Program-made: the position numbers and the translations under genes | Shown: positions 1 to 56,863 of the stretch, one piece after another | Layout of the letters: each line of letters opens with the position of its first letter | Position numbering within the stretch: position 1 is the stretch's first letter | Origin: Candidatus Melainabacteria bacterium RIFCSPLOWO2_02_FULL_35_15 | Lineage (GTDB): Bacteria; Cyanobacteriota; Vampirovibrionia; 2-02-FULL-35-15 | DNA: 56,863 bases | Reading direction: 5' to 3' | Assembly (NCBI GenBank): GCA_001784585.1 | Contig: MFRN01000031.1 | Coordinates: 1-56,863 of the forward strand | Notes under the pieces: generated by a model | Told to the model about the DNA's origin: nothing | The model's database searches: none | Seen by the model: only the letters and a program-made list of their open reading frames with translations

Positions 1-2
1 CA

Positions 3-2456
3 AGTTTCTGGAAAGATCTCTCTAAGAAAAATCCGGATGCAAAACTTATTAATTTTACATTACCATCAAATGGAGGACAGAGCGGATGGACAGGTACTAA
101 TACTCTTTCTAATCCTTCCAGCCTCAGATTTGATGGAACAAATGATTATGTTCAGGTTACTGATTCTGATTATTTTGATCTTCAAAACTTTACTGTCAGT
201 GCTTTTATTAAAATTGACGGAAGTCCTGCTGGCTATAGACAAATTATCGGGCAAGGTAATGAACCTTATTGGTTATTAAGTATAGTTGACAGTAAACTTT
301 CAGGATACCTGACCTATGATGGAATTACTGTCACATCCAGCAAAACATTAAACGATAGTATGTGGCATTTTGTAGCTCTTACCAGAGATACTGTTAATGA
401 CAAAGTTAGTTTAAATATTGACGGAATAGAAAATAAAACCATCAGCACAACAAGCGACGCTATATACAGACTGGCAGCAAATGTTCTTATTGGTACTTAT
501 AATGCTGGAGGATATTTTTTCCCGGGTCGTATTGAAAGTGTTAAATTATTCCATAATGCTCTTTCACCTCAGGAGATTAAAGATTATTTCAATTGTGAAA
601 AGGGACACTTCCAGGATTTAGTTAATTTTGGATCTTCATCTTCAAGCTCTTCTTCAGGTGCAGGACTTACCTGTGTAAATAGAAATTATACTGGTCCAAG
701 CGGAGTAATTTTAGATTTAAGACCTGGCGATATTACAGGAACAGGGCTTAGTGCAGACAACTCTACTATTACAACAAGTTGGCCGGATTTAAGCGGAAGT
801 AATAATCACTCAGCACTGGTTAATTTTACATTACCGTCAAACGGAGGACAAAGCGGATGGGTAGAAAACCCGTCATCATTAAGGTTTGACGGCACAGATG
901 ATTATGCTTACATTGCAGACTCATCATTATTTGATTTGACAGACTTTACTTTAAGTGCATTTATAAAAGTAGAAGGATCAGCAAGTAGCTACAGAAGAAT
1001 ACTAAGTCAACAAAATGGGAATAATTACTGGCTGTTAAACCTGGAAGACAATAAATTACAAGGATGGCTAAATTTAGATGGAATAACTAGGGAAAATGGA
1101 ACATTCGGTCCGGCATTAAATGATAATAAATGGCATCACGTAGCTATTACCAGAGATACAGACAATGACAATATATCATGGTGGCTGGATGGAACACAGA
1201 TAGGTTCTCAAACTACTACAAGTGATGCAGCTTATAATATTGCAAGCAATGTCTATCTTGGTGCTTATCCTGGTGCTGGCCAAGACTTTCAGGGGAAAAT
1301 AGGTAATGTAAAGGTCATTAATAAAGCACTATCTGCGCAGGAAATAAATGCTTACTACAATTGCGAAAAACCATCTACTCTATGCTCTAACAATACACTG
1401 ACCTTTAATCCTGTATCAGTCCAGAATATTGGCGCTTCAGTAATATCAAAAGATTTTAATAAGGATGGAAAGTCTGACCTTGCTACTGCTAATATTAATT
1501 CCTGTGTCCTTTTTGGAAATGGAAATGCTACCTTCCAAAACACCTGTTACGGTACTAACAATGCCACTACCATAACATCAGCTGATTTTAACGGGGATGG
1601 CATTTTAGATCTTGTACTGGGTACTTCTGTGGTTAACAATCATCCTCAAATTGGCTATTCAAGCAGTTACTATTACTATTTGCAAGGGAATGGCGCTGGT
1701 GGTTTTAGCGGACCTTATGGTATTACTGTTAACAGTTATAATACAAATAATCCTGGTATTCCTCTCTACCCTGTAGATACGCAGCCCCTTCAGCTGGCAT
1801 CCGCTGATTTTAATAAAGATGGATATTTTGATCTGGCTATTTCTGATCAATGGACAAGGAGAGTTTTACTTTATCTGGGTAATGGCAATGGTATTCCTAT
1901 CGTAGTTCTAAGTAATGCCGGAGGCGGTTCAATAATATCCAATGATTTTAATAAAGATGGAAATTTTGATTTAGCTTTTACTAATCCTTTTAATAATAAT
2001 ATTTCTGTTCTTCTTGGAAACGGTAATAGTACTTTCCGGCAAGCACTTAACTATACTACCGGCGGTACAAATCCTAAGCTCATTACCTCAGGTGATTTCG
2101 ATAATAATGGCATACTTGATCTGGCTGTAACTAACACAGGCAGTAACAGTTTCTCGGTTTTCCCGGGGAATGCAGATGGCTCATTCCAGACTCCGGCAAA
2201 GATTTACAGTACAGTCACCAAGCCAACTTCAATCTCATCCGGTGATTTAAATCGTGACAATAAAGCAGATATAATAATCGGCACTAGTAATGGAAACACT
2301 TATATATTTATCGCAGGCATATCCGGAAACTTTACACAAGCAGCTACAAGCTACACTAAAGCCGGTCCATATGCAATCAATGATTTTAACGGGGACGGTT
2401 CAACAGACTTTTCTTACTCTGGTGGAATCTTGTTAAACAATACTTGTTTTCCTTAA
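3..2456 (+). CDS. Secreted LamG/FG-GAP repeat protein (5' end outside window)
   Basis: The frame is open from base 3 with no start, so the N-terminus is missing; 817 residues are visible. Residues about 1-199 and 258-456 are two copies of a LamG/concanavalin-A-like jelly-roll domain repeating with a period of exactly 257 residues (771 bases). They are joined by a run of eight serines (about 211-218). From about residue 470 to the end there are seven FG-GAP/VCBS-type blades, each with a calcium-loop motif such as DFNKDGKSDL, DFNGDGILDL or DFNKDGYFDL, consistent with a beta-propeller. Proteins of this build are normally exported and bind glycans or surfaces; that role is inferred. It ends 4 bases before the convergent KAS III-like gene. 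Confidence 0.85.
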   Translation, partial: SFWKDLSKKNPDAKLINFTLPSNGGQSGWTGTNTLSNPSSLRFDGTNDYVQVTDSDYFDLQNFTVSAFIKIDGSPAGYRQIIGQGNEPYWLLSIVDSKLSGYLTYDGITVTSSKTLNDSMWHFVALTRDTVNDKVSLNIDGIENKTISTTSDAIYRLAANVLIGTYNAGGYFFPGRIESVKLFHNALSPQEIKDYFNCEKGHFQDLVNFGSSSSSSSSGAGLTCVNRNYTGPSGVILDLRPGDITGTGLSADNSTITTSWPDLSGSNNHSALVNFTLPSNGGQSGWVENPSSLRFDGTDDYAYIADSSLFDLTDFTLSAFIKVEGSASSYRRILSQQNGNNYWLLNLEDNKLQGWLNLDGITRENGTFGPALNDNKWHHVAITRDTDNDNISWWLDGTQIGSQTTTSDAAYNIASNVYLGAYPGAGQDFQGKIGNVKVINKALSAQEINAYYNCEKPSTLCSNNTLTFNPVSVQNIGASVISKDFNKDGKSDLATANINSCVLFGNGNATFQNTCYGTNNATTITSADFNGDGILDLVLGTSVVNNHPQIGYSSSYYYYLQGNGAGGFSGPYGITVNSYNTNNPGIPLYPVDTQPLQLASADFNKDGYFDLAISDQWTRRVLLYLGNGNGIPIVVLSNAGGGSIISNDFNKDGNFDLAFTNPFNNNISVLLGNGNSTFRQALNYTTGGTNPKLITSGDFDNNGILDLAVTNTGSNSFSVFPGNADGSFQTPAKIYSTVTKPTSISSGDLNRDNKADIIIGTSNGNTYIFIAGISGNFTQAATSYTKAGPYAINDFNGDGSTDFSYSGGILLNNTCFP

Positions 2457-2460
2457 AAAA

Positions 2461-3786
2461 CTATAAAGCAGCACTGTTAGAAATGCTACGCATTACTCTG
2501 TCCAGATTAGTGAGTTCCATTGGTTTATGGGATATAGGTGTGAATTTGATTTCTCCTAAATCAGATATAGCTAATTCTGAGAGTTCAAACTTTCCTTTTC
2601 TCTTTTTTCTGCGAAGCTCTTCAATCGATCTTTCTACTATCTCTCTGTAATCCGGTCTTGGTTTGGCATCTGTTATTCTTTTAGTCTTAATTCCATCAAA
2701 AGAAGGATTGATTTCAAAAACTGTTTTTACTCCTCCTACACCTGCAATAGATGAAATAACAGTATCATCCAGGGAGACGCCGCCCTCAAGCATAGACAGT
2801 GCAAGTGCCCCGGCACCGATATTTCCATGTTTATATGATGAGGACTGGATAACGTTTGTGGTAATATCTATGCCTGTATTTTCTTTAAAAATTTCCATTC
2901 CTTTGGTTATTGAATTTTTTCCTCCCTGAGGTGTCCCGATTTTTACCTTTTCATCTATTACTTCACCGAAGTTTCTTAAGTAATCATCCAGCCCATAAGA
3001 ATATTCCACAGCATCAATTTCTCCTAAAATATCCAGGGCAGCATCATTGTATTGAAAATTATCCTGCAGCTCATAGCTTGAATAATTAAGACACTGAGAT
3101 GCATATATTTGATTATGGACAAAAACATCTGAAACTTCAGGATCAATTCCTATATTTGTAAATTTAAAGCCACCTTTGCCTTTCTCAAGAAAAATTCCTA
3201 CAAAACCATCGCCAAAAATATACCTTTCCAGATTACTATGTGGTAATCGTAACCTTGAAGTTACATCACCTAATAAAATCAGGGCATTGTCACACAGTTC
3301 TCTGTCTATCCAGCCAGATGCTTCATATAACCCCTGAGCCATACTTACGCAGGCTAATGAAGAATTACCAAATTGAACTGGTTTAATTCCTAATAATTTT
3401 GCTACTGCAAGGCCTTGTGCAGGAAAAACAAAATCAGGTGTATCAGTACTATAATAAAAACCCTGAACTTTAGACGGGAGTACACCTGCTTTTTCCAGAG
3501 TACGCACAGCGGCAGTAATCCCCAGGTATGTGTTAGGATACTTAGCTACATTATCAAGCAGTATATTTCTTGTCTTAATGCCTGTTTTATTTTCCAGACG
3601 ATCAACTAATCTGCCTGTTTTTTCTAAGGTCTTTTTTGAAATAAAGCGCGTGAAAAATCCTTTAAATCCTTTACTTTGTTCACGAAATTGAAGAGAAAAA
3701 ATATCTCTGCCGGTTAAAACAGCGCCTTTAACACCATTTTCACCCGGAAGAGCAGAAGCCATTGCTCTAATAGACATTCCTGTCAT
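2461..3786 (-). CDS. KAS III/FabH-like thiolase-fold protein
   Basis: 441 residues with the two-half thiolase fold of beta-ketoacyl-ACP synthase III. The nucleophile is Cys146 in SSLACVSMAQG, there is a GDG turn at about 192-194, and Asn322 sits in KHGNIGAGA, matching the FabH asparagine. The position of the FabH histidine (P-H-Q-A-N) reads P-Q-G-G-K-N here (Gln287), so the usual Cys-His-Asn triad is incomplete. It is about 120 residues longer than typical FabH, partly from an insertion near residues 25-75. It might be an acyltransferase-type or OleA-like relative rather than a chain-initiating KAS III. The next gene, divergent, is a beta-oxidation-type fusion, suggesting acyl-CoA metabolism. 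Confidence 0.75.
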   Translation of the reverse strand: MTGMSIRAMASALPGENGVKGAVLTGRDIFSLQFREQSKGFKGFFTRFISKKTLEKTGRLVDRLENKTGIKTRNILLDNVAKYPNTYLGITAAVRTLEKAGVLPSKVQGFYYSTDTPDFVFPAQGLAVAKLLGIKPVQFGNSSLACVSMAQGLYEASGWIDRELCDNALILLGDVTSRLRLPHSNLERYIFGDGFVGIFLEKGKGGFKFTNIGIDPEVSDVFVHNQIYASQCLNYSSYELQDNFQYNDAALDILGEIDAVEYSYGLDDYLRNFGEVIDEKVKIGTPQGGKNSITKGMEIFKENTGIDITTNVIQSSSYKHGNIGAGALALSMLEGGVSLDDTVISSIAGVGGVKTVFEINPSFDGIKTKRITDAKPRPDYREIVERSIEELRRKKRKGKFELSELAISDLGEIKFTPISHKPMELTNLDRVMRSISNSAAL

Positions 3787-3937
3787 ATGGTTACACCTTT
3801 GTCAGCCAACAAACAGCAGAAATATAATCATTTAAATTAGTTTTAAATCTAACATATAAGATTCAGCTAGTAGCATAATAAACCTGAATATGTTACATAA
3901 AAGTAAAATAAGTATCTTCTAAAATCTAAAATGTAGG

Positions 3938-3943
3938 TAAAAT
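3938..3943 (+). promoter_or_regulatory. -10 box, probable leaderless transcript of the HCDH-ECH gene
   Basis: TAAAAT lies 9 bases before the ATG at 3953 and no Shine-Dalgarno sequence is present, so transcription would begin at or next to the start codon. The same arrangement recurs through the window. Confidence 0.5.
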
Positions 3944-3952
3944 CATACAAAT

Positions 3953-6373
3953 ATGAATAAAGAAAACACTTACTCAGATGGAATTAAAATCCTAAAGAAA
4001 ATCCAGGAAAACGGCATTATTATTTTTGGTGCTTCAGGTGAAATGGGCTCAAAGATTACCAGCACCTTTGCTAAAGCAAATGTATCTGTAATTATGCAGG
4101 ATATTGACAAAAATAAGTTAATAGAATCAAAAAACGAAGCATTAAAAACTCTCGAAAAAGCAGCTGCAAGAAGAAAATTATCAAAAAAACAGCTTGAATA
4201 TATTATAGAAAAAAAACTTATTGACAAAATTATAGTTTTTCCGGAAAGAGGAAAAATACCTTTTAATGAAATAAACACAAGAGAGCAGGCAGGCAGCTTT
4301 TTAGAAAAAGCCCTGGGCAAAGAGCTTTTGGAAAATTATAAAAATGCCGCAATGCTTCTTGAAGCAGGGCCTGAAATACTTTCATTTAAACAGGATGTTT
4401 TCAGGTTTTTTGAATTAGTTCTTTCACCGGAGTCAGCTATACTAGCCACCAATACATCTTCATTAAAAATAGATACTATAGGAAATAAAATAATTAATAA
4501 AGAGCATTTAATCGGGTTTCATTATTTTCTACCGGCACATATTAATCCGCTTATAGAAATTATCTCTGCTAAAGACACACCTGTCACTTTAATCCAAGCC
4601 ATGCAAAACCTGGCTATTAGTATGGGAAAAAAGCCCATAATATGTCATAAAGATACGCCGGGCGCCATTGCAAACAGAATCCTTGTGGGAATATTAAATG
4701 AAGCAGCAAAAATGTACGATGAAGGGCTTGGCAGCACTGAAGAGATAGATAAAATTTTTCTTGAAGTATTTTACTCAAAACAGATAAAGATTCAGACAAA
4801 AAAAGCAAAAAGACAATTTCAGTCAGCACCAAAACTTGCTTTTTTTAAAGATGAAAAAAGCTTATACAGCCAGATTAAAAAATGTGAGAAAGAAAAAAAT
4901 TATTTAAAGAAAAAACAGTTATTAGAGGAAGCTGAAGGAAGGCTCAGGCAAAAAGTTTTATATTCACAGATAGTTGAAAATCTCTCTTCTTTGGGAGAAT
5001 TTTTTAAAAGTGCTTCCTGTGTAGATAAATTAAAAATTAAAGCACAGGAACAAATGAAAAATATAAGAGCATCTTTAAATGAAAACGATTTAAAAATAAC
5101 TCCTTACGAATTCCCGAAACCTGAAAAGATTTCGACCTTAAATAACCAGAAAAAAATGATAAGAGGCAGACTTCAGGGAGCTTATATAGCTATATCACAG
5201 AAAATATATAATGAAGGACTTGGTACTATTTGCGACATAGAGCTTGCCTGTAAAGAAGGCTTTAAGTGGAACACAGGACCATTTGAATTAATTTATGACC
5301 TGGGGATTAAAAAAGCCAAGGACCTGGTTTTGCTGGTAAATAAAGGGCTTTCACAACAAAATACAAGCGGCATTGCAAATGCAGATGAAGTCTCTCAAAT
5401 AACTAAAAAAGAATTGTCCGGCGTACAAACACATATTCAAAATGAAACAGGATTTATTACTCTGGGAAGGCTGCACATACAAAACCTGCAAATGATGCAG
5501 AATTCGCTAAGTCCTGAAATGCTTGAAGGAATCAGTACTGCATTAAAAGAATTAAAAGAAAAAAATGTAAGAGCAATAATCTTCAGAAGCCGGGGCGGAG
5601 GAGCATTTAGTTCTGGTGCTGATTTAAACTATATTGAAAGTACAAACTGGGACTTAAAAAGAATTGTTGACTATATAAATTTCGGTAAAAAAGTAATGGA
5701 CGAAATTGCAAACTGTAATATTCCCACCACTGCAATCCTTGACGGACCTGCTGTAGGAGGCGGGCTGGAACTGGCTCTTGCATGTGATTACAGAATAATG
5801 ACTGATTTGGCTTTTGTAGCTATGCCGGAAGTAGCGCTTGGAATCATTCCTGACTGGGGCGGAACTGAAAGACTGCCGGCAATTATCGGAAAAGAACTGG
5901 CAAAGAGAATGATCTGTACTGCAAAGTTAAAAAATATGGGACTAAAGCTTGCTTGTGAAGATGCAAAAATATTAGGTTTGGCAGATGAGTGTATCTTACA
6001 GTGTGAGTTGCCTGAATTTTTAAGCCGGTTAATTGAAGAAAAAGTCTTTCATATAAATATTTACAAAAAGCCTGCTTTAAAAACAAACTTTAATAAGTCT
6101 GACTATCCTATACACATTGTAAAAAGATTTAAGCTAAATAAGCCTTTCAGACACAATTTCAGGTGGATTACAAAATACGCTGCTAACCTTGCAGATGACC
6201 TTATAGAGCATTCTGATACTCCGGAATATGCAAAAACTGTAAACAATGATCTTACATCGGTTAAGCTTCTTACAAGAGGTAAAAAAGTAGCAAATATTTA
6301 TATAAAACCAATGTTGTTTGTTGTGCAGAATAAGTTTTTGGCTAATATATTTGAAAAACTTGGAATTTTATAA
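3953..6373 (+). CDS. 3-hydroxyacyl-CoA dehydrogenase / enoyl-CoA hydratase fusion
   Basis: 806 residues. The N-terminal half is an NAD-dependent 3-hydroxyacyl-CoA dehydrogenase: Rossmann motif GASGEMG at 26-32, NTSSL, and the catalytic His/Glu stretch GFHYFLPAHINPLIEI. After a Lys/Glu-rich insertion (about 270-380, coiled-coil-like) comes the second HCDH domain (EGLGTICDIELACKEGF). The C-terminal half is a crotonase: GGGLELALACDYR with Glu near 607 and MPEVALGIIPDWGGTERL with Glu near 626, both hydratase glutamates kept. The order HCDH then ECH is that of FadN, the reverse of E. coli FadB. It would catalyse the two middle steps of beta-oxidation or the reverse. The last 100 residues are a family-atypical extension. 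No thiolase or acyl-CoA dehydrogenase is in the window. Confidence 0.9.
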   Translation: MNKENTYSDGIKILKKIQENGIIIFGASGEMGSKITSTFAKANVSVIMQDIDKNKLIESKNEALKTLEKAAARRKLSKKQLEYIIEKKLIDKIIVFPERGKIPFNEINTREQAGSFLEKALGKELLENYKNAAMLLEAGPEILSFKQDVFRFFELVLSPESAILATNTSSLKIDTIGNKIINKEHLIGFHYFLPAHINPLIEIISAKDTPVTLIQAMQNLAISMGKKPIICHKDTPGAIANRILVGILNEAAKMYDEGLGSTEEIDKIFLEVFYSKQIKIQTKKAKRQFQSAPKLAFFKDEKSLYSQIKKCEKEKNYLKKKQLLEEAEGRLRQKVLYSQIVENLSSLGEFFKSASCVDKLKIKAQEQMKNIRASLNENDLKITPYEFPKPEKISTLNNQKKMIRGRLQGAYIAISQKIYNEGLGTICDIELACKEGFKWNTGPFELIYDLGIKKAKDLVLLVNKGLSQQNTSGIANADEVSQITKKELSGVQTHIQNETGFITLGRLHIQNLQMMQNSLSPEMLEGISTALKELKEKNVRAIIFRSRGGGAFSSGADLNYIESTNWDLKRIVDYINFGKKVMDEIANCNIPTTAILDGPAVGGGLELALACDYRIMTDLAFVAMPEVALGIIPDWGGTERLPAIIGKELAKRMICTAKLKNMGLKLACEDAKILGLADECILQCELPEFLSRLIEEKVFHINIYKKPALKTNFNKSDYPIHIVKRFKLNKPFRHNFRWITKYAANLADDLIEHSDTPEYAKTVNNDLTSVKLLTRGKKVANIYIKPMLFVVQNKFLANIFEKLGIL

Positions 6374-6425
6374 CACACCCTTCATAGTAGAATAGTTGTA
6401 ATAAAAACTATTTTTAAACTTTCTA

Positions 6426-8003
6426 ATGATTGATCACACAAGCTCATTAAACGGAGTTACAAGTGCCTTTAAATGGCCGCACTATCCTCTTGAAAACCCG
6501 GATAATCAAATAGCTTTACTTCGAAACCCGACTATTTATAAAGGAGGCCGAGAGCCTTTAGAAAACAGTTTTTTAGAGGACTTAATAAAGCAAAATATTT
6601 TTAAAAGAAGTAATGATATTACACATGATGATCGTTTTACTTTTCATGAAAAAATTATAGCGAAGATAAATGCCTGTGATGCCCGTGCTCTCTATAACTC
6701 ACTTTCTAAAGAAGGAAGAAAGAAATTTGAAGCGATAGTTCAGTCATTTTATATAGCCATTACTAAAGATACAGCTCATGACAGAAATAAAAAAATGTTG
6801 GAAGAAATGATGGAAATGTATCAAGGTGGGGAAATAAGAGTAGTTTGTGAAACAGGTTTTAGAATGATATTAAAAGTATTATTTGATTTACTTGGAGTCA
6901 AACCGAAACATTTTTACGGGGTATCAGCAGGTGCATTTCAGGCAGCAGGAAGAGCTTTTGGAGCACCTAATTGTATAGCTGTTGCAAACACCATAGATAC
7001 AGATTATTCTAAAGTTACAGAAAGCAGAAAACACCTGGAAACATGGATAAACGATCTGATAAAAGAAGCATATTTATATACTACAGGAAAAAAAGAACAT
7101 GATATTGAAGATGGCATTATAAGAGTTAAACATCTTGAAGAAGCAGGAACTGATCTTAAAGTTTTAGTAGGAGAAATTACAAAATATTTTCCTCCAAAGA
7201 TGGAGAACTATTTTTTACCAGAAGAATTAAAAACCAGATTTGGGAAGAAAAATCCGGGAAATCTTCCGCTTGCTCCTATGATTGCTGCTTCCGCCAATCT
7301 TTGGTTATTATTTTTTCTAATTGATCCGACATTCGGGCGGTGTTTTATTAAGGACTCAAAAGGTCTTAATCACTATCTGCTTGATGCAGGAGGACTGGAC
7401 AGAGCAAACGGGATTCCGTTTAATGATTTTGAGGATGAGATGAAAAAATATTTAAACGGAAAAAGAGAATTACCTCCATTTGTTTTAATTGCCGGAAATA
7501 CAAGAGTTGAATCTTTAGAAAAATCTATATTTGATAAGATTGCAGATCGTATAGATTCATTGTTCATAGATCCGATCGATAAAATTAAAACACTGGGTGC
7601 AGAAAGATTATATATTAAGGGATTTTGCGGAGTTGACGATCCCTTTATTAAAGGAAATACTTCTGTAATAAGAACAGGGCACCTAAACGTATCTGCCCAT
7701 GATAAAGCAGTTTTAACTACAGCAAATCTTTCTACAAGTGATTTTCCGGAATGTACATTTCAGGGACAGAACTTAAAGCCTTCACTACATCAGCTATATG
7801 AAAACTTTGTCTTCATTAATGAAAAAGGTATTAAAGAGTATATTGAATCAAATGGGCAAGCCGGAAAGAGTCCGCTTCAATTATGGATTGATGATGCCGG
7901 GGAGCTTAAGGCAGTTAAAAAAGCAGAAAAATTACCTGAAGAAATAATACCAATCGATAAAGCTACCTTTGAGGCCAGGATGCTGTGGTCAGCAGGTTGT
8001 TAA
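6426..8003 (+). CDS. Patatin-like phospholipase
   Basis: 525 residues. The serine nucleophile elbow is GVSAG (Ser near 167) and the partner aspartate is in DAGGLDRANGIPF (Asp near 320), giving the patatin Ser-Asp dyad. The oxyanion-hole motif normally written as GGGxRG is degenerate (VCETGFRM). No signal peptide is seen. It follows the HCDH-ECH gene by 52 bases on the same strand, so it probably supplies or remodels acyl chains within the same lipid block. It converges on the histone gene with a 32-base gap. Confidence 0.8.
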   Translation: MIDHTSSLNGVTSAFKWPHYPLENPDNQIALLRNPTIYKGGREPLENSFLEDLIKQNIFKRSNDITHDDRFTFHEKIIAKINACDARALYNSLSKEGRKKFEAIVQSFYIAITKDTAHDRNKKMLEEMMEMYQGGEIRVVCETGFRMILKVLFDLLGVKPKHFYGVSAGAFQAAGRAFGAPNCIAVANTIDTDYSKVTESRKHLETWINDLIKEAYLYTTGKKEHDIEDGIIRVKHLEEAGTDLKVLVGEITKYFPPKMENYFLPEELKTRFGKKNPGNLPLAPMIAASANLWLLFFLIDPTFGRCFIKDSKGLNHYLLDAGGLDRANGIPFNDFEDEMKKYLNGKRELPPFVLIAGNTRVESLEKSIFDKIADRIDSLFIDPIDKIKTLGAERLYIKGFCGVDDPFIKGNTSVIRTGHLNVSAHDKAVLTTANLSTSDFPECTFQGQNLKPSLHQLYENFVFINEKGIKEYIESNGQAGKSPLQLWIDDAGELKAVKKAEKLPEEIIPIDKATFEARMLWSAGC

Positions 8004-8035
8004 GACCATCACTCAAAATCAAAAAAAGAATCAGC

Positions 8036-8215
8036 TTATAGATCGCAGGGTCTGACTGTGCTTCTTCCGTTTTCTTTGCAGCGTTTCATAGCGCACTTTA
8101 ACATTTCTGCAACTTTTGCAGAAAGAGCTTCCATAAGATCTCCGTCTGTTCTAAGTTCTTCTTCTTTAATAAAATCTTTCACCTTTGAGCCCACTACCAG
8201 ATTTTCGTTTGACAT
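8036..8215 (-). CDS. Bacterial histone-fold protein, 59 residues
   Basis: A 59-residue single histone fold. The N-terminal helix is about VGSKVKDFIKEEE; then LRTDGDLMEALSAKVAEML forms loop 1 plus the long central helix; KCAMKRCKENG follows; and RSTVRPCDL ends the protein. That last motif corresponds to the archaeal histone loop-2 signature RKTVxAEDI and matches the RSTVRPxDL type ending of the Bdellovibrio histone Bd0055 as I remember it. The protein is basic, with three Cys. Start choice: ATG at 8215-8213 preceded by AAGGAG 6 bases upstream. It stands alone, tail-to-tail with the patatin gene. It is expected to dimerise and bind DNA; whether it wraps, bends or coats DNA cannot be told from sequence. 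Confidence 0.85.
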   Translation of the reverse strand: MSNENLVVGSKVKDFIKEEELRTDGDLMEALSAKVAEMLKCAMKRCKENGRSTVRPCDL

Positions 8216-8313
8216 GATTATCTCCTTCTTGTTTCCTCAATCCTAAACAAATCAAGAATCTTACCTACAGTAAAATATATTACCTAGAGATAGTCAAATT
8301 TGCTAGTATTGTC

Positions 8314-8322
8314 TGTTATACT
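8314..8322 (+). promoter_or_regulatory. Extended -10 promoter for dapL operon
   Basis: TGTTATACT is an extended -10 (TGn plus TATACT at 8317-8322). No good -35 is visible, as expected for extended -10 promoters. Transcription would begin near 8329, exactly at the foot of the leader hairpin. Confidence 0.5.
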
Positions 8323-8328
8323 AATGAA

Positions 8329-8382
8329 TTAGCCCGAATGGATAAATACAAGACATTGTAAAATTTGCAGAAATCGGGCTAA
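8329..8382 (+). promoter_or_regulatory. Leader hairpin upstream of dapL
   Basis: TTAGCCCGA (8329-8337) pairs perfectly with TCGGGCTAA (8374-8382), enclosing a 36-base loop. It would form the very 5' end of the dapL mRNA, about 78 bases before the start codon. It is not followed by a T-run, so it is not a simple terminator. It does not match a riboswitch class I can name. Confidence 0.4.
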
Positions 8383-8459
8383 ATTTTATGATTTTCTCCA
8401 AATTTTTACAAAGTTATGGACTTACAAAAGTTAAATAATGAGGGGATAAGGAGACAAAA

Positions 8460-9656
8460 ATGAGATTTGCCAAAAGAACTGAATCACTACCACCATACCT
8501 ATTTGCTGAAATTGATAAAAAAAGATTAGCAGCAATTGCCCGTGGTGTGGACATTATAAACATGGGAATTGGCGATCCTGATCAGCCTACTCCAAAAAAC
8601 ATTGTCGATGCAATGCATAAAGCTATCGATGATCCCGGCACTCATAATTACCCCCCTTACCAGGGTACAAAAGAATTCCGTGAGGCTGTAGTAAAGTGGT
8701 TTGAAAAACGCTTTGGACAAAAGTTTAATGCAGATTCTGAATGTGTTTCATTAATTGGTTCTAAAGAAGCTATTCATAATTGTATTTTTGGAACAATTGA
8801 TCAGGGGGACATAGCTCTCCTGCCGGATCCTGCTTATCCGGTTTATAAAAGCTCTACGATTTTATGTGGCGGAAAACCATACATTACTCCGCTTACAGAA
8901 AAAAATAACTGGTTACCGGATTTAACAAAAATCCCAAATGACATTGCACAAAAAGCAAATATTATAATGCTTGGCTATCCGAATAATCCTACCGGCGCTA
9001 TTACACAGGTGGAATTTTATGATGAAGTAATTGCCTTTGCTAAAAAATATGACATTATTGTTCTTTCAGATAATGCATACTCTGAAATGACCTATGATGG
9101 CTACACAGCGCCGTCAATTTTTCAGTCCAGAGGTGCCAAAGACATAGCACTTGAGTTTCACAGTTTAAGTAAAACCTACAATATGACAGGCTGGCGTATT
9201 GGATTTGCTCTGGGTAATGAAAAAGTAATTAAAGCACTGAGTACTGTAAAAACAAACATTGACAGCGGTATATTTAAAGCCATACAAAGGGCCGGTATTG
9301 AAGCATTTAATACTCCCAAAGATGTAATTCAAAAAACTATTTCTATTTATAAAGAAAGAAGAGATGTAGCATTAAGCGGACTTAAAGAACTTGGATGGAA
9401 TATAAAAGAACCCATAAAAGGAACATTTTATCTTTGGCTGCCTATTCCTCCGTCGTTTAAAACTTCCGGTGAGTTTGCTACTGCTATGTTAGATAAATGT
9501 GGAATTGTGGTTCCTCCCGGAAGCGGCTACGGAGAATATGGGGAAGGTTATTTTAGAATAGCCCTGACAATTGACAAAAAACGTATACAGGAAGGCATTT
9601 CCAGGATGAAAAAAGAAGGCTTAGTATTTGCGCCCCGGGCTTGCTCTGTTAAATAA
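8460..9656 (+). CDS. dapL: LL-diaminopimelate aminotransferase
   Basis: 398 residues, normal for DapL. Makes LL-diaminopimelate directly from tetrahydrodipicolinate and glutamate, for lysine and peptidoglycan. Fold-type I aminotransferase: substrate loop NMGIGDPDQPTP, HNYPPYQGT, LGYPNNPTGA, and the PLP lysine (near 238) in SLSKTYNMTGWRIG, a stretch highly typical of DapL. The start is fixed by AAGGAG 6 bases upstream. First gene of a tight operon: its stop is followed directly by the ATG of comEC. DapL is the route used by plants, cyanobacteria and Chlamydiae; dapACDE-type succinylase genes are not seen here. Confidence 0.9.
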   Translation: MRFAKRTESLPPYLFAEIDKKRLAAIARGVDIINMGIGDPDQPTPKNIVDAMHKAIDDPGTHNYPPYQGTKEFREAVVKWFEKRFGQKFNADSECVSLIGSKEAIHNCIFGTIDQGDIALLPDPAYPVYKSSTILCGGKPYITPLTEKNNWLPDLTKIPNDIAQKANIIMLGYPNNPTGAITQVEFYDEVIAFAKKYDIIVLSDNAYSEMTYDGYTAPSIFQSRGAKDIALEFHSLSKTYNMTGWRIGFALGNEKVIKALSTVKTNIDSGIFKAIQRAGIEAFNTPKDVIQKTISIYKERRDVALSGLKELGWNIKEPIKGTFYLWLPIPPSFKTSGEFATAMLDKCGIVVPPGSGYGEYGEGYFRIALTIDKKRIQEGISRMKKEGLVFAPRACSVK

Positions 9657-11753
9657 ATGCCAGAGAGAGCTTTATCAAATAAGCTCAGGGAATATAAAAA
9701 TCCCTTGGTTGTTATTTGTTCAGGTATCTTAATTGGTGCAACTTTTTATTTTCAGAACATAAAATTAATAATTTTAATTTCACTCTGTTTGATTTCATTA
9801 ATCTTGTTTTTATTTTTTAAAAGTAAAAAAATTATTTTATTTGTGGTTACAGTGATCCTGGGTTATTTGTACACTGTCAATTATTTACAATTTGCAGGAC
9901 CAAACATAGACCAATTTTTACACGGGAGATATATTTATATCGGAGAGATTAAATCCAAAGCAAATAACAACACCTTTAATAAAACATATGATTTTAAGTT
10001 AAAAACCATCCAGGCTCAAAATAGCCAAAAAAAATGGGAAATAAATAATTGCAACATTCAGGTTACAGGTTCAAAATATGAAGAGTATGAAACTGGAGAT
10101 ATAGTTCAAATCACCGGCAGGCTGAAAAAACCAAAAAGTGCAATCCTGCCCGGGTTATTTGATGAAAAAAAATACCTTTTAACAAAAAATATTTATTATT
10201 TACTTAAAGCAGATAATGGCTCTTTAGTGTTTCTGGACAAAGCCAAAAGCGCTGGAATAACACAAGCAATTAACACACTCAGGGATAAGCTGCTTTCAAT
10301 AAACAAAACTTATTTAAACGGAGAAAAACTTTCTCTTGTAAACGGTGTAATATTTGGTTCAAAAGCCAGTACTTTAAGCAGTAAATTAAAAGAAAAAATC
10401 CGGAATCTTGGTTTAAGTCATATAACAAGTGCTTCGGGCTTCAATGTATCAATTTTAGCTTTTGGGGTTTTTGCATTATTCGGATTCTTTAATTACAGAA
10501 AAAAGATTTTCCCTACAATAGTCTGCATTTGTGCAGTTTTGACATATTCTGCAATTGCAGATTTTTCACCATCAATTATCAGAGCAACAGTTTTTATAAT
10601 TTTATTACTTCTTGGAAATTTATTTGACAAAAAAATAAAAATTCTACCTGGCATAAGCCTGATAATAATTGTTTTTTTTCTGTTTAACCCTGCCAATCTT
10701 TTGGATATTGGCTTACAATTGTCTGTCTTAGGGTTTCTCGGACTGGATCTCTTTGCCAGTGAAGCTATTGGAGAAAATAAAAGCTGGTTTTTAAATATCT
10801 TTTATCAGTCCTTATTTGCACAAATAATGGTTACACCCTTAATAGTATTTTATTTTCATAATATTCAGTTACTGGGTTTAATTTCAAATTTAATGGCAGT
10901 CCCGCTTGCTTCTTTAATACTAATGACAGGCCTGATAAATATAATGTTTTTTGGAATACCGGGAATAAATTATGTTTTTCAGAAAATCTTATTTTACTTG
11001 TCAGGTTCATTTATCCGGTGGGTAAACTGCCTGGATAAATTTGAGTTTAAACAAATGTTTCTGCCAAGTTTGAATTTTTATTTATTAATTCTTATATATG
11101 CAATGGTCTTATTTTTACTGCTTGCTTTTTTCATCAGATTTTCAAAAATAAAGTTTTTTATTTCTTTATTTATACTTATACTTGCTTTTTTTACCACCTA
11201 TACCATGACCGATACAGGCAAATATCTGAAAATATTTTTTCTGCCTGTCTACAACCAGGATTCAGTATTAATAATGCCTCCAAAAGAAAGACCAATCTAT
11301 TTATCTACCAGACCGCAGGACTTTCATCATCAGCATCTCAAGGAATTCTTAGTACTAAGCAACTGTTCCTTTAATACTATTTCATATAATTTAAAAAACA
11401 AGACTAAGGTATATTTCCCGAGCAAATATGTTACAGATGAAAAAAATAAAATTAAAATAAGATATAAAAATTTATCTGTCGATATTGTTAAAAACTATAT
11501 TGATAGAATTTCATCAGAAGCAGAGTACATAAAATTACCTCTTCTGAATAAAAAAGACCCGTCACTAAGTGAAATATTTAATATTTTTCCAAAAACAATA
11601 ATTATTAATGATGTTAAAAAACTTTCCGGGAAATCAAAAAAAGATATTTTATGGTTAAAATCCCAGTCACTTAAAAGTTATCTTTTAAGTGAAACTGGTA
11701 CTATAACATTGATATCAGACGGTGATAAGATTGATTTAACAACATCAGAATAA
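9657..11753 (+). CDS. comEC: ComEC/Rec2-like competence membrane channel
   Basis: 698 residues. Two N-terminal membrane segments, then an OB-like DUF4131 region (about 95-210), then the multi-span Competence domain (about 230-500) with HITSASGFNVSIL in place of the usual HLLAISGLHV and FSPSIIRAT. It would form the inner-membrane channel for incoming single-stranded DNA. The C-terminal 180 residues lack the HxHxDH metallo-beta-lactamase motif found in full ComEC, so the nuclease-like domain is absent or unrecognisable. ATG follows the dapL stop without a gap, so translation is probably coupled. Confidence 0.85.
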   Translation: MPERALSNKLREYKNPLVVICSGILIGATFYFQNIKLIILISLCLISLILFLFFKSKKIILFVVTVILGYLYTVNYLQFAGPNIDQFLHGRYIYIGEIKSKANNNTFNKTYDFKLKTIQAQNSQKKWEINNCNIQVTGSKYEEYETGDIVQITGRLKKPKSAILPGLFDEKKYLLTKNIYYLLKADNGSLVFLDKAKSAGITQAINTLRDKLLSINKTYLNGEKLSLVNGVIFGSKASTLSSKLKEKIRNLGLSHITSASGFNVSILAFGVFALFGFFNYRKKIFPTIVCICAVLTYSAIADFSPSIIRATVFIILLLLGNLFDKKIKILPGISLIIIVFFLFNPANLLDIGLQLSVLGFLGLDLFASEAIGENKSWFLNIFYQSLFAQIMVTPLIVFYFHNIQLLGLISNLMAVPLASLILMTGLINIMFFGIPGINYVFQKILFYLSGSFIRWVNCLDKFEFKQMFLPSLNFYLLILIYAMVLFLLLAFFIRFSKIKFFISLFILILAFFTTYTMTDTGKYLKIFFLPVYNQDSVLIMPPKERPIYLSTRPQDFHHQHLKEFLVLSNCSFNTISYNLKNKTKVYFPSKYVTDEKNKIKIRYKNLSVDIVKNYIDRISSEAEYIKLPLLNKKDPSLSEIFNIFPKTIIINDVKKLSGKSKKDILWLKSQSLKSYLLSETGTITLISDGDKIDLTTSE

Positions 11754-11758
11754 AAACC

Positions 11759-12646
11759 ATGAAAGAAATTCTGGTAATTGACATTGGCGGGACAAAAACA
11801 AATATTTCATTTGTTACATCAGTTAATTTAGAAGTTAAAATTCTCACCTCAGAGATATTTCCTACCAATTCAAATCCAGACTTACAAGTTCAAAAAATTT
11901 CATCTTTATATTCAGAAAAGTCTAAAACAATATCAAACATGTCGTTAAGCCTGCCTGGATTATGGGATAAAAATGGTATTTTAAGGGAAAGTTTTAATTT
12001 AAAAAACTGGATAGGTTATCCGTTTATAGAAAATCTTTCAAATGTTATTGGAATAAAAGATTATACATGGGAAACCGATGTCATTTGTGGAGCACTGGGT
12101 GAATATTACATGCAAAACAGTGAGTCATTGTTGTATTTAAATATAGGAACAGGTGTGGGAGCAGCATTTATAAAAGATGGAAAACCATTTAGGTCAAATT
12201 CAAATGACATGCCACGGCATGCCTCTGCTTTAAGAATGCAAAAATTGCTTGTTCCGGAGCAGGGAGAATTAACCTCTGCAGTAGATTTAATATGCGGAAG
12301 CAGCATTCTTAAAGATACATCTTATAATTCAGTTGAAAAATTATATAACGACTATAAAGCTGGAAATATTGAAGCTTTTGAAATTATTTCAAAATCACAG
12401 TTACAACTGGCAGGCTGGTTAATTAATTTATTTTATTTATTTGCACCGGATATAATAGTTTTAAACGGCGGCTTAACTTATGACTGGGAAGTCTTATGCG
12501 AAGAAGCTATTGATATTGCAAATGAAGAATTAAAGGATCAGGTAAAAATATTACCAGGCAAGCTCAGGGAAATGGCACCTGTTTACGGGGCGTATTTAAA
12601 CCGAAATAACCTCTTTAATCTCCGGTATAACCTTTTTAAGCATTGA
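11759..12646 (+). CDS. ROK-family sugar kinase
   Basis: 295 residues of the ASKHA fold. The phosphate-1 loop is DIGGTKTN near residue 7, the catalytic Asp is in WETDVICGALGEY, the phosphate-2 loop is LNIGTGVGAAF, and the adenosine motif is IIVLNGGLT. The zinc-binding GHxxxxxxxxxCxCGxxGC signature of many ROK kinases is absent. Probably phosphorylates glucose or another hexose; the substrate is not deducible. Third gene of the dapL operon, starting 5 bases after comEC. Its last 51 bases overlap the convergent Nfu gene. Confidence 0.8.
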   Translation: MKEILVIDIGGTKTNISFVTSVNLEVKILTSEIFPTNSNPDLQVQKISSLYSEKSKTISNMSLSLPGLWDKNGILRESFNLKNWIGYPFIENLSNVIGIKDYTWETDVICGALGEYYMQNSESLLYLNIGTGVGAAFIKDGKPFRSNSNDMPRHASALRMQKLLVPEQGELTSAVDLICGSSILKDTSYNSVEKLYNDYKAGNIEAFEIISKSQLQLAGWLINLFYLFAPDIIVLNGGLTYDWEVLCEEAIDIANEELKDQVKILPGKLREMAPVYGAYLNRNNLFNLRYNLFKH

Positions 12647-13147
12647 TTCTATGCCTACTTTTAAAGTCATAATGGAACTAGGACAATGGCTACATGAACC
12701 TTGTAGATGTAGTTTTAAAACCCCATCTTTATAACTGTCAAAAATAACATCACCGCCATCACTGGCTACTGCAGGTCTGATTTGAGTATCTAAAATCTCA
12801 TGTATTTTTTGTTCAATTTTATTTGAGCTTTTTACAGCAGTCTTTTCAGAGCTTAAAAGAATTTGTTCACCGGATTCAAAATGACTGTTTATAACTTTTA
12901 ATAATGAATCATAAATATTGTCCCACGATGATTCCGGGGTTTTAGATATTGTTATAAAATCTCTTCCAAAAAATACTTCCTTTACACAAGGAAGTTCAAA
13001 AAGCTTTTGTGCAAGCGGAGAACTGCTGCCTGATTTTTTATCAGGAAAATTTGCAGAGCCGCTTTCTAAAATCACTGTGTCCAATATGAACTTTAATGCA
13101 TTTGGATTTGGTGTACCTTCTGTATAAATTTTGATTTTTTCATTCAT
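12596..13147 (-). CDS. nfu: NFU1-type iron-sulfur scaffold protein
   Basis: 183 residues. The N-terminal Nfu_N domain (about 1-95) starts IYTEGTPNPNALKF, a hallmark of NFU1 proteins. The C-terminal NifU-like domain (about 108-183) has IRPAVASDGGDVIF and the cluster-binding CSHC (CxxC). It assembles or transfers [4Fe-4S] clusters to targets such as ThiC, encoded nearby. Bacterial Nfu proteins more often lack the Nfu_N domain, so this is the mitochondrial/alphaproteobacterial-like arrangement. TATGAT lies 9 bases before the ATG with no Shine-Dalgarno, so it is probably leaderless. Overlaps the ROK kinase by 51 bases tail to tail. Confidence 0.9.
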   Translation of the reverse strand: MNEKIKIYTEGTPNPNALKFILDTVILESGSANFPDKKSGSSSPLAQKLFELPCVKEVFFGRDFITISKTPESSWDNIYDSLLKVINSHFESGEQILLSSEKTAVKSSNKIEQKIHEILDTQIRPAVASDGGDVIFDSYKDGVLKLHLQGSCSHCPSSIMTLKVGIESMLKKVIPEIKEVISV

Positions 13148-13218
13148 AAATATTTAATCATACATTATTATTAACCCTGCTTAAACTTAGCTTTACTTCA
13201 ATATTATAACTTAAGACG

Positions 13219-13224
13219 TATAAT
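13219..13224 (+). promoter_or_regulatory. -10 box of fur-family gene (leaderless)
   Basis: Consensus TATAAT ends 9 bases before the GTG start at 13234, with no Shine-Dalgarno between. The mRNA would begin at or next to the start codon. Confidence 0.6.
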
Positions 13225-13233
13225 ATTATTACT

Positions 13234-13698
13234 GTGTCGAAAGAAACTACTACAGAAAATGTATTCCAGAACTTAAGGAGTAAGGGACTAAGAGTAACTC
13301 CTCAAAGAGAAAAGATATTGCAAATTTTTATGGAGTTAAAAGACGGGACACATCTAAGTGCAGAAGATTTATTTAAAATACTTGAAGAAAAAAATGAAAA
13401 CATCAGCTTAGCTACTACATACCGTACCTTAAAACTCCTTTCACAGTTTGGCTATTTAAGAGAGCTGGACTTTGCAGAAGGTCATAAACACTATGAATTA
13501 AATAAAGACAAAAGACCGCATCATCACATTATTTGTCTGAACTGTAATAAGACTATAGAATTTGAAGATGATCTTGTAAATGAAGTCGGCTATAGAATTG
13601 CTCAGGAAAAAGGAGTTGAAGTAGTAGACATTCAGTTTAAAATCTATGCTATTTGTCCGGAAGAGCATGATGATGAAAACAAGACTCACAGATCTTAA
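13234..13698 (+). CDS. Fur/PerR/Zur-family metalloregulator
   Basis: 154 residues starting at GTG. N-terminal winged helix (about 1-85) with GLRVTPQREKIL and the recognition helix SLATTYRTLKLL. Then the dimerisation domain with HHHIICLNCNKTIEF, which holds regulatory histidines and the first CxxC of the structural zinc site. The second CxxC is replaced by CPEEH, so the zinc site may be incomplete or use His. Which of Fur, PerR or Zur it is cannot be decided. Its 3' end overlaps rdgB by 50 bases in antiparallel. Confidence 0.85.
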   Translation: MSKETTTENVFQNLRSKGLRVTPQREKILQIFMELKDGTHLSAEDLFKILEEKNENISLATTYRTLKLLSQFGYLRELDFAEGHKHYELNKDKRPHHHIICLNCNKTIEFEDDLVNEVGYRIAQEKGVEVVDIQFKIYAICPEEHDDENKTHRS

Positions 13699-14284
13699 TT
13701 TTTTTTCTCAACCATTTTGCAAATACTTTAACTGCCATACTTCTGTGGCTTAGTTTATTTTTTAACCTTGGACTTAATTGAGCTGAGGTTTTGTTTAATT
13801 TGGGAACTGTAAAAATCGGATCATAACCAAAGCCATATTTGCCAGCAGGCATTTTAGCTATTTCCCCATACCAGGATTTTTGAGTTTTAAAGATTATTTT
13901 TCCTTCCGGATCTGAAACTACAAGAGCACAGGTAAAACAACATTTTTTATTTTTTTTATTTTTAACCTTCTTTACTATTTCCAGCATACCTTTGCCATTT
14001 CTAAAAAACCGGGAAGATTTTATTCCGGGTTTTCTGTCAAGAGCAAAAACTTCTATCCCCGAATCATCCGAAAAGGCATAAACTCTTAGTTTTTTTGACA
14101 GAACACAGGCTTTTTTTGCAGCATTTCCTACAAATGTACAAGAATTTTCATTTACCGTAAAACCTTCCGGAGCCAGTCTTATATTTATATTTGCTGGCAT
14201 TTTTTCATGTGAAAGTATACTTTTAATTTCTTTTAGTTTATTCTTGTTTGATGATGCAAAATAAATTGTAAAAGGTTTTTTCAT
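13649..14284 (-). CDS. rdgB: RdgB/HAM1 non-canonical purine NTP pyrophosphatase
   Basis: 211 residues from the chosen start MKKPFTIYFASSNKNKLKEI; an 18-residue upstream extension is open but hydrophobic and not family-like. It hydrolyses dITP/XTP to keep deaminated purines out of DNA. Motifs: SSNKNKLKEI (nucleotide binding), FSDDSGIEV (catalytic Asp), KYGFGYDPIF, and SHRSMAV. TATTAT lies 8 bases before this ATG, supporting the start and a leaderless mRNA. The start codon overlaps that of trpD by 2 bases in the divergent direction (CATG). The 3' end overlaps the Fur gene. Confidence 0.88.
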   Translation of the reverse strand: MKKPFTIYFASSNKNKLKEIKSILSHEKMPANINIRLAPEGFTVNENSCTFVGNAAKKACVLSKKLRVYAFSDDSGIEVFALDRKPGIKSSRFFRNGKGMLEIVKKVKNKKNKKCCFTCALVVSDPEGKIIFKTQKSWYGEIAKMPAGKYGFGYDPIFTVPKLNKTSAQLSPRLKNKLSHRSMAVKVFAKWLRKKIKICESCFHHHALPDK

Positions 14285-15299
14285 GACCATTAATAATATT
14301 TTAGAGAACTTAAAAGCAAAAAATAACTTAAATAACAATGATATTGAAATAATTTACGAAACGTTTAAGAAGAAATCAGTAAGTGAGGAAGAAACAAAAA
14401 ACCTGGTTTTACTCTGGAGAGAAAAAGGTGAAACAGCATTTGAAATAAGTACTCTGGCAAACCTGATAAACTCAAATCAAAGACAAAACACAAAATACAC
14501 TGATGCTATTGATATCTGCGGAACCGGAGGAGATAAATTAAACACTTTTAATATCTCAACCCTCTCTGCAATTGTTACATCATCACTTGGAATAAAAGTA
14601 ATTAAACACTCAGGCAGAAGCAATACAAGCATATCCGGCAGTGTGGATATATTAAACGAATTTGGAGTTAACGTGGATCTTATCAACGAATTGTGTTTTC
14701 AAAAGACCAATTTAATGTTTGTCAGCTCAGGCCATTTAAAAGAAGTTTTTGGAGATGTAAAATCCGTTTGTAAAAAACTTGGAGCAGCAGGTTTTGTAAA
14801 TTTACTTGGACCTTTGACAAATCCTTATAAAACATCATTTCATTTGCTTGGAGTATCAGATATTAAATGGGGAAATCTTTTATCCGAAACTTTAAAAAAA
14901 GACGCACTTATAGTTTGTAGCAATATTTCTGAAAATATATATCTGGATGAACTTAGTTTTTGCGGGACAAATCATCTGTGGCAGATAGAAGCTGACAAAG
15001 GAATAATTCAAAAAACAATTAACCCTGAAGAATTTGGTTTATCATTAACAGATATAGAACACTTAAAAATAAAAGATAAAAAAGAAAACAAGCTGATTTT
15101 TGAATTTGTTTTAAAAGGCAAGTTTAACTCTTTAAAAGAAAAAGAGTGTATAAAAGCTACTGCATTAAATACAGGAGCAGCTTTATTTTTAGCTAAAAAA
15201 GCACCTTCTGTTAAAAAAGGTTATGAAACAGCTCTGAAGCATATACAATCCGGCACATGCTGGGAACATTTTCAAAATTTTATTAACTTTAACAAATGA
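14283..15299 (+). CDS. trpD: Anthranilate phosphoribosyltransferase
   Basis: 338 residues, normal for TrpD. Joins anthranilate to PRPP in tryptophan synthesis. Motifs: DICGTGGDKLNTFNISTLSA (PRPP loop), KHSGRSNTSISGSVDIL (anthranilate site, slightly diverged from KHGNRAxSS), LGPLTNP, and DELSFCGT. No other trp gene is in the window. The ATG overlaps the rdgB start codon on the other strand, so each gene's promoter must lie inside the opposite gene. No Shine-Dalgarno is visible. Confidence 0.9.
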   Translation: MTINNILENLKAKNNLNNNDIEIIYETFKKKSVSEEETKNLVLLWREKGETAFEISTLANLINSNQRQNTKYTDAIDICGTGGDKLNTFNISTLSAIVTSSLGIKVIKHSGRSNTSISGSVDILNEFGVNVDLINELCFQKTNLMFVSSGHLKEVFGDVKSVCKKLGAAGFVNLLGPLTNPYKTSFHLLGVSDIKWGNLLSETLKKDALIVCSNISENIYLDELSFCGTNHLWQIEADKGIIQKTINPEEFGLSLTDIEHLKIKDKKENKLIFEFVLKGKFNSLKEKECIKATALNTGAALFLAKKAPSVKKGYETALKHIQSGTCWEHFQNFINFNK

Positions 15300-15355
15300 T
15301 ACGCTCGATTCGTGTCAGTATCTTAACTAAAAAAAGTAACTCAAGAGAGGAAAAT

Positions 15356-15826
15356 ATGAATTTTTTATTATTAATATTGCTCGTATTAGCTGTAAATTTA
15401 TCTGCTATGGCCGATACTGGAATACCTCTGGCTGGTTCAGTCAGTGATCCTTTTGTAGAAGCACAGGAAAAACTTATGCATGCAAAGGGAAGTTATAAAA
15501 CTATCCAGCAACAAGAAGCTGCAATCCAAAGTATGAGAAAAGCAACCAGGCTTAGTCTCAAAGCAGCAAACTTAAGAGCAAGAGCAGAAAAATTACAAAC
15601 CAAAGCAGATATGCTGGTGACAAAAGCAAATCAGCAGGCATTAAGCAAAGGACTTTATATAACTAATCCTCTTGATTCAATTATGATGCAGACTCCTTCG
15701 GTAGCAGAACAGCCAAAAGAATTAGCTCCTGTACCGGGAAATGCAGTTAATATTGTCTTTCCAAAAAACAATGAAGAAGTTTCAGAAAATAGTTCCCCTC
15801 CTGTACCTACATTAAATAATTTCTGA
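15356..15826 (+). CDS. Small exported coiled-coil protein, unknown function
   Basis: Not recognised. 156 residues from the ATG at 15356, chosen because AGAGAGGAAA lies just upstream and the protein then begins with a clean signal peptide (MNFLLLILLVLAVNLSAMA, likely cleaved after AMA). The mature part has a charged, Ala/Gln-rich helical stretch (about 35-95, AQEKLMHAK through KADMLVTKAN) typical of a coiled coil, then a Pro-rich tail. Probably periplasmic or surface-bound. A longer frame from 15296 would overlap the trpD stop codon and lacks a ribosome site. Confidence 0.6.
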   Translation: MNFLLLILLVLAVNLSAMADTGIPLAGSVSDPFVEAQEKLMHAKGSYKTIQQQEAAIQSMRKATRLSLKAANLRARAEKLQTKADMLVTKANQQALSKGLYITNPLDSIMMQTPSVAEQPKELAPVPGNAVNIVFPKNNEEVSENSSPPVPTLNNF

Positions 15827-15830
15827 GAAA

Positions 15831-16331
15831 TTAAAATCCTAAATTACCCAAAAGCCTTTGTAGTTGTGGGCCATTCATCCAGGGATCTACCATTACAGGA
15901 AGTCCATTTCTCCCCATTATAAAATTATTGTTTCTTCCTCTTAACATATAATCAAAAATAGTAACCTGAGGAAAACGGTTTTGATAATAATAAGGAAGAC
16001 CTGCATTATAACCATATGGATTTACCATTCCATTAAATCCGTATGGATTGTACCCGTATCCATTCCCGTATGAATTATATCCGTATCCATTTCCGTATGA
16101 ATTATATCCGTATCCATTTCCGTATGGATTACATCCACATCCACCAAATGTAAACTGGTTACCACTTATAAATTGATCTGTTGCTGTATTGTATGTAAAA
16201 CCAGGATGAAATACTCCTCCCCGAAATGACGGTAAAACTCTTATAGTTGGTTGCGATGTTTGACCGGGCCTTACGGGACCAGGCATTTGCCTTTGTGGCA
16301 TTGAAGGTCTAAATATATTTAAAATAAACAT
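15831..16331 (-). CDS. Gly/Tyr/Asn-rich repeat protein
   Basis: Not recognised as a known family. 166 residues: a Pro/Arg/Gln-rich N-terminus, then three near-perfect 9-residue repeats (NGYGYNSYG type) in the middle, and a C-terminus (RGRNNNFIMGRNGLPVMVDP) with no membrane segment. Low complexity with aromatic spacing resembles adhesive or phase-separating proteins. The first residues MFILNIF resemble the start MFILSIM of the small protein at 56054-56440. There is no cleavable signal peptide, so a specialised export route is possible but unproven. Confidence 0.55.
   Translation of the reverse strand: MFILNIFRPSMPQRQMPGPVRPGQTSQPTIRVLPSFRGGVFHPGFTYNTATDQFISGNQFTFGGCGCNPYGNGYGYNSYGNGYGYNSYGNGYGYNPYGFNGMVNPYGYNAGLPYYYQNRFPQVTIFDYMLRGRNNNFIMGRNGLPVMVDPWMNGPQLQRLLGNLGF
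16054..16134. repeat. Three 27-bp tandem repeats inside coding sequence
   Basis: Units 16054-16080, 16081-16107 and 16108-16134 differ at only a few positions (unit begins CCGTATCCATT). The 27-base period equals 9 codons, so changes in copy number keep the frame. Confidence 0.9.
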
Positions 16332-16507
16332 ACAAAAATTTATTTAGTTAACTCCCCCCTTTTTTAGATAGATTATTTCTTTTTTATATTAAAGCTGGGT
16401 TAAGTAAACTAATTTGTTAAAAATATCGCTTGCAAAGATACTTTTGTTTAATATTTGGTTATGTGTTAGTATTTTTTTTGTTGCTTAAATCAAGGGTGGT
16501 TTTTATT

Positions 16508-17308
16508 GTGAAGACTGCATTAGATCCACAAATTAAAAAAGATGAATTAACAATCGGCGGAAAGACTTTCCAGTCAAGATTAATGATTGGGAGCGGTAAG
16601 TTTACAGATTTTAAAATTATGAAAGAAGCTCATGAAAAATCCGGAGCTCAGATAATTACTGTAGCTATAAGAAGGGTAAATTTAAACGCACCCGGACACA
16701 TTGGACTCTTAGAACAAATTGATACAAACAAATACTGGATTTTACCTAATACGGCGGGATGCCAGACAAAAGAAGAAGCTATAAGAATAGCTAAGCTCAG
16801 CCGGGAAATGGGGATTAATAACTGGATTAAACTTGAAGTAATTCCGGATCTAAAATATTTGTTACCGGATCCAATTGCTACTTTCGAAGCTGCGCGTGAA
16901 TTAATTAAAGATGGATTTGTAGTGTTACCTTATATAAATGCCGATCCCATTTTAGCTAAAAGACTTGAAGAGATAGGCTGTGCTACAGTTATGCCGCTTG
17001 GTTCTCCTATTGGTTCAGGACAGGGAGTAAAGTGTGCTGCAAACATTGAAATAATAATTAAACAATCTTCTGTCCCGGTAGTAGTGGATGCAGGATTAGG
17101 CGTTCCTTCAGAAGCAGCACAGGTAATGGAAATGGGAGCAGATGCAATTTTATTAAATACTGCAATTGCAGGTGCTGATAATCCTGCACAAATGGCAGAA
17201 GCTTTTAAGTTTGGGGTAGAAGCCGGACGAAAAGCATATCTGGCAGGACGTATCCAAATCAAAGAGTATGCAAGTGCTTCAAGTCCAAAAGAAGGTACAG
17301 TACAGTAA
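16508..17308 (+). CDS. thiG: Thiazole synthase
   Basis: 266 residues from the GTG at 16508, preceded by AAGGGTGG; the longer open frame upstream would add a hydrophobic stretch not found in ThiG. Forms the thiazole phosphate of thiamine from DXP, ThiS-thiocarboxylate and dehydroglycine. A TIM barrel with the Schiff-base lysine in NWIKLEVI, GSPIGSGQG and DAGLGVPSEAAQVMEMGADA for phosphate binding, and LLNTAIAGA. Forms an operon with thiC 54 bases downstream. No TPP riboswitch was found upstream. Confidence 0.92.
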   Translation: MKTALDPQIKKDELTIGGKTFQSRLMIGSGKFTDFKIMKEAHEKSGAQIITVAIRRVNLNAPGHIGLLEQIDTNKYWILPNTAGCQTKEEAIRIAKLSREMGINNWIKLEVIPDLKYLLPDPIATFEAARELIKDGFVVLPYINADPILAKRLEEIGCATVMPLGSPIGSGQGVKCAANIEIIIKQSSVPVVVDAGLGVPSEAAQVMEMGADAILLNTAIAGADNPAQMAEAFKFGVEAGRKAYLAGRIQIKEYASASSPKEGTVQ

Positions 17309-19119
<1,811 letters not shown>

Positions 19120-19123
19120 GGTT

Positions 19124-20416
19124 TTATATTTCTGTAGAGGCACTGCATCGCAATGTCTCTACAATGGTTTGTATATTTGCAGAGATTTCCAGTTCTTTCC
19201 TTGTTTTAAAATTTTTAATTTTAAAAATATTTTTCTTTTTTTCTTCATCCAGATAAAATAGTATAAAATCCATATCTTTCTTAGCAGCAGTTTCGATTTG
19301 CTTTGAAATATTTAGCGGATTAAAATTAATTTCAATATTTAACTCCAGATTCTCCTTTTTAATCTCATAGCATAACTCATCGACCATTTTAAAAATATTT
19401 TCCTGATTACTAAGCGCCATTATTGATATTGCATTACTTACAGGAGGATTTACCACCATTATTAGTCTCTCAATCCCGATTGCCCAGCCAAATCCCGGCA
19501 TAGCAGGTCCGCCTAAAGATTCGACCAGTCCATCATATCTTCCTCCTGCACAAATCGTGGATTGTCCCTTTAAAACATCATTTACAGATTTAACTTCAAA
19601 GACAAAGTCATTATAATAATCAAGCCCACGAACAAGATTTGGGTTTGTAATTATATTTTTTATACCTCTTTGATCTTTTTCCTTATATAATCCAAGCAGG
19701 TTTTTAATTTCCTCCCATCTTTTAGATGAACTTTCAGACAAAAATTCAATTGGTTTTTTAGCACCGGCATATATTTCCTGATCTTTCTTTACCTTACAAT
19801 CAAGCATTCTAAGCGGGTTTTGTTCATACCGTCTTTTGCAGTCATCACATAAATCACCCAAAAAACCTTTTGTATATTTCTGGAAATATTCTTTATATGC
19901 TTTTCTTGAATCAGCATCACCCAAAGAGTTTATTTCAATTCTAAAATCAATACCAAGCTCAGAAAAAAGCGAGTGTAAAAGGTAAACTGATTCAATCTCA
20001 CATGAAACATTATTACTTCCTAAAACTTCAGCGTCAATTTGATGAAATTGTCTAAACCTTCCGGTCTGAGCTCTTTCATAGCGAAACATTGGACCATATG
20101 TCCAGAGTTTTACAGGTTTTGGTTCTCTGTGTAAACTGTTTTCAATATATGATCGTACAATACCTGCAGTTGCCTCAGGACGTAAAGTAAGAGAACGATC
20201 GCTTCGATCTAAAAATGTATACATTTCTTTGTTCACGATATCAGTGCTTTCACCGACACTTCGACAGAAAAGTTCTGTGTGTTCAAAAACCGGAATTATT
20301 ATTTCTTTAAAGGAATAAAACTCTAAGGCTTGCCTAGTAGCATCTAAAATCTTTTGCCATTTAATTGAATCTTTTGGCAAAATATCCTGTGTTCCACGTG
20401 GCGATTGATATTTCAT
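19124..20416 (-). CDS. hisS: Histidyl-tRNA synthetase
   Basis: 430 residues, class II synthetase. Motif 1 region RGTQDILPKDS, motif 2 MFRYERAQTGRFRQFHQID, HisA motif LVRGLDYYNDFVFEV, motif 3 GFGWAIGIERL, then a C-terminal anticodon-binding domain. The last 12 codons or so (VETLRCSAS and following) fall inside a GTAGAG...CTCTAC palindrome, meaning a repeat element has become the C-terminus. Lies 32 bases after mreD in the same direction. Confidence 0.95.
   Translation of the reverse strand: MKYQSPRGTQDILPKDSIKWQKILDATRQALEFYSFKEIIIPVFEHTELFCRSVGESTDIVNKEMYTFLDRSDRSLTLRPEATAGIVRSYIENSLHREPKPVKLWTYGPMFRYERAQTGRFRQFHQIDAEVLGSNNVSCEIESVYLLHSLFSELGIDFRIEINSLGDADSRKAYKEYFQKYTKGFLGDLCDDCKRRYEQNPLRMLDCKVKKDQEIYAGAKKPIEFLSESSSKRWEEIKNLLGLYKEKDQRGIKNIITNPNLVRGLDYYNDFVFEVKSVNDVLKGQSTICAGGRYDGLVESLGGPAMPGFGWAIGIERLIMVVNPPVSNAISIMALSNQENIFKMVDELCYEIKKENLELNIEINFNPLNISKQIETAAKKDMDFILFYLDEEKKKNIFKIKNFKTRKELEISANIQTIVETLRCSASTEI
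19134..19162. repeat. REP-like palindrome in the 3' end of hisS
   Basis: GTAGAG (19134-19139) pairs with CTCTAC (19157-19162), with further pairing inward to a 3-base loop and one mismatch. It resembles the GTAGAGACnnnG...CTCTAC intergenic hairpins common in cyanobacteria (from memory). It overlaps sense codons of hisS. Confidence 0.6.
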
Positions 20417-20448
20417 ATGATGATTCTGACGTAAATTAACAGAAATTT

Positions 20449-20979
20449 CTACCGGAGATTCAGCTTTTTAGTTATAAACTTCATTATGATGTAATAAAAC
20501 GGTGCAAAAAGTGTATTTAAAACCACTCCATTTAAACTTACAAGCAGATATCGATCAATCAGGTTTATAGGATTATTAAAGCTATACTGCCAGCCATTCA
20601 AAAAGTCTACAGGAAAATTAATTAAAACACAAAGTAAAATAAAAAACAAAAGCTCATCAGAAAAAAGATTTTTTATTAAAATCCCTGCCAGCAAGCCAGC
20701 CAAGGGGTAAGAAATATAAAATACATGATCATATAAAATATTTGCATTTAAAAAGGAGGCAATTATTCCAAACAAAGTTCCTGTTAACGGACCAAAAGAT
20801 ATGCCAGCAAACACAGAACCCAGGAGCATGAGGTTTGGCATAGTATCAAAATAAAGAAATCTGCTAAAGACTGAAATCTGTAAAACCCATGTAATTACAG
20901 CAATTACAAAAATAAAAAAGTATTTGATTGGTTCTTTCCGGGTTTTATTACTAATAAAAGTTATTTCAGGCATAACCAT
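20449..20979 (-). CDS. mreD: Rod-shape protein MreD
   Basis: 176 residues, about five membrane helices. The core FDTMPNLMLLGSVFAGISFG followed by GPLTGTLFGIIASFLNANIL and YPLAGLLAGILI is typical of MreD, which links MreB/MreC to the elongasome. No mreB or mreC in the window. ATG at 20979 is followed two codons later by another ATG; TATAAT lies 11 bases upstream of the first. Probably the first gene of mreD-hisS-Tic20-like. Confidence 0.8.
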   Translation of the reverse strand: MVMPEITFISNKTRKEPIKYFFIFVIAVITWVLQISVFSRFLYFDTMPNLMLLGSVFAGISFGPLTGTLFGIIASFLNANILYDHVFYISYPLAGLLAGILIKNLFSDELLFFILLCVLINFPVDFLNGWQYSFNNPINLIDRYLLVSLNGVVLNTLFAPFYYIIMKFITKKLNLR

Positions 20980-21069
20980 CTAATTATCGTATTATAATTT
21001 AAAAGAATACTGAAAATCAGGAAAGATATTTCAATAAGCTAAAACATTTATTGTGTTTTCTTGATTATA

Positions 21070-21146
21070 GGATTTGTCCGATTCATTCGGCAAATCCGAC
21101 CAAGCGTAATAAATCGATCGAAGGAAGGTTCAGCTTGTCTGAACCT
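21070..21146 (+). promoter_or_regulatory. Two-hairpin element, copy A, abutting the tRNA-Gln promoter
   Basis: Hairpin 1 is 21070-21097 (stem GGATTTG/CAAATCC plus CCGA/TCGG, one bulged T, 5-base loop). A 28-base spacer follows, then hairpin 2 at 21126-21146 (AGGTTCAG/CTGAACCT, loop CTTGT). Its last T is the first base of TATAAA (21146-21151), a -10 candidate 6 bases before the tRNA. A second copy with compensatory stem changes is at 54257-54333 on the other strand. Confidence 0.75.
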
Positions 21147-21157
21147 ATAAAAAACAA

Positions 21158-21229
21158 TGGGGAGTCGCCAAGTGGTAAGGCAGCGGGTTTTGGTCCCGCC
21201 ACTCGTGGGTTCGAATCCTACCTCCCCAG
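21158..21229 (+). tRNA. trnQ: tRNA-Gln (anticodon TTG)
   Basis: 72 bases. Acceptor stem TGGGGAG (21158-21164) pairs with CTCCCCA (21222-21228), discriminator G21229. Anticodon arm GCGGG-TTTTGGT-CCCGC places TTG at positions 34-36. The T arm has the invariant GTTCGAATC. CCA is not encoded. TATAAA lies 6 bases upstream, so the primary transcript has almost no 5' leader. Confidence 0.97.
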
Positions 21230-21283
21230 TTCTGTGTTAATATTTAACCAACTTTAGAACTACTAAACTTAATTGGAGGATTT

Positions 21284-21910
21284 GTGAAAATTAAAGATGC
21301 TGTTATGGTGCCATGGACATTAATTACTGCTCCAAGAAGATGGAGAAATGAAGTCAGACAAGAGGTTCTTGAAGAATGGACTAACCCAAATGGTGGATTA
21401 GGAAAGTATTTAAAACTACCAAAAAATATAACTTTTGAAGAAGCTAAAGAAATTGTAAGAAGAGAAGCTGAAAGAACTGTAAGAATAGCATTTAAATTGC
21501 CCTCAACTGCTACTAAAGAAGATGTTTTTAAAGCTGTAAGTGATGAGTTTGCAAAGAGTTTTGGTTATAGTTCAATAGAAGAAATGAATGCTGAAAGAGA
21601 AGCAGAAATTAAAGAAGAAGATAGCAAGTATCCGGAAGCTAAAGTATCAAAACTTAAAATGGCTGGTGCTAGGATTGCTGCTTCTGCTATTGGTTTGCTA
21701 TATAGAGGAGTTTCTAAATTTGCTGGTGATATAAGTAAACTTGATGCAGAAACTTGTGGACTTCCTGAATATGCAAGCCATTATGACACTGACATAGCAC
21801 ATAGAGCTATTGAAGGAGTTCTAGCAAGAGAATATTATGGATTGAGCTATGACTCTACAGATGAACAGCTACAACAAGCTATTAAAGCTGAATACAATCA
21901 AAAATCCTAG
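21284..21910 (+). CDS. Orphan soluble protein, unknown function
   Basis: Not recognised. 208 residues, GTG start 6 bases after GGAGG. No signal peptide or clear membrane span; mostly charged helices (NITFEEAKEIVRREAERTV, EEMNAEREAEIKEE), with one Ala/Gly-rich stretch (KMAGARIAASAIGLLYRGVSK). It opens the accessory region, directly after tRNA-Gln and before an IS66 element, a usual place for horizontally acquired cargo. The sequence after its stop (TTAAGCAGCCATC) recurs after the orphan gene at 29530-30021. Confidence 0.6.
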   Translation: MKIKDAVMVPWTLITAPRRWRNEVRQEVLEEWTNPNGGLGKYLKLPKNITFEEAKEIVRREAERTVRIAFKLPSTATKEDVFKAVSDEFAKSFGYSSIEEMNAEREAEIKEEDSKYPEAKVSKLKMAGARIAASAIGLLYRGVSKFAGDISKLDAETCGLPEYASHYDTDIAHRAIEGVLAREYYGLSYDSTDEQLQQAIKAEYNQKS

Positions 21911-22127
21911 ATTTAGTTAAGCAGCCATCGTTTCTGCCTAGGTAATTAATCCAAACCAATTAATTTTTACAGATTTTTGGTTAAGACATCATAACAAGTC
22001 CAAATAAGTTCAACACAATAAGTTTCATAAGTAATACTTCTTGAGTTATGAGGAAATAAAAGATTTCTGTTTACAAAACTAAATTTTTCTCTGGCCAATT
22101 TAATTCAAATCTGCATTAATATTGAGA

Positions 22128-23510
22128 ATGCAAGACCTAAGCAAGATTACCAAAAATGATTTACAAAAATGCTCTAAGGATGAACTTATTGATTTAATTT
22201 TACTGTTAATAAAAAAGGTAGAAAACTTAGAACACAAACTAGGACTCAAAGATAAAGACAGCAACAATAGTTCAAAACCTCCATCAAGTGATAATAAACC
22301 AAATAAAGACTTAAACCTCCGTGAAAAATCAGGAAGAAATACTGGAGGTCAAAAAGGACATCCTGGAATTACAAGAGAACTTGTTGATAACCCGGATAAA
22401 ATTATTCAACATATTCCACCTGATAAATGTGAATACTGTGGTAAATCACTTGCAAAAGTTATTGCAACAATAATGAGCAGAAGACAAGTCATTGATATCC
22501 CACCAATTAAAGCAGAAGTTGCTGAACACCAACAATTAGAAAAGACTTGCTCTTGTGGACATAAAAATGTTGGTAGATTCCCGAATGAAATAAAAGCACC
22601 AGTTCAGTTTGGTCCTTACTTTCAGTCATTAATTCTTTATCTTAGTATTAGACACCATATCCCATATAATCGTGTTGCTGAAATTATAGAAGAACTGATT
22701 GGAGAAAAGATTAGTGAAAGAACTATTGAAAATATATTAGAGCTTGCAAATAAAAGAGCAGGTCCGCTATATGAGTTAATCAAACAACGTTTAAAAGATT
22801 CCAGATGTGTAGGGAGTGATGAAACAGGAACAAGAGTTAATGGAGTAAACTTTTTTCTGTGGGTATGGCAAAACATGTTTTATTCGTTCTTTGCAGTGGA
22901 TAAAAGGAGAAGTTACAAAGTAATACAAAAACATTTTGGCGAGAACTTTAAAGGAACATTAGTACATGACTGTTTTGGAGCACAGAATAAAACTAAAGCC
23001 AAAAAACATCAGCTTTGTCATGCACACCTCTTAAGAGATTTAAAATATTGTATTCAAGAAGAAAGCAGTTTATGGGCATATGAAGTCACTATACTTTTAC
23101 TAAGCTCACAAAAAGTCAGACCCCTTATTTGGGAAAGAGGATTTGATAAAAAACTGAGAGAAAAAACAATTAATGCTTTTGAAAAAAGATTAGAGGAGTT
23201 ACTTGCAAGAGAAGTTACAGGGGAAGAAACAATAAGATTACAAAAGAGAATAAAAAAACACAAAGACAAAATATTATTCTTTATGACTACACAAGATGTA
23301 CCACCTGATAATAACGGTTCAGAAAGAGCAATAAGAAATGCCAAGATTCATAAGAAGATATCAGGTGGATTTAGAAATGAACTTGCTGCTCAAAGATACG
23401 CAGTACTAATGTCAATAATTGATACAGCTAAAAAACAAGGACTTAAAATGTTTGATGCCTGTCAAAGCCTTTTTTCAGGCAGCCTTACGTTTGCTCATGC
23501 TAGGCAGTAA
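22128..23510 (+). mobile_element. tnpC: IS66-family transposase
   Basis: About 460 residues, essentially full length. N-terminal coiled coil plus Ser/Asn/Pro-rich SNNSSKPPSSDN segment and zinc-ribbon cysteines (CEYCG, CSCG), as in the IS66 TnpC/ISBst12 type. Catalytic DDE: GSDETGTRV, LVHDCFGA, and DNNGSERAIRN. Start at ATG 22128, or TTG 22122. No tnpA/tnpB partners are present, and I could not find convincing terminal inverted repeats in the flanks. It may be able to move, but element boundaries are undefined. Confidence 0.9.
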
Positions 23511-23671
23511 CTAATTTTTACCTTTTGCTCTTACTATTTTGATATATTTATCTAGTGTTACCATATTATTTAAATAACGTTTTTCATCATTTTAATAATA
23601 TAATAGCAGAGTCCTATTTCAGGTAACTTATTAATTTTAAGTAAATAAGCCAACCGTTACCCTTTTATAAC

Positions 23672-24061
23672 CTATGCAGCCTTTAAGCGATTTAAACTAT
23701 AATTTAGCTTGCTAATTTCGTCTGGGTATTCTCTTATAAAAGTTCGAAAATCGTCCCGTAAGCCCAGCCATCGTGTACGAATAGATACAATACGGTCATC
23801 AGTCCCAGTCTTTAAGCACCTTTCAGTCGGTTCTAACGCAACATATTCCTGCTCAAGAGGTTTGTATTCATTTTTAACTGATACAAGCCATGGATACTGT
23901 GTTAAAAGTCAAGTAGCAAGGGCAGGATTTTTAGAAACATAACAAGGATCAAAGGCTTTACCGGATTTAATAATAGCAAAAATAACATGTAACAATTTTC
24001 TAGCAACTGCTATTAAAGCAACTTTGGCAGGTTTACCTTTCTCTCTTTCAATTTGCCTTAT
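23672..24061 (-). pseudogene. IS110-family transposase C-terminal remnant
   Basis: Read on the minus strand, the fragment begins just after a TAG (24064-24062) with IRQIEREKGKPAKVALIAVA, then RKLLHVIFAIIKSGKAFDP, which is the signature end of IS110/IS116/IS902 transposases. An in-frame TGA at 23911-23909 interrupts it. The same frame then stays open for 78 more codons (PWLVSVKNEYKPLEQEYVAL and on) to a TAG at 23674-23672. There is no start codon and the RuvC-like half is missing, so this is a decayed insertion. Confidence 0.75.
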
Positions 24062-24090
24062 CTAAGCCTTTATAAAATTCTAGAGAGTTT

Positions 24091-25212
24091 TTATTCAAAC
24101 AACTTTATATAATTTCTATATTCATAAATCTTATTTCTTTTTTGACCTGTTGTTTCTTTTAAAATCCCAAGGCTTTCAAATTTTGAGACCATAGTGATTG
24201 CATTTGGATTTTTAAGTCCTGTTATTTTTTCTACATCTTTTATTTGTAAAATGGGATTTCTGTAGAGGGAGTTTAAAAGCTGTATTCCCCTTTCTGATGA
24301 CCTAATTTTGGATACTTTTTCTAAATCATTTTCTCTAAGATTATGGATTTTTATTGCAGCTTTAGCTGCTTTTTCTGATGTAATAGCAATTCCATCTAAA
24401 AAATATTTTAGCCATCCTTCAATGTCATCTTTTCCATGAGCAGCATTTAATTTCTCGTAGTATTCATATCTATGCTCCATTATGTATTCAGATAAGTACA
24501 ATAAAGGTTTTTTTAGAATACCCTCATGACACAGATAAAAAGTGATTAATAGTCTTCCTACTCTGCCGTTTCCATCTAAGAATGGATGTATAGCCTCAAA
24601 CTGTGCATGAATAAGACCAACTTTAATTAGTACTGGAATAGGTAATTTATCATGCATAAATTTTTCTAAATTATTTAAAAGCCTTAGAACCTCATGATGG
24701 GGTGGTGGAACAAAGCTGGCTGTTTGGATTGTTCTTCCACCAATCCAATTTTGTGTTCTTCTAAACTCTCCTGGAGCTTTATTCTTTCCTCTAACTCCTT
24801 TTAAAAGTTTTTTATGAATTTCTTTTATTAATCTTAGTGACAATGGCAAAGTATTTAATCTTTTTAATCCATAATTCATTGCACTTATGTAATTTATAAT
24901 TTCATCTACATCATTTCTAATCTCAGGGTCCTGTATATTTGAATTTGCTTTAATTGCATCAATAAAAGTTGCAGTGGTGCCTTCTATTTGGCTTGACAGA
25001 CTAGCTTCTTTTGTTATATACATTTTAATAAAAAAATCAACATCAGGGATTAATGATGTGTTTCCATCTAACCTACCGATAGCAATATTGGCTTTTGATA
25101 GCAAGTCCTGCAAATCAGAATCAATTTTTATTTCAAAAGGCAATTCATTTGGAATAAAAGCTTTATACTCCAAATTACCTGTTAATTGCTTTGTGAATTT
25201 TCCTGTTCTCAT
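24091..25212 (-). CDS. Fic-domain AMPylase with inhibitory helix
   Basis: 373 residues from MRTGKFTKQLTGN; an in-frame extension upstream is hydrophobic and not family-like. Transfers AMP (or another nucleotide part) to a target protein hydroxyl. The Fic motif HPFLDGNGRVGRLL is complete. An N-terminal SSQIEG matches the autoinhibitory (S/T)xxxE(G/N) motif, so this is a self-inhibited Fic. A C-terminal winged helix (from about 305) fits the Fic-DOC/wHTH architecture. The promoter region carries TATAAT inside a CTATG...CATAG dyad (25242-25266). No antitoxin gene is adjacent. Confidence 0.9.
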   Translation of the reverse strand: MRTGKFTKQLTGNLEYKAFIPNELPFEIKIDSDLQDLLSKANIAIGRLDGNTSLIPDVDFFIKMYITKEASLSSQIEGTTATFIDAIKANSNIQDPEIRNDVDEIINYISAMNYGLKRLNTLPLSLRLIKEIHKKLLKGVRGKNKAPGEFRRTQNWIGGRTIQTASFVPPPHHEVLRLLNNLEKFMHDKLPIPVLIKVGLIHAQFEAIHPFLDGNGRVGRLLITFYLCHEGILKKPLLYLSEYIMEHRYEYYEKLNAAHGKDDIEGWLKYFLDGIAITSEKAAKAAIKIHNLRENDLEKVSKIRSSERGIQLLNSLYRNPILQIKDVEKITGLKNPNAITMVSKFESLGILKETTGQKRNKIYEYRNYIKLFE

Positions 25213-25436
25213 ATTCTTGCCATAGATATGAAATTCCTTGTCTATGATTAGTATTATATACCATAGATACTGCAATTTATATCTACGGCTTTACTAAAAC
25301 CAGGTATCTAAATCTCAATTATCTCTAAAATTTGGTTTAAGCAGCCTTAGGGCAGTAAATACTCGGCTTTTCCAGTATTATCCTGGTTCGGATTTTCTGT
25401 CAGAAGACAGACCGGGAAAATTTTTCTTTTTACTTA

Positions 25437-26210
25437 TTAAATAATTCCTGCTATCAATGAAATCCCTATAACAATTAACATTACACCAACAATTTTTTGA
25501 ATTGATTCATAAGTGATTTTTCTAAGCAATTTGTTTCCCATTAAAACACCTAGCAGTGAAAACAATATTGTTGAGACGAGCAGTGTAATATTTTCACTAA
25601 AAATAACTGTTGAAAAAAATGAACTATATGCAATTAATCTTGAAATATCAACCATACAAGCTATTATTGTTCCAGTTCCAATAAAACTCTCTTTAGATAG
25701 ATTACATTTAACTAAGAATGAACTTCTAAGTGCACCTTGATGTCCTGAGATACCACCAAACAAACCGCTAAGCAATCCTCCTGCAAACAAGTGTTTTTTA
25801 TCAAATTGAATGCCTTGAAGTTTTGGCAGCAGATCAAATAGTGCAAATACTACAATAAGAATTCCAACAACTACCTTTAGAGCAGTAATTGAAAAAATAT
25901 TTGTGCCTATTGAATAATTTAATATCGGTTTTATATTGGACAGGTATTTTAAAATCCATGCACCGAAGAATGCAGAAACCAGTGCAGGTAATCCAAATTT
26001 GACTACTATATAAATATTTGCATGTTTACCAAGGATTATAACTTTAAAAATATTATTTATAAAGTGAATTATTGCTGTTAATGTAATTGAAATACTAAGC
26101 GGGAAAAATATTGCAAAAACAGGTAATAAAATTGTTCCTAGTCCAAAACCAGAAAAGAAGGTAAGTATTGAAGCTAATAAAGTAACAAGTGGAATTAAAA
26201 AATATTCCAT
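25437..26210 (-). CDS. TSUP (TauE/SafE) family anion transporter
   Basis: 257 residues, about eight membrane helices in two halves with the family's conserved openings FFSGFGLGTILLPVF and GGLLSGLFGGISGHQGALR. TSUP proteins carry sulfite, sulfoacetate or related anions; the substrate is unknown here. TAATAT lies 8 bases before the ATG with no Shine-Dalgarno (leaderless). It diverges from the fluoride-riboswitch antiporter gene and shares its short promoter region, so co-regulation is possible. Confidence 0.85.
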   Translation of the reverse strand: MEYFLIPLVTLLASILTFFSGFGLGTILLPVFAIFFPLSISITLTAIIHFINNIFKVIILGKHANIYIVVKFGLPALVSAFFGAWILKYLSNIKPILNYSIGTNIFSITALKVVVGILIVVFALFDLLPKLQGIQFDKKHLFAGGLLSGLFGGISGHQGALRSSFLVKCNLSKESFIGTGTIIACMVDISRLIAYSSFFSTVIFSENITLLVSTILFSLLGVLMGNKLLRKITYESIQKIVGVMLIVIGISLIAGII

Positions 26211-26261
26211 AATAAATAATATTACTACTTTCTTTGGTACAATAATGCTTATGAAATTCCT

Positions 26262-26333
26262 GGCGATGAAGCTCGCCTTGTCTTAAGTAAAAGACAAAAC
26301 CACTACTAAAGAAGAGTAGTTGATAGCTTCTAC
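26262..26333 (+). ncRNA. Fluoride riboswitch (crcB motif)
   Basis: GGCGATGAAGCTCGCC (26262-26277) forms the first stem with an ATGAAGCT loop, matching GGCGAUGxxGxxCGCC of the crcB motif. A variable GTCTT/AAGAC hairpin follows. Then ACTACT/AGTAGT, and the conserved 3' end TTGATAGCTTCTACTG, close to the Thermotoga aptamer ending CUGAUGGCCUCUACUG. The pseudoknot pairs GAAGC (26268-26272) with GCTTC (26326-26330). ATAGCTTCTAC (26323-26333) can instead pair with GTAGGAGCTAT (26347-26357), which holds the ribosome binding site. This suggests fluoride frees translation. Confidence 0.9.
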
Positions 26334-26361
26334 TGAAAATACAAAGGTAGGAGCTATTTCC

Positions 26362-27537
26362 ATGGATATTTATACTGCGTTGCTTGTTGGGGCACTAATT
26401 TTCCTGAGTAGTTTTCTTTCAATAAGATTTATGGTTTCTGCTGCTCTTATTGAAATAACTTTAGGTGCTATTGCTGGTAATTTTTTTGGCTTATATCAAA
26501 CCGAATGGATTAAATATCTCGGTGAGTTTGGTGGTATTGTTTTAACTTATTTAGCTGGAACAGAAGTTGACATTCCACTACTTAAAGCAAAACTAAAAGA
26601 GAGTTTACTTATTGGTGTTTTTTCTTTTCTAATTCCATTTGTAGGAGTACTGCTGTTTGCCTACTATGTAGTTCATTGGACCTTTTCTGCCTCGGAAATA
26701 GCTGGTATTGCTTTATCAACTACATCACTTGCTGTAATTTATGCTGTTTTAGTTGAAACAGGATTAGTAAAAAGTGAATTGGGGAAATTACTTATGGCTG
26801 CATGCTTTATTACCGACCTAGGAACTGCTCTTGCATTAAGTATTTTGTTTGTTAAAAGTAATTGGTTTACTCTGGTTTTTATTATTGTATCAATTCTAGC
26901 AATAGTTTTTACTCCGAAAATTATTAGTAAAATGACAAAGTCATTTGGATTTAAAGTAGTAGAACCAGAGCTAAAGTTTTTATTTTTTGTTTTGTTTGCT
27001 TTAATGTGGATAGCAAAGTTAGCAAATAGTCATGCTGTTTTACCTACCTTTATTCTTGGTCTTGCAATGTCTAATTATTTCAAATCAAAAAACAAAGAAC
27101 TTCAAACACGTTTTAGAGCAGTTGCATTTACAATGTTAAATCCTTTTTTCTTTATAAAAGGAGGACTCAATATTTCTTTTAAATCACTTGGTGGTAGTTT
27201 GTGGCTTTTGGTATCTTTTTTCTTTGTAAAATTAATTACAAAGTTTGCTGGTGTACTTCCATTTGCAAAAAAATATATTCCTAAAGAAGCAATGTATACT
27301 ACGCTGCTTATGAGTACAGGTCTAACTTTTGGAACAATTTCATCTCTTTATGGATTAAATGCCGGGATAATTGATAAAACTCAGTTTTCAATTTTGGTAA
27401 CAACTGTAATTTTAAGTGCAGTAATACCAACAATAATTGCACAGAGGTTTTTTGAGCCAAAGCATGTTTATAGAAGTATAAGAGAAAAAGAACAAATAAA
27501 AGAGATTGTTTATGGTGCTGGTGAGGAAGATGTTTAA
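26362..27537 (+). CDS. CPA2-type cation/H+ (or fluoride) antiporter
   Basis: 391 residues, about 11-12 membrane helices of the Na+/H+ exchanger fold (KefB/NapA-like). Start at ATG 26362 with GGAG 8 bases upstream; the site overlaps the switching strand of the fluoride riboswitch. CFITDLGTALALS in helix 5-6 has a single Asp with Thr before it. No RCK/TrkA-N domain follows, so it is a bare transporter. CPA-family antiporters are known fluoride-riboswitch targets; a role in fluoride export or cytoplasmic pH relief is inferred from the riboswitch. Confidence 0.88.
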   Translation: MDIYTALLVGALIFLSSFLSIRFMVSAALIEITLGAIAGNFFGLYQTEWIKYLGEFGGIVLTYLAGTEVDIPLLKAKLKESLLIGVFSFLIPFVGVLLFAYYVVHWTFSASEIAGIALSTTSLAVIYAVLVETGLVKSELGKLLMAACFITDLGTALALSILFVKSNWFTLVFIIVSILAIVFTPKIISKMTKSFGFKVVEPELKFLFFVLFALMWIAKLANSHAVLPTFILGLAMSNYFKSKNKELQTRFRAVAFTMLNPFFFIKGGLNISFKSLGGSLWLLVSFFFVKLITKFAGVLPFAKKYIPKEAMYTTLLMSTGLTFGTISSLYGLNAGIIDKTQFSILVTTVILSAVIPTIIAQRFFEPKHVYRSIREKEQIKEIVYGAGEEDV

Positions 27538-27663
27538 GCTGTTTTAGGACAATAGCTAATTTTGATTGTTGTAAGACAACATCAAGAAAGAAATCTAACC
27601 ATTGCAAGTATTAAAGGAACAGTATGTTCACTAGCCCTAAATCTGCTGAAATCTTTTTTGCTT

Positions 27664-29109
27664 TTAAGTCAGTAAAAAATAATCTAAAGGTACTTTAACC
27701 ATTTTATTTGCTTTATCTAAATATAATTCACTAGAGGAAAATACTAATCCATAATTACATTTTCTTTCTTTAGTTGTTCTTTTGACCTGTGAGCCATCCT
27801 TTTTACCCATTCCTATTTCTATGGCTATCTTTCTTTTATTTTCAATCTCTAAAATAAAATCAGCACTTTTTTCAGAATTATCATATGTAAGACTACCCTT
27901 ATGAGGTACTACAAACTCTCTATATAAACTAAGCCCACTTGCATCTTCTAATAATTTACCTTGTCTCATTTGCATAGTCGCTTGGTTTCCAGAAATTGAA
28001 AGTAGCTGTTCTCTTATAGAAGGGCTCATAAATAGATACTTGGAAGGTTTCTTTACCTTGCTAACATTTGAGCCGTATGGAAGAACCCTTATCAACAACT
28101 CAGCATTTTCTAAGTATTTTAAGATGTTAGCAATTGTAACTGTTGTAGTTGGTGATAATAAAGTGCTTAGCTTGTTTAAGCTTAGTACATCGGAAGAATC
28201 AGCTAATAAAAAAAGAAGTCTTTTTATTGTTCCTAAAGTAGATTTACTAAACTTGGAAAGTTCTTTTATATCATTAATTACTATCTTATCTAATAAAGTA
28301 TCTATAGCATTATATAAGAGCATATCATTTGGTTCATTTATCGTAAAAGGAAGATTGCCCTTTGATAAATACTCTCGTATAGATAATCTATCTACACTAG
28401 ACCAGTATTTATTAACTTTATTTTCTAGGGATTTTATTCTATCAAAAACTGCTTCTACATCATCAGAGTAATATAGGCCTAGCTTTAATTCTTGCCTGAG
28501 GTCTTTTATAGGAAAGACATTATATTTTATTTTTTGAAACTCAGTAAAGCTCATGGGAAAAAGCTTTTCTAAGTGTGCTCTTCTGGCTACATCTGCATTC
28601 GTTTGTAGATGTAAAGCTGAAGAACCACTGCAAAAAATAAAAACTTTTTTAGTTCTATCAAACAAAGTTTTTAGAGTTACAGCCCATTTAGGATCAGATT
28701 GAACCTCATCAATAAAAATGAAAGTAGGCTTTGTCAGTTTTTCAAAACTGGTACCAATGAGCTGCTCATACCCAGCAATAATATCCTTTAAGCTAACATC
28801 TAATATATTAATTGCATCATCTAAAGCAAAATATAACTTGTTTACACTTTCATTTTCTGTAGATTCTAAGTGTAAAAATATTTGTGCTAATACTGTTGTC
28901 TTACCAACACCTCGTAAGCCAGGTATTATGACCCATCTTTTTTCAGAACCTCTTTTAATAAAATCATCTACATATTGTTTTAACTTCACATATATGTTTC
29001 TTGTAGGATAAAGTTTGCCATCACTTGTTTTTGTAAAAGCATTTATTCTGTATTTGGACTGAACCAGCTGATTTTGTATATAGTTTATTAATTCTTGATT
29101 TATTGCCAT
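27664..29109 (-). CDS. AAA ATPase with C-terminal nuclease-like domain
   Basis: 481 residues. P-loop GLRGVGKTT near residue 68, Walker B TFIFIDEVQ, sensor FCSGSSALHL: the AAA_14/archaeal-ATPase type. Middle winged-helix region. The C-terminal part has SADFILEIENKRKIAIEIGMG, an E/D...ExG variant of the DUF4143 PD-(D/E)xK-like fold. Genes of this class move between genomes, and their cellular role is unclear. The promoter region carries a CTTACTAA...TTAGTAAG dyad. TATATT lies 11 bases before the ATG. Confidence 0.8.
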   Translation of the reverse strand: MAINQELINYIQNQLVQSKYRINAFTKTSDGKLYPTRNIYVKLKQYVDDFIKRGSEKRWVIIPGLRGVGKTTVLAQIFLHLESTENESVNKLYFALDDAINILDVSLKDIIAGYEQLIGTSFEKLTKPTFIFIDEVQSDPKWAVTLKTLFDRTKKVFIFCSGSSALHLQTNADVARRAHLEKLFPMSFTEFQKIKYNVFPIKDLRQELKLGLYYSDDVEAVFDRIKSLENKVNKYWSSVDRLSIREYLSKGNLPFTINEPNDMLLYNAIDTLLDKIVINDIKELSKFSKSTLGTIKRLLFLLADSSDVLSLNKLSTLLSPTTTVTIANILKYLENAELLIRVLPYGSNVSKVKKPSKYLFMSPSIREQLLSISGNQATMQMRQGKLLEDASGLSLYREFVVPHKGSLTYDNSEKSADFILEIENKRKIAIEIGMGKKDGSQVKRTTKERKCNYGLVFSSSELYLDKANKMVKVPLDYFLLT

Positions 29110-29148
29110 TGTAATTTACTAATATAGTGAACTATACTAGAAACCTCA

Positions 29149-29178
29149 CTTACTAATATACCATACTATGTTAGTAAG
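29149..29178. promoter_or_regulatory. Operator-like dyad upstream of the AAA ATPase gene
   Basis: CTTACTAA (29149-29156) and TTAGTAAG (29171-29178) form a perfect 8-bp inverted repeat centred on TACCATACTATG. TTACTAATATA is repeated directly at 29116-29126, nearer the gene. The layout suggests a binding site for a dimeric repressor. Confidence 0.4.
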
Positions 29179-29283
29179 TTAACCCTTTAATAAAAATCAT
29201 ATAAAAAGCCCTTTTATAGCGTTATTCAAGCCGCCATCTCTAAAAATCACTAACTCTTAAAAAACCTCTAGTGTAGCGGCCAA

Positions 29284-29330
29284 TTAATTTTTTCCAGTTT
29301 CTATATAGCAGAACAAGCGGAAAAAATTAA
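29284..29330. repeat. Perfect 12-bp inverted repeat
   Basis: TTAATTTTTTCC (29284-29295) and GGAAAAAATTAA (29319-29330), 23-base spacer. It may be a bidirectional terminator or the ends of a tiny element. The rest of 29110-29529 holds no convincing gene. Confidence 0.5.
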
Positions 29331-29529
29331 GTAGTAGTTCAGCGTAATTTAGGTTGACTCCTTAATCTAAATCTTAAAAGATTATAAATGTTGTTTTAAA
29401 ACATGCTTGTTTAAAGTGCTTTCACTAGGTTTTTGAAATCTTAAATAAATTTAATGTATTTTTTTTCCACATGTTAACCTTAATAAAGATATTTCAGGAT
29501 TGTTTTAAAAAGAACTTGGAGGAGGAACA

Positions 29530-30021
29530 ATGTTTAAAGTAAAACTCAACGATCAACTGCGAGATATAGCATATCTAACAAGATACACGCTTGCAAATAC
29601 TCTAGTGGCAACAGCTCATGGTGGTATTTTATTTGCAAGGTCTGTAGCAAATGGATCTGAGATCAGTAAAGAGGTTGCAAAACTTAGAGAAGTTGGGATT
29701 AAACCATGGCAAGCAGAGTTATGTCGCCATTATTATTCATATTTAAAAGATAAGACTTCATATCCTGCTGTAACAGAAGATCTACAAATCATATTTAAAG
29801 CTGGTGCAAAAGATCTTAAAAAAGACTTTTTAGAATTTGTTATAGAAACTATAATTGACAACTATCTCGTAAGTGGAAAGGATTGGAAGAAATGGAGGTT
29901 CGGTGAAAACTATTTAACAGAATTAGTGCAAAGTCTTCAAGATCCTGCTTGTGCAAAACGGCTAGACGAAGCTCTGGAATATAAATGTACTCCTCAATAT
30001 CTTCAAGATCATTTCAAATAA
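29530..30021 (+). CDS. Orphan soluble protein, unknown function
   Basis: Not recognised. 163 residues, start fixed by GGAGGAGG 4 bases upstream. Mainly helical and charged; no signal peptide. Contains KPWQAELCRHYYSYLKDK and KDWKKWRFGENYLTELVQSL, rich in aromatic and basic residues. Flanked by accessory genes and repeats, and its 3' flank shares TTAAGCA(A/G)CCATC with the orphan gene at 21284-21910. Confidence 0.6.
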   Translation: MFKVKLNDQLRDIAYLTRYTLANTLVATAHGGILFARSVANGSEISKEVAKLREVGIKPWQAELCRHYYSYLKDKTSYPAVTEDLQIIFKAGAKDLKKDFLEFVIETIIDNYLVSGKDWKKWRFGENYLTELVQSLQDPACAKRLDEALEYKCTPQYLQDHFK

Positions 30022-30127
30022 TTAGCTTTATAAGCTCAATCGTGAAGTAGCATTGTGAAGCAACCTTTAAGCAACCATCTCCAACTGAGGAATTGAAATT
30101 TTGTTCCCAAATCGTATTACTTGAGTT

Positions 30128-30230
30128 CCCGCCTTTTCAAGGCGGAGGCTCGCTCACCCGCTCCGACTCGTCGCCTCTGGCGAACCTCGCCTACGGCGGG
30201 CGGAGCGAGGCGAGAGCTCTGCTTGAGCGG
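30128..30230. repeat. GC-rich palindromic island
   Basis: About 100 bases far richer in G+C than the surroundings, made of nested palindromes: CCGCCTTTTCAAGGCGG (30129-30145), TCGCCTCTGGCGA, and CCTCGCC...GGCGGGCGGAGCGAGG. It lies in the 308-base gap 30022-30329, which otherwise shows only the promoter of the next gene. A 60-codon frame across it has no ribosome site and is not a gene. Likely an imported repeat. Confidence 0.6.
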
Positions 30231-30315
30231 CTAACTTTATCAAGTGTACTAGCGGGAGGTTTTCTTTGTGCTTGATACTCGGTTACAAAAATATTTACAA
30301 TTTATAAAAATAGAG

Positions 30316-30321
30316 TAATAT
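30316..30321 (+). promoter_or_regulatory. -10 box of the TSP3 gene (leaderless)
   Basis: TAATAT ends 8 bases before the ATG at 30330; no Shine-Dalgarno sequence. Confidence 0.5.
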
Positions 30322-30329
30322 GATTAATC

Positions 30330-31970
30330 ATGCTGCTAAAACCCAGAGTAAAGCATTTGAGAAAAGTTGTTGAAACTATAATAATTACTTTAGCTTTTAT
30401 TGCTCTTACTATAATGGCCGTTTCTGCAATTAGTGAAGATGATGCTAATCAACTCCAGGACAGTATTTCCACACTTTCACAAATTCAGTCGGAATTATCA
30501 TCCCCGAGCAGCACAAGAAATATTTCCAGAGTAATTAAATCTGCTATAAAAGGATTAAACAGTGCTATATCTCAAACAGGTTCTTCGTGTGTTTCTAGAT
30601 TAGGAACTGTTCTTTCAAAATTAGATCACATAGCAAGTGCGCTTGCAAACAGAAAATGTAGTGACTCGGGAGAGAAAAGCTGTATTCAGGATGACGTGGT
30701 AGACCAGGTTCTTCCTCGCTTTCAGGATGCGATAAATGCTCTTAAAGAAATAACAGCAAAAGATAAGAATGAGAACGGAGTTCCTAATGTTTGTGAAGAA
30801 GATCCTGATGAGGACGGAATACTGGGAAAAAAAGACAATTGTCCTCTTATAAACAACCCCGGGCAAAAAGACGTGGATAAAAATGGAATTGGAGATGCAT
30901 GTGATTTGTTCTTTTGTTGTGAAGATAGCAGCTTGACTATTCCTCTTGAAGAGTGTAGTAGAAAAACAATTAAAACTTGTAGAGACGAAGATGGCGTTAT
31001 AGTTGGTTGTATTCCGCCACTTAAGGCTGGGAGACAAAGTAATGAAACAAGTGCAGGAGGAATTTCCAGCGCCCCGGTAATATTATTTAATCAAATAAAT
31101 AAACATATTAGAAATAACATTATCTTTGCAGGAACTACCACCACTATGATCATGACCAGTTTTTTCCCATTTGATAATTCACAGGCCATATTAACTGGGT
31201 TTATGGATTTTAATTGCAGTGATCTTAGTATTACTTTCACTCCTCCTCCTGGCTTTACAGGCGGTAGTTTTGAAATTGGACCTGCGGCAAATGGCTTTGA
31301 AACAGGTTCTCGCACTCCAGGTGTTATTGGTCCAGATGGAATTAATATTATGTTAAATAATTTTCCTATAGTTGATCCTGCTAGTGGCCGGCTTTTTGAT
31401 CCCTTAACGGGTGATGTACTGGGCCTCTCTTTATTTACACAGGATCCAGTATTTGCTGATTCATTTTTTGATATTTTTGTAGATTTAGATTTTAATGGTG
31501 ACTGTCTTTCTCCTCTAACTACTTCAAGTGGCGGGAGTGGAACAGCAGCCACTACAGGTAACACAAGTAGTGGAGATTTTATCATTATGCTTCAGGATGT
31601 TCTTAATATGAGTGCTGTACCTTCTATGGATTATCCTCCTGATGGTAGTTATGACTGCGATGACTTTGCACATGACCTTGAAAGGGAGCTTAATATGGCA
31701 GGATTTAACTCAACATTTACTGCAATCTGGAGAAATCGTGGCATGACCGGACATGCTGTAACAGATGTTCATCCAGCCAGTAGTAGTGGAATCATTTTTA
31801 TAGAACCTCAAAACGGAATGATTATTAACCTTGATGAAAATATGGACGGCATGGTTAGTTACAGTGATAATATGCACAGTATGACATTTATGGCTACTGA
31901 AGATATGTCACAAATAGAAGTCTACATGACCAGAGCTGATGCAGCAATGGCTGGTGTGCCTATTGATTAA
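30330..31970 (+). CDS. Exported TSP3-repeat protein with possible Cys/His protease-like end
   Basis: 546 residues. An N-terminal membrane/signal segment (about 13-34). A helical region to about 140. Thrombospondin type-3 calcium loops (DEDGILGKKDNCPLINNPGQ, DVDKNGIGDACD). A Ser/Gly/Thr-rich middle. The last 120 residues contain SYDCDDFAHDLERELN (Cys443 at a helix start), MTGHAVTDVHP (His475) and FIEPQNG (Glu492), spaced like the Cys-His-Glu/Asp triad of papain-like or transglutaminase-like folds. The triad is my inference. It ends exactly where the convergent sbcD gene ends. Confidence 0.65.
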   Translation: MLLKPRVKHLRKVVETIIITLAFIALTIMAVSAISEDDANQLQDSISTLSQIQSELSSPSSTRNISRVIKSAIKGLNSAISQTGSSCVSRLGTVLSKLDHIASALANRKCSDSGEKSCIQDDVVDQVLPRFQDAINALKEITAKDKNENGVPNVCEEDPDEDGILGKKDNCPLINNPGQKDVDKNGIGDACDLFFCCEDSSLTIPLEECSRKTIKTCRDEDGVIVGCIPPLKAGRQSNETSAGGISSAPVILFNQINKHIRNNIIFAGTTTTMIMTSFFPFDNSQAILTGFMDFNCSDLSITFTPPPGFTGGSFEIGPAANGFETGSRTPGVIGPDGINIMLNNFPIVDPASGRLFDPLTGDVLGLSLFTQDPVFADSFFDIFVDLDFNGDCLSPLTTSSGGSGTAATTGNTSSGDFIIMLQDVLNMSAVPSMDYPPDGSYDCDDFAHDLERELNMAGFNSTFTAIWRNRGMTGHAVTDVHPASSSGIIFIEPQNGMIINLDENMDGMVSYSDNMHSMTFMATEDMSQIEVYMTRADAAMAGVPID

Positions 31971-33185
31971 TTAATCCAGCAAACTGATTAAATCTTTTGC
32001 TTTTTTAAGCAAGTTTTCTTTTTCTTTTTCAGTATAATCAAACAAATACTTTTCCAGTGCTAAAAGTGGCTGGGAGATTAAGCTTGTATCAAGTTCTGCA
32101 ATGCGGTAAGTTCTGTCCTTTCGTACAATTTCACTCTGAATAACCAGTGCAAAACTGTCACTTAGGATTGATTTTATTTTTTCCTGATCTATGTGTCCCG
32201 TGTCCTCTTCATTTATTTTATATTTTAGTCTTATAATTGCACCTGCTTGTTTTTTATCTTTAATCTCATTTTCCAGATCAGTCTGAAGATTTTGACTACA
32301 GGTAAGATCACATGAAACAGTTATAAACTTTCTTGGATTTGTAGAAACAAATTCATGTTTTGCTTTTCCTTTCTGAAGTTCTAAATATATAAAACCCTTA
32401 TCTTCTTTTTCTTCTCCAAAGTCAACTCTCTCAAGTGAACCTGCATATAAAATTAAGGGATTTTTTTCCTGTAAAACCTGATGTCTGTGAATATGCCCAA
32501 AGCCTACGTAATCTAACTGCGGCATCTGAAAAAAACTTAAAGGATAACTTAAAACTTTTCCGATAGACAAATCCTGCTCAGCTCCAAATTGTGCCGTTTC
32601 AATTGCCCCGTGCCCCAGTAAGATAGCAGGAAGTAATGGATCAAGTTTTTCAAGATATCCTTTTAATGCTTCTTTTACTTTTTCAATCATCGACTTGTCC
32701 TGTTCTCTTATGCTTAAATTTCTATATTCTTTCTTTGCCAAAAGCCTGCTTTTTGTAATGTGCGGAAGTGAGATTACCTGTACAGGTCCATTTTTTGTTT
32801 TAATATTTTTTAACTCAATTCTGTTAAATACTGTTACACTTTCTATATCCAGGGTACTGTAAATATCCAGTGCGTCAGAACCATCTATTCTATATAGAAC
32901 ATCATGGTTTCCGACCAGAAGTATTGTAGGAATTTTATTTAATGAAAGTTTTTTAATTCTTTTTGCAAACTCCCGCTGATAAACAGGTTCAGGAGTGGCA
33001 TGTTTGTACGTATCACCGGTAAATATTGCAAGATCAACCTTGTTATCAACAGCAAAATTGATTGGTTTATCTAAAGCAGCTATAAAATCTTCAAATCTTC
33101 TGTTTAAGCCAGCTTCAGGATTTAAAGAACCATAACGTTCACCAGAACCAAAATGTAAATCACTAAAATGAACTATTTTAATCAT
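31971..33185 (-). CDS. sbcD: SbcD/Mre11-type nuclease subunit
   Basis: 404 residues. Calcineurin-like phosphoesterase with all metal motifs: FSDLHFGS, FTGDTYKH, LVGNHDV, LLGHGAIE, GFGHIHRHQ; then the SbcD C-terminal cap. Processes DNA hairpins and double-strand ends with SbcC. The sbcC partner is not adjacent, which is unusual because the pair is generally an operon. It diverges from pgeF with overlapping upstream regions. Confidence 0.9.
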   Translation of the reverse strand: MIKIVHFSDLHFGSGERYGSLNPEAGLNRRFEDFIAALDKPINFAVDNKVDLAIFTGDTYKHATPEPVYQREFAKRIKKLSLNKIPTILLVGNHDVLYRIDGSDALDIYSTLDIESVTVFNRIELKNIKTKNGPVQVISLPHITKSRLLAKKEYRNLSIREQDKSMIEKVKEALKGYLEKLDPLLPAILLGHGAIETAQFGAEQDLSIGKVLSYPLSFFQMPQLDYVGFGHIHRHQVLQEKNPLILYAGSLERVDFGEEKEDKGFIYLELQKGKAKHEFVSTNPRKFITVSCDLTCSQNLQTDLENEIKDKKQAGAIIRLKYKINEEDTGHIDQEKIKSILSDSFALVIQSEIVRKDRTYRIAELDTSLISQPLLALEKYLFDYTEKEKENLLKKAKDLISLLD

Positions 33186-33218
33186 TGCAATGACGTACCA
33201 TATGCTATATTTTACCCT

Positions 33219-34004
33219 ATGTTCTTTCTTAAGCAGTTACAAAAAAAAACATGGGAAGAAGTTAACTTTGGTCCTGTAAGAGGCTGGCAATGCACAGAAT
33301 TTTTACAATATTCAAATTTAAAACACCTATTTACAGGTAAGTCAAATGACTTAAATCTGGCAAAACATGAGCCGACAATTTTCCCTGAAAAAAGTGTTGA
33401 TAAAAACCGGGAAATACTGTGTAAGAGCCTTGATATAAGTTATCCGGCACTCAGGGTACTTCCTTTGGCACATAGTGATAATGTTTTTGTTCTGGAAAAT
33501 GAAGCTCAGGAGCTTCCTAAAGCTGATGCCATAATTACTCATCTGACAAATATTCCACTTTTAGTAACCGCTGCTGACTGTGTGCCGATTTTACTTTATT
33601 GTCCTGAAAAAAAAATCGTAGGTCTTGTTCATGCCGGATGGAGAAGTACTGCTCTGGCTATTGTCGAAAAAGCAGTTATTGCAATGCAGGAGAATTACCT
33701 GGCACGACCTTCACAGATTATTGCAGCAATTGGTCCTGCTGTTGGACAGAGAAATTATGAGGTAAGTCAGGAAGTGGCAGATCTTTTAGTAAAAGCTACG
33801 GAATCAGATTCAATAATCAATTCAAACGGATTAAAACCAAAAGCAGACTTAAAATTAGCAAACTCCTTACAGTTAGACAGAGCCGGCATTATGAAAATAT
33901 TTGTTTCAGAACTGGATACAGCAGCACAACATAGCTTATTTTATTCGCACAGGATACAGGGAAAAAGAGCCGGAAGACAGGGATTAATAGCGTGTTTGGT
34001 ATAA
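33219..34004 (+). CDS. pgeF: PgeF/YfiH (DUF152) multicopper-oxidase-like purine/peptidoglycan editing enzyme
   Basis: 261 residues from the ATG at 33219; TATATT (33206-33211) ends 7 bases before it, supporting this start and a leaderless mRNA. A start at 33168 would run into sbcD. The zinc residues are His in LAHSDNVFVL, Cys in VTAADCVPILLY and His in VHAGWRS, all conserved. The GPxIGxCCYEV stretch reads GPAVGQRNYEV, losing the non-catalytic cysteines. In E. coli the enzyme removes mis-inserted L-Ser from peptidoglycan precursors; homologues act on purine nucleosides. Confidence 0.85.
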   Translation: MFFLKQLQKKTWEEVNFGPVRGWQCTEFLQYSNLKHLFTGKSNDLNLAKHEPTIFPEKSVDKNREILCKSLDISYPALRVLPLAHSDNVFVLENEAQELPKADAIITHLTNIPLLVTAADCVPILLYCPEKKIVGLVHAGWRSTALAIVEKAVIAMQENYLARPSQIIAAIGPAVGQRNYEVSQEVADLLVKATESDSIINSNGLKPKADLKLANSLQLDRAGIMKIFVSELDTAAQHSLFYSHRIQGKRAGRQGLIACLV

Positions 34005-34070
34005 TCCCTAAAAAACCACTACAATCAAGTTAAATTTGCATGGCTAGCTCTATTAGATTATTCTTTTTTG

Positions 34071-34099
34071 TTGACAAGACTCCGTAAAAAGGGCATTAT
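34071..34099 (+). promoter_or_regulatory. Sigma-70-type promoter of AAA/DUF4143 gene
   Basis: TTGACA (34071-34076), 17-base spacer, CATTAT (34094-34099): the best -35/-10 pair in the window, giving a leader of about 60 bases before the ATG at 34169. An 11-bp direct repeat TCCGAAATAGT (34144-34154, 34175-34185) flanks the start codon. Confidence 0.5.
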
Positions 34100-34168
34100 T
34101 TAGGGGTATCTTCCATAAAGAAGGTAATATAAATGGACAAGAATCCGAAATAGTGATACTATTTTGAC

Positions 34169-35344
34169 ATGAACTCCGAAATAGTTAAATTTCAAAGACT
34201 ACTTAAAATAGACTTACCACTAAAGCAATCAGCATTTTTATGGGGTGGTAGAAAAACCGGAAAATCTACATTTCTGAAAGAAAATTTTCCACAAGCCATC
34301 TTCTATGATCTTTTAAATTATGACTTATTCCTGAAATTATCAAGGTCTCCAAACTTTTTAAGAGAAGAGTTGTTAGATAGAAATAAAAACGGTTTAGTAA
34401 TAATTGATGAAATACAAAAAGTACCTGCATTATTAGATGAAGTACACTGGCTGATAGAAAATAGTAACTATCACTTTATCCTGTGTGGCAGTAGTGCCAG
34501 AAAGTTAAAAAGAAGCGGTGTTAATTTACTTGGTGGTAGAGCCTGGAGCTATAATTTTTTTCCTCTTACTTCAAAAGAAATTAAAACCTATAAATTAGAA
34601 GAGATTTTTAATCGTGGCTTAATACCTTCTCATTTTACTTCTACAGCTTATAAAAAATCCTTAAAAGCATATATAAATGACTATTTAAAAGAAGAAATTC
34701 AATCTGAGGGCTTAGTTAGAAACCTGCCTTCTTTTACAAGATTTTTTGATTCTATTCCATATTGTCATGGAGAAATTATTAACTTTTCAAACATTGCTAG
34801 AGATTGCGGGGTGGACTCAAAAACAGTAAAAGAATATTTTCAAATACTCATTGATACTTTAATAGCGTATTTTATTTATCCATTTACCAGTAAAAAGGGT
34901 AGAGAAACTTTAATTTCAGCAGCTAAATTCTATTTATTTGATGTTGGGACGGCTAACTTTTTAAGTAAAAAAGAAATAAAAGATTTATCAGGTGAAGATG
35001 CGGGGAGATCTTTAGAGCACTTTATTCTTATGGAATTAATTGCTTATAAAGGAATAAGTGATAAAGATTTTGAGATAAATTATTGGAGAACTAAAACAGG
35101 ATTAGAGGTAGATTTTATTCTTGAAAAGGGGAATGTTGCAATAGAAGTAAAAATTAAAAAAGAAGTCCACAAGCAGGACATTAAAGGTTTAATTGCTTTT
35201 AAAGAAGAAAATCCGAATTGTATTTGTTATGTGGTTAGTCAGGATTCCCGTCCCAGAAAAATGATGATTGAAAATATAGGGGACATATTTATTCTTCCTT
35301 ATAAAGATTTTTTGGATAAATTATGGAATCACAAAATTATTTAA
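34169..35344 (+). CDS. AAA_14/DUF4143 ATPase
   Basis: 391 residues. P-loop WGGRKTGKST near residue 26, Walker B LVIIDEIQKVP, sensor FILCGSSARKL, then the winged helix (DCGVDSKTVKEYFQIL). The C-terminal DUF4143 PD-(D/E)xK-like domain has TGLEVDFIL and VAIEVKIKK, with both acidic residues and Lys present. Widespread, horizontally mobile ATPase class with no firm biochemical role. The second such gene in the window, only distantly similar to the one at 27664-29109. Ends with a 4-base convergent overlap. Confidence 0.88.
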   Translation: MNSEIVKFQRLLKIDLPLKQSAFLWGGRKTGKSTFLKENFPQAIFYDLLNYDLFLKLSRSPNFLREELLDRNKNGLVIIDEIQKVPALLDEVHWLIENSNYHFILCGSSARKLKRSGVNLLGGRAWSYNFFPLTSKEIKTYKLEEIFNRGLIPSHFTSTAYKKSLKAYINDYLKEEIQSEGLVRNLPSFTRFFDSIPYCHGEIINFSNIARDCGVDSKTVKEYFQILIDTLIAYFIYPFTSKKGRETLISAAKFYLFDVGTANFLSKKEIKDLSGEDAGRSLEHFILMELIAYKGISDKDFEINYWRTKTGLEVDFILEKGNVAIEVKIKKEVHKQDIKGLIAFKEENPNCICYVVSQDSRPRKMMIENIGDIFILPYKDFLDKLWNHKII

Positions 35345-35637
35345 GAAGCAGACAAACAAACATCCAATACTGTCTTTAATCTCCCTACCTGAAACACTTT
35401 ATAAACATCAGGGCTTACATTAATAATTTTAATTTCTACATTTAGATTTTTTGCTCTTTCAACCAGTTTTTCCAATCTCTCCAAAAAATAAACCGAAACA
35501 AAAACAATTTTTTTTAAATCAATAATAATTTCTCTTCTATCAAGTAATTGATTTTCAAAATCATTGAAAATCACATCAATAGTTTTTTTTGATGTCATTT
35601 CACCCTGCAACAAGTCAGATATGTTTTGAGTTTTCAT
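35341..35637 (-). CDS. STAS-domain (anti-anti-sigma-like) protein
   Basis: 98 residues, one STAS domain: REIIIDLKKIVFVSVYFLERLEKL followed by NVEIKIINVSPDVYKVF. The usual phosphorylated Ser in the D-S-S/T-G turn aligns with VSVYF, so control by phosphorylation is uncertain. No anti-sigma kinase (RsbW-like) gene is near. The short length suits a SpoIIAA-type partner-switching protein. Confidence 0.6.
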   Translation of the reverse strand: MKTQNISDLLQGEMTSKKTIDVIFNDFENQLLDRREIIIDLKKIVFVSVYFLERLEKLVERAKNLNVEIKIINVSPDVYKVFQVGRLKTVLDVCLSAS

Positions 35638-35659
35638 GGTAGAAATCCATATAACCTTT

Positions 35660-35697
35660 GTGAGATTGCTTCGTCACTTACGCTCCCCGCAATGACA
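35660..35697. repeat. Short interspersed palindromic repeat
   Basis: TGAGATTGCTTCGTCACTTA followed by CGCTCCCCGCAATGACA. This is the GTCATTGCG...CGAAGCAATCTCA type of dispersed repeat seen in many draft bacterial genomes (from memory), here between adhE and the STAS gene. Confidence 0.55.
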
Positions 35698-35700
35698 GAA

Positions 35701-38346
35701 TCAGTAGGCATTTCTAAAAATCCCTTTCAATTCTTCTACAAGCGGCATTCTGGGATTTGTACGTAAGCTAATATCATTAAATGCTTTATTAATAAGCTCT
35801 GGAATTGCATTTAAATAATCATCCAGCCCAATCCCCAATTCACAAACTCTATAAGGAAGTTTTGTTTTGATTAATAAATCTTTTATCTTACCTTTCAGTG
35901 CTGCTATTAGTTCTTCCAGAGTGTTTCCCTTATAACCTAAAAGTCTTGCAAGCTGGGCATACTTTTCACAGGCAATATATTTTCTGTAATTTGCAAATGG
36001 CATAAACTTCCTTGGGATCCCTGAGTTAAAATTAATCGTGCTTAAAAGGAAAACTGCATTTGCTATTCCATGTGGAATATTAAACTTTGCACCAAGCGCA
36101 TGAGCAAGTGCATGGTTAATACCTACAGAAGCATTACTAAATGCCATCCCGCTTAATGTGGCAGCATTGTGCATCTTTTGACGGGCTTCTTTATTCTTAG
36201 GATCTGTAATTACTTTTGGCAAATTTTCAAATATAAGATTTATTGCTTCCAGTGCAAGCCCATCAGTGTATTCAGAAGAATAAATTGATACATAAGATTC
36301 AATTGCATGAGTAAATGCATCAATCCCTGTACTTGAAGTAATTTTTTCAGGAAGGCTTAAAGCAAATTCTGAATCAATAATGGCAATATTTGGTATTAAT
36401 TTAAAATCAATTACGGAAATTTTTCGATTTTTTTCTTTATCATTAATTACAAATACAGGACTTACTTCGCTGCCGGTACCTGAGGTAGTAGGAATTGCTA
36501 TAAGTTTTGTCTTTTTAAACTCAGGGAAGTTAACTGCTCGTTTTTTAAAGTCTATAAAATCTACAATCAGATCTTCTACATTTAAGCGGGGGAACTCATA
36601 AAAGAGTCGTACTGCCTTTGCTGTATCAATGACAGAGCCCCCGCCAATAGCTATAAAATAATCAATATCAGGATTATTAATCTGCGTGACTATTTTAAGT
36701 ATAAAATCAATTGACGGCTCGGCTTCAATTTCTGAAAAGACTGAATATCTTAATTCCTTAGGAAGAATGGAAATAATCTTACCTAACTGTCCTGAGCTTT
36801 TTATTGATTTACTGCACAATATACACACACTTTTTGCATTCAGCTCTTTTAAGATATCTATTGATCCTTTATCAAAATAAATTTTTTCAGGGGTCTTGAA
36901 AGCCATTGGAATAGCCTGTCTCCTGGGGACTCTTTTTATGTTTAATAAATTATAAATATTTACATTATCCGTAGTACTGTTTCCTCCGCCGGTACCACAT
37001 CCAAAGCTAAGTGTTGTAGAAAGATTATTATAAATACCTCCAAGTCCTCCTAAAGAAGTAGGTTGATTTACTATGATCCTTCCGGAATTTATTAAAGTTT
37101 GAAATTTTGAAATTATATTTTCATCTTCAGCAAATATTCCGGCAGTATGCCCTGTTCCACCATTGTAATTAACCTGCAAACACTTGTTTAGTGCATCAGC
37201 CTCAGACTCAGCTTTCCACACAGCCAGTACAGGCATTAATTTTTCTTTTAAAAGAGGATGTGTCTTTGAACTTACTTCACAAAGCAAAATCTTTGTATCT
37301 TCAGGTATTTTAATATCTGCTTCACTTGCAATTTTATAAGCATCTTTCCCGACAAATTTATAATTCATGGCATTTGTCTCAGGATCAATAACAACTGGAG
37401 TTAACTTTCTTATTTCTTCTTCTGAACAAATATGACAGTTTAATCTTTTAAATTCTTCTAAAACCTGTGAGTGAATTTCCTTATCAATTACAATAGTTTG
37501 CTCGGAAGGACACTCTGTACCATTATCAAATGTTTTTGAGATGCATATATCCATTACAGCACTGACTGGGTTACATGATTTATGGATATAAACAGGTGTG
37601 TTACCGGCACCTACACCAATAGCAGGTTTTCCACTACTATAGGCTACTTTTACCATAGTAGTACCGCCTGTTGCAAAAACAAGATCAACCTCTTTATGAC
37701 AGATTAAATAATTTGTCTGTTTACGGAGCCTGGAATTTCTTTTTAACCATCCTATACAGCCATGAGGAGCTCCTGCTTCAATAGCTGCTCTATATAATAC
37801 CTCTGCAGTATGGGCAACACACTTACAGGACATAAGATGAGGGCTAAAAACAATTGCATTCCGTGTTTTTAAAGAAATAATTGATTTATAAATAACAGTA
37901 CTTGTAGGATTTGTAACAGGTGTCAGGGCTGCAATTACACCGACTGGTTCTGCTACTTCAGCCATTTGTTCATCTTTAAATTCTTTGATTACACCAACTG
38001 TTTTTTTGTCTTTTATCTGATGATATAAAAGTTCACTTGCAACAATATTTTTTAAAATTTTATCTTCGTACAATCCCATTCTTGTTTCAAGAGCTGCAAG
38101 TTTTGCAAACTCTCTGGAATGATTGATAGCAGCTTTTACAACTGCATAAACAATTTTATCTGCCATTTCCTGGCTATACTGTGTAAACACGGCACATGCT
38201 CTGCGTGCTTTTAAAAGCAGTTCGTCAACTTGAGGAAAAGAGTCTTCCTCTAAAATACCGGACAAATCAATATTATCCAAATTCAACCTGGCCGATTCTG
38301 AAGATAAAATTGTATTTTGATGTTTGTCTCCGGAAATATAAGACAT
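35701..38346 (-). CDS. adhE: Bifunctional aldehyde-alcohol dehydrogenase AdhE
   Basis: 881 residues, full AdhE length. The N-terminal CoA-acylating aldehyde dehydrogenase (about 1-440) has the active Cys in DNGTECPSEQ (near 279) and NGGTGHTAGIF. The C-terminal iron alcohol dehydrogenase (about 455-881) has GGGSVIDTAKA, GTGSEVSPV, TGIDAFTHAIE and HALAHALGAKFNIPHG with the metal histidines. Reduces acetyl-CoA to ethanol, reoxidising NADH: a fermentative trait. The start codon sits inside a 9-bp dyad (38342-38391), which may control expression. Confidence 0.95.
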   Translation of the reverse strand: MSYISGDKHQNTILSSESARLNLDNIDLSGILEEDSFPQVDELLLKARRACAVFTQYSQEMADKIVYAVVKAAINHSREFAKLAALETRMGLYEDKILKNIVASELLYHQIKDKKTVGVIKEFKDEQMAEVAEPVGVIAALTPVTNPTSTVIYKSIISLKTRNAIVFSPHLMSCKCVAHTAEVLYRAAIEAGAPHGCIGWLKRNSRLRKQTNYLICHKEVDLVFATGGTTMVKVAYSSGKPAIGVGAGNTPVYIHKSCNPVSAVMDICISKTFDNGTECPSEQTIVIDKEIHSQVLEEFKRLNCHICSEEEIRKLTPVVIDPETNAMNYKFVGKDAYKIASEADIKIPEDTKILLCEVSSKTHPLLKEKLMPVLAVWKAESEADALNKCLQVNYNGGTGHTAGIFAEDENIISKFQTLINSGRIIVNQPTSLGGLGGIYNNLSTTLSFGCGTGGGNSTTDNVNIYNLLNIKRVPRRQAIPMAFKTPEKIYFDKGSIDILKELNAKSVCILCSKSIKSSGQLGKIISILPKELRYSVFSEIEAEPSIDFILKIVTQINNPDIDYFIAIGGGSVIDTAKAVRLFYEFPRLNVEDLIVDFIDFKKRAVNFPEFKKTKLIAIPTTSGTGSEVSPVFVINDKEKNRKISVIDFKLIPNIAIIDSEFALSLPEKITSSTGIDAFTHAIESYVSIYSSEYTDGLALEAINLIFENLPKVITDPKNKEARQKMHNAATLSGMAFSNASVGINHALAHALGAKFNIPHGIANAVFLLSTINFNSGIPRKFMPFANYRKYIACEKYAQLARLLGYKGNTLEELIAALKGKIKDLLIKTKLPYRVCELGIGLDDYLNAIPELINKAFNDISLRTNPRMPLVEELKGIFRNAY

Positions 38347-38391
38347 AGCATGTATAGTTTACCAGCAGAGGGCGTGCTATCGTGCTATGTC
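38342..38391. promoter_or_regulatory. Dyad enclosing adhE start codon and promoter
   Basis: GACATAGCA (38342-38350) and TGCTATGTC (38383-38391) form a perfect 9-bp inverted repeat. On the adhE strand the right arm contains the ATG, and -10-like sequences lie in the loop. Confidence 0.4.
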
Positions 38392-38396
38392 CCTAA

Positions 38397-39743
38397 TTAC
38401 TTAGCCTTCTGATAAATAGTAGTTAGTAATTTAATGGTTTCTTCAAATCCTGTGGTTTCATAAATACCTTGCTGTAAAAATGAATCTATAACTGGTTTTA
38501 ATAAAACTGCTTTATCAATTCTTGGATCTGATCCTTTTTCATAGGCACCAATTGCAATTAAATCTTCTGCATTATTATATGTAGCCATCATATTTCTTAC
38601 AAAACCAGCAGCATCCTGATGTTCTTTAGTAGCAAGATCCGGAAAAAGTCTGCTCACACTATTTAAAACATCTACAGAAGGATAATGATTTTTTGCAGCA
38701 ATTGATCTGGATAAGATTATATGTCCGTCTAAAATACCACGTGCAGCATCTGCAATCGGTTCGTTAAAATCATCACCTTCAACAAGTACTGTATAAATAG
38801 CTGTAATAGCACCAGCTTTAGACCTTCCTGATCTTTCTAAAATTTTCGGCAACATTGCAAACACAGAAGGCGTGTAACCCTTCATGGTGGGAGGTTCTCC
38901 GACAGAAAGTCCTACATCCCGTGCTGACATGGCCAGCCTGGTTATTGAATCAGCCATGAGCAGAACATTTTTGCCCTGATCACGAAAATATTCAGCAATT
39001 GTTGTAGCAGTATAAAGGCATTTTACTCTGAGCATTGCCGGCTGATCTGATGTAGCAATAACTACTACAGATTTTTTCAATCCTTCTTCTCCCAGACTGA
39101 CTTCAATAAAATCCTGAACTTCTCTTCCTCTTTCACCCACCAGAGCAATTACGTTTACATCAGCATCTCCATATCGCGCAATCATACCAAGAGTAGTACT
39201 TTTCCCGACACCTGATCCTGAAAATATTCCGATCCTCTGCCCTACACCCAGGGTTAACAACCCGTCAATTACTCTGATTCCCGTAGAAAAAATCGTATCA
39301 ATACGGGGACGTCCATAAGCCTCCGGCGGAGCAGCATCAAGTGCTCTTGGAACCAGACTCCCTTCTAAAGGCTTTCCATCCAGCGGGTTACCGAAAGTAT
39401 CCAGTATTCTTCCAAGCAAATTTTCTCCGACTAAAACTTCAACCGGCCTGCCTGTTTGGGTTATTTTACTGCCCTGGTGTACACCTTTCCCGTCAACCAG
39501 TAAAAGCAATAATGAAATATCACCTCTAAAACCCACTACCTCAGCTGGTTTTATATCACCGTGATCAGTAATCACATTACAAAGCTCCCCAACCATTGCT
39601 CCTGGAAGTTTAGCCTCCAGTAATAATCCAATAACTTTATTTACATAACCAGTCCATTTACGTAATTCGTTTTTGCTTAGAATATCCTGAAGAGCAGAAT
39701 CTAAATCTTTTATATATTCATTGTCAATTAAATTTTCTGACAT
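38397..39743 (-). CDS. Type III export ATPase (FliI/SctN)
   Basis: 448 residues, F1-beta-like. P-loop GIFSGSGVGKST near 165-176, LVGERGREVQDF, Walker B region NVLLMADSITRLAMSAR, GEPPTMKGYTPSVFAMLP, DGHIILSRSIAAKNHYPS. It unfolds substrates and strips chaperones at the base of a flagellum or injectisome. The FliI versus SctN choice cannot be made from motifs alone. AAGGAGAAG lies about 10 bases upstream of the ATG. 85 bases after the FlhA/SctV gene, so they form an operon; no other export-apparatus gene is visible. Confidence 0.9.
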   Translation of the reverse strand: MSENLIDNEYIKDLDSALQDILSKNELRKWTGYVNKVIGLLLEAKLPGAMVGELCNVITDHGDIKPAEVVGFRGDISLLLLLVDGKGVHQGSKITQTGRPVEVLVGENLLGRILDTFGNPLDGKPLEGSLVPRALDAAPPEAYGRPRIDTIFSTGIRVIDGLLTLGVGQRIGIFSGSGVGKSTTLGMIARYGDADVNVIALVGERGREVQDFIEVSLGEEGLKKSVVVIATSDQPAMLRVKCLYTATTIAEYFRDQGKNVLLMADSITRLAMSARDVGLSVGEPPTMKGYTPSVFAMLPKILERSGRSKAGAITAIYTVLVEGDDFNEPIADAARGILDGHIILSRSIAAKNHYPSVDVLNSVSRLFPDLATKEHQDAAGFVRNMMATYNNAEDLIAIGAYEKGSDPRIDKAVLLKPVIDSFLQQGIYETTGFEETIKLLTTIYQKAK

Positions 39744-39802
39744 TTATAATTTACTTCTCCTTATCACTTATCGCTTTCTTTTTTTTGTAGCCTCTGCAAG
39801 AC

Positions 39803-39843
39803 GCGCCAGGACATGCCGAGGTATGTCTCTATGCTGCTGGCGC
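39803..39843. repeat. REP-like palindrome spanning the FlhA/SctV stop codon
   Basis: Outer stem GCGCCAG/CTGGCGC (39803-39809, 39837-39843) and inner stem GACATGCC/GGTATGTC (39810-39817, 39820-39827). The inner part matches the palindromes at 55931-55975 and 56683-56728. The last codons and stop of the export-gate gene lie inside it. Confidence 0.55.
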
Positions 39844-41922
39844 TGCTACTCCTGTCTGATTAATCTCATCTCCAATGGTTTCTAATACCTGTACATTAAA
39901 GTCTGGAGAAAGCTCTGCATATGAAAGCACATGGATATGGGGGTCAAATTGTTCAAGCAATCGGTAAAGAGGGAGTCTTAAACCCGGCCCGCATATTAAA
40001 ACAGGCCTTCTGCCATATCTTTCATTTATTCTCTTGGAAGACTTGGAAATCATGGTAACAAGCTGTTGTATTTGTCTGGGATCTAAAATCAAAACCAGAT
40101 TATTTTCAACACGCTGCAGTGATTCTTCCAGTTTACGTTCTACTGCAGGATTAAATGCAATTGAATAAATTTGTTTTTCAGGAGTAGCAAATTCCAGGCA
40201 TATTTGCCGTCCTAAAGTAATCCTGATTTTTTCAGACAAAAGATCAGGATCTTTTATACCGCTGCATAAATCTTCCAGTCTCTCCAACATAAACTGAACA
40301 TCTCTGACTGAAACTCTTTCTTTTAAAAGATTTACAAATACCCTGCGTAAATCACCAATGCTGATTAAACCCGGTACAAGATTTTCAACAAGCTGTGTAT
40401 CTTTTTGTTTTGCCTGATCAAGTACTTTCTTTACATCTGCTTTTGAAAGAAGCTCATCAATGTTTCTTCTTACCACCTCTGCCAGGTGAGCAGTAATTAC
40501 CCTTACTGCTGGTGTAGCTGGATATTGCCAGTCAATTTGTTCAAGATAGTCCGGGTCAATCCAGTAAGCAGGTTCCTGCAGAGCAGCATCCCAGCCAGGA
40601 AGTCCTCCCGGAGGTGGTTCTGAGTATACCCTGTCCCAATATTCCCTTAACACAAGCATCCTGTCAGGATAAGCTTCACTGGAAGCCACAGTAGTATCTC
40701 TTATAACGATTCTGTATTCGTTTGCATTTAAACTTGGGGCATCCATAATTCTTACAGCAGGCAAAACATACCCGAGGTTTAAAGTTAACTGATGTCTTAA
40801 TGAGGCAATTTCCGGTACAAGGGTCCCTTGCCTTGCCGGATCTGCAATATCAAGTAAATTACGCCCGACCCAGATAGCAAGATTATCAACTTCAAGTAAA
40901 GAGTACATCATGTCCGGACTGCTTGGATTTACTTTTGGTTCAGCAACAGATTGTTCTTCAGTAGCTTTTTGCTCCTGTGCTCTTTTTGCAAAAACAAAAG
41001 CAGCCATACCACCTGTGATAAGTGAAAGAACGATAAATGCAGGAGTCGGAAGCCCTGGCATAAAACCAATTAAAAAAAGTAATCCTGATGCAAGTGCAAG
41101 TGCATTTGGTTTATTCATTATCTGAGTACTAATATCTAACCCAAGACTTTCAGCGCTGGATGTGGATCTGGTAACAATAAGACCTGCTGCAATTGAAAGA
41201 ATAAGTGCTGGAACCTGTGCTGAAAGAGCATCACCAACTGTAAGTATTGAATATTTATGTGCTGCTTGTGCCAGGTCTAAACCTTTTTGAGTTACACCTA
41301 TTGTTAAACCTGCAGTAATATTTACAATAGTTATAACAATACCAGCAATTGCATCACCTTTTATAAACTTACTGGCACCATCCATTGCTCCGTAAAAGGA
41401 AGATTCTCTTTCAAGATCAACTCTTCTTTGTTTTGCAACATCACTGCTGCATAATCCGGCATTAAAGTCTGCATCAATAGACATTTGTTTACCAGGCATT
41501 GCATCTAATGCAAACCTTGCAGAGACTTCAGCAATTCTCTCTGCTCCTTTTGTAACTACAATAAACTGAACAACTGTAATAATTATAAAAATAATAATAC
41601 CTACAACCAGATTTCCTCCTGCTACAAAATTTCCAAACGCACCCACGATCTCCCCGGCGTAGCCGTTTGACAAAATTAACCTGGTAACCGCTATGTTTAA
41701 AGACAACCGCAATAAAGTAGTAATTAAAAGAACCGACGGCAATACTGCGTAATCAAGTGGACGTGCAATATATAAAGCAATGCCTAAAGTAACAATGGCA
41801 AATGAAATATTGGTTGCCAGTGCAATATCCATAAGCCATGTCGGCAGTGGCACTAAAATTAAGAGTAATAGTCCAAATACTACTACTCCAACAAGAATTT
41901 CACCTGGTAAACGACTGTTCAT
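39829..41922 (-). CDS. Type III export gate protein (FlhA/SctV)
   Basis: 697 residues. Seven to eight N-terminal membrane helices, the FHIPEP signature region (RFALDAMPGKQMSIDADFNAG) and a cytoplasmic C-terminal half (from about 330) that docks chaperone-substrate complexes (ITAHLAEVVRRNIDELL, PVLICGPGLRLPLYRLLEQF, VLSYAEL). Forms the nonameric gate of a flagellar or injectisome exporter. No flagellar or needle structural gene lies beside it. The C-terminal residues AAPAA are encoded within a palindrome. Confidence 0.93.
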   Translation of the reverse strand: MNSRLPGEILVGVVVFGLLLLILVPLPTWLMDIALATNISFAIVTLGIALYIARPLDYAVLPSVLLITTLLRLSLNIAVTRLILSNGYAGEIVGAFGNFVAGGNLVVGIIIFIIITVVQFIVVTKGAERIAEVSARFALDAMPGKQMSIDADFNAGLCSSDVAKQRRVDLERESSFYGAMDGASKFIKGDAIAGIVITIVNITAGLTIGVTQKGLDLAQAAHKYSILTVGDALSAQVPALILSIAAGLIVTRSTSSAESLGLDISTQIMNKPNALALASGLLFLIGFMPGLPTPAFIVLSLITGGMAAFVFAKRAQEQKATEEQSVAEPKVNPSSPDMMYSLLEVDNLAIWVGRNLLDIADPARQGTLVPEIASLRHQLTLNLGYVLPAVRIMDAPSLNANEYRIVIRDTTVASSEAYPDRMLVLREYWDRVYSEPPPGGLPGWDAALQEPAYWIDPDYLEQIDWQYPATPAVRVITAHLAEVVRRNIDELLSKADVKKVLDQAKQKDTQLVENLVPGLISIGDLRRVFVNLLKERVSVRDVQFMLERLEDLCSGIKDPDLLSEKIRITLGRQICLEFATPEKQIYSIAFNPAVERKLEESLQRVENNLVLILDPRQIQQLVTMISKSSKRINERYGRRPVLICGPGLRLPLYRLLEQFDPHIHVLSYAELSPDFNVQVLETIGDEINQTGVAAPAA

Positions 41923-42092
41923 TTTAAATTCACTTTGTTACATTGTTTTGTTAAATGTACAATAACAAGGTAACCGAATCCTTAAAGGATGATTATAATA
42001 TTGACAAAAAACGCTTAAAAGACAACATTTAATTTTAAAAGGTTGGCTATTTATAGACATTTGCATCTAAGTCAGGGTTATCTCCTTATATA

Positions 42093-43079
42093 TTATCTTG
42101 GAATGGAAACTTGTCTGTAATCATGTTCCAGATTAACAGACTCTTTAATTTGATATGTTTTTTTATTTTGTGACTCAAAATATGTTCTCATAACAAGGTC
42201 AGCAAGTATTCCCATTAATAAAAATTGTACTCCTACAATAATAAAAACTGCTGAAAAAATCAGCAGGGGTGTTCCATCCAGATCTATATTTCTGAATATT
42301 TTCAGATACACTGACCACAGTGCAAGCAGGGAAGAAAAAAGAAAACAAACAAACGAAAATCCGCCAAAAAAGTAAATTGGTTTTGTAGAAAAATCTGATA
42401 AAAATTTTAAAACTATAAGATCCAGAATAACTTTATATGTCCTGCCCAATCCATATTTTGATTTGCCAAACATTCTAGGTCTGTGATTAACTTCTAATTC
42501 AACAACTTTTGCTCCATTCCATGATGCACATACCGGGAGAAATCTGTGTAATTCACCGTATAACCTGACACCCTCCAGAATATCTTTCTTATAAGCCTTT
42601 AAAGAACATCCATAATCATGTAATTTAATTCCTGAAACAAAGGAAATCAATTTGTTTGCAATCATAGAAGGGATTTTTCTATCCAGAGCTCTGTCTTGTC
42701 TGTTTTTACGCCAGCCACTTACAAGATCATATCCCTCCTCGATGAGATTTAAGAGCTTCGGGATATCGTTTGGATCATTTTGCAAATCTGCATCCAATGG
42801 AACGACTACATCACCACTTGCATAATCAATTGCAGCTAACATAGCAGCACTTTGACCATAATTTCTTCTTAGCCTGATGACTTTAAAATTTAAATTCTTT
42901 AAGGCTGCCTCTTTTAGCAGGCTATAAGAATAATCTTTACTTCCATCATCTACAAAAACCACTTCATAAAGATATTTAAAACCCTTAAAGAAATATTCCA
43001 GTTCATCTAATAAAACTTTTATATTTTTTTCTTCATTGTATACAGGTATTATGATTGATACTTTTTGGATCTTTTGCAT
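42093..43079 (-). CDS. Polyprenyl-phosphate glycosyltransferase (GT2, GtrB/DPM1-like)
   Basis: 328 residues. GT-A domain with VSIIPVYNEEKNI, FVDDGSKD and the metal-binding VPLDADLQNDP, plus GYDLVSGWRKNRQDR, typical of DPM1/GtrB/ArnC transferases. Two C-terminal membrane helices (about 235-300). It would load a sugar onto undecaprenyl phosphate for surface glycan modification. TATAAT lies 10 bases before the ATG. Confidence 0.88.
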   Translation of the reverse strand: MQKIQKVSIIIPVYNEEKNIKVLLDELEYFFKGFKYLYEVVFVDDGSKDYSYSLLKEAALKNLNFKVIRLRRNYGQSAAMLAAIDYASGDVVVPLDADLQNDPNDIPKLLNLIEEGYDLVSGWRKNRQDRALDRKIPSMIANKLISFVSGIKLHDYGCSLKAYKKDILEGVRLYGELHRFLPVCASWNGAKVVELEVNHRPRMFGKSKYGLGRTYKVILDLIVLKFLSDFSTKPIYFFGGFSFVCFLFSSLLALWSVYLKIFRNIDLDGTPLLIFSAVFIIVGVQFLLMGILADLVMRTYFESQNKKTYQIKESVNLEHDYRQVSIPR

Positions 43080-43155
43080 ATATTGTTAAATTATATACTA
43101 TACATATGGCACAAAACAAGTCAAGATGCGGTTAACCATGTCTCTGTCTAATTAA

Positions 43156-43161
43156 TATAAA
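43156..43161 (+). promoter_or_regulatory. -10 box of HEAT-like gene (leaderless)
   Basis: TATAAA ends 8 bases before the GTG at 43170. Confidence 0.45.
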
Positions 43162-43169
43162 ATGTTAAG

Positions 43170-43520
43170 GTGACTGCAAGAAATACAAAGCAAAAAAGTA
43201 CCGATTTAAGAAAAAGATTTTCCATTGAAATGTGTGATAATTTCACACAAAGATTACATCCTCTGCAAAGCAGAGAAGTTAAACTTGGCGCAATTATTGC
43301 GCTTAGAAATTTTATCAAAGAAACACATATAAATGATTCTATTTTATTTAACTTTTTAGTTGATGCTATTGCTGATCCTGACAAAAAGGTACGTGACCTG
43401 GTCTTTAAGGTTGTTAGAGAAGTAGCAAATCATGAAATAGTTGAACTTATTGAAGTTAAGCTAAAAGAATTAAAGCGAATTGGGTTTGATTCCATATCTT
43501 TGAATGTTGACACCAGTTAA
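43170..43520 (+). CDS. Small HEAT-repeat-like protein
   Basis: 116 residues from GTG. Two or three helical pairs resembling HEAT repeats: REVKLGAIIALRNFIKE and DPDKKVRDLVFKVVREVANH follow the pattern of a HEAT unit with Asp/Val/Arg at the turn. No catalytic residues. Probably a protein-binding module; partner unknown. Stands alone between divergent and convergent neighbours. Confidence 0.5.
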   Translation: MTARNTKQKSTDLRKRFSIEMCDNFTQRLHPLQSREVKLGAIIALRNFIKETHINDSILFNFLVDAIADPDKKVRDLVFKVVREVANHEIVELIEVKLKELKRIGFDSISLNVDTS

Positions 43521-43533
43521 TCGTATATAACAT

Positions 43534-44127
43534 TCACCACTCTATTCCTTTTGTATATCCTTTGTAATGTTTATATACTTTTCCTTCAATAAGCGTTGAG
43601 GAAATATCCTTAAGCCATTCAGGGCATAAATGTCCCGTAACAACAATCGATGTTTTAGGACTTATATTTCTAAAGATTTGTTTTGCACTTTTTTCTGAAA
43701 CCCTTTGCTCTTTGTGATATAAAAGATCAGTAAGTTCGTCAACACACAGTAAATCATATTCTCCGGAAGATATGTCAGCTGTTAACTGCTTTAATCCTTG
43801 TTCAAGTTTGAACTCATCCTGCAGTGTCCATCCGTCAGGAGCTCCAAAAAATCTAAAACTGCCGTCATCCCTGATTCTGGAAGTTCCTGCAAAAAAATAG
43901 TCAAAATGTTTTGAAAATTGCGTCTTTAAAATTTGATAAATTTTTGATTCACTTGTAGTCTCAGAACACTTTGAAAACAAAATTATTTTCACACTCAAGC
44001 CTGCACCTAATGCTCTTAGTACCAAACCATTTAATGCTGTTGTTTTTCCTGGTGCATAACCCAGGTATAATCTGAGTTTTTCTTTTACCAAACCCTGCCT
44101 GACTAAATTATGTTTTTTAGTAGCCAT
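43534..44127 (-). CDS. CobO/CobA-type corrinoid adenosyltransferase-like protein
   Basis: 197 residues. A modified P-loop GYAPGKTTALNGLVLRALG (GNGKGKTT in typical CobA), LSVKIILFSK, Walker B YDLLCVDELTDLL and the family ending IEGKVYKHYKGYTKGIEW (HxxxxGxxAxxGIE). Adenosylates cob(I)alamin or its precursor. No other cobalamin genes are near. Last gene of the REC-SpoU-YqgF operon, 26 bases after ruvX. Confidence 0.8.
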   Translation of the reverse strand: MATKKHNLVRQGLVKEKLRLYLGYAPGKTTALNGLVLRALGAGLSVKIILFSKCSETTSESKIYQILKTQFSKHFDYFFAGTSRIRDDGSFRFFGAPDGWTLQDEFKLEQGLKQLTADISSGEYDLLCVDELTDLLYHKEQRVSEKSAKQIFRNISPKTSIVVTGHLCPEWLKDISSTLIEGKVYKHYKGYTKGIEW

Positions 44128-44153
44128 ATTAGCTTTTCTGGTTTACTCGAGGT

Positions 44154-44567
44154 TTATTTTAACACCTGAATAAACTCTTCGAGGAGTAATCTGGCAGCTT
44201 CAGAATCTATATATTTTTTTGATTTTTTAGCGGATAATCCTGCTTCTTTTAAATTTTCATTAGCAGCAAATGAACTTAATCTTTCATCTGCAGTTTTTAC
44301 TGGTATGTTAGTTGATTTTTTTAATTTGTTTATAAAGTCCCGAACAATACTTTCCATTGATTTCTTCTCTGATCCCTGATTATATGGCATCCCGATTAAG
44401 ATCAGATCCACATCTTTTTTTAAAATTAAATTATTAATTTGAGAAATCAGGTAATCAGAATTTTTATTTTCAATTACATCACATGGAAAAGCAAAAGTTC
44501 TTCCCGGATCAGAGACTGCTAACCCAACCCTCTTTAAACCATAATCAATAGCTAAGATAGTTCCCAT
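44154..44567 (-). CDS. ruvX: YqgF/RuvX RNase H-fold nuclease
   Basis: 137 residues, normal size. IDYGLKRVGLAVSDP (catalytic Asp), LILIGMPYNQGSEKK, VKTADERLSS and the last-helix Asp in IDSEAARLLLEEF. Matures the 5' end of 16S rRNA (pre-16S nuclease) and may act on Holliday junctions. Overlaps the SpoU gene by 16 bases. Confidence 0.92.
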   Translation of the reverse strand: MGTILAIDYGLKRVGLAVSDPGRTFAFPCDVIENKNSDYLISQINNLILKKDVDLILIGMPYNQGSEKKSMESIVRDFINKLKKSTNIPVKTADERLSSFAANENLKEAGLSAKKSKKYIDSEAARLLLEEFIQVLK

Positions 44568-45325
44568 AGTACTATACTAACTGCAACTCCTACATTTAAC
44601 GATTCTACTTTATAAGAATGTGGTATTTTAATAACATCATCAGACAAAGCAATCATTTTTTTTGAAAGGCCACTTCCTTCATTTCCAAATAAAAAAATAA
44701 GTGGCAAAGCAAGCTTTAATTCTTTTAAAGACTGCTTTGCATCTGTTTGAGTAGCCAGAATTTTATAATTATAACTTCTGGCTTGTTTAAAAAAAGAATC
44801 AAAGTCATTGACTAAAAATACCGGCATACTGAATGCTGCACCAGCACTTGCTCTGATTACCTTTGTGTTAAACGGATCAACTGACTGTTCGGATAAACAC
44901 ACTCCGCCAGCATTAAACGCAAGTGCAGATCTTAGAATCATTCCTAAATTACCCGGGTCCTGAATTCTCTCAAGAAAAATTATATTTTTTTTCAGCTTAA
45001 GTAAAGACTTGATTTCCCATTTTGGTCTTTTTGCAAGTGCAAGAATTAAATCTTTATTCTTAGGATTACTGTCAGTGGTATAAATTCGGGATAAGACATC
45101 ATTATTTATAAAAACAATCTCACAGTTTTTATAGCCTGGGTGTAATCCTGGCAATAAATTAATATTTTTTTTATCTATGTATATTTTTTCAATTTGACAT
45201 TTGCTTTTAACTGCTTCACTAAACAGCTTCATTCCTTCAATCAGAATACAGTCACTTTTTTCTTTAATTATTTTTTTTAATTCTTTTAATCCCGGATTGT
45301 TCCTGCTTAAAATTTCCATCTCCAT
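44552..45325 (-). CDS. SpoU/TrmH-family RNA 2'-O-methyltransferase
   Basis: 257 residues. An N-terminal substrate-binding domain (about 1-95), then the knotted SPOUT domain: motif 1 IQDPGNLGMILRSALAFNAGG, motif 2 IFLFGNEGSGLSKKM, motif 3 IPHSYKVESLNVGVAVSIVLWE. Methylates a ribose in 23S rRNA (RlmB/TsnR-like); the target base is not predictable. Its ATG overlaps the stop of the response regulator by one base. Confidence 0.9.
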   Translation of the reverse strand: MEMEILSRNNPGLKELKKIIKEKSDCILIEGMKLFSEAVKSKCQIEKIYIDKKNINLLPGLHPGYKNCEIVFINNDVLSRIYTTDSNPKNKDLILALAKRPKWEIKSLLKLKKNIIFLERIQDPGNLGMILRSALAFNAGGVCLSEQSVDPFNTKVIRASAGAAFSMPVFLVNDFDSFFKQARSYNYKILATQTDAKQSLKELKLALPLIFLFGNEGSGLSKKMIALSDDVIKIPHSYKVESLNVGVAVSIVLWELS

Positions 45326-45714
45326 TATTTTTTAGTTTCTTTATTATCTTTTGTAAGAATTTTTTCAATTAAATTAAAAAGCTCTATTGGACTAAATGGT
45401 TTAGTAAGAAAGTAATCTGTGCCCACAGAAATAGCCCAGTCACGATCTGACTGCTGCCCTTTTGCAGTTAACATAATAATTACAATATTTTTTGTCTTCT
45501 GGTCATTCTTTAGTCTTTCACAAACCTCAAAGCCGCTTAATCCGGGCATCATTACATCCAGCAAAATCAGATCAGGCAAATTACTTTGTGCTTTACTTAG
45601 AGCTTCATTTCCATCAGATGCTTCAATAAGCTCAAAAGATTTATTGGCGTTTAAAGTTGCTTTAACCAATAACCTCAGCGAAGGCTCATCATCTGCTATT
45701 AAGATCTTTGACAT
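45325..45714 (-). CDS. Stand-alone response regulator (REC domain)
   Basis: 129 residues with no output domain. Acidic pair ADDE (Asp8/Asp9), phosphoacceptor Asp53 in LILLDVMMPGLSG, Thr in IIMLTAKG, Lys in FLTKPFSP: all functional residues present. Works like CheY/Spo0F as a phosphorelay or protein-binding switch. No histidine kinase is in the window. First gene of the operon REC-SpoU-ruvX-CobO; TATAAT lies 13 bases before the ATG. Confidence 0.9.
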   Translation of the reverse strand: MSKILIADDEPSLRLLVKATLNANKSFELIEASDGNEALSKAQSNLPDLILLDVMMPGLSGFEVCERLKNDQKTKNIVIIMLTAKGQQSDRDWAISVGTDYFLTKPFSPIELFNLIEKILTKDNKETKK

Positions 45715-45809
45715 AATTAATTTCTACATTATAACTGCCACAATCCTTTTATCATTATAATGTATATAAATTGAATGACCGTATAATTTGAGATAATTAA
45801 TTGTCAGAT

Positions 45810-47798
45810 ATGCTCAAAACCAGAGAAAAGTTAAGCTTAATCCTTGGATTTCACTGCCACTTACCATCAGATATTCAAAAAGCCCTTAATGAAAATGATC
45901 TGATTAAAGAAAAATGTAACTTTGTAATTGAGCTGACTGAACTATTAAGCACTTTTCAAAACATAAAATTATCTCTGCATTTGAGTGGTAATTTGATTTC
46001 ATACTTAGATAAAAAACATTCGGACTTTTCAGGAACGATAAGAGAACTTTTGGATCGAAATCAGTTAGAACTCTTAAGCGGTGGGATATATGAACCAATG
46101 CTTCCTTTCATTCCAAAAGAAGACAGGCAAACTCAAATATCTTTAATGAACCGGCTAATAAATCATACTTATGGATATATTCCATATGGTGCCTGGATCA
46201 CAGAATATTTATGGGAATCCTCAATAGCTTTTGATCTTGCAAAATCAAGGATTCAATACACATGTTTACCAAAAGAATATTTTAAAAGTGCTGGCTTCGA
46301 AGAAAAAGAATTGTCAGGATATTTTATAACTGAAGATGAAGGATGTAAAATAGCTGTTTTTCCAATACTGCAAAATCTCGATACATTCATGGAACAGTAT
46401 TCTCCCGAAGAAGCTGTAAATCACTTATACGAAGATTCTTCCGGCAATGAATCAGTAATTGTTTTAATTTGTGAGATACAAAAACCTGATCATTCCGGAA
46501 TCGTCTGGCTGAAAAAATTTTTTGAAATTTTAAATTCAAAACCCGATTTTATCGAAACAAAATTATTTAACAATTATTATCAGAACAACAAACCAAAAGG
46601 GAGAGTATACTTACCGGGTAAACAGAAAATTCAACCTCGGGTAAAGTGGAATCATTTTCTTTTAAAGTATGATGAAGCGAATTTGCTTCATAAAAAAATG
46701 CTCCGGATAAGTAAAAAAGTTAATTCCGCCAAAGAAGGTAAGTCCAGATTTAAAGTAATTAAAGATATGATTAATCAGGCCTATGATTTATTACTTATGG
46801 GTCAATGCAATGATACCTACTGGGATACTATGATGGGAGGCATATATTCACCAGCTAAAAGACATAATACCTATTCGAATCTTATAAAAGCAGAAAACCT
46901 TATAGATTCTGCTTCAAGGCAACATTCCAAATGGATTCAGGTATTTGAAATTGATTATGACTGTGATGGAAGTGATGAAATCATCATTGAAACTGAAACA
47001 CAAAATATTTATATTTCACCTCTATTGGGAGGGACTATACTTGAGCATGACTACAGACCAAAAAATATAAATGTTACAAATATAATTTCCAGGAAAGAAG
47101 AAGAATATCATCAAAACGGAAAACTGATTTACGATCAATATACTAAATTAAATGCAATAGATCATTTCTTAGAAACCAGTTTAGATCTTGATAAATGCAT
47201 TTCAAATCAAATCAATCAGCTTACAAGAAAAACACTTAATCCTTATAACATTGAAAAAATTAAAGCTAAGGAAGAAACCTGTAAAATTGCTCTTGAATTA
47301 AAAACCAATTTAACAGGATTAATCAATGCACCTGAGGTAGAGCTAAAAAAACAAATAAGTGCAAGAGCCGGGGATTCATCTTTCGTCATAGATTATGTCC
47401 TGATAAATAAAAGTCCGGAAAGTATTGATTTTTTATTTGGTGTTGAATTTAATTTAAATCCTGTCCGGGGATATGATGAAAAAAGTTATTTTTATCTAAA
47501 CAATGATAAGAATGATAAAACACCAAATCCGGGTTTAAATTCTTCGGAATATTTAAAAGAAATAAATCAAATATCTGTTTACTCCGGTATTTATAAATTA
47601 AATTTAACTCTTTTATGGAATAAGCCATGTAACTTATTCAGATACCCGATTGAAACCCTGTCTTATAATTATGGAAAGTTAGAAAAAATTTATCAGGGGT
47701 CTACAATCCTTCCGACATGGCATTTAATTTTAGAGCCAAATATTCCGTGGGAGTTATCAATAAAACAGGAGATACAGAGTGAAACAGAAGAAATTTGA
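45810..47798 (+). CDS. GH57 alpha-glucan hydrolase/transferase
   Basis: 662 residues from ATG 45810 (TTG at 45801 possible). N-terminal GH57 (beta/alpha)7 barrel: LILGFHCHLP, ELLSGGIYEPMLPFIPKEDR and GAWITEYLWESS, with the likely nucleophile Glu. Then DUF1925-like helices (NQAYDLLLMGQCNDTYWD) and a C-terminal DUF1926-like beta domain. This is the architecture of 4-alpha-glucanotransferase/amylase of the Thermococcus type. Likely acts on intracellular glycogen. Followed by rsmD after 15 bases. Confidence 0.85.
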   Translation: MLKTREKLSLILGFHCHLPSDIQKALNENDLIKEKCNFVIELTELLSTFQNIKLSLHLSGNLISYLDKKHSDFSGTIRELLDRNQLELLSGGIYEPMLPFIPKEDRQTQISLMNRLINHTYGYIPYGAWITEYLWESSIAFDLAKSRIQYTCLPKEYFKSAGFEEKELSGYFITEDEGCKIAVFPILQNLDTFMEQYSPEEAVNHLYEDSSGNESVIVLICEIQKPDHSGIVWLKKFFEILNSKPDFIETKLFNNYYQNNKPKGRVYLPGKQKIQPRVKWNHFLLKYDEANLLHKKMLRISKKVNSAKEGKSRFKVIKDMINQAYDLLLMGQCNDTYWDTMMGGIYSPAKRHNTYSNLIKAENLIDSASRQHSKWIQVFEIDYDCDGSDEIIIETETQNIYISPLLGGTILEHDYRPKNINVTNIISRKEEEYHQNGKLIYDQYTKLNAIDHFLETSLDLDKCISNQINQLTRKTLNPYNIEKIKAKEETCKIALELKTNLTGLINAPEVELKKQISARAGDSSFVIDYVLINKSPESIDFLFGVEFNLNPVRGYDEKSYFYLNNDKNDKTPNPGLNSSEYLKEINQISVYSGIYKLNLTLLWNKPCNLFRYPIETLSYNYGKLEKIYQGSTILPTWHLILEPNIPWELSIKQEIQSETEEI

Positions 47799-47813
47799 AA
47801 CTAAAGACTTTAA

Positions 47814-48350
47814 ATGCGTATTATTGCTGGAAAATTAAAAGGTAAAAAATTAGCTGCTTGCAGGACTGATTCTATCAGACCGGCAATGGCACTGGTTAGA
47901 AAATCTATTTTTGATACTCTGCAGAATTTTATTCAGGATACAAATATTTTAGATTTATGTGCTGGTTCTGGCAGCTTAGGAATAGAAGCATTGAGCAGAA
48001 ATGCAAAAAAGCTTACACTTATAGATTCTGACAGAGAATCAATCCGGTTAATTAAAAAAAACCTGAAGCTTTGCAATGTAAGTGCAAAAGTTGTTCATGG
48101 ACAGCTGCCCAAAGTTTTAAATAAATTAAAAGATGAAAATTTTGATCTTATATTTTTAGACCCTCCGTATGGAAAGAGCTCTTTTATCGAAGAAACTTTA
48201 GAGAAGCTGTATACATATAAAATGCTAACTAAAGAGGGATTAATTGTAATCGAATCAGAATTAAAAAGCAGTTATAAAGTCCCTGAAGGACTGACAATAT
48301 ATAAAGAGAAGAAATTTGGAAATACAAAGGTAACAATGTTTAAGTTATAA
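47814..48350 (+). CDS. rsmD: 16S rRNA m2G966 methyltransferase RsmD
   Basis: 178 residues. MRIIAGKLKGKKL start, RPAMALVRKSIFDTL (family signature RPTxxxVREALFN), SAM site ILDLCAGSGSLGIEAL, catalytic DPPYGKS (NPPY/DPPY). Methylates guanine 966 of 16S rRNA. The final stop codon is part of the -10 box of the next gene. Confidence 0.93.
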   Translation: MRIIAGKLKGKKLAACRTDSIRPAMALVRKSIFDTLQNFIQDTNILDLCAGSGSLGIEALSRNAKKLTLIDSDRESIRLIKKNLKLCNVSAKVVHGQLPKVLNKLKDENFDLIFLDPPYGKSSFIEETLEKLYTYKMLTKEGLIVIESELKSSYKVPEGLTIYKEKKFGNTKVTMFKL

Positions 48351-48351
48351 T
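48346..48351 (+). promoter_or_regulatory. -10 box overlapping rsmD stop codon
   Basis: TATAAT begins inside the last sense codon of rsmD and contains its TAA stop; the next gene's ATG follows after 8 bases with no Shine-Dalgarno. Confidence 0.55.
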
Positions 48352-48359
48352 ACAAACTA

Positions 48360-48797
48360 ATGACAGTAGATCCTAAATTTACAGGTCGTGAGTATAAGCC
48401 GGTTACATATGTAGTTGGTCAGGAAAAAATAAAAGAATATGCACAAGCTGTTGGAGATTTAAATCCTCTGTATACAGATCCGGATTTTGCAAAAAAGTCA
48501 AAATATGGCTGTATCATAGCTCCACCAATGTTTGTAGTAGTTTTTGCTCGAAATGCAATGTTTAGTCTGTTTGAAGATGCTGAGTTACAGATTAATCTCT
48601 CAAGGCTTTTGCATGGAGAGCAGGAATTTAACTTTCATAAAATAGTTAAAGCAAATGACACCATAACCACCCATTCAAAAATAAAAAATATTTATCAAAA
48701 AGGAAATAACGACTTTGCAGAGCTGGAAACAAAATCTTTTAATCAAAATAAAGAACTCGTTGCAGATGGAATTTGGACATTTATTATACGAGGTTAG
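48360..48797 (+). CDS. HadA-like MaoC dehydratase subunit (non-catalytic half)
   Basis: 145 residues, single hot-dog domain of the MaoC/FAS1-type dehydratase family: the start FTGREYKPVTYVVGQEKIKEY and GDLNPLYTDPDFAKKS are typical of mycobacterial HadA/HadC. The hydratase-2 motif D-x-N-P-x-H has Tyr in place of His, as expected for the structural partner of a catalytic HadB. A candidate partner, with the His, is at 52456-52854. Together they could dehydrate 3-hydroxyacyl-ACP. Confidence 0.75.
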   Translation: MTVDPKFTGREYKPVTYVVGQEKIKEYAQAVGDLNPLYTDPDFAKKSKYGCIIAPPMFVVVFARNAMFSLFEDAELQINLSRLLHGEQEFNFHKIVKANDTITTHSKIKNIYQKGNNDFAELETKSFNQNKELVADGIWTFIIRG

Positions 48798-49083
48798 AGA
48801 TATAAATTATTAATTGTAAAGGAGAATAACCTGGCTCTGACAAATGTAAGAAGATTTTAATTAGATCGATACACAATCTTTACGCGTTACTTGCAGTATT
48901 GGAGAGCAATAAGTGTAATTTCCTTGCTAGGATAAGAATACATTCTATACGCAGCGACCTAAGTAATGTTACAAGTGAGGGTTGTCCTTCGACAACCCGA
49001 ACGCCAATGAAGATCCGCCATAAAATAGCGACATAATATGCGTTAGCATTTATGTCGCGTTATATATTAACATAAGAAAATTT
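48798..49083. other. Structured intergenic region upstream of ppk2
   Basis: 286 bases without a convincing gene. Contains GGGTTGTC-CTTC-GACAACCC (a perfect 8-bp hairpin, about 48988-49007) and GCGACATAATATGC-GTTA-GCATTTATGTCGC (49028-49058, one bulge), the latter 25 bases before the ppk2 ATG. No T-run follows either hairpin. It may be a regulatory leader or an uncharacterised RNA. Confidence 0.4.
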
Positions 49084-49968
49084 ATGAACCCGGTAAAATA
49101 TATTGGTTCAAGAAAGGCACTGCCTGCTACCAGTCATCTATACCAGAGATTTATAATCCCTGCTAACAGTGAGATAAAACTTTCTGAAATTGATCCGTGT
49201 GAAACACTGGAATTTACCAGAGAGGTATCACAAAAAATTACAAAAGCAAATGCAGAAAGGATAAGTGAGCTTCAGCGCATACTTTGTGCCACTGAAAAAC
49301 ATTCACTCTTAATTGTTCTCCAAAGTGTGAATGCTTCCGGAAAAGATGGAACAATTCGACATCTTATGAGTAAAACAACTCCACAGGGATGCAAGGTAAC
49401 TTCTTTTAAAGCTCCAACAGAAGAAGAAAGAAGACATGATTATTTATGGAGAGTTCACGAGCATATACCTCCTAAAGGTACTATTGGCATCTTTCATAGA
49501 TCTCATTATGAAGATGTACTGGTTCCACAGGTTAAAGGACTTCTTCCCCGCTCAGAGATTGAATTAAGATACAGGCAAATTAACGACTTTGAAAAAATGC
49601 TTGTAGAAAATGGAGTACAAATAGTCAAGTTTCTCTTACACATAAGCAAAAAAGAGCAATGGCGCAGATTAATGAGAAGGCTTGAACTTGCAGAAAAAAG
49701 ACATAAATTTAATCCTGCTGATTTGGAAGATCAGTTAAATTGGAGTAAACAAATGAAAGCATATGAAGATACTATAAAACACTGCAGTACTTTATGGGCA
49801 CCGTACTTTGTTATACCAGGAGATTATAAATGGTTTAGAAATCTTGCGACTTCCCAGATCGTCAGGAATACCCTTGAAGGAATGAACTTACAGTATCCGG
49901 ATCACAGTATTGAAATCTCTGATGTGAAAATAAAAAAATTGTTACATGGTACAGGTGTTAAACATTAA
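49084..49968 (+). CDS. ppk2: Polyphosphate kinase 2 (class III-like)
   Basis: 294 residues. P-loop variant SVNASGKDGTIRHL near 79-92, lid and substrate motifs FKAPTEEERRHDYLWR, IFHRSHYEDVLVPQV (the HYEDVLV form points to class III, which phosphorylates AMP and ADP), and the C-terminal helix WAPYFVIPGDYKWFRN. Uses polyphosphate to regenerate nucleotides. The 286-base upstream region has two strong hairpins. The PstS-like/HTH fusion is 3 kb away. Confidence 0.93.
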   Translation: MNPVKYIGSRKALPATSHLYQRFIIPANSEIKLSEIDPCETLEFTREVSQKITKANAERISELQRILCATEKHSLLIVLQSVNASGKDGTIRHLMSKTTPQGCKVTSFKAPTEEERRHDYLWRVHEHIPPKGTIGIFHRSHYEDVLVPQVKGLLPRSEIELRYRQINDFEKMLVENGVQIVKFLLHISKKEQWRRLMRRLELAEKRHKFNPADLEDQLNWSKQMKAYEDTIKHCSTLWAPYFVIPGDYKWFRNLATSQIVRNTLEGMNLQYPDHSIEISDVKIKKLLHGTGVKH

Positions 49969-49980
49969 AATTGCTGATTT

Positions 49981-51321
49981 CTACTTCGCCTTATTCCTGA
50001 ATACCATCTTTATCGGGCTGCCTGTAAAGTCAAAGGCTTTTCTTATTTCTTTTTCTAAAAATTTTTCATATTGTTCGCTTACTAATTCTGAGTCATTTAC
50101 AAACAGTACTATTTCAGGTGGTTTAATATTTGCCTGTGTAGCATAGTATATTTTTAAGAGCTTGCCTTTCTTGCCTGGCGGAGATGTTAAAAGGACAATG
50201 TCTTCTAATATTTTATTTAATTTACCTGTAGAAATTCTTCTTTGATAATTTTCGAATACTTCATCCACCAGTCCAAATATTTTATTTATATTTTTCTTTT
50301 CTATGGCACTGGTAAATAATATCTTTGAATAATTTATAAAATGCAGAGCATACAGAATTTGCTCCTCAAATCTGTTTATAGTAGTTGAGATTTTGTTTTC
50401 TATCAGGTCCCATTTATTTACAACAATTATTGAAGCCTTATTCCTCTTCTTTATTACCGATGCAATTTTTTGATCCTGGTCTGATATTTTCTCAGTACTG
50501 TCAACAACCAGTAAAACTATGTCAGCTTTTTCAATGGATTCTATGGCACGTGTTGTAGCATAACGTTCTATATTTGAAGATACTTTTGATTTTCTTCTAA
50601 GACCTGCTGTGTCCACCAGCAAATAACGCTTACCATTAATATCAATCCCAGTATCTATACTATCTCTGGTAGTGCCGGCAATTGAACTAACTATAGATCT
50701 TTCTTTTCCTGCTAAACAATTTAAAATACTTGACTTACCGACATTTGGCTTTCCTACAATTGCAACTTTTATAATCTCACCAGGGAGATGTTCTGCCGGA
50801 ATGTTCCTGCAAAATGATATTTCATCTAATATATCTGCCAACCCTTTTGAACCACTTAAAGCAGAAATCGGATAAGGCTCACCTAAACCTAAAGAATAAA
50901 ATTCAGAAACCAGATCCAGCTGTTTTTCTGTGTCGATTTTATTTACTGCAAGAAATATTTTTTTCTTGTCTTTTATTTTTCTTAGTATCTTTGCGATTTT
51001 TTCATCACCTGAGGTAATGCCAGATTTGCCATTCACCATAAAAACTACAAAATCAGCTTCATCAACAGCTACAAAAACATGTTTTTTCACCTCATCAATT
51101 ATTTCTTTTTCCGGAATATTTTTTTCATCAATTAGCCCGCCGGTATCAATTAATGTAATTGGTTTTCCATTCCACTCAATGTCTGCATAAAGCCTGTCTC
51201 TTGTAACTCCCGGAGTATCGTCAACAATTGATTTTCTCTGTTTTAGAAGTCTGTTAAATAAAGTAGATTTTCCGACATTTGGGCGACCGATAATAGCTAC
51301 TTTTATTTTTTTAGTTTCCAT
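49981..51321 (-). CDS. der: Ribosome-assembly GTPase Der (EngA)
   Basis: 446 residues, two tandem G domains plus the KH-like C-terminal domain. G1 motifs GRPNVGKST and GKPNVGKSS; G3 DTGG and DTAG; G4 NKID and NKWD. Needed for 50S subunit assembly. TATAAT ends 9 bases before the ATG with no Shine-Dalgarno (leaderless). Confidence 0.96.
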   Translation of the reverse strand: METKKIKVAIIGRPNVGKSTLFNRLLKQRKSIVDDTPGVTRDRLYADIEWNGKPITLIDTGGLIDEKNIPEKEIIDEVKKHVFVAVDEADFVVFMVNGKSGITSGDEKIAKILRKIKDKKKIFLAVNKIDTEKQLDLVSEFYSLGLGEPYPISALSGSKGLADILDEISFCRNIPAEHLPGEIIKVAIVGKPNVGKSSILNCLAGKERSIVSSIAGTTRDSIDTGIDINGKRYLLVDTAGLRRKSKVSSNIERYATTRAIESIEKADIVLLVVDSTEKISDQDQKIASVIKKRNKASIIVVNKWDLIENKISTTINRFEEQILYALHFINYSKILFTSAIEKKNINKIFGLVDEVFENYQRRISTGKLNKILEDIVLLTSPPGKKGKLLKIYYATQANIKPPEIVLFVNDSELVSEQYEKFLEKEIRKAFDFTGSPIKMVFRNKAK

Positions 51322-51330
51322 AGAGGTTTA

Positions 51331-51336
51331 ATTATA
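51331..51336 (-). promoter_or_regulatory. -10 box of der (leaderless)
   Basis: Consensus TATAAT on the minus strand, 9 bases before the start codon. Confidence 0.55.
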
Positions 51337-51391
51337 ACCTAACTGCTGTTTTCAACTGCCATACTTACATACATGATGTAAAATAAACCTT

Positions 51392-52480
51392 ATGACTGTT
51401 GAAATAAATTTCAAGGAACAGAAATATATTACCGATACAATAATTTGGGACAGAGATTCTTACTTCATAGATATAAACAACTACTGGACCAGGTTAACAG
51501 GAACCATTGCACAAAAAGTAGCTGAGAATACTACAAGTAACTGGGGAAATTTTAATCAAATAAGAACACAGGTGGTTAAACTTTTAGGAATCAATCCGGA
51601 CAATAGTTTGATTGAAGCCTCAAGCCCGGTAAATTTCCTGCCAGTAAATATTTTTTCATCACTGTTAACAGGTTCATTAATAAATTTTATTAAAGATAAA
51701 AGTTATGATGAACTGAATGAATTGTTTGGAATAATCATTAACAAATCGCTTGATGAAAGCAAAGATTTTATTAAAGATTCGATAATTTCAGAAAACCTTG
51801 AGGCAGTTAAGCAGGTTCAAAAAAGCACAAAACAAATACTGATTACAAATGATTCAAAAGAAAACAATGAAACTTTTTTAAAGAATTCAGAACTGGAAAA
51901 ATATTTTCATCAGATTTATTCAAATACAAATAAAGAACAACTTCATGATCTGTTAATAGGCAATTCTGTCTTTTTAACAAAAAATACTTTTTTACAAAGC
52001 TCATATTTAAAAAGAAAATTTAAAAATGTTTTAGTAATTGAAAACATAAAAGAAATTTCCCTGAAAGAAACTCAAGAACGAGAGATAATCACTGTAAATA
52101 TCGATGGCGCATCAAAAGGAAATCCGGGACCATCTTCTGTGGGAATTGTTTTTCAGAAAGATAAAAAGCTGATAAAAGAAGTCTCAGAATTTATCGGGAA
52201 TCATACAAATAATTTTGCAGAATATACAGCACTGATAAGAGCACTTGAAATTAGCTTAGAGTATGGCTTTCAGGATATTGAAATAAAATCAGACAGTGAG
52301 CTTGTGGTAAAACAAATAAATAAAGTCTATAAAGTAAAAGATGCTGATATTAAAGATTTGTTTGACAAAGTTAATTCATTAAGTGAGAAGCTCTCTTCAT
52401 TTAAAATTACACATATTCCAAGAGAAGAAAATCTAAGAGCAGATAAGCTGGCTAATCAGGCATTGAGAACCACTACCTGA
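51392..52480 (+). CDS. HAD-like domain fused to RNase HI
   Basis: 362 residues. The C-terminal 130 residues are a complete RNase HI: NIDGASKGNPGP (Asp near 238), NNFAEYTALIRALE (Glu), IKSDSELVVKQIN (Asp), PREENLRADKLAN (Asp). The N-terminal 225 residues look like a HAD-superfamily fold: IIWDRDSYFIDI (motif I, DxD), KQILITNDSKEN (motif II, T), a Lys in NTNKEQLHDLL (motif III), and a final GNSVFLT turn. That assignment is an inference. TAAAAT ends 7 bases before the ATG (leaderless). The 3' end overlaps the HadB-like gene by 25 bases. Confidence 0.7.
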   Translation: MTVEINFKEQKYITDTIIWDRDSYFIDINNYWTRLTGTIAQKVAENTTSNWGNFNQIRTQVVKLLGINPDNSLIEASSPVNFLPVNIFSSLLTGSLINFIKDKSYDELNELFGIIINKSLDESKDFIKDSIISENLEAVKQVQKSTKQILITNDSKENNETFLKNSELEKYFHQIYSNTNKEQLHDLLIGNSVFLTKNTFLQSSYLKRKFKNVLVIENIKEISLKETQEREIITVNIDGASKGNPGPSSVGIVFQKDKKLIKEVSEFIGNHTNNFAEYTALIRALEISLEYGFQDIEIKSDSELVVKQINKVYKVKDADIKDLFDKVNSLSEKLSSFKITHIPREENLRADKLANQALRTTT

Positions 52481-52854
52481 GCATTAGTAATCACATCTTC
52501 ATTTCTCTGGTTTTTAACTATAAGATCAATTGTCGCTAAATTATTTTCAATATTTACAATGTTACCTTTAATAGAAAGTGTATCAAGCGGCCTGACAATA
52601 TTCCTGAATCTTACTTTTATTTTTTTTAATTTTTCCGGATTGTTATCACCAATAGCTACCCTGCAAACAAAAGCCATTGTACAGAGTCCCTGCAAAATAA
52701 GACCCGGCAATCCTACGCTCTTTGCAAATTCATTATCTATGTGAATAAGATTAAAGTCTCCGGAAGCACCGGCATAATAAAACGGGCAATATTTATCTAC
52801 AATAATTTCAACTGGTTTAATTTCCTGATTCATTTTTAATGCTCTGTCATTCAT
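52456..52854 (-). CDS. HadB-like MaoC dehydratase (catalytic half)
   Basis: 132 residues; ATG at 52854, or the ATG of MNQEIKPVEI at 52833. Hot-dog fold with the hydratase-2 motif GDFNLIHIDNEFAKSVGLPG (Asp and His present) and LILQGLCTMAFV. Likely partner of the HadA-like protein 3.7 kb away on the other strand. Start overlaps the end of the HTH/PstS gene by 8 bases, so the two are co-transcribed. Confidence 0.78.
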   Translation of the reverse strand: MNDRALKMNQEIKPVEIIVDKYCPFYYAGASGDFNLIHIDNEFAKSVGLPGLILQGLCTMAFVCRVAIGDNNPEKLKKIKVRFRNIVRPLDTLSIKGNIVNIENNLATIDLIVKNQRNEDVITNAQVVVLNA

Positions 52855-54244
52855 TATATACCGGTATCAAACCTGAATAAGCAACAATCTTTTGACCTTC
52901 TTTACTTAAGACCCATAATATAAAATTCTGGACATTCTTTGGTGCATCAGCCTGTGTAATTAAATATAAATAATGTGCGAGCGGATAATCTCCATATCTT
53001 ATGGCATCTTTATTTAATTTTTGTTCTTCAAACGGAGAAACAGCTGGAGAATTATCATAGTTTTTAACTTTTAAATATTTAATATCTTGATTTTTCCAGG
53101 GGTAGTTTGTAGAGTTTGTGAAACTAATTGCTCCTTCATGTTCAGCGACATATCGAATAAGTTCATTGTTTAAATTCTTGCTGATAATTGAGGATGAAAA
53201 GCTGTCTCCCTGCAGAACTCTGTTTATTACAAACTCATTTGTTCCGCTGCCTTTTTCTCTAATTACCGGTGTTAGAGGCTTTTCGAAAGAATTTAAGCTA
53301 ACCTCTTTCCAGTTTTTTATTTCATTACTAAAGATTTTTTCCAGAGCATCCAGACTAATCTCATCAACAGGATTTTTTTTATTAACAATGATTATCAAAG
53401 CATCCAGCGCAACTCTGTTTTCAGCCAGTTCTAATCCGTGCTCAGATGCCCTCTTTCTGTCCAAAAATGTTATGGGTCTGCTGGAATTTGCTATGTCAAT
53501 CCTTCCTTCTATAAGACTGTTTATACCCTTGTCAGAATCCGATGAAATTAAATCAATATGGTATTTAGGATAATCTATATGAAACGAATTTTCCCATCTT
53601 CGTGCAAGTACAAATAAACTGCTTGAGCCTGAAATTCTGATAGCTTTATTCTTTCCTCCAGCTGATTTTCCGCTTCCGGTCTCCAGTGCAAAATCCCTCG
53701 AATTAAGAAAAAGCTGATTTAAAGCAGGCAGATTATGGAGAAAATATTTTTGTATAATAAAATAACTGCCTGCAAAAAGGATTACATAAAAAGCTAAGCT
53801 GAAAATAAAAGCAAAAAAAGAAGGTTGCCTTTTAATCTCTGCCTGCTTTTGAGCTGGAGTTTGCTTTATCTGTTTTTGTTCTTTTTGAGGTTCTTTTGTT
53901 TCCTGTTTTATTTTTGGCAATTCTATGACTTTCTGTATCTTTTCAAACACAAGATCACCTTGCTTCAATTTTTCTTTGATATTTTTAGTTCCTGCTATAA
54001 GAATCTTTTCCACTTCATCTTTAGATTTATTGATACACTGGGCAATCTTTTCACAGGAGAGATTCTGAAAATACCTGAGATCTAATACTTCCTGCTCTTG
54101 TCTGGAAAGCAAGGTAATTATTTTTTTTATATTACCTTTTAGTTTTAATATTTCATTTACTGCACTTTTATCATATTTGTCCGAAGGTTTAAAGTTTAAA
54201 ATAATTTCCAGAGATTTTTCATTTAAAATATCCTGAGATTGCAT
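52847..54244 (-). CDS. Membrane-anchored sigma-4-like HTH fused to PstS-like phosphate-binding domain
   Basis: 465 residues in three parts. (1) Residues about 43-95: ITLLSRQEQEVLDLRYFQ then LSCEKIAQCINKSKDEVEK, the helix-turn-helix pattern of sigma-70 region 4. (2) A Lys/Gln/Pro-rich linker (100-140) and a single membrane helix (about 143-165). (3) Residues 200-463: a PstS-type periplasmic binding domain with ISGSSSLFVLARRWENSF, EGRIDIANSSRPI, the phosphate-site motif IREKGSGTNEFV and EGAISFTNS. Predicted topology: HTH in cytoplasm, binding domain outside. TAGAAT ends 7 bases before the ATG. Function is inferred: a phosphate-sensing membrane regulator. Confidence 0.8.
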   Translation of the reverse strand: MQSQDILNEKSLEIILNFKPSDKYDKSAVNEILKLKGNIKKIITLLSRQEQEVLDLRYFQNLSCEKIAQCINKSKDEVEKILIAGTKNIKEKLKQGDLVFEKIQKVIELPKIKQETKEPQKEQKQIKQTPAQKQAEIKRQPSFFAFIFSLAFYVILFAGSYFIIQKYFLHNLPALNQLFLNSRDFALETGSGKSAGGKNKAIRISGSSSLFVLARRWENSFHIDYPKYHIDLISSDSDKGINSLIEGRIDIANSSRPITFLDRKRASEHGLELAENRVALDALIIIVNKKNPVDEISLDALEKIFSNEIKNWKEVSLNSFEKPLTPVIREKGSGTNEFVINRVLQGDSFSSSIISKNLNNELIRYVAEHEGAISFTNSTNYPWKNQDIKYLKVKNYDNSPAVSPFEEQKLNKDAIRYGDYPLAHYLYLITQADAPKNVQNFILWVLSKEGQKIVAYSGLIPVYNE

Positions 54245-54256
54245 TTTTATTATTCT

Positions 54257-54333
54257 AGCTCAAGACAAGCTTGAGCTTCTATCGGTCAATCCATCTCGTA
54301 TGATCGGATTTGCCCAATAAATGGGACAAATCC
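54257..54333 (-). promoter_or_regulatory. Two-hairpin element, copy B, abutting the HTH/PstS promoter
   Basis: On the minus strand: hairpin 1 (54333-54306, GGATTTG/CAAATCC plus CCCA/TGGG, bulged T, loop TTTAT), 28-base spacer, hairpin 2 (54277-54257, AGCTCAAG/CTTGAGCT, loop CTTGT). Its last T is the first base of TAGAAT, the -10 of the downstream gene. Same length (77) and layout as copy A at 21070-21146. Confidence 0.75.
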
Positions 54334-54381
54334 TTACTGTGCAAGTGCCAGATAAAGCTTTATTTTATTTCGTTATTATAT

Positions 54382-54570
54382 TTATATTTGTCCGAGATTT
54401 TGAAGTCTGGAGAAATGCTTTCCTTTAACATATTCCAGAGACGGTGACTGATTTAAGTGATATGCTTTGCATGTAAGTTCTATTAAAAGGTTTAAGGTTT
54501 TTGCATTCACAAAAGATGCCCATTCATCTTCATAATATTCTTCTACTGTTTTTCTGTTTATGGTAATCAT
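54382..54570 (-). CDS. Small protein, unknown function
   Basis: 62 residues; not recognised. Starts MITINRKTVEEYYEDEWASF; helical, acidic N-terminus and a basic end (KGKHFSRLQNLGQ). Begins 13 bases after the stop of the Pro-rich gene upstream, so probably the last gene of that operon. It may be a chaperone-sized partner protein, but nothing specific supports this. Confidence 0.45.
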   Translation of the reverse strand: MITINRKTVEEYYEDEWASFVNAKTLNLLIELTCKAYHLNQSPSLEYVKGKHFSRLQNLGQI

Positions 54571-54583
54571 TTCGTAGACCTAA

Positions 54584-54910
54584 CTAAGCAATAGGAAAAT
54601 TTTTATCAACTTCCTCGAGCAATTTTCTGCGTGCCTCACGAGATAAGCCAAACTTGTCACCAAAACTATCCACAGCATTTACTCGTGCTACTGCTTGTTC
54701 AAGCAATCCTGAAGGAAGAGGAGGAGGAGCAGCAGGAGCAGCTGAAGCAATAGGTGGTGGTGGCGTATTTGCAGTAGGCGGTAAAGACTGAAATTCATCT
54801 GTTGTATTAGCTGGTGGTGGAGTTTGTGGACTTACAACTCTTTTTACTGGCTGCTCTCCATTTACTGATCCTGAACCACCTGCTGGATTAACATTATTTG
54901 GACCTGGCAT
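54584..54910 (-). CDS. Small Pro/Ala-rich protein, unknown function
   Basis: 108 residues. The first 70 are disordered-looking, rich in Pro, Ala, Asn and Thr (PPTANTPPPPIASAAPAAPP); the last 40 form a charged helix (DKFGLSREARRKLLEEVDKN). No signal peptide. AAAGAGG lies 7 bases upstream of the ATG. An unfolded N-terminus is what type III or ESX-like substrates often show; the export pair at 38-42 kb makes this worth noting, without proof. Confidence 0.5.
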   Translation of the reverse strand: MPGPNNVNPAGGSGSVNGEQPVKRVVSPQTPPPANTTDEFQSLPPTANTPPPPIASAAPAAPPPLPSGLLEQAVARVNAVDSFGDKFGLSREARRKLLEEVDKNFPIA

Positions 54911-55064
54911 AAAAAACCTCTTTCTTTTAATTTTACTTGTTACTTACCACTTTTAACCTATATTTAACCCTGGTACATAACTCTACGATTATATAAAGAC
55001 AGAGGGTCTAAAAAGTTGATAGTTGAAACATTAATTTTTTTTAATAAATGAAAATCTTAATAAT

Positions 55065-55526
55065 TTATACCTGCATTGCCTGCAAGTCGTCTTTTTTGCG
55101 CTTGTTTTCGTTTTGACGAAGAGTATCAATAGCTCCGCCTACCTGGTTTAAGAATGCCAGTGTAGATGCTAACTGGGCATGTCGTAGTTTGGAATCATGT
55201 GAAATCTCAGAAACATCTGCTACTGCCTGTCCATAAAGCCTTTCACTCAATACATTTCCGGCATATTTGCCAAGCATATTTCCTACAGAATAACCCAGCG
55301 CAATTCCTGCTGGCCCGCCAAATACACCTGCAGCCAGGCCTAAGCCTGAAGCCAGACCAGAAATCTTTTGTTTTAACTTACCTATCCTTACCTGAAGTTC
55401 ACCGCCTTGTTTTAAAGAATCCATATAATCCTGAAAGTTACTGTTTAATAAGGTCTTATACTTATTTTCCATGGAATCTTGTTCAATATACATTTGGGCA
55501 AGTGAAGTTGGTTCAACAATATGCAT
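55065..55526 (-). CDS. Small glycine-zipper protein, unknown function
   Basis: 153 residues. Helical N-terminus (LAQMYIEQDSMENKYKTLL), a central Gly-rich hydrophobic stretch (ISGLASGLGLAAGVFGGPAG then IALGYSVGNMLGKYAGN) with GxxxG spacing able to insert in a membrane, and a basic helical tail. AAGGAG 8 bases upstream sets the start. Size and layout resemble pore-forming or translocator-like small proteins, but no family is recognised. Confidence 0.55.
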   Translation of the reverse strand: MHIVEPTSLAQMYIEQDSMENKYKTLLNSNFQDYMDSLKQGGELQVRIGKLKQKISGLASGLGLAAGVFGGPAGIALGYSVGNMLGKYAGNVLSERLYGQAVADVSEISHDSKLRHAQLASTLAFLNQVGGAIDTLRQNENKRKKDDLQAMQV

Positions 55527-55567
55527 TTTCTGTCTCCTTGAAAGGTGTTTAATAGATTAAAAGTCTA

Positions 55568-55834
55568 TTATTCCTTAATTAACTCCCAGGCTTTTTTCAT
55601 GCTGGCTTTTTCTTCTTTTACAACATCAAACCAAAACTGTTCTTTTTGTAACTGGTTTCCCATGGTAGCTCTTGTAACTGAGAGTATTTGTCTGGCTGCA
55701 TAAGGGTCACCGTAACCAAGAACCGCTAACTGGGTTAACTGTTCTGCAAAAGTATTATCCTGTGTTGCCTGCGAAACACCTTCCTGGGCTGTAGCAAGCT
55801 CTGCTATTGGATTTATATAATTTATAACTGCCAT
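55568..55834 (-). CDS. Small helical protein, distant relative of the 56054 protein
   Basis: 88 residues from MAVINYINPIAELATAQ; the start is set by GGAGG 8 bases upstream, and the longer frame to 55915 runs into the repeat block. All-helical. The C-terminal helix EQFWFDVVKEEKASMKKAWE aligns with ENFWNEIVSANKAAEQKTQE of the neighbour at 56054-56440 (shared E-x-F-W, I/V-V, K-A, K), indicating one family. Size is like type III needle or inner-rod subunits, which is only a suggestion. Confidence 0.6.
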   Translation of the reverse strand: MAVINYINPIAELATAQEGVSQATQDNTFAEQLTQLAVLGYGDPYAARQILSVTRATMGNQLQKEQFWFDVVKEEKASMKKAWELIKE

Positions 55835-55895
55835 ATTTTTGTCCTCCGATTTAGATTTAAATTTGGCTATGTTTGTCAATCGTTCGTCGTTTAAC

Positions 55896-55975
55896 GAACG
55901 TGGGTATTTAAACATATTATATTTAAGAGAACGTTATGGGTAGAAACATGCCTTGGTATGTCTCTTGTGGCATTA
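55896..55975. repeat. Conserved intergenic block, copy 1
   Basis: About 80 bases (CGAACGTGGGTATTTAAACA and on) nearly identical to 56648-56728. Contains the palindrome AGACATACC/GGCATGTTT type and, on the minus strand, TATAAT (55922-55917) that may drive the gene starting at 55834. Confidence 0.75.
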
Positions 55976-55987
55976 TAAAAACAAAAA

Positions 55988-56017
55988 AACCGCGAAGGTT
56001 TTTTTTTCTTCGCGGTT
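55988..56017 (-). terminator. Intrinsic terminator (usable on both strands)
   Basis: AACCGCGAAG (55988-55997) pairs with CTTCGCGGTT (56008-56017), 10-bp perfect stem followed on the minus strand by TTTTTTTG. It lies about 37 bases after the stop of the gene at 56054-56440. Confidence 0.85.
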
Positions 56018-56053
56018 TTCTTTTTCTTGTTCTTATTACAAGTGGTAGAACTA

Positions 56054-56440
56054 TTAACCACCTGCTGGCTTGAACATTTCCTGTGTCTTTTGTTCTGCGG
56101 CCTTATTGGCAGATACAATTTCATTCCAGAAGTTCTCTGCAGTTCTTAGCTCACCTTCGTATGCTCTTGCTCTGTAGAGTTCCTGTCTGACTACGTTTGC
56201 ATCATTTGCACCGTTTGGATGTGCCTCTGTATTCAGCCCGGAGACTGGTTGAACACCGGGGGTGCTGGGATCAGCATCAAATGATTCTCCAAGAATAAGT
56301 GCTGTTAACAATCCTTCCAAATCTCTTACCCTTTGCTCAGCTACACTAATTTTATTTCTGATTTCTGCCAAACGATCTGACGGATTAACACTCTGAGTGC
56401 CTCCTGACGTTGGTACTGGCATTATACTTAATATAAACAT
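56054..56440 (-). CDS. Small helical protein, tandem paralogue family
   Basis: 128 residues from MFILSIMPVPTSGGTQ; start set by AAAGGAGG about 8 bases upstream. Two predicted coiled-coil stretches (DRLAEIRNKISVAEQRVRDL and the region ANVVRQELYRARAYEGELRT) around a disordered Pro/Asn loop, ending AEQKTQEMFKPAGG. No signal peptide. A second copy of its 3' end begins at 56798, so genes of this type stand in tandem, each with its own terminator. Function unknown; compatible with an exported filament or secreted subunit. Confidence 0.65.
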   Translation of the reverse strand: MFILSIMPVPTSGGTQSVNPSDRLAEIRNKISVAEQRVRDLEGLLTALILGESFDADPSTPGVQPVSGLNTEAHPNGANDANVVRQELYRARAYEGELRTAENFWNEIVSANKAAEQKTQEMFKPAGG

Positions 56441-56647
56441 GATTTTTCCTCCTTTTGAAACAAGAATGAATTTCACTCTTATTTTCTTTTTTTCTAACGC
56501 AGCACAATTAACTAAAAAATTAATTATTCTGCGACGAGGTGTATTAAGCAGGATAACCCTTAAAAGAAAGTAATGAAAACTTAATTCTTAAATAAATTTA
56601 ATTTGTGTTTTATGTCTCTTGCAAGCCAGTCCTGAAACCGTTTGCAA

Positions 56648-56728
56648 CGAACATGGATATTTAAACATATTATATTTAAGAGAACGTTATGGGTAGAAAC
56701 ATACCTTGGTATGTTTCTTGTGGCGTTA
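56648..56728. repeat. Conserved intergenic block, copy 2
   Basis: Matches 55896-55975 at an offset of 752 bases. Here the palindrome AGAAACATACC-TT-GGTATGTTTCT is perfect. Confidence 0.75.
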
Positions 56729-56740
56729 TAAAAAACAAAA

Positions 56741-56757
56741 AAACCGCACAGCGGTTT
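56741..56757 (-). terminator. Intrinsic terminator
   Basis: AAACCGC-TGT-GCGGTTT on the minus strand followed by TTTTGTTTTTT, 41 bases after the stop at 56798. Same placement as the terminator at 55988-56017 but different stem sequence. Confidence 0.8.
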
Positions 56758-56797
56758 CCCTTTGTACAGTTTTTTCTTTTTAAAGAGAGCTCTTTTA

Positions 56798-56863
56798 TTA
56801 ACCACCTGCTGGCTTGAAGAGATCGTGTGTCTTTTGTTCTGCGGCTTTGTTGGCAGATACAAT
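56798..56863 (-). CDS. Partial paralogue of the 56054 protein (runs off window)
   Basis: The last 21 codons read IVSANKAAEQKTHDLFKPAGG before TAA; the neighbour at 56054 ends IVSANKAAEQKTQEMFKPAGG. The N-terminal part lies beyond the window. The gene is followed by its own terminator and the shared intergenic block, showing a duplication unit of about 750 bases. Confidence 0.8.
   Translation of the reverse strand: MVSANKAAEQKTHDLFKPAGG

Follow-up and report, generated by a model that had tools for sequence, protein, structure and literature searches.

Membrane-spanning regulators of the ToxR, CadC and TcpP type join a cytoplasmic helix-turn-helix (HTH), which in these proteins is a winged OmpR-type domain, through one membrane helix to an extracytoplasmic sensor. 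PstS, the phosphate-binding protein of the Pst importer, is free or lipid-anchored. A sigma factor is the subunit through which RNA polymerase locates promoters, and its region 4 (sigma-4) domain normally binds the beta-flap of the polymerase or an anti-sigma factor. Sigma-4-only positive control factors are soluble activators that have neither a membrane nor a sensor part. In ECF52 SCO4117 and IutY, a whole sigma factor shares one chain with a membrane helix, an extracytoplasmic domain and an anti-sigma-like part, and proteolytic release has been described or proposed for these membrane-extended sigma factors (PMC8999054). PhyR, a response regulator of the general stress response, has a sigma-like domain that binds its known protein partner NepR instead of promoters, and lacks a membrane helix or binding-protein domain (PMC8999054).

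The gene reported here lies in a window of 56,863 nucleotides (contig MFRN01000031.1, assembly GCA_001784585.1) from the 1.94-Mb genome of Candidatus Melainabacteria bacterium RIFCSPLOWO2_02_FULL_35_15. The frame that had been claimed from the sequence alone was correct; it starts with ATG, runs on the minus strand (54244→52847) and encodes 465 aa (Table 1). The product resembles ToxR, CadC and TcpP in its layout; however, its HTH is a sigma-4 fragment without the DNA-reading residue pair of related sigmas and its sensor is a PstS domain. As in ECF52 SCO4117 and IutY, one chain carries a sigma sequence, a membrane helix and an extracytoplasmic domain, but only the sigma-4 end is present. The fold, the R-x-x-GSGT loop and the SSR motif are those of PstS/PBP_like_2 proteins (TIGR02136, PF12849; 4gd5 with bound phosphate), whereas the anchor is an internal helix preceded by a large cytoplasmic domain. 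The sigma-4-like domain without sigma-2 is shared with the sigma-4-only positive control factors (NF005385), and the possession of a sigma-like domain with PhyR. No paper on sigma-4 and PstS joined in one regulator was found in the literature searched, which is weak evidence of absence. We classify the protein as a membrane-tethered receptor or regulator type that is neither a DNA-binding one-component regulator nor a sigma factor.

Table 1. Positions of the fused gene, its protein segments and surrounding features in the window.
Feature	Position	Strand	Basis
465-aa gene: sigma-4 fragment, one membrane helix, PstS-type domain	52847..54244	-	ORF and homologues
Residues 8-99, cytoplasmic domain (pre-sigma-4 helix and sigma-4)	53948..54223	-	hhalign, Pfam, fold
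Residues 73-85, start of recognition helix; unconserved, Ser-Arg pair lost	53990..54028	-	alignments
Residues 143-169, single transmembrane helix (signal anchor)	53738..53818	-	hydropathy and predicted helix
Residues 199-463, extracytoplasmic PstS/PBP_like_2 domain	52856..53650	-	PF12849 and Foldseek
Residues R329-N336 (REKGSGTN), phosphate-pocket loop	53237..53260	-	invariant columns
-10-like hexamer TAGAAT, 7 nt upstream of ATG	54252..54257	-	family comparison
MaoC/HadB-like dehydratase gene, overlaps stop of fused gene	52456..52854	-	PF01575 E 1.1e-19, synteny
PPK2 gene between Der and HadA	49084-49968	+	PF03976 E 8.6e-64
Cluster of five small proteins upstream of fused gene	54382-56476	-	synteny, no Pfam family
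T3SS-type ATPase gene (T3SS_ATPase_C)	38400-39743	-	domain match
FHIPEP export-gate gene	39832-41922	-	domain match

A search for the same domain order in related genomes had been proposed. The window genome belongs to a family of non-photosynthetic relatives of cyanobacteria, and each of the 11 genomes sampled from this family keeps the order, with one copy per genome; therefore, a chance or broken fusion was ruled out. The homologues in the ten other genomes are stop-free and 43-70% identical to the window protein, one of them, from a draft genome, being split over two contigs. The named relatives carrying the gene are Candidatus Melainabacteria and Candidatus Caenarcanales. A contig scan with motifs specific to the window's family returned members of that family only. 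Among the genomes of the phylum and class that we sampled, those with the full architecture all belonged to this family, apart from a diverged version in a second family of the class (f4).

Residues 43-95 had been read as sigma-70 region 4, a claim that was to fall if they matched no sigma-4 or HTH family; Pfam, profile and fold matches agree in placing them there. The whole protein scores just below the Pfam Sigma70_r4 cut-off (22.1 bits; cut-off 24.1), the N-terminal 100 residues alone exceed it (25.6 bits), and PF04545 and PF08281 are matched by 10 of 10 family members at E<=0.01. The PDB chains matched by the family profile were those of SigF, FliA, WhiG and SigW (best E 1.8e-7), and the positive control factor family NF005385 was matched at E 2.5e-4. 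For the modelled N-terminal domain (pLDDT 90), the structural matches were almost all sigma factors and included region 4 structures (target-normalised TM 0.78-0.82; Foldseek E-values weak at 0.006-0.13, the domain being small and helical) such as 2h27, the structure of sigmaE region 4 on its -35 DNA. Domain profile searches gave no sigma-2 match anywhere in the 465 aa, so that of these two sigma-70 domains only sigma-4 is present. The best match of the residue 1-100 profile elsewhere in these genomes is a FliA/WhiG-like sigma factor of approximately 260 residues that occurs in several families of the class (loci L116-L118 and L120-L128; the window genome's gene lies on G000:C43). In hhalign, residues 3-96 pair with the final ~100 residues of this sigma factor (E 9e-16, probability 98.6%) and, judged by this alignment, the cytoplasmic domain is homologous to the C-terminal part of the class-wide sigma factor.

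The single membrane helix of the sequence-only reading was confirmed by hydropathy, with exactly one hydrophobic segment in each of the 15 homologues tested from both families (core 146-164 in the window protein). Positive residues in these homologues are mostly more numerous before the helix than after it, and hence the N-terminus is predicted inside and the C-terminus outside; a prediction of both ends on the same side, which was to count against the reading, was not obtained.

The outer part had been called PstS-like, which holds: PF12849 is matched at residues 198-449 (E 3e-36), and Foldseek finds phosphate-binding proteins nearest in fold, among them 4gd5 and 4q8r (target TM 0.86-0.87), with a match to 9l8j as well. 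TIGR02136 is matched at E 1.1e-49, yet below its cut-off (169 vs 206.6 bits). The motif GSGTNEFV is present at residues 332-339, and the pocket residues R329, G332-N336, S255 and R256 are invariant in 10 of 10 members of the window's family, all of which thus carry the R..GSGT loop and the SSR motif on a periplasmic-binding-protein (PBP) fold. The gene is not encoded with pstCAB; PstCA lies on another contig (C35), and no pst gene occurs in the synteny block. Motifs and fold together suggest that the outer domain binds inorganic phosphate.

In family f4, a diverged N-terminal domain is followed by one helix and a PBP domain. This N-terminal domain matches the class-wide sigma factor (E 2.7e-7, score 50.2; at most 19.8 in 100 column shuffles) as well as the cytoplasmic domain of the window's family. 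In a quick tree, window-family and f4 PBP domains fall into a single clade (SH-aLRT 96), separate from canonical PstS and from cyanobacterial PstS. Given the shared sigma match and the single PBP clade, the fusion probably predates both families. The f4 pocket is degenerate, with R329 replaced by Leu or Lys and the loop altered. PstC was not convincingly found in eight f4 genomes, which carry Na/Pi cotransporters; these cotransporters were not found in the six window-family genomes searched, nor was PiT in nine genomes of that family. Pocket retention goes together with the Pst importer, in what is one evolutionary contrast only. A simple comparison is thereby offered, between families of shared architecture of which the window's has an intact pocket and PstCA and f4 has neither.

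The reading that we favour, tentatively and with somewhat less than even confidence, is a membrane-tethered phosphate receptor whose sigma-4 remnant contacts a protein of the transcription machinery and which may also serve PstCAB. As a receptor, the protein would cross the membrane once, from a cytoplasmic N-terminus to a C-terminus on the outer side, where the PstS-type domain would bind inorganic phosphate, and occupancy would change how the cytoplasmic domain is arranged or how available it is. The sigma-4 remnant would not read a -35 element; it would grip a usual sigma-4 partner, the beta-flap or an anti-sigma factor, these being the candidates because sigma-4 domains normally bind them. 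Phosphate status would reach transcription through sigma mimicry or tethering and, in most members of the window's family, the fused protein may double as the binding subunit feeding PstCAB. If true, this would make a membrane-bound sigma remnant a signalling domain and link a phosphate-binding protein straight to RNA polymerase or an anti-sigma factor.

The window genome encodes PstC, PstA and PstB, and in addition has two PhoU genes and nine histidine kinases that score above the HisKA threshold. These genes rule out a loss of all classical phosphate control, and leave the earlier suggestion that the protein bypasses PstSCAB-PhoU-PhoR unsupported. Across the window's family, PstC is present in 10 of the 11 genomes (partial in G010), and only G005 and G007 have a canonical pstS next to it. 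Pairs of pstC and pstA without an adjacent pstS were located at L095:5468-7297 (G000:C35), L096, L098, L099, L100 and L102. All 11 genomes encode a second PstS-fold protein in which Asp replaces the pocket Arg and whose ligand is perhaps not phosphate; in the nine genomes other than G005 and G007, where it is the only other PstS-fold match, the loop reads NDSSGNGT. Its genes are at L053:4729-5637 (G000:C30), L139-L142 and L170-L175, and in the window genome two receptor-type ABC binding proteins follow it. The fused protein is the only PstS-fold match with an intact canonical loop in 9 of the 11 genomes, and a role as the PstCAB binding subunit is therefore possible.

These observations bear on the explanation that a membrane-anchored binding protein has replaced free PstS for PstCAB, with a sigma-4 remnant that is structural or transporter-linked (eg. 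through PstB or PhoU contact) and has no role in transcription. The absence of a canonical pstS beside PstCA in most members, the Asp in the only other PstS-fold protein and the retention of the pocket only where PstC exists are all as it would have them. However, G005 and G007 retain a canonical PstS together with an intact fused protein, G003 has the fused protein and PstB but PstC was not found there, and conservation in parts of the cytoplasmic domain equals that of the binding domain; we regard this explanation as somewhat unlikely. A dual-function PstS, acting both as Pst receptor and as bearer of a captured sigma-4 fragment, so that occupancy would reach transcription by protein contact and separately from PhoU-PhoR, is in our judgement unlikely.

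The sequence-only reading had proposed a ToxR/CadC-like one-component regulator, with the sigma-4 HTH on promoter DNA under the control of outside phosphate. The architecture of that proposal stands, in that sigma-4 fold, topology and intact pocket agree with a cytoplasmic HTH, one transmembrane helix and an outside sensor, and over their first 100 residues 7 of 10 members are basic (pI 7.9-9.6), though three are acidic there. Its DNA-reading part does not. The Ser-Arg pair that opens the recognition helix is invariant in 12 of 12 related sigma factors and missing from every fused protein; the two positions read DE, DE, DE, EE, DE, EK, EE, DQ, HE and KE in the ten window-family fusions, a mostly acidic set, and the Arg is likewise absent in f4. 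Mean pairwise identity within the window's family is 0.30 in the recognition region, which varies between genera, as compared to 0.65 in the N-terminal helix, 0.51 in helix 1, 0.55 in helix 2 and 0.56 in the binding domain. When 13 HTH positions are drawn at random, 3% of the draws score as low as the recognition region. In the true sigma factor of seven of the same genomes, nearly all recognition-helix positions are invariant. The best-conserved cytoplasmic parts are thus the extra N-terminal helix and helices 1-2, not the recognition helix, and the conserved sigma-4 positions belong mostly to the structural core and are no proof of a binding surface. We read this pattern as a sigma-4 fold whose scaffold was retained and whose promoter recognition was lost. 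In a family-wide comparison of the sequences upstream of the fused gene, no conserved operator motif was found and only a -10-like hexamer is shared, although a lineage-specific, fast-changing target site is conceivable. With the Ser-Arg pair lost to mostly acidic residues and the helix poorly conserved, a promoter-reading switch of this kind is quite unlikely. Release of the sigma-4 fragment by a phosphate-controlled protease cascade would suit the topology, the long linkers of low conservation that flank the membrane helix and the precedent of membrane-extended sigma factors (IutY, ECF52; PMC8999054), but a freed piece without sigma-2 cannot be a sigma factor alone and we consider this very improbable.

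The shared hexamer, TA(A/G)AAT, stands 7-10 nt before the start codon of the fused gene in all 11 family members, a placement that suggests a promoter giving leaderless transcripts. The same hexamer is also frequent before the RNase H-like gene, compared with about one fifth of the other ORFs.

The MaoC/HadB-like gene directly follows the fused gene, on its strand, in all relatives with a contig that extends this far, and beyond it lie a convergent RNase H-like gene and the Der, HadA-like, RsmD and GH57 genes. No conserved regulatory neighbour of the fused gene was found. Two neighbours had been brought into the earlier argument. The supposed HAD-like protein (51392-52480) has only a sub-threshold HAD match (E 0.016) and is an RNase H protein. 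The ppk2 gene is real, but none of the seven relatives with a contig across this interval has it there; with PPK2 at this interval only in the window genome, where it is probably a recent insertion, a polyphosphate link was ruled out.

Upstream, the small-protein cluster, which includes an 88-aa protein that is 61-90% identical across the window's family, is syntenic in that family. In f4, the neighbours differ, the fused gene being near dnaN, and a link of the fused gene to this cluster or to the type III export genes was set aside on that ground. The small proteins are possibly secreted or part of an export system. As a search of seven window-family genomes found no flagellin, the T3SS-type ATPase and FHIPEP genes likely belong to a non-flagellar type III export system.
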